A stretch of DNA of 18,894 bases from Candidatus Poribacteria bacterium (GTDB taxonomy: Bacteria > Abyssobacteria > SURF-5), in contig JACRIR010000099.1 in assembly GCA_016215705.1 (NCBI GenBank), positions 1-18,894 of the forward strand, in the 5' to 3' direction. Positions 1 through 18,894 of this stretch are shown here, in pieces (position 1 is the stretch's first letter; the number at the start of each line of letters is the position of its first letter). A program made the position numbers and the translations under genes. The notes under the pieces were generated by a model. That model worked only from the letters and a program-made list of their open reading frames with translations. It was not told the origin of the DNA and ran no database searches.

Positions 1-242
1 CCGTGTGAATCCGTGGTTAGAAACGCTTCTCCTTTTTCTTCTCTCCTTCTGTTTCTTTTTTCTTTTCCCCGAATCCGCGTAACCCGTGGAATCCGTAGGC
101 TGAGCCCCGCGAAGTCCCGCGCTTCGCGGGATTCCCAATGCTCTTTCTTTTGTTTGGCTGCGGCTTTGCCGCGCCGTAACCTCGGCGATCTCGGTGACCT
201 CTGTGGCTTTTTGGTCTTGTGGTCTTCCAGAAAGGTTTTCTC
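1..242. other. Repeat-rich leader before the LarA-like gene
   Basis: No gene is supported here. The stretch holds reiterated motifs of the type ATCCGTG/ATCCGCG (1-16 and 70-97), a pyrimidine-rich tract (about 27-68), a perfect 7-bp hairpin (TCCCGCG 115-121, loop CTT, CGCGGGA 125-131), and a segment at about 188-214 with the words GGTGACC and CTCTGTGGC that resembles the DNA just before the short-chain dehydrogenase gene (about 2067-2085). The last bases supply the ribosome binding site (AGAAAGG, 229-235) for the gene starting at 243. Short open frames in this stretch are chance products of the repeats. Confidence 0.6.
115..131. repeat. REP-like hairpin TCCCGCG/CGCGGGA
   Basis: A perfect 7-bp inverted repeat (115-121 and 125-131) with a 3-nt loop. 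With a G-T wobble the stem extends to 113-133. It resembles the CATTCCCGCGAA elements at 1816 and 13646. There is no T-run after it, so a Rho-independent terminator is unlikely. Confidence 0.55.
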
Positions 243-1664
243 ATGTCTCAGAAAAAACTCTTCATTGACCGGTGGGATGAGCCCATCGAAATCTCCGTCC
301 CGCAATCTTCAGTCGTGATCCAGGCCGAGTCTAAGCCTGACTACCCTGCTCTCGACGACCCCGTCGCCGCCATCCGCCGCGCACTCGCGGCGCCGCTCGG
401 AATGCCTCCCCTGCGTGAACTCGTCGGCCCTAAAAGCAAAGTCGCCATCGCTTTCGACGACCCCCTCAAATTCAGCCCGAAGTATCTGGCCGTACCTGTC
501 TTGCTTGAAGAGCTTGAGCGCGCAGGCGTGCAAAGACAAAATATCACGCTCGTGAGCGCCAACGGCACGCACGACAAACCACCAAAGGAAGATTTCAAGG
601 GATTCTATCGCGGCCAGTACCCTGTGCTGCCGGACGAAATCGTGGACGAGTTCTGGCCCGACCGCTTCATCAATCACGACGCGCACAACCCCGACACACT
701 AATCAAGATGGGGACGTCTCGCCTCGGCGACCTCGTCGAGCACGACCGCGTGCTTGTCGATTCGGACCTGACAATTTACATCGGCTCCGTCATGCCGCTG
801 ATCTGGGGTGGCTACAGCGGCGAAGGCGCGGCCATCGGTTTGGCGAGCGCGCGCAGCATATATTCGCATCATAAATATGAAGTGATCGGCGCCACCGATT
901 CCGTTCACAGCGACCCGCGCACCCATGAATTCCGCCGCCATAAAGACGCAATAATGGACCGAATCGAGAAGTTCATAGGAAAGAAGGTCTTCTACCTGAA
1001 CGGGGTCCCGGACCCGGTCGGCAATTGGGCAGGCTTTTTCGCGGGGCATTACAAGGAAATCCAAGAACCGGCGTGGGAATGCGCCGACCGCCGGCACCTG
1101 CGCGGAGTCGCGCAAGCCGATATCGTCATTGCCGGTTTGCCGCATTACGTGTGGTATGCCGACACCCGAAATCCGATCGTCAATATTGTGGGCGCAACCA
1201 TGATTCTGCGAAGTTGGCGCAACAAACCGCTCTTGAGAAAAGGCGGCGTGATGATTCTAGTGAGCAAATGCGATGGATACATCGACCCCGCAAAGCATCC
1301 GTCATACGCGCGCGCATTCGATCTGTTTCAGAAAACACATTCCGCGCACTCCCTCGAACAGGAACACTTCGAAACCCTGTATTCCGACTCAAATCTGGCG
1401 GACAAATACATGCGCCATAATGCGTATCATCCCGTCCATCCGATATGGCTCTTTGATGAAAACCAATACGCGCTCGATCACTCCGGCCGGATCATTATCG
1501 CCACCGCAGAAAATCCGGAGGCTGTTGCGAAGATTGGGGCGGAGCACGCCGCAACAGTTGAAACCGCGATGGAACGCGCAGTCGAACTCGTGGGTGAAGA
1601 CCCGCGCATTCTTGTGCTCCCGAACTTCTTTTCATATGTGCCAATGGTATTTCTGGTGGAATAA
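243..1664 (+). CDS. LarA-like protein (lactate racemase / DUF2088 superfamily), probable divergent member
   Basis: This 473-residue cytosolic protein has the layout of the lactate racemase (LarA) superfamily, whose best-known members interconvert 2-hydroxyacid stereoisomers with a nickel-pincer nucleotide. The N-terminal domain has the AFDDPLKFSP segment (LarA has DD-x-TR-x-x-P) and SANGTHDK with His110, matching the first catalytic histidine of LarA. The next landmark, MPLIWGGYSGEGAAIG (184-199), lines up with the LarA motif PH-x-x-AGFSGG-x-K. Here Leu186 stands where LarA has its second catalytic His, and Ala196 where LarA has the Lys that binds the cofactor. His209/His210 match the downstream nickel-ligand region. 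The start at 243 is preferred because AGAAAGG lies 7 nt before the ATG. The frame extends upstream to an alternative start at 219, but that start lacks a binding site. The family is fairly certain; the substrate and even racemase activity are unknown. Confidence 0.8.
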   Translation: MSQKKLFIDRWDEPIEISVPQSSVVIQAESKPDYPALDDPVAAIRRALAAPLGMPPLRELVGPKSKVAIAFDDPLKFSPKYLAVPVLLEELERAGVQRQNITLVSANGTHDKPPKEDFKGFYRGQYPVLPDEIVDEFWPDRFINHDAHNPDTLIKMGTSRLGDLVEHDRVLVDSDLTIYIGSVMPLIWGGYSGEGAAIGLASARSIYSHHKYEVIGATDSVHSDPRTHEFRRHKDAIMDRIEKFIGKKVFYLNGVPDPVGNWAGFFAGHYKEIQEPAWECADRRHLRGVAQADIVIAGLPHYVWYADTRNPIVNIVGATMILRSWRNKPLLRKGGVMILVSKCDGYIDPAKHPSYARAFDLFQKTHSAHSLEQEHFETLYSDSNLADKYMRHNAYHPVHPIWLFDENQYALDHSGRIIIATAENPEAVAKIGAEHAATVETAMERAVELVGEDPRILVLPNFFSYVPMVFLVE

Positions 1665-1670
1665 AGAGAA

Positions 1671-1761
1671 AAGTGCGAAGTGAGCTAAAGTGCCTAAAGT
1701 GAGCTAAAGTTAGAACCAGAAAGTCCGAAGTGAACTAAAGTGCCTAAAGTGAGCTAAAGTT
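1671..1761. repeat. Two-copy direct repeat, 41-bp units at 50-bp period
   Basis: Copy 1 is 1671-1711 and copy 2 is 1721-1761, differing at two positions (1675/1725 and 1684/1734). Each unit is built from three smaller CTAAAGT words. The copies are separated by 9 nt. Two copies with so short a spacer do not make a CRISPR array. Confidence 0.9.
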
Positions 1762-1815
1762 GAAATCAAAAAACCGAAGCGGTAAGAGACCGAGGCGAAA
1801 TCAGGCCTCTTTTGT

Positions 1816-1891
1816 CATTCCCGCGAAGGCAGGAATCCATGTTTCTTCAGTTCACGTTGTTCGAATTTGGATTCCCGCTTTCTCGGGAATG
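1816..1891. repeat. REP/BIME-like paired inverted element
   Basis: The left arm (1816-1839, starting CATTCCCGCGAA) and right arm (1868-1891, ending CTCGGGAATG) are inverted copies that match at 21 of 24 positions. The right arm also folds on itself as ATTCCCG / CGGGAAT with a 6-nt loop. A truncated relative lies at about 13646-13659. This is the common environmental 'CATTCCCGCGAA' hairpin class. Its role is unknown. Confidence 0.8.
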
Positions 1892-1908
1892 CCACTCAAG
1901 ATTCTGTA

Positions 1909-2013
1909 TTCGTGTAATTCGTACAATTCGCGCAATCCGTGATCCAGAATTTTTCTTCTTTATTCGTGTAATTCGTCTCGCGCCTTGCGCGATTCGTGTG
2001 ATTCGTGATCCGG
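1909..2013. repeat. Degenerate 9-nt reiterations (ATTCGTGTA type)
   Basis: Successive 9-mers such as ATTCGTGTA, ATTCGTACA, ATTCGCGCA and ATCCGTGAT run from about 1909 to 1943. After a 20-nt pyrimidine-rich break, related words recur from about 1964 to 2013. Related words (ATCCGTG, ATCCGCGTA) occur at 1-16 and 70-97. The 9-nt phase keeps a reading frame open, which explains apparent short ORFs here. Confidence 0.7.
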
Positions 2014-2104
2014 ACTTCTTCTTTTTTGGTTGGTTGCTTTTTCTTCTTTCGTCGTGTCTCTCAAAACTCTGTGCGCTCTGTGGCTAAATAAGGAGGATTT
2101 CCCC

Positions 2105-2920
2105 ATGAACCTCAAAGGCAAATGCGCCCTCGTAACAGGAGCCGCAAGAGGAATCGGCCGTGCAATAGCGCTTGCGCTCGCGGCAGAAGGCGTCAACGTC
2201 GCAGTAGCCGATATCGGAGGCAAAGGCAAGCACGCGCCCGATTATGAGCTCGCCAAACAGGATGAGCTTGCAACAACGGCTCAGATGGTCGCTCAACACG
2301 GCGTCAAATCAGCCGCCATCCGCGCCGATGTCACCGACTTCACCCAGGTCACATCCATGATCGAACAGACTATCAAAGAGGTCGGCGGCCTGCACATCCT
2401 CGTGAATAACGCCGGCATCATCGTCGCGGCGCCGGTGCTTGCGCTCGATGAATCGCAGTGGGACGCAGTGCTCAACGTGAACCTCAAGGGCGTATTCCTG
2501 TGCTGCAAGGCGGTCGCGGCCCACTTGATCGACCAAAAACTAGGCCGAATCATTAATATCGCTTCGATCGCGGGCAAGCGTGGTCACGCCGGCATCTCGG
2601 CATACTCCGCCTCCAAGGCAGGCGTAATCTCTTTGACCCAATCGCTCGCCGAAGAACTTGGCCCCTTCAACGTCACGGTCAACTCGATATGCCCGGGCTT
2701 CGTCGATACAACCATGTGGTCAGGCTGCCTTTCGCCGGGCCTGTCGGCCTTGCTCGGAGTCGAACTCGAACAGGCCTTCGATGAAAACGTAAAGCGCAAC
2801 ACGCCACTCGGACGCGCACAAACGCCCGAGGACGTGGGCGAAGGAGTTGTGTTCCTCTGTAAGGCCGATAATATCACGGGCATCGCGCTGAACATAGCCG
2901 GCGGCGCAGAAATGATTTGA
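2105..2920 (+). CDS. Short-chain dehydrogenase/reductase (classical SDR, FabG-like)
   Basis: A 271-residue soluble NAD(P)-dependent oxidoreductase of the classical SDR family. The Rossmann glycine motif TGAARGIG is at 11-18, NNAG at 101-104, the catalytic serine at Ser154, and YSASK at 167-171 supplies the catalytic Tyr and Lys. The segment after the second strand (about 40-60) is longer than in typical FabG, and PGFVDTTMW marks the substrate lid. The start is set by a strong AGGAGG at 2091-2096, 8 nt before the ATG; an upstream extension in the same frame is repeat-derived. The substrate is not evident. It lies between the LarA-like gene and a cyclic amidohydrolase, but the wide repeat-filled gaps make an operon doubtful. 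A 3-oxoacyl-ACP reductase, sugar or hydroxyacid dehydrogenase would all fit. Confidence 0.9.
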   Translation: MNLKGKCALVTGAARGIGRAIALALAAEGVNVAVADIGGKGKHAPDYELAKQDELATTAQMVAQHGVKSAAIRADVTDFTQVTSMIEQTIKEVGGLHILVNNAGIIVAAPVLALDESQWDAVLNVNLKGVFLCCKAVAAHLIDQKLGRIINIASIAGKRGHAGISAYSASKAGVISLTQSLAEELGPFNVTVNSICPGFVDTTMWSGCLSPGLSALLGVELEQAFDENVKRNTPLGRAQTPEDVGEGVVFLCKADNITGIALNIAGGAEMI

Positions 2921-2968
2921 AACATGGATTTGTCGGGAACCACCGATGAACGCCAATAAACACGGACC

Positions 2969-3061
2969 GGGCGCGATGAATCGCGCCCCGACAGAAATCT
3001 CTCGGTCACGGTTTGTAGGGGCGCAATTCATTGCGCCCTTGTAGGTGCGAATTTATTCGCA
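2969..3061. repeat. Three consecutive short palindromic hairpins
   Basis: Three perfect stem-loops lie in a row. They are GGGCGCGAT/ATCGCGCCC (2969-2988, loop GA), GGGCGCAA/TTGCGCCC (3019-3038, loop TTCA) and TGCGAAT/ATTCGCA (3046-3061, loop TT). The second and third are preceded by GTAGG. None is followed by a T-run. The stems differ from one another by paired changes. A fourth relative is at 14376-14391. Confidence 0.85.
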
Positions 3062-3136
3062 TGATTTGTGCGCAGAATAGCGCAAGAAATCCATCAAATC
3101 AACCTGCGATAGTATTGATGAAAGGACGGTATCAAC

Positions 3137-4483
3137 ATGACCGTAAAACTCAGAATCGACGGCGGCACCCTTGTTACCCCGCGCGGACGAATGCGAGCGG
3201 GTGTGGCCATCGGCGACGGCGAGATCGTCGCCGTCGGAAAAGAGAGCGATCTCCCGAAGGCAGACCGCGTCATTGACGCCTACGGCAAACACGTGCTGCC
3301 GGGACTCGTCGATCCGCACGTCCATTTCCGATACATGGACACCTCGCTCGACGAATCGTTCGGGCTTATGACCCGCTCGGCGGCGGCGGGAGGCGTTACC
3401 ACAGTGATTCCATTCATCGCCTCGCTCGAGAGCATTTCCACAAGTCTCGATGTATTCAGACAAATCTATGAGATGGCCGCTCACGTGGACTGCTCTTTCC
3501 ACGCAGTCATTTTCAAAGCGGAACAAATCAGCGAAATAAAGACCCTTATAAGAGAGGGCATAACGTCATTCAAGTTCCTCCTTCCTTACAAAGGGACCGA
3601 GGCGCTGCCCGGCGTCGGTGACATCGACGAAGGACTCATCTACATGGGAATGCGCGAGATTGCGCCGACAGGCGCGCTTGCCATGGTTCATTGCGAGAGC
3701 TATGACATCTTTTCCCAGTTGCGCCGGCAAATCATCTCGAAGGGGTCTCCCGACGCCCACTGGCACGACGCGCGGCCCAACGAATGCGAGGCTCATGCAA
3801 TCGCAACCGTCTCACATCTTGCCAAATTGACTCGCTGTCCTCTCTATGTCGTCCATATATCAATCAAGGAAGGTGGCGACATTGTGCGGCGCGCCCGCGC
3901 CGAGGGTGTCCGCGTGTGGGCCGAAACCTGCCCGCAGTACCTCACACTGACGCGGTTCGACACCGACAAAGTTTGGGGAAAGGTCAATCCGCCTCTGCGC
4001 GGGAAGGAAGACAACGAAGCCCTGTGGCGCGAGCTCGGAGCAGGCACGTTCGATTGTGTCGGCTCGGATCACTGCCCGCTGGCCGCCCACGAAAAGACCG
4101 ATTTGTGGAACGCGAAGCCGGGAATGCCCGGAGTCGAGACAATGCTCCCCCTCATGCTGAGCAAGGGAGTCAACCCGGGACATATCACACTTGAACGGGT
4201 TGTCGAGGTGTGCTCCGAGAATCCGGCCAGAATATTCGGATTGTATCCGCGCAAGGGAACGCTGCAAGCCGGCTCGGACGCCGATATCGTCATCGTGGAC
4301 ATGGAAAGAGAAGAAAAGCTCGATGTAAAGCGAATGCATGACGTCTACTCCTACTGCGCCTATGACGGAATGAAAGTGAAGGGCTGGCCCGTCATGACGC
4401 TCGTCCGGGGAGAAATCGTCATGGAAGAGGGCAAGATAATCGGGCAATCGGGATACGGAAAGTTTGTCGCGGCAACACTATGA
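3137..4483 (+). CDS. Cyclic amidohydrolase (dihydropyrimidinase / hydantoinase / allantoinase / dihydroorotase family)
   Basis: A 448-residue metal-dependent hydrolase of the cyclic amidohydrolase branch, which opens or closes cyclic amide rings (hydantoins, dihydropyrimidines, allantoin, dihydroorotate). All expected dinuclear-centre ligands are present: HVH at 61-63 in DPHVHF, the lysine to be carbamylated (Lys146, in TSFKFL), His185 (VHCES), His240 (VVHIS) and Asp311 (GSDHCPL). Length and spacing are those of dihydropyrimidinase/hydantoinase rather than the shorter class-II dihydroorotases. AAAGGA lies about 10 nt before the ATG. The gene stands alone, with palindromic repeats upstream and about 200 bp of pyrimidine-rich DNA downstream. 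No pyrimidine or purine catabolic partners are visible, so the exact substrate is open. The active site appears intact. Confidence 0.88.
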   Translation: MTVKLRIDGGTLVTPRGRMRAGVAIGDGEIVAVGKESDLPKADRVIDAYGKHVLPGLVDPHVHFRYMDTSLDESFGLMTRSAAAGGVTTVIPFIASLESISTSLDVFRQIYEMAAHVDCSFHAVIFKAEQISEIKTLIREGITSFKFLLPYKGTEALPGVGDIDEGLIYMGMREIAPTGALAMVHCESYDIFSQLRRQIISKGSPDAHWHDARPNECEAHAIATVSHLAKLTRCPLYVVHISIKEGGDIVRRARAEGVRVWAETCPQYLTLTRFDTDKVWGKVNPPLRGKEDNEALWRELGAGTFDCVGSDHCPLAAHEKTDLWNAKPGMPGVETMLPLMLSKGVNPGHITLERVVEVCSENPARIFGLYPRKGTLQAGSDADIVIVDMEREEKLDVKRMHDVYSYCAYDGMKVKGWPVMTLVRGEIVMEEGKIIGQSGYGKFVAATL

Positions 4484-4560
4484 AGGAGAGGCAAAAGGCG
4501 AAAGCGTCCCTCTTGTCTTTCCCTTTCGTCTTGTTCCTTTCGTCTTTCATCTCTCGTTGG

Positions 4561-4589
4561 TTGCATTTGGAAAATGCGTATGCTAGACT
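4561..4589 (+). promoter_or_regulatory. Possible sigma-70-like promoter for lipA
   Basis: TTGCAT (4561-4566) and TAGACT (4584-4589) are separated by 17 bp, about 100 bp upstream of lipA. The match is weak, especially at -35, but the geometry equals that of the stronger element before the acyl-CoA synthetase gene. Confidence 0.35.
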
Positions 4590-4686
4590 AGGCAACGCTG
4601 ATTTACACGCGCCCCGAACAGCAATGATTTGTGATTGATATCTTGCTGCCGGGATAGGCATAATTGTTTCCAACACAGGCACTTGA

Positions 4687-5559
4687 ATGCTTCAGGCAAA
4701 AGGCAAATTCCCTCCGTGGATCAAGAAGCGGCTGCCCGCCAGTCCGGTGGCCGATCTCACGCGGCGGATACTCGAACAGTACGATCTTAATACCGTTTGC
4801 CGCAGCGCGCATTGTCCGAATATTGGTGAATGTTTTGCCCGAGGAACGGCTACATTCATGATCATGGGCAACGTGTGCACGCGTTCGTGCCGGTTCTGCG
4901 CCGTCAAAACGGGCAAGCCGTCGCCGCCCGAAGACTCGGAGCCGGAACGCATTTCCTTGGCGGCAAAGGAAATGGGGCTGCGCCACGTGGTCGTCACTTC
5001 TGTGACGAGAGATGACCTCGAGGACGGCGGCGCCGCTCATTTCGCGGCGGTGATAAGAGCTTTGAGGAAGCATAATCCACAAGCATCTGTCGAAGTGCTC
5101 GTCCCCGACTTTAAGGGAAGCGAGGACTCCGTGCGCATTGTCGTGGATGCTCAACCGGACGTATTCAATCATAATGTTGAGACTGTTCTCTCGCTTTACA
5201 CGACAGTGAGGCCCGAAGCCGGCTATCGCACGTCGCTCGGTGTGCTGGCGCTCGCAAAAAAACTCCGGACAGACATGCTGACAAAATCGGGCCTGATGCT
5301 GGGTCTTGGTGAGAGGCACGAAGAAGTTGAAGCAGTCTTATATGACCTTCGACGCGCCGATTGCGACATCGTCACCATCGGACAGTATCTTCGCCCTTCG
5401 CCGGAACACCTTCCGGTGGTCGAGTTTGTCGAGCCGGCCGAGTTCGAACGCTATCTCGGACTGTGCAAACAAATGGGTTTCAGGGCCGTTGCATCCGGCC
5501 CATTTGTTCGAAGTTCTTATAATGCTATTGAAGTGAAAGACGAGGCTCAGAGACCATGA
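4687..5559 (+). CDS. lipA: Lipoyl synthase
   Basis: A 290-residue radical SAM enzyme that inserts two sulfurs into protein-bound octanoyl groups to make lipoyl cofactors. Both iron-sulfur sites are complete: the auxiliary cluster cysteines Cys38, Cys43 and Cys49 (C-x4-C-x5-C, in CRSAHCPNIGEC) and the radical SAM cysteines Cys64, Cys68 and Cys71 (CTRSCRFC). The C-terminal RSSY (275-278) supplies the serine ligand of the auxiliary cluster. Length is normal for the family. The start at 4687 fits the usual N-terminus (KFPPWIKKRLP), although no good Shine-Dalgarno sequence precedes it. The next gene encodes a lipoyl acceptor domain. No octanoyltransferase (LipB) or lipoate ligase (LplA) is in the window, so the octanoyl donor step must be encoded elsewhere. 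Confidence 0.96.
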   Translation: MLQAKGKFPPWIKKRLPASPVADLTRRILEQYDLNTVCRSAHCPNIGECFARGTATFMIMGNVCTRSCRFCAVKTGKPSPPEDSEPERISLAAKEMGLRHVVVTSVTRDDLEDGGAAHFAAVIRALRKHNPQASVEVLVPDFKGSEDSVRIVVDAQPDVFNHNVETVLSLYTTVRPEAGYRTSLGVLALAKKLRTDMLTKSGLMLGLGERHEEVEAVLYDLRRADCDIVTIGQYLRPSPEHLPVVEFVEPAEFERYLGLCKQMGFRAVASGPFVRSSYNAIEVKDEAQRP

Positions 5560-5560
5560 C

Positions 5561-5628
5561 AGGGACACCCCCATGCTTGGGAACCGTCCCTATCCAGGGT
5601 TTACGTTGATGGACCCATACTTTGGGTC
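5561..5628. repeat. Two small stem-loops between lipA and the lipoyl-domain gene
   Basis: The first is AGGGAC (5561-5566) pairing with GTCCCT (5586-5591) around an inner CCCA/TGGG stem. The second is GACCCA (5612-5617) pairing with TGGGTC (5623-5628) over a 5-nt loop. Neither has a T-tract, so attenuation, RNA processing or a dispersed repeat is more likely than a strong terminator. Confidence 0.55.
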
Positions 5629-5658
5629 TGTCCTCAATAAGTAAACGGAGGTGTAATA

Positions 5659-5898
5659 ATGTACGAAATAAAGCTTCCCGACTTAGGCGAAGACGCCGGA
5701 GACGAGGCTATCGTTTCCTTCTGGCATTTTGATGAAGGTGACGAGATCAATGAGGGCGACGACCTCGTGGAAATGACGACTGACAAGGCCACCTTCAACG
5801 TGCCGAGCCCGCGGTCGGGCGTCCTTTCAGAAATAGTTGCGGACGAAGGCGAGACTGTGAAGGTCGGAGAAGTGTTGGCGCTTCTGGAACAAGAGTAG
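5659..5898 (+). CDS. Free-standing lipoyl (biotinyl/lipoyl-like) domain protein
   Basis: A 79-residue protein that is a single lipoyl domain and nothing else. It starts MYEIKLPDLGED, as in the E2 subunits of 2-oxoacid dehydrogenases, and carries the acceptor motif TTDKATF with Lys43 as the predicted lipoylation site. The DKA rather than MKM context favours lipoate over biotin. Unlike E2 proteins it has no linker, no peripheral subunit-binding domain and no acyltransferase domain; unlike GcvH it is far shorter. A strong CGGAGGTG (5646-5653) precedes the ATG. It sits 99 bp after lipA and 49 bp before an aminotransferase gene. It could be a mobile lipoyl carrier, or a subunit for a dehydrogenase encoded elsewhere. 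It could also be a reservoir substrate of LipA. Confidence 0.88.
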   Translation: MYEIKLPDLGEDAGDEAIVSFWHFDEGDEINEGDDLVEMTTDKATFNVPSPRSGVLSEIVADEGETVKVGEVLALLEQE

Positions 5899-5947
5899 AC
5901 CCACTAGAAGGGGATAGAGTAGATTCAGGAAGAGGGGTAGTAATAAA

Positions 5948-7171
5948 GTGCGTTTTATTTCAAAACACATGGAGAAACTTCCTCCATACATGTTTGCGCG
6001 CATAAACCAAATGAAGCTCGATGCGCGCAGAGCCGGAAAAGACGTCATCGACTTAGGTATGGGAAATCCGGACCATCCGACCCCGCAGCATGTGGTAGAC
6101 AAGCTGTGCGAGGTCGTCCGCGACCCGAAATCACACAGGTACTCGGCCTCAAAAGGAATCCCGCACCTTAGACGCGCCGTCACCGAATGGTATGAGAAGC
6201 GTTTCGATGTGAAGCTCGACCCGGAGACCGAGGCCATTGCCGTCATCGGCTCGAAGGAAGGCATTTGCCATCTCTTCCCTGCCGTGCTCGACGAGGGCGA
6301 CCTCGTTCTCGTTCCGAGCCCGAGTTATCCCATACATTACTATAGCGTGGTAATCGCGGGCGGTCATTTGCATGCTGTCCCGCTCACGGCCGAAGGGAAC
6401 TTCATGCCCGACCTCTCGAAGGTAACGCACGAGGTATACCCCAAGCCCAAAATCCTCATTCTGAGTTATCCGAACAACCCGACAACGCAGGTTGTTGACC
6501 TCGCGTTTTTCGAGGAAGTCGTCAAATTCGCCAAACGCGAGGAAATCCTTATAGTCCATGACCTCGCATACAGCGAGATATGTTTTGACGGCTATAAAGC
6601 GCCAAGTTTCTTGCAGGCAAAAGGCGCCAAGGACGTCGGGATAGAATTCTACTCCATGTCGAAGACGTATAATATGGCGGGATGGCGGGTCGGCTTTGCT
6701 CTCGGAAACCGGCACGTGATAGCCGCGCTCGCAAAACTCAAGAGTTATTACGATTATGGCATATTCACTCCGATACAGGTGGCTGCAATTGCGGCCCTGC
6801 GCGGCGACCAGTCGTGCGTTGACGAAGTGAACGCAATATACCGGCGCCGCCGTGACGTCCTGGTGAACGGCCTCAACAACCTCGGATGGAATGTGCCGCT
6901 CCCGAAGGCGACCATGTACGTGTGGGCGCCCCTTCCGGAAGAATTCCGGCGACTGGGTTCGATGAAATTCTCTGAGATACTCCTCGAGGAAGCCCTTGTT
7001 GCAACGTCGCCCGGAATCGGCTTCGGGGCTTCAGGCGAAGGATACTTGAGGCTCGCGCTCGTTGAAAACGAACATCGCATAAAACAGGCGCTGCGCGGAA
7101 TCAAAAAGATGACCGAAAACAGAAGAGCAAACGGGGTCACGGCCTCCGCGAAGAAGAGCGCCAAGTCATAG
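5948..7171 (+). CDS. alaC: Alanine aminotransferase, AlaC-like (class I/II PLP aminotransferase)
   Basis: A 407-residue fold-type I PLP enzyme. It follows the sequence of E. coli AlaC (glutamate-pyruvate aminotransferase) closely along its length: KLPPYMF near the N-terminus, [44 protein letters not shown], and the PLP-lysine motif [12 protein letters not shown] with Lys239. It would transfer an amino group between alanine/pyruvate and glutamate/2-oxoglutarate. LL-diaminopimelate aminotransferases are related, but the match to AlaC is better. The chosen start is a GTG at 5948 preceded by GAGGGG (5932-5937); an internal ATG at 5969 is an alternative. The C-terminus ends in a basic Lys/Ala/Ser tail not needed by the fold. 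The next gene, aspC, begins 19 bp downstream. Confidence 0.9.
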
Positions 7172-7190
7172 AATGGAGAGGAACTAACGC

Positions 7191-8375
7191 ATGGGTCTTT
7201 CAGAAAGAGCACGCTGCCTCAAGCCGTCTTCGACGCTTGCAATTACCGCCAAAGCCAGAGCAATGAAGGCGGAAGGAATTGACGTCATCGGATTCGGAGC
7301 GGGAGAGCCGGACTTCGACACGCCGGAGCATATCAAGGCGGCTGCCATCGAAGCGATAAGAAGCGGGTTCACCAAATATACGGACGCCTCCGGCATGCCT
7401 GAGCTGAAGGATGCCGTGGCGAGAAAATTCAAACGGGACAATGGCATCGATTACGAACGCAGCGAGATAACCATCGGGTGTGGCGCCAAACAGATCATCT
7501 ACAACATTTTCCAGGTAATCTGCGACCCGGGCGATGAAGTTCTGATTCCAGCCCCCTTCTGGGTAAGCTATCCCGAGCAGGTTTGCCTTGCCAACGGCGC
7601 GCCCAGGATTATTGAAACGACCAACTTCAAGATGTCGGCCAAAGAATTCGAGGCAGCCATCACTCCCAAAACAAAAATGCTCGTTATCAACAGCCCATCG
7701 AACCCGACGGGCGCCGTCTACAACAGAAAAGAGCTCGAGGCTATCGCCGAGGTCGCGCTGAAAAATCGCATAATGCTTCTTTCGGACGAATGCTATGAGA
7801 AGATACTTTACGACGGAAACGAACACCACAGCATCGCTTCGTTCGACAAAGGACTCAAAGAACTCACATTCACCGTCAACGCAGTCTCAAAGACGTATTC
7901 AATGACCGGCTGGCGCATAGGTTATGCAGGCGGACCGGCGAATTACATAAAAGCAATCGGCAACATGACAAGCCAATCCACCTCGAATCCCACTTCTATA
8001 TCGCAGAAAGCGTCAATAGCGGCGCTTGACGGAGATTATAGCTTTGTGGAAAAGATGGTCAAGGAGTTTGACAGACGCCGCCGAATCCTGGCGGAAGGCC
8101 TGAATGAGTGCCTGAAAGAAACAACCCCCTTGCCGGGAGGCGCTTTCTATTACTTCCCGAGTATGGCGGCCTTCATAGACAGGCAAATCAAGGGAACAGT
8201 CATAAGAACCGCCGACGATTTCTGCAAGGTGCTCATCGAAAAGGCGCGCGTGGCGATCGTGCCCGGCACGGATTTCGGCGATTCCACCCGGATACGCTTC
8301 TCGTTTGTGACCTCAGAGAAGAACATCCGTGAGGGCCTGAGCAGGATTGCCGATTGTGTCAGCGAGGCAAAATGA
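7191..8375 (+). CDS. aspC: Aspartate aminotransferase (class I, subgroup Ib type)
   Basis: A 394-residue PLP enzyme that interconverts aspartate/2-oxoglutarate and oxaloacetate/glutamate. It resembles the Thermus/Bacillus-type (Ib) aspartate aminotransferases: GFGAGEPDFDTPEHI, KYTDASGMPELKDA, PAPFWVSYPEQ, NSPSNPTGAVY, SDECYEKILYDG, and the PLP lysine in VSKTYSMTGWR (Lys234). Some Ib enzymes also use prephenate. A GGAGAGGA stretch (7175-7182) precedes the ATG. The stop is separated by a single base from the homoserine dehydrogenase start. Aspartate made here is the precursor of that enzyme's pathway, so co-expression makes metabolic sense. It is not a duplicate of the upstream aminotransferase, as the two are from different subfamilies. 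Confidence 0.92.
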   Translation: MGLSERARCLKPSSTLAITAKARAMKAEGIDVIGFGAGEPDFDTPEHIKAAAIEAIRSGFTKYTDASGMPELKDAVARKFKRDNGIDYERSEITIGCGAKQIIYNIFQVICDPGDEVLIPAPFWVSYPEQVCLANGAPRIIETTNFKMSAKEFEAAITPKTKMLVINSPSNPTGAVYNRKELEAIAEVALKNRIMLLSDECYEKILYDGNEHHSIASFDKGLKELTFTVNAVSKTYSMTGWRIGYAGGPANYIKAIGNMTSQSTSNPTSISQKASIAALDGDYSFVEKMVKEFDRRRRILAEGLNECLKETTPLPGGAFYYFPSMAAFIDRQIKGTVIRTADDFCKVLIEKARVAIVPGTDFGDSTRIRFSFVTSEKNIREGLSRIADCVSEAK

Positions 8376-8376
8376 A

Positions 8377-9663
8377 ATGAAAGAAATAGGCGTTGGCATC
8401 ATAGGGCTGGGCATTGTCGGCTCAGGCGTTTACGAAACGCTGATGCAGCACTCCGAGGAAATCGCGCGGCGGACCGGCGTGAAGCTCGCTGTTCGCAAAG
8501 TCGCGGACCTCGACGAATCGCGCAGCCGGACACTGGGAGTCCCCGACGGCGTATTTACAAAGAACGCCAAGGACATCATCAATAACTCTTCGGTCGATAT
8601 CGTCGTCGAGCTTATCGGCGGCTATTCGCCAGCGGGCGAATACATTGTCGATTCACTCAATAACCACAAGCATGTCGTGACCGCGAACAAAGCGCTTCTG
8701 GCCAAACAGGGCGCAGAACTGGCGGAACTCGCGTCGAAAAACAACGTCGATCTCTATTTCGAGGCAAGCGTCGCCGGCGGAATCCCGATTATCAAAGCTC
8801 TTCGGGAAGGACTCGCCGGCAACAACATCAACTACATCTATGGTATCGTGAACGGAACCTGCAACTATATTCTCACCCGAATGACATATGAGAAAATGGG
8901 TTTCGAGCGAGCTCTCAAGGAGGCTCAGAAAAAAGGCTTCGCCGAGGCGAACCCCACGCTCGATATCGAGGGCGACGACTCGGCCCATAAGCTGATGATT
9001 CTAGCTTCCATCGCGTTCAACACGCGAATCGATCTTTCGGATATTCACGTTGAAGGCATAACCAAATTGACTCACGAGGACGTCGAGTACGCCGATGATC
9101 TCGGATACGTCATCAAGCTGCTCGCAATTGCGAAGAGAACGGGAAACGAGATCGAGGTTCGAGTGCACCCGACACTCGTGCCCAAGTCCTCGCTTCTGGC
9201 CTACGTGCGCGACGAGTTCAACGCTCTCCTCGTTGACGGCGACATCGTCGGCACGACAATGTACTACGGAAAAGGCGCCGGCAAACTGGCTGCGGCCAGC
9301 GCAATAGTCAGCGACATCATCGACGTCGGCAAGAACATACAATTCGGCTCGCCGCTCCGCGTCAAGCCGTTTGCCCATGCTAACAACTGCAAGATAAAGA
9401 ATATAGAAGAAATAAGGTCGCTCTATTATATCCGCTTCACCGTCCTGGATACCCCCGGGGTGCTCGGCCACATTTCAAGCGTTCTGGGAAAACACGGGAT
9501 AAGCATCGCGTCGGTCATCCAGAAAGCCCAGCATCACGGGAAACATGTGCCGGTCGTAATGATGACGCATGAGGCTTTAGAGCGTGATATAAGGAATGCC
9601 CTCACCGAAATTGATACGCTTAACAGCATTAAGGAAAAGAGCGCCCTCATCAGGATAGCCTGA
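8377..9663 (+). CDS. hom: Homoserine dehydrogenase
   Basis: A 428-residue enzyme that reduces aspartate-4-semialdehyde to homoserine, the branch point toward threonine and methionine. The NAD(P)-binding motif GLGIVG is at 10-15, HKHVVTANKALLA follows, and the catalytic core has EASVAGGIPI, GIVNGTCNYIL and NPTLDIEGDDSAHK with the catalytic Lys205. A C-terminal ACT domain (about 350-425, beginning YYIRFTVLDTPGVLG) suggests allosteric feedback, typically by threonine. It is the monofunctional ACT-containing type, not fused to aspartokinase. The ATG at 8377 lies one base after the aspC stop, which implies translational coupling. An upstream TTG in frame would overlap aspC and is less likely. Aspartokinase, homoserine kinase and threonine synthase are not in the window. 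Confidence 0.96.
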   Translation: MKEIGVGIIGLGIVGSGVYETLMQHSEEIARRTGVKLAVRKVADLDESRSRTLGVPDGVFTKNAKDIINNSSVDIVVELIGGYSPAGEYIVDSLNNHKHVVTANKALLAKQGAELAELASKNNVDLYFEASVAGGIPIIKALREGLAGNNINYIYGIVNGTCNYILTRMTYEKMGFERALKEAQKKGFAEANPTLDIEGDDSAHKLMILASIAFNTRIDLSDIHVEGITKLTHEDVEYADDLGYVIKLLAIAKRTGNEIEVRVHPTLVPKSSLLAYVRDEFNALLVDGDIVGTTMYYGKGAGKLAAASAIVSDIIDVGKNIQFGSPLRVKPFAHANNCKIKNIEEIRSLYYIRFTVLDTPGVLGHISSVLGKHGISIASVIQKAQHHGKHVPVVMMTHEALERDIRNALTEIDTLNSIKEKSALIRIA

Positions 9664-9681
9664 GCCGGGACGCCTCCACAT

Positions 9682-10668
9682 ATGGGAAAACGATACATAA
9701 ACGAACTTGCGGAAGGCGACAGAGTCGTCTCTCACTTCCTCGTCCAATCGAAACAACTTCTCACCACGAGGTCCGGCAAACCTTACATAAGCCTGATCCT
9801 CCAGGATAAGACCGGCAGTGTTTCCGCCAAGCTCTGGGACAACGCTTACGAGTTCTATGATAAGTTCAAGAACAACGATATCGTAAAGATAGACGCGGCA
9901 GTTGAATTGTACAACAAGGAATTGCAGCTCGCAGTCAGGAGGCTGCGGACAAGCGAGCCGGGCGAGTTCGATCTCTCTGATTTCCTCCGTCAGTCGGTCC
10001 ACAACGTCGAAGAGATGATGCTCGAGTTGCGCACGTATATCGAAAGCCTCGATAATCCCCACTTGAAAGCGCTCCTGAACGCATTCTTCGATGATGCCGA
10101 TCTGGTGAAACAGTTCAAGGCGTCGCCGGCGGCGCGAAGCATACACCACGTCTGCGTCGGCGGCTTGCTCGAGCACACGCTTTCGACCGTTCGCATCTGC
10201 GAGTACCTCACGAACCACTATGAGAGTCTGAACGCAGACCTGCTGATAACGATGGCGATTCTCCACGACATCGGCAAAGTCCGTGAGATCGAGGCCCTGC
10301 CGTCGGTTAACTACACCGAAGAGGGGAACCTGCTCGGCCACATCACCATCGGTATTCAGATGATGGATGAGAGAATCGCGCGGATACCAGGGTTTCCTTT
10401 GAAACTTCGGATGCTCGTCGAGCACATGATGCTTTCGCACCACGGACACTCCGACTGGGGCTCCCCCCGTCCACCGATGTTTCTCGAGGCTGAAATTCTG
10501 CACCGTGCCGACGACTTGGATGTCAAGGTCGATATAATTCGAAGGGCGGTTTCCGAGGACCGAGACCACGAGTCACCATGGACGGCGTATCAGAAAGCAC
10601 TCGAGCGTATTCTCTACAAGAAACCAACCTATGAGACGGACGTGTCTCCGCTCGAAAGCCCTGATTGA
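9682..10668 (+). CDS. yhaM: 3'-5' exoribonuclease YhaM-type (OB-fold plus HD domain)
   Basis: A 328-residue cytosolic protein matching YhaM/CbfA exoribonucleases over its full length. Residues about 10-95 form an OB-fold nucleic-acid-binding domain (SLILQDKTGSVSAKLWD). Residues about 150-290 are an HD metal-dependent phosphohydrolase domain with His165 (LLEH), HD at 195-196 in ILHDIGK, and the SHHG-x-x-x-WGSP-x-PP block near 253-264. Bacillus YhaM trims RNA, and some homologues act on DNA. It starts 18 bp after hom. The binding site is weak (GGGA at 9667-9670), so translation may depend on coupling. An RNase inside an amino acid gene cluster has no obvious pathway logic and is probably shared transcription. 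Confidence 0.92.
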   Translation: MGKRYINELAEGDRVVSHFLVQSKQLLTTRSGKPYISLILQDKTGSVSAKLWDNAYEFYDKFKNNDIVKIDAAVELYNKELQLAVRRLRTSEPGEFDLSDFLRQSVHNVEEMMLELRTYIESLDNPHLKALLNAFFDDADLVKQFKASPAARSIHHVCVGGLLEHTLSTVRICEYLTNHYESLNADLLITMAILHDIGKVREIEALPSVNYTEEGNLLGHITIGIQMMDERIARIPGFPLKLRMLVEHMMLSHHGHSDWGSPRPPMFLEAEILHRADDLDVKVDIIRRAVSEDRDHESPWTAYQKALERILYKKPTYETDVSPLESPD

Positions 10669-10699
10669 TTCTTTTGCCGAAACGGAGGCAGATGATCTC

Positions 10700-13636
10700 A
10701 TGAAACAACCAACCAAATTGTTCGCGTGTGCCCTGTTTGGCGCTCTCCTCATCTCGTTCATCGTTTGTTCCCCGCGCAATGCTATGGCGCAAATGGTCGC
10801 CGAGCGCATCACCGCTGCCAACGCCGACAAATATCTCTTCGAGTGTCCGGACAGGATGGGCGGCATAGGCGATTGGTACCTGTCGAACGGTGTCATCTGG
10901 GCGATAATCGACGACGTCTCGAACCGGAATATCATATCAGCTTCCGGCGGCACGCTCGTGGATATCGGACTGGCGGGACGCGGCGAACAGTTCACGCAGA
11001 TGATGCCGCTGCTCAATATGACGCGCGATTTGATTGTCCCGTTTGATGAGATACATGCCGACACCGGCGAAAACTCGGCGTCGATAACCGTTTCCACAAC
11101 ACATGGACTCCGGCCGGAGCGCCCGGGCCTTGGAGTGTTGAGTGAGGAAGCTGCAAAGAAAGTCTCTGTAGTTACCGAATACCGGCTGGTGGCTGGCGAA
11201 AACTTCCTGCGTCTGAAAACAACCATAACGAATAATGGAGAGAAGAAGGCTCGGATTTTTCACGTCGCAGACGTGATATATTGGGGCGACGATACTCTGA
11301 AACCGTTTGGCGCGAGTGAAAGACGGCTCGGCAACGCGCATGGCACACCCCGCGGGTTTCAGCATCCACTCCTGGACACCGAGAGCCCACTTACCATAGT
11401 AAAAGCAATTGGTGGTTTCACTTATATCGCGGCGGGTGGCGTGGAGGGAATGCCACCGGTATCGTACGGCGTGTGTTCGCCCACCGAATACGCAAAACAT
11501 AAACTGCTTTGGGCCGTGAACGACCGGCTGGTCTCGGCGATCGGGGCATTCACGGGGGAATTCAATCGGACGTTGGACCTGTGGAAAACCCCGTTTTTCG
11601 GCATACCCCCCGGTGGACAATTCATCTATGAACGGGTGATGGCTGCCGGTGACCGTAACGACGTGGCATCCGCGACAGACGCTCTCTTGCGCCTGCTCGG
11701 CAAAACCGACGGCAACGCCGGAGTCACCGGCAAGGTTGAGCCGTCTGATGCCGACACCAGCGTATTGATAGTCACCGAAGGCGACGAACTCCCCGTCACC
11801 GAAATCAGACCCTTGCGCGAGGGCGAGCGGGCAGGTATCGCGCGTTGCCTCCTTCCACCTGGCAAATACGTGGCAAAGATAAGTTCCGCTCAACGCGACC
11901 CGAACTTGAAGACTCCTCAACCCGAGCCGATAACAAGGAATTTCACAGTCTCCGAAAGCGGTTTTGCGGATTTTGAAAAAGTGCAACTGCCACAGCAGTC
12001 GAAGCTGGCAGTCGAGGTTTTCGAAGGCCGGCGTCATCTGTCCGCCAGAGTCATCATTCGCGGGACACAAGGAACCCCGGACCCTGAGTTGGGCACAGAC
12101 CTCCTCGGTTTCACTGTCGACGGGAAACCGGCGCCGTCGACGTATCGGGCGAATTGGCTGCTGCTCGACGGCAACGAAACCGCCCCGGTCCGCGTCGGCC
12201 TCCGACCCGGAAAATACATCGTTTACGCCACTCATGGTTTCGAGTATTCCGTCGCGCAAAAGGAGGTTGACCTCAGCGTGCCTGGCAGCGAGGCCGGCAT
12301 CACCTTATCGCTCGAAAGAGCCATTGACGGCCGTGGAATGGTGAGTGGAGATTTTCACGTGCATTCCGCGCCAAGCATGGACAGCGCAGTCTCGTTGGAG
12401 CAGCGAGTGCTCTCCTTCGTGGCGGACGGAGTGGACGTGCTTATCGCGACGGATCACGACCAACTGACGGATTTCGCGCCCATCGTCTCCGGGATGAACC
12501 TCTCGGATCGTATCACATCGATTGTTGGAGTCGAGGCGACCTCGATGCTACAAGCGCGCCCCACCCCGTTCACCATCGGACATTACAACGCATGGCCGCT
12601 GCGCTACAATCCGTCGTTGCCCAGGCACGGGATGCCGCCCGATGAGGGAGTCAGGCCGCGAGATTTGTTCGACCGCCTCAGACAAGTCGCCGACGGCGAT
12701 TCGTTGGTTCAAGTGAATCACGGACGCTCAGGAACCCCTGACGGCGAAGCTTCATATTTCAATGCCCTCGGCACGGACTTCAAGAAACCCCTGGCATATA
12801 ACCCATCCAAGGCGCTGACCGACAGCCCGAACAGCCTGCTCCTGGCCGCAAACGCAAACGGCACACGTGATATCGATTTCGACGCGATGGAACTGCTCAA
12901 CGGCTCCTCTTATAGTGATTATCTTCTCCTTCGGGCCGACTGGTTCAGTCTGCTCAATCAGGGATACCTGAAAACCGGCACGGCCAATTCGGATACGCAT
13001 ACCAAGGCGAACGTGGGTGGATATCCTCGCAACTACATCATGCTTGATGATCCGGAGGCGGAACGAGCAGACGCCAAACAACTCGTGGCGCAAATCAAGA
13101 AACACAAAATCGTAGGGACGACAGGCCCGGTCATTAAGCTCAATGTGAACGCGCAAGCCGGCATCGGCGACACAATTACGGTGAATGACCAAAACGTGAA
13201 TCTCAACATAAAGGTGCTCGCCGCTCCGTGGGTGCCGCTTGACGAGGTGCGAGTTTTTGCCAATGGCGTGAGAATAGAAACTTTCAAAACCGGTCCTCAA
13301 ACGAACGTCGTTCGCCTTGACCGCAGTGTTCCCATACCCCTCGAAAAAGATGCATGGCTTGTGGCCGAAGCGACAACTTCCAATCGGACGAAATCACAAA
13401 TACCAGAGCCTCCCGGCGGGCTCTATAACATTGTTGCGCCGGACTTTGTGCCACTTGCATTCACGAACCCCATCTTTGTCGACGCAGACGGAAACGGCCG
13501 ATATGATCCTCCCGGTGTGCCCTCGGTGGTCGAAGCCTCGGAGCCGCCATGGCGGGTGAAAGCTTCCATCGTAGCGACTTTTCTTGCCACAGCATTTGTC
13601 ATCGGATACATAAGACGAAAGCGCGCGGGCGCCTGA
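10700..13636 (+). CDS. Exported, C-terminally anchored CehA/McbA-type PHP metallohydrolase
   Basis: A 978-residue protein. The N-terminus is a signal peptide (basic MKQPTK, hydrophobic 7-23, AMA-Q cleavage site at 30/31). Residues about 31-540 form a large beta-rich region with no catalytic motif that I recognise. From about 545 comes a PHP-type metallohydrolase domain: DFHVHS with HVH at 553-555, ATDHD at 583-587, VNHGRSG with His674, and NSDTH with Asp765/His767. This is the CehA/McbA branch (some members hydrolyse carbaryl; most are uncharacterised). After it comes a beta-sandwich-like stretch, a calcium-loop-like DADGNGRYD (928-936), a final membrane segment (about 955-971) and a basic RRKR tail. 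It is probably anchored outside the cytoplasmic membrane. The start at 10700 is preferred because the signal peptide begins there, with GGAGG 11 nt upstream. The substrate is unknown; phosphoester or cyclic amide/ester hydrolysis are both possible. Confidence 0.85.
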   Translation: MKQPTKLFACALFGALLISFIVCSPRNAMAQMVAERITAANADKYLFECPDRMGGIGDWYLSNGVIWAIIDDVSNRNIISASGGTLVDIGLAGRGEQFTQMMPLLNMTRDLIVPFDEIHADTGENSASITVSTTHGLRPERPGLGVLSEEAAKKVSVVTEYRLVAGENFLRLKTTITNNGEKKARIFHVADVIYWGDDTLKPFGASERRLGNAHGTPRGFQHPLLDTESPLTIVKAIGGFTYIAAGGVEGMPPVSYGVCSPTEYAKHKLLWAVNDRLVSAIGAFTGEFNRTLDLWKTPFFGIPPGGQFIYERVMAAGDRNDVASATDALLRLLGKTDGNAGVTGKVEPSDADTSVLIVTEGDELPVTEIRPLREGERAGIARCLLPPGKYVAKISSAQRDPNLKTPQPEPITRNFTVSESGFADFEKVQLPQQSKLAVEVFEGRRHLSARVIIRGTQGTPDPELGTDLLGFTVDGKPAPSTYRANWLLLDGNETAPVRVGLRPGKYIVYATHGFEYSVAQKEVDLSVPGSEAGITLSLERAIDGRGMVSGDFHVHSAPSMDSAVSLEQRVLSFVADGVDVLIATDHDQLTDFAPIVSGMNLSDRITSIVGVEATSMLQARPTPFTIGHYNAWPLRYNPSLPRHGMPPDEGVRPRDLFDRLRQVADGDSLVQVNHGRSGTPDGEASYFNALGTDFKKPLAYNPSKALTDSPNSLLLAANANGTRDIDFDAMELLNGSSYSDYLLLRADWFSLLNQGYLKTGTANSDTHTKANVGGYPRNYIMLDDPEAERADAKQLVAQIKKHKIVGTTGPVIKLNVNAQAGIGDTITVNDQNVNLNIKVLAAPWVPLDEVRVFANGVRIETFKTGPQTNVVRLDRSVPIPLEKDAWLVAEATTSNRTKSQIPEPPGGLYNIVAPDFVPLAFTNPIFVDADGNGRYDPPGVPSVVEASEPPWRVKASIVATFLATAFVIGYIRRKRAGA

Positions 13637-13645
13637 CACTATTCT

Positions 13646-13659
13646 CATTCCCGCGAAGC
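13646..13659. repeat. Truncated REP-like CATTCCCGCGAA element
   Basis: Ten bases after the metallohydrolase stop codon lies a partial copy of the left arm of the REP-like pair at 1816-1839. The inverted partner is not seen nearby. It marks the 3' edge of the transcription unit. Confidence 0.5.
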
Positions 13660-13735
13660 CTGTTTCCCCCGCCGGGTTGGGGTTGCTTTTCAAGGGAGCG
13701 GCGCTCAAACAGAAATACCACGCTGCGTAGTGCTC

Positions 13736-13781
13736 ATTCGGCGACACGATGCCGCAACGTGTTTATTCGGGGACACGATGC
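13736..13781. repeat. 17-nt direct repeat within the carbonic-anhydrase leader
   Basis: A 17-nt word starting ATTCGG and ending CACGATGC occurs at 13736-13752 and again, with one mismatch, at 13765-13781. The second copy forms part of the left arm of the large inverted repeat. The first copy can make only a short ACACG/CGTGT stem (13744-13748 with 13758-13762). Confidence 0.75.
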
Positions 13782-13803
13782 AACATCGTGTCCCCGAATA
13801 AAC
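13761..13803. repeat. Perfect 20-bp inverted repeat with 3-nt loop
   Basis: The arms at 13761-13780 and 13784-13803 are exact reverse complements around CAA. In RNA the stem could extend by two wobble pairs. It ends 25 nt before the start codon of the carbonic-anhydrase-family gene and 10 nt before its ribosome binding site. No T-run follows on the + strand. It may be a dispersed palindromic element, an RNA-stability or processing hairpin, or an operator-like site. Confidence 0.9.
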
Positions 13804-13828
13804 GTACCTTTCCAAGGAGAACCCTTCA

Positions 13829-14347
13829 ATGAAACCCATCATTCATCCGAGCGTCTTTGTGGCGGAAGGCGCGCAGATTTGGGGAAACGTTGAGATAGGA
13901 GCAGGTTCGAGCGTGTGGTTCGGAGCTGTTATCAGGGGAGATGAAGGGAAAATACTCATTGGTAAGGATACAAATATTCAGGATCAATGCGTTATACACA
14001 GTGATCTCGGCGCACCGGTGGTAATCGGCAATCACGTCACCGTAGGTCATGGTACAGTCATCAGGTCATGCCAAATCGGCGACAACGTCATGATAGGTAT
14101 GCATGCAACCATTATGTCGGGCGTCGCGATAGGAAAAAACAGTGTTGTGGGCGCCCATTCGCTGATAAAATACAATCACAGATTCGACGCCAATTCCATG
14201 ATAATCGGCGCCCCGGCAAAAAAGGTCCGTGAAACAACAGGAGAGGAAACGCAATTGTCGGGGATCGCATGCGACGTTTACAGGCATCTTGTGACAGAAT
14301 ACAAGGGAGGCCTAATAAAGCCGTATGATGCAAAACCTCAACCATGA
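13829..14347 (+). CDS. Gamma-carbonic-anhydrase-family protein (left-handed beta-helix), altered metal site
   Basis: A 172-residue hexapeptide-repeat protein of the gamma-carbonic anhydrase (CamH/YrdA/PaaY) family, which forms trimers with zinc or iron sites between subunits. Family marks are SVWFGAVIRGDEG, NIQDQCVIHSD with metal ligand His57, and VTVGHGTVIRSC with ligand His74. In active relatives a third ligand His lies five residues after the second (GH-x4-H, usually LHGC). Here that position is Arg79. A nearby His92 (GMHAT) replaces the usual Gly and could conceivably compensate. AAGGAGA (13814-13820) lies 8 nt before the ATG. The fold is certain; carbonic anhydrase activity is doubtful, and an acyltransferase-like, scaffolding or ferripyochelin-binding-type role remains open. 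It stands as a single gene between a large inverted repeat and a 251-bp gap. Confidence 0.88.
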   Translation: MKPIIHPSVFVAEGAQIWGNVEIGAGSSVWFGAVIRGDEGKILIGKDTNIQDQCVIHSDLGAPVVIGNHVTVGHGTVIRSCQIGDNVMIGMHATIMSGVAIGKNSVVGAHSLIKYNHRFDANSMIIGAPAKKVRETTGEETQLSGIACDVYRHLVTEYKGGLIKPYDAKPQP

Positions 14348-14598
14348 GCGCCCGGTTTGTCGCTCCGGAGCGAGCGCAATGATTTCATTGCAGCGCGCAG
14401 TCCCAAACTTGCGAAAAGTGTACGTCTAAGAGTCCCACCCGCTAGAGTTTCAGGTTCATATGTCTTTGAGGCGTAGCCACTTGCTGAGAATGAGAAAATG
14501 TGGCACCGAAATTGCCATATTGCCCATCGGGAGCTTCAGAAGGACACACTCCATCGGGCCATCCAGAGTTCTGATGACAAGGTTCAGGTGATAAAGAT
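14348..14598. other. Intergenic gap with palindromes, otherwise no recognised signal
   Basis: The first 45 bp hold the palindrome CGCTCCGGAGCG (14361-14372) and the hairpin GCAATGA/TCATTGC (14376-14391), of the same class as those at 2969-3061. CCATCGGG occurs twice (14524-14531, 14551-14558). I found no convincing promoter, terminator or small gene in the remaining 200 bp. Confidence 0.5.
14376..14391. repeat. Palindromic hairpin GCAATGA/TCATTGC
   Basis: A perfect 7-bp stem (14376-14382 with 14385-14391) and 2-nt TT loop, next to the palindrome CGCTCCGGAGCG (14361-14372). It shares layout with the three hairpins upstream of the cyclic amidohydrolase gene but has different, still fully paired, stem bases. 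Confidence 0.8.
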
Positions 14599-17058
14599 AT
14601 GGCGACCCTGACAAGCGATTTACGAAAGCGACTGGTGCGTCTCGCTTCGCGGAGAATAGACTCGCTTATTGAATTTCTCGAAGAGGAAACTGTTGAGAGC
14701 GGCATTGTGGATAGGCTCAATCCTTTCAGGCCCCAAAAACCGATTGACACTGAGGCCATCGTTCATGAGGTAATGGCGCGATTGGGAGATGAACTTCCCT
14801 CGAACACGAACTGGCGTCGCATCGAGTCCGAGGTGAGGGACATACTTCCGACCTATAATGTTGAAACACACAAGCGCTATCGAGCAATAGCATATTTCCT
14901 CCTCGACCTCTTTTTCGATCACTCCGGTTTTTCGAGTTTTTTCACCGAGAGGCCCTCGGATGTCGCCAACCTGAAATTGATTCCCGCCGCCCCAACTATC
15001 AGCCGTGTCATAGCGGCGAACCATTCGTCGAATATCGACGACATTCTGGTGGGCGATCTGGCGGACTCTTTGAGCCTCGGGTTGGGCCACTTCGCCGCCG
15101 GTGCAAACCTGATGTTCTTGCCGCAGGTCGAGCGCATAATGAAGGAACTCAACGTAATAAAGGTAAAGCGCTCGCTGGGCGAAGGAAACGAAGCCAAAGC
15201 ATACAAGACGATACTTGAGAAGGTATGCGAGGCCCTGACAGACAGGGGCGAAGATTTCATCATCTTCCCTGAAGCCAATAACCGGCAGGGCGCCCGCAGC
15301 CGCAATGGCACTCTGCGGCTGCCAGAGCGTCTGCGGGTAGTGGACGGAATCCTTGATTCGGCCAAGGACGCCATGGTCATACCTATAGCGCTTTCCTTCT
15401 CGAGAGTGCCGGAGTACTACAAGCTGGTACACGGACGCGGCGCGTACTACTTCCTGCGCCATCGGAGGCGTCCGTTCCGCCTGAGGCGCGACTACGGCAA
15501 TGGGCAAGGGACATTGCAGCTCTTGACCCACAGCGTCCTCATGAGTTACCGTGACATATACGGGCGGGCATATGCCTGCGTCGGCGAACCATTTTCAATC
15601 AAGGAATTCCTGTGGAACCATCCTGAGCCCACCGAACCCGCCCGCATCGTCGCCGAAGAAAGCATGCGACGCATCGCGAAAGTTAAGAAGGTCCTGCCAA
15701 GTCATATCGTGGCCGAAGCAATCGAGGGAAGCAACAGGATTTCCACCCCCTACCTCCTGCAACAGATACAGACGGAGATTGAGAAGGTCATCAAGTATCA
15801 CCGCGACACGTTCGGCGCCGACCCCAACTTCTCATCCGAATTCGAGATGGGACCCCGAATGGTGATGGAGGTCGGACTGAGGGAATTGGGACTGATGAAG
15901 ATCATCAGCCGCGGGCGCGTGTTTTACAGAAGCCGGATTCTGGTGAACGACATCCCTGCCCTGGCCTACTACGGGAACATGAGCGATCACCGGCTATACT
16001 CGCCCGATTACGATGATAAGGTTTGCGTCATCGGCGCGGGCCAATGGGGGTATACGCTCGCCTACATCATCGGAAACAAGTTTCTCGAGGACCCCGCCTA
16101 TCGCCACCACAGCATTGTCGTTTACGATACGCGCAAGGAGATAACGGAATCCATCAAAAACAAGGGGGTGCACCCCCAGTTTTTCAAGGGAGTGGATGTT
16201 CCGCCGAAAATCGTCTATCCGAAGTTCTCCTACAAGGATGCGATAGGCGGATCCAAGGTGGTCATCGTGGTTACGCCGTCCAGCCACTTCGAGGAAGTGA
16301 TCGACAATGTGTGTAAGTACGCCTCGCGAGACCTCGATCTCATCATTGCAACAAAGGGATTCTCACATGAGACCGCGGACCTTCTGCCTGTCGTGGCGCG
16401 AACAAGAATCGAAAAGGCCAGGCTCGCTCACGAAATCCATATTGCCATCCTTTCGGGCGCAAATATTGCGTCGGAAGTGATTCGCGGCGAAGTCTGCTCG
16501 ACACAACTCGCCGGCTCGAAACCTGATCGCCTCGCCAGGCTCAAGCGCTTGATCGAGAACCCCCGGTTCATCGTGCATGTCTCGACCGACCCGATAGGCA
16601 CGTCGTTGGCCGGTGCGGCCAAGAATCCGTACTCGACAATATACGCGGCGGCAAAGGCTTTCGGAATGGGAGAGAATTATCTCGGCGAGTTCATGATGGC
16701 AGCGACAGAAGAGATCGTGCGTCTGGGGACGGCTCTCGGGGCCAATCCGAAGACATTCACTGAAAGCCATGCGTGGTGGCCCGATTTCCATGCGACTTCC
16801 ATGGCCGGCCGCTCGAGCAAATTCGGAAGCGTTCTCGGACAGAAGCGCCCTGCTCGAAAGACGCTCCAGGTCTTCACGGAGAGAAACGAAACCATCGAAA
16901 CATTCGATTCAATAGCGTCCCTGCACCGCCTCGCGCAAAGGACCGGCGTTAAGATGCCCATCGTCGAGCTAGGCTACCAACTCATTCGCGAAGACGCGGA
17001 ACTCACCAAGGCGAAGCTCGAACAAGCAATCCTGCGCCAACCTCGAGAAAAAGCCTGA
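14599..17058 (+). CDS. Fusion: PlsB/GNPAT-type acyltransferase + NAD(P)-dependent glycerol-3-phosphate dehydrogenase
   Basis: One uninterrupted 819-residue frame joins two lipid enzymes. Residues about 110-370 are an acyltransferase with motif I NHSSNID (HX4D: His142, Asp147), AAGANLMFLP as in PlsB, the KR-containing motif II (NVIKVKR) and motif III FPEANNR (223-225 FPE). It should acylate glycerol-3-phosphate (or DHAP) at sn-1. Residues about 370-470 link the halves. From about 474 comes a GpsA/GPD1-like dehydrogenase: GAGQWG (479-484), Lys586 (ATKGF), GANIASEV (620-627), catalytic Lys675 in AKN, and Asp729/Arg738 in the C-terminal substrate site. This half reduces DHAP to sn-glycerol-3-phosphate, so a single chain could carry DHAP to 1-acyl-glycerol-3-phosphate. 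AGGTGA lies 7 nt before the ATG. The acyltransferase part is much shorter than E. coli PlsB (about 807 residues). The following gene is an acyl-CoA synthetase, which would supply acyl donors. Confidence 0.92.
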   Translation: MATLTSDLRKRLVRLASRRIDSLIEFLEEETVESGIVDRLNPFRPQKPIDTEAIVHEVMARLGDELPSNTNWRRIESEVRDILPTYNVETHKRYRAIAYFLLDLFFDHSGFSSFFTERPSDVANLKLIPAAPTISRVIAANHSSNIDDILVGDLADSLSLGLGHFAAGANLMFLPQVERIMKELNVIKVKRSLGEGNEAKAYKTILEKVCEALTDRGEDFIIFPEANNRQGARSRNGTLRLPERLRVVDGILDSAKDAMVIPIALSFSRVPEYYKLVHGRGAYYFLRHRRRPFRLRRDYGNGQGTLQLLTHSVLMSYRDIYGRAYACVGEPFSIKEFLWNHPEPTEPARIVAEESMRRIAKVKKVLPSHIVAEAIEGSNRISTPYLLQQIQTEIEKVIKYHRDTFGADPNFSSEFEMGPRMVMEVGLRELGLMKIISRGRVFYRSRILVNDIPALAYYGNMSDHRLYSPDYDDKVCVIGAGQWGYTLAYIIGNKFLEDPAYRHHSIVVYDTRKEITESIKNKGVHPQFFKGVDVPPKIVYPKFSYKDAIGGSKVVIVVTPSSHFEEVIDNVCKYASRDLDLIIATKGFSHETADLLPVVARTRIEKARLAHEIHIAILSGANIASEVIRGEVCSTQLAGSKPDRLARLKRLIENPRFIVHVSTDPIGTSLAGAAKNPYSTIYAAAKAFGMGENYLGEFMMAATEEIVRLGTALGANPKTFTESHAWWPDFHATSMAGRSSKFGSVLGQKRPARKTLQVFTERNETIETFDSIASLHRLAQRTGVKMPIVELGYQLIREDAELTKAKLEQAILRQPREKA

Positions 17059-17065
17059 CAATCGT

Positions 17066-17094
17066 TTGCCAATTCGTGGCTCGTGTGTTAGAAT
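17066..17094 (+). promoter_or_regulatory. Sigma-70-like promoter for the acyl-CoA synthetase gene
   Basis: TTGCCA (17066-17071) and TAGAAT (17089-17094) are separated by exactly 17 bp, each matching five of six consensus bases. Transcription would start near 17101, about 55 nt before the gene. This indicates that the synthetase can be expressed apart from the upstream fusion gene. Confidence 0.6.
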
Positions 17095-17148
17095 ACCCCG
17101 CAGATTGCCCTGACTCATATTGCATATCTCTCCCGGCTCACCAGAAAC

Positions 17149-17154
17149 AGGAGA
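17149..17154 (+). promoter_or_regulatory. Ribosome binding site with unusually short spacing
   Basis: AGGAGA ends two bases before the ATG at 17156, closer than the usual 5-9 nt. No other ATG or GTG with a better site fits the conserved N-terminus, and an upstream TTG (17120) has no binding site. Either translation is weak or the true start is non-standard. Confidence 0.4.
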
Positions 17155-17155
17155 A

Positions 17156-18859
17156 ATGCACACGATCCTCAAAGACGCTGATCGCCCTTGGTTCGCGCAT
17201 TATGATTCCAATGTCCCAAGGTCGCTCGACTACCCCGATCTAACCCTCTATCAGATGTTCGACAAGGCGCGGCATGATTTTGCTTCCTCGACCGCGACAA
17301 TCTTCTACGGCTCCAAACACACCTACGCTCGCATCGGCGCGGATACTGACTCCTTTGCCGGCGGTCTCAGAAGGCTCGGAGTCACTCGGGGCGACCGCGT
17401 CGCGATCATGTTGCCGAACTGTCCGCAATTCATTGTCGCGTTCTACGCGATACTGAAGCTGGGCGCCGTTGTGGTTCCGACGAATCCGCTCTACGTCGAG
17501 CGGGAACTCGAACACCAGCTTAACGATTCGGGCGCGAAGGTTATCGTTGCGCTTGATCTCTTGCTTTCCCGTATTCAGAACGTCCGGCAAAAGACCAGTC
17601 TTCAACACGTCATCCTGACCAGTATTTCAGAAGAGATGTCTCCTCTCTACAGGATTCTCTATAGACTCAAGATGCGCAAACAAGGCGTGCGCGCGAGCAC
17701 TGAAAAGATGCCGGACGTAATATGGTTCAGGGAGTTATTCGACAAGACCGGCGCCCAGAACCCGAAGGACGAAGGACATCCCGACGACCTCGCAATGCTG
17801 CAATACACGGGCGGGACGACCGGCCTCTCGAAGGGCGCGATGCTCACGCACAGGAACGTTGTCGCAAACGTCGAGCAGAATGTCGCGTGGCGCTCCAGAG
17901 ACCTGACTCCCGGCAAAAACACTATTTTCTGTGTGCTGCCATTCTTCCACGTTTACGGATTGACCGGCACACTTTGCTGCAGCGTTCGCGTGGGCGCACG
18001 AATGGTTCTTATGCCCCGTTTTGATGTCAAAGACACGCTGAAGGCTATACACAAATACAGGCCCGAGCTTTTCGCGGCGGTTCCCACAATATTGGTTTCG
18101 CTCAATTCCTATCCCGATCTGGACAAGTATAGGCTCGATTCCATCAAGAGCTGCAACTGTGGCGCAGCGCCATTGCCGGTCGAAGTGCTCGAGCAGTTCC
18201 AGAAAAGGACGGGCGCAAAGATTCTCGAGGGATACGGCCTGAGTGAGGCGTCACCCGGCACTCACAGCAATCCGTACAGTGGCATGTATAAACAGGGAAG
18301 CGTCGGTATCCCGCTGCCGGATACCGATTCGAAGATTGTCGACATGGAGACAGGCGAACGTGAACTTCCCGTGGGCGAGCCTGGCGAGCTTATCATCCTC
18401 GGACCACAGGTGATGAAAGGATATTGGAACCAGCCTAAAGAGACGGCGGCGGCGCTTCGCGACGGATGGTTATACACGGGCGATATAGCAAAGATGGATT
18501 CCGATGGCTACTTTTATATTGTTGACCGGAAGAAGGACATGATAATCGCCGGAGGCTATAACATCTATCCGCGTGAGGTGGACGAAATCCTGTTCCAGAA
18601 CCCTAAGATCAAAGAAGCGGTTGCAGTCGGCATTCCAGACACGTATCGCGGCGAGACGGTGAAGGCGTTTGTGGTCTTGAAAGACGGCGAGACCGCGACC
18701 GAAGATGAAATAATTCGGTTCTGCCGCGAACGTCTGGCCCGATACAAAGCGCCGACCGTGGTGGAATTCCGATCCGAGTTGCCGAAAACGCTGGTAGGAA
18801 AGATATTGAGGAAAGCGCTGAGAGAAGAGGAATCGAAGAAGCAGGCACAGGTAAAGTAA
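17156..18859 (+). CDS. fadD: Long-chain fatty acid--CoA ligase (FadD-like acyl-CoA synthetase)
   Basis: A 567-residue member of the ANL adenylate-forming superfamily. It activates fatty acids to acyl-CoA via acyl-AMP. The phosphate-binding loop YTGGTTGLSKG is at 217-227. The adenine and aromatic motif YGLSEASPGTH, the hinge-region block DGWLYTGDIAKMDSDGY, and DRKKDMIIAGGYNIYP follow. The catalytic lysine is Lys549 in TLVGKILRK. Length and order match FadD-type enzymes, and the long-chain specificity is inferred from family resemblance. There is no signal peptide; such enzymes act at the inner face of the membrane. It follows the acyltransferase/G3P-dehydrogenase fusion by 97 bp containing a promoter. 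It could feed acyl-CoA to that fusion or serve beta-oxidation. The gene is complete. Confidence 0.93.
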   Translation: MHTILKDADRPWFAHYDSNVPRSLDYPDLTLYQMFDKARHDFASSTATIFYGSKHTYARIGADTDSFAGGLRRLGVTRGDRVAIMLPNCPQFIVAFYAILKLGAVVVPTNPLYVERELEHQLNDSGAKVIVALDLLLSRIQNVRQKTSLQHVILTSISEEMSPLYRILYRLKMRKQGVRASTEKMPDVIWFRELFDKTGAQNPKDEGHPDDLAMLQYTGGTTGLSKGAMLTHRNVVANVEQNVAWRSRDLTPGKNTIFCVLPFFHVYGLTGTLCCSVRVGARMVLMPRFDVKDTLKAIHKYRPELFAAVPTILVSLNSYPDLDKYRLDSIKSCNCGAAPLPVEVLEQFQKRTGAKILEGYGLSEASPGTHSNPYSGMYKQGSVGIPLPDTDSKIVDMETGERELPVGEPGELIILGPQVMKGYWNQPKETAAALRDGWLYTGDIAKMDSDGYFYIVDRKKDMIIAGGYNIYPREVDEILFQNPKIKEAVAVGIPDTYRGETVKAFVVLKDGETATEDEIIRFCRERLARYKAPTVVEFRSELPKTLVGKILRKALREEESKKQAQVK

Positions 18860-18865
18860 CCCGTT

Positions 18866-18894
18866 AACCACAAAGGCGCAAAGAACGCGAAGGA
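18866..18894. repeat. Edge of an interspersed ACCACAAAGGCGCAAAG-type repeat
   Basis: Right after the synthetase stop the sequence runs AACCACAAAGGCGCAAAG and on to the window edge. This is a short intergenic motif that recurs in many environmental bacterial genomes (from general familiarity). It is cut by the window end. Confidence 0.45.

Follow-up and report, generated by a model that had tools for sequence, protein, structure and literature searches.

In bacteria, lipid stereochemistry is set by the dehydrogenase that forms glycerol-3-phosphate, and carbon is committed to membranes by the acylation after it. Does a single gene of Candidatus Abyssobacteria (a name also spelled Abyssubacteria [PMC6121073]), a little-known deep-subsurface lineage, join a backbone-making enzyme and an acyltransferase of the type that adds the first fatty acid in one protein, and what would such a protein do? 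The locus lies in an 18,894-nt stretch of DNA (the window), which makes up one contig, C8, in a draft genome of 5.47 Mb and 92% completeness.

A single frame joins two enzyme families

The frame is uninterrupted, running from an ATG at 14599 to a TGA at 17056 to 17058 and encoding 819 amino acids with no internal stops; a Shine-Dalgarno (SD)-like AGGTGA lies 7 to 12 nt 5′ of the start codon. An earlier note made from the letters of the DNA had proposed a single frame here, and it is borne out by an orthologous frame in two further genera. Pfam matches to PF01553, PF01210, and PF07479 all exceed the curated cutoffs. Residues 1 to 469 are PlsB/GPAT-like, and residues 471 to 819 are a GpsA/GPD1-type dehydrogenase (Table 1). 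Hardly any linker separates the modules, since the GPAT_C-like match runs to residue 466 and that of the dehydrogenase begins at 474. AlphaFold2, run on a two-sequence alignment, returned a mean pLDDT of 33 and no usable structure model.

All three genomes of the phylum in the collection, which represent three genera of one family and are 91 to 98% complete, carry the fusion at full length and with the same junction (74 to 75% identity); in Candidatus Abyssobacteria bacterium SURF_17 (QZKI01000094.1), the gene product is 75% identical. Separately encoded halves in close relatives, which by the earlier note would have marked the fusion as an artefact, did not turn up: the halves proved to be fused in all three genera. 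For the acyltransferase segment, the junction, and the dehydrogenase segment alike, pairwise pS was about 0.65 to 0.85 and pN about 0.12 to 0.17; pN was 0.25 to 0.31 in the first 110 residues. Low pN combined with pS near saturation in every segment indicates purifying selection on both halves and on the junction.

The window comes from a draft of 270 contigs, so an assembly artefact, or a chance frame joining two adjacent genes, had to be considered. The recurrence of the same fusion and junction in three separately assembled genera, with saturated synonymous sites and a conserved protein, rules out chance and assembly error for practical purposes, and the probability that we leave to them is negligible. 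The fusion is a genuine, lineage-specific union of two known enzyme families.

Table 1. Features of the fusion gene and its neighbors in the window (aa, residues of the fusion protein)
Feature	Position	Strand	Evidence or remark
Gamma-carbonic-anhydrase-like hexapeptide protein, upstream neighbor	13829..14347	+	Upstream in SURF_17 too
CDS, PlsB-like acyltransferase/GpsA-type dehydrogenase fusion	14599..17058	+	Full-length orthologues in 2 other genera
PlsB/GPAT-like module, aa 1-469	14599..16005	+	hhalign vs PlsB alignment, E = 1.6e-17; NCBIfam PRK03355 GPAT, 4.5e-7
PF01553 acyltransferase domain, aa 136-265	15004..15393	+	Pfam 1.9e-11, 44.3 bits vs cutoff of 23
Motif I, H142-SSNI-D147 (HX4D)	15022..15039	+	Aligned to E. 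coli PlsB HRSHMD
Motif III region, FPE-ANNRQ-GARSRNG, aa 223-237	15265..15309	+	PlsB FVE-GGRSRTG; 5 extra residues in the fusion
Motif IV, IPIALSFSRVPE, aa 261-272	15379..15414	+	Aligned with PlsB IPIYIGYEHVME
GPAT_C-like region, aa 319-466, ending AYYGNMSDH like the PlsB C-terminal YYxNxxxH	15553..15996	+	PF19277 E = 0.003, 19 bits, under cutoff of 25
PF01210 NAD-dependent G3P dehydrogenase N-terminal domain, aa 474-640	16018..16518	+	Pfam 2.2e-29, 102.9 bits vs 23.1
Dinucleotide-binding GAGQWG, aa 479-484	16033..16050	+	GxGxWG, comparison with GpsA sequences
Conserved Lys586	16354..16356	+	Invariant across GpsA compared
PF07479 G3P dehydrogenase C-terminal domain, aa 664-804	16588..17010	+	Pfam 2.2e-20, 73.7 bits vs 25
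Catalytic Lys675-Asn676	16621..16626	+	Invariant across GpsA compared
Substrate-site stretch, D729..T733..R738-S739	16783..16815	+	Ser739 replaces otherwise invariant Asn
Long-chain acyl-CoA ligase (FadD-like), directly downstream	17120..18859	+	Not adjacent in two relatives

The acyltransferase half is PlsB-like

Profile searches placed the first half with PlsB rather than with PlsC, as had been proposed. With hhalign, it matched a PlsB alignment at E = 1.6e-17 over 269 columns, versus 0.0011 (probability 20%) for PlsC-type proteins, a comparison set drawn from the window's own genome. NCBIfam matches to this half were all weak (PRK03355 [GPAT], 4.5e-7; plsB, 3.7e-4; PlsC-type TIGR00530, 6.1e-4), and the plsB equivalog cutoff was missed (19.1 bits versus 618.5). 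PF19277 (GPAT_C) was matched weakly in all three orthologues, with E values of about 0.001 to 0.003 and 17 to 19 bits, under the cutoff of 25. The profile of the first halves also matched the AYYGNMSDH-type C terminus of a free-standing PlsB-like protein of 518 residues from an unrelated genome (L075:2250-3806). Another PlsB-like protein (L076:603-3335; 911 residues) appears to contain a pair of PlsB-type acyltransferase repeats, of which the first has a degenerate motif III.

In an alignment with E. coli PlsB plus three further PlsB-like proteins, the matching blocks, fusion first and E. coli PlsB second, are HSSNID/HRSHMD, AAGANLMFLP/AAGINLNFWP, VKRS/IRRT, GARSRNG/GGRSRTG, and IPIALSFSRVPE/IPIYIGYEHVME. 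The motif positions named in the earlier note are all correct, both here (H142-X4-D147 and F223-P224-E225) and in the dehydrogenase half (G479-A-G-Q-W-G484, K586, K675, D729, and R738). In motif III, the consensus E-G-x-R-S-R-x-G is interrupted by five residues, ANNRQ, between Glu225 and GARSRNG. This insertion is the one clear oddity of the acyltransferase half.

The dehydrogenase half keeps its catalytic residues and diverges at the substrate site

A column-by-column comparison with 48 GpsA sequences (47 from other genomes and that of E. coli) revealed that the fusion keeps GxGxWG, Lys586 (Lys120 in GPD1 numbering), Lys675-Asn676, Asp729, Thr733, Arg738, and Glu767. The residue after Arg738 is Ser739 in all three fusions and Asn (Asn270 in GPD1 numbering) in 48 of 48 GpsA sequences and in three aligned solved homologues. 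Further substitutions near the substrate site are WWPD for GLGD and, after the catalytic Lys-Asn, YAAA for GAG. The alignment also showed that GANIASEV and GGR of this half are common to eukaryotic GPD1. The half forms a long isolated branch, with 22 to 31% identity to all other members compared, and because of this long branch the tree does not settle its origin. It missed all NCBIfam equivalog and subfamily cutoffs by far (best score, 175.6 bits versus 257). The claim that both halves are complete thus holds for the cited residues and the Pfam domains and has to be qualified for the motif III insertion and for the Ser that takes the place of Asn beside the substrate-site Arg738.

These deviations bear on the order of the reactions. 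The wider PlsB superfamily includes dihydroxyacetone phosphate (DHAP) acyltransferases, and the PlsB-type half might acylate DHAP first, leaving a remodeled GpsA-type half to reduce 1-acyl-DHAP to lysophosphatidate. Domain order would then equal reaction order, as in eukaryotic ether-lipid metabolism, and acylation before reduction would account for the single chain. The strong divergence at the dehydrogenase substrate site (Ser739, WWPD, and YAAA) and the altered motif III are suggestive of this route, not diagnostic. Against it, the residues that hold DHAP are all kept except the Asn, several of the other changes (GANIASEV and GGR) occur in eukaryotic GPD1 as well, and the literature searched yielded no bacterial acyl-DHAP reductase of the glycerol-3-phosphate dehydrogenase (GPDH) family. 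To our knowledge, an acyl-DHAP route has not been described from bacteria, and we consider it unlikely here; if it were true, membrane lipid synthesis in the lineage need not pass via free glycerol-3-phosphate.

The fusion is apparently the only candidate for both steps

The fusion is the one PF07479 protein in the window's genome. No other protein of the three phylum genomes gives a strong PF01210 match (103 to 110 bits for the fusion, 31 bits or less for the next best) or has a GPAT_C-like region above noise. PlsX and PlsY had no match in any of these genomes (91 to 98% complete), and the same search was positive in 8 of 14 control genomes. The search for stand-alone gpsA, plsX, and plsY that the earlier note had suggested thus found none in the three genomes. 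On these profile matches, the lineage apparently has no candidate besides the fusion for either the dehydrogenase step or the first acylation, and the fusion accounts for how lipid synthesis could begin there when the common route through PlsX/PlsY is missing.

Non-canonical active-site sequence in both halves could also mean that one half is non-catalytic and serves the other by sensing, by scaffolding, or by anchoring it to the membrane; the likeliest forms would be an acyltransferase that is damped or a regulator derived from a dehydrogenase. Across the three genera, however, neither half varies at its key catalytic residues, each half is under purifying selection, and the searches turned up no gpsA, plsX, or plsY that could take over, so that we regard a non-catalytic half as distinctly unlikely.

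Five PF01553 proteins besides the fusion are encoded in the window's genome, and one of them might acylate glycerol-3-phosphate first while the acyltransferase half of the fusion serves another acceptor (e.g., a lysophospholipid). One of the five is a canonical PlsC (TIGR00530 over cutoff); the other four match only lysophospholipid-like or PlsC-type models or have no assignment. We found no support for any of the five as the GPAT, since none is GPAT-like and GPAT_C is absent from them. As fusion to a GpsA also points to glycerol-3-phosphate or DHAP as the acceptor, a different acceptor seems very improbable. Nor do we take the fusion to be the sole source of glycerol-3-phosphate, because glycerol kinase exceeds its cutoff in all three phylum genomes and glycerol could also feed the acyltransferase half.

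Elsewhere in the window's genome, a 601-residue protein (L005:601-2406; contig C26) combines a PEMT/ICMT-like methyltransferase region (aa 101 to 182) with a PlsC-like acyltransferase (aa 229 to 354) and, by these matches, is another unusual lipid-enzyme fusion. Two related PlsC-like acyltransferases (L003:817-2193 and L004:1204-2421; contigs C56 and C251), weakly similar to diacylglycerol acyltransferase, have long charged N-terminal extensions that are probably disordered.

Gene neighborhood

The acyl-CoA ligase encoded directly downstream of the fusion is a possible source of the acyl-CoA donor. Its place is taken in the two relatives by a protein whose sequence, on inspection by eye, looks rubrerythrin-like, so the two relatives do not share the linkage to the ligase. 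In the stretch between the genes there is a promoter-like site; the scan that gave it produced, in total, as many sites as expected by chance. Farther upstream, two tandem class I/II aminotransferases, followed by an ACT-domain homoserine dehydrogenase, are closely packed or overlapping (positions 5948 to 9663), and a 1,001-residue protein (10631 to 13636) has a PHP-domain match below cutoff at residues 574 to 639 and no Pfam match in the remainder.

Proposed mechanism

We think it probable that the protein is a single-chain, two-step enzyme that converts DHAP via glycerol-3-phosphate to lysophosphatidate. The C-terminal GpsA-type module would use DHAP and NAD(P)H to form sn-glycerol-3-phosphate, and the N-terminal PlsB-type module would transfer an acyl group from acyl-ACP or acyl-CoA to give 1-acyl-glycerol-3-phosphate, which a separate PlsC would turn into phosphatidate. 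The fusion would stand in for separate gpsA and plsB or plsX/plsY genes in the lineage. That both halves come from families catalyzing consecutive reactions supports this two-step reading, as do the retained catalytic motifs, the lack of PlsX, PlsY, and any second strong GpsA match, the PlsC of the window's genome, the plsY-gpsA linkage in other bacteria, the adjacent acyl-CoA ligase, and the purifying selection. With so tight a junction, a fixed arrangement and channeling are both plausible. The motif III insertion, the long GPDH branch, Ser739, YAAA, the NCBIfam scores, and the alternative supply of glycerol-3-phosphate via glycerol kinase weigh against the two-step reading. We infer both activities, their order, and any channeling from sequence, and because the active-site sequence deviates in both halves, conversion of DHAP to lysophosphatidate via glycerol-3-phosphate is likely rather than established. 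With the fusion found phylum-wide and PlsX/PlsY missing, substrate channeling becomes directly testable.

Distribution and comparison with known systems

How widely does the fusion occur? The taxonomic check suggested in the earlier note found it in three genera of the phylum; among 383 other genomes (about 260 families), no match across both halves was listed, the matches being to the dehydrogenase half or to separate weak acyltransferases only. This sample is broad and covers <0.5% of the genome collection, and the named genomes were scanned with two short peptides, so distant fusions may exist elsewhere. A second survey, built around a different genome, covered nearly the same genomes and contributed little. 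Apparent PlsC-GpsA fusions in other genomes (GpsA matches in frames of 426 to 606 residues) were rejected, as the extensions look like GC-rich translation in the wrong frame and not like acyltransferase. Scans of viral contigs for relatives gave nothing useful. In the open literature searched, no account of this fusion turned up, and a review that treats GpsA, GlpA/GlpD, GlpK, PlsB, PlsX/PlsY, and PlsC as separate enzymes contains neither the word "fusion" nor the word "fused" (PMC6431249).

In other bacteria, the PlsY signature GSGNxGxTN lies within about 1.5 kb of gpsA at at least 19 of 61 loci (e.g., L047, L011, L052, L096, and L097), a count made by regular expression that is probably a lower bound; the two steps are thus commonly linked genetically. 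Such plsY-gpsA neighborhoods resemble the fusion in linking glycerol-3-phosphate formation to acylation, whereas they consist of separate genes and use an unrelated, acyl-phosphate-dependent acyltransferase, PlsY.

Compared with E. coli PlsB/GPAT (TIGR03703; PF01553 plus PF19277), the acyltransferase half has recognizable HX4D, AAGxNLxFxP, GxRSRxG, motif IV, and C-terminal YYxNxxxH elements. It differs in its length (about 470 residues versus 807), the five-residue motif III insertion, and the attached dehydrogenase, and it falls far under the TIGR03703 and PF19277 cutoffs. Like GpsA/GPD1, the second half has full-length PF01210 and PF07479 domains over cutoff and the catalytic Lys-Asn, Asp, Thr, and Arg; unlike them, it has the low identity and long branch described above, a Ser next to Arg738 at the position where Asn is otherwise invariant, and an N-terminal fusion partner.

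In eukaryotic ether-lipid synthesis, GNPAT, a DHAP acyltransferase of the PlsB superfamily, and then acyl-DHAP reductase make lysophosphatidate from DHAP. That system and the fusion both pair a PlsB-superfamily acyltransferase with a reductase, but GNPAT and acyl-DHAP reductase are separate proteins, and the known reductase is a short-chain dehydrogenase rather than a GPDH.
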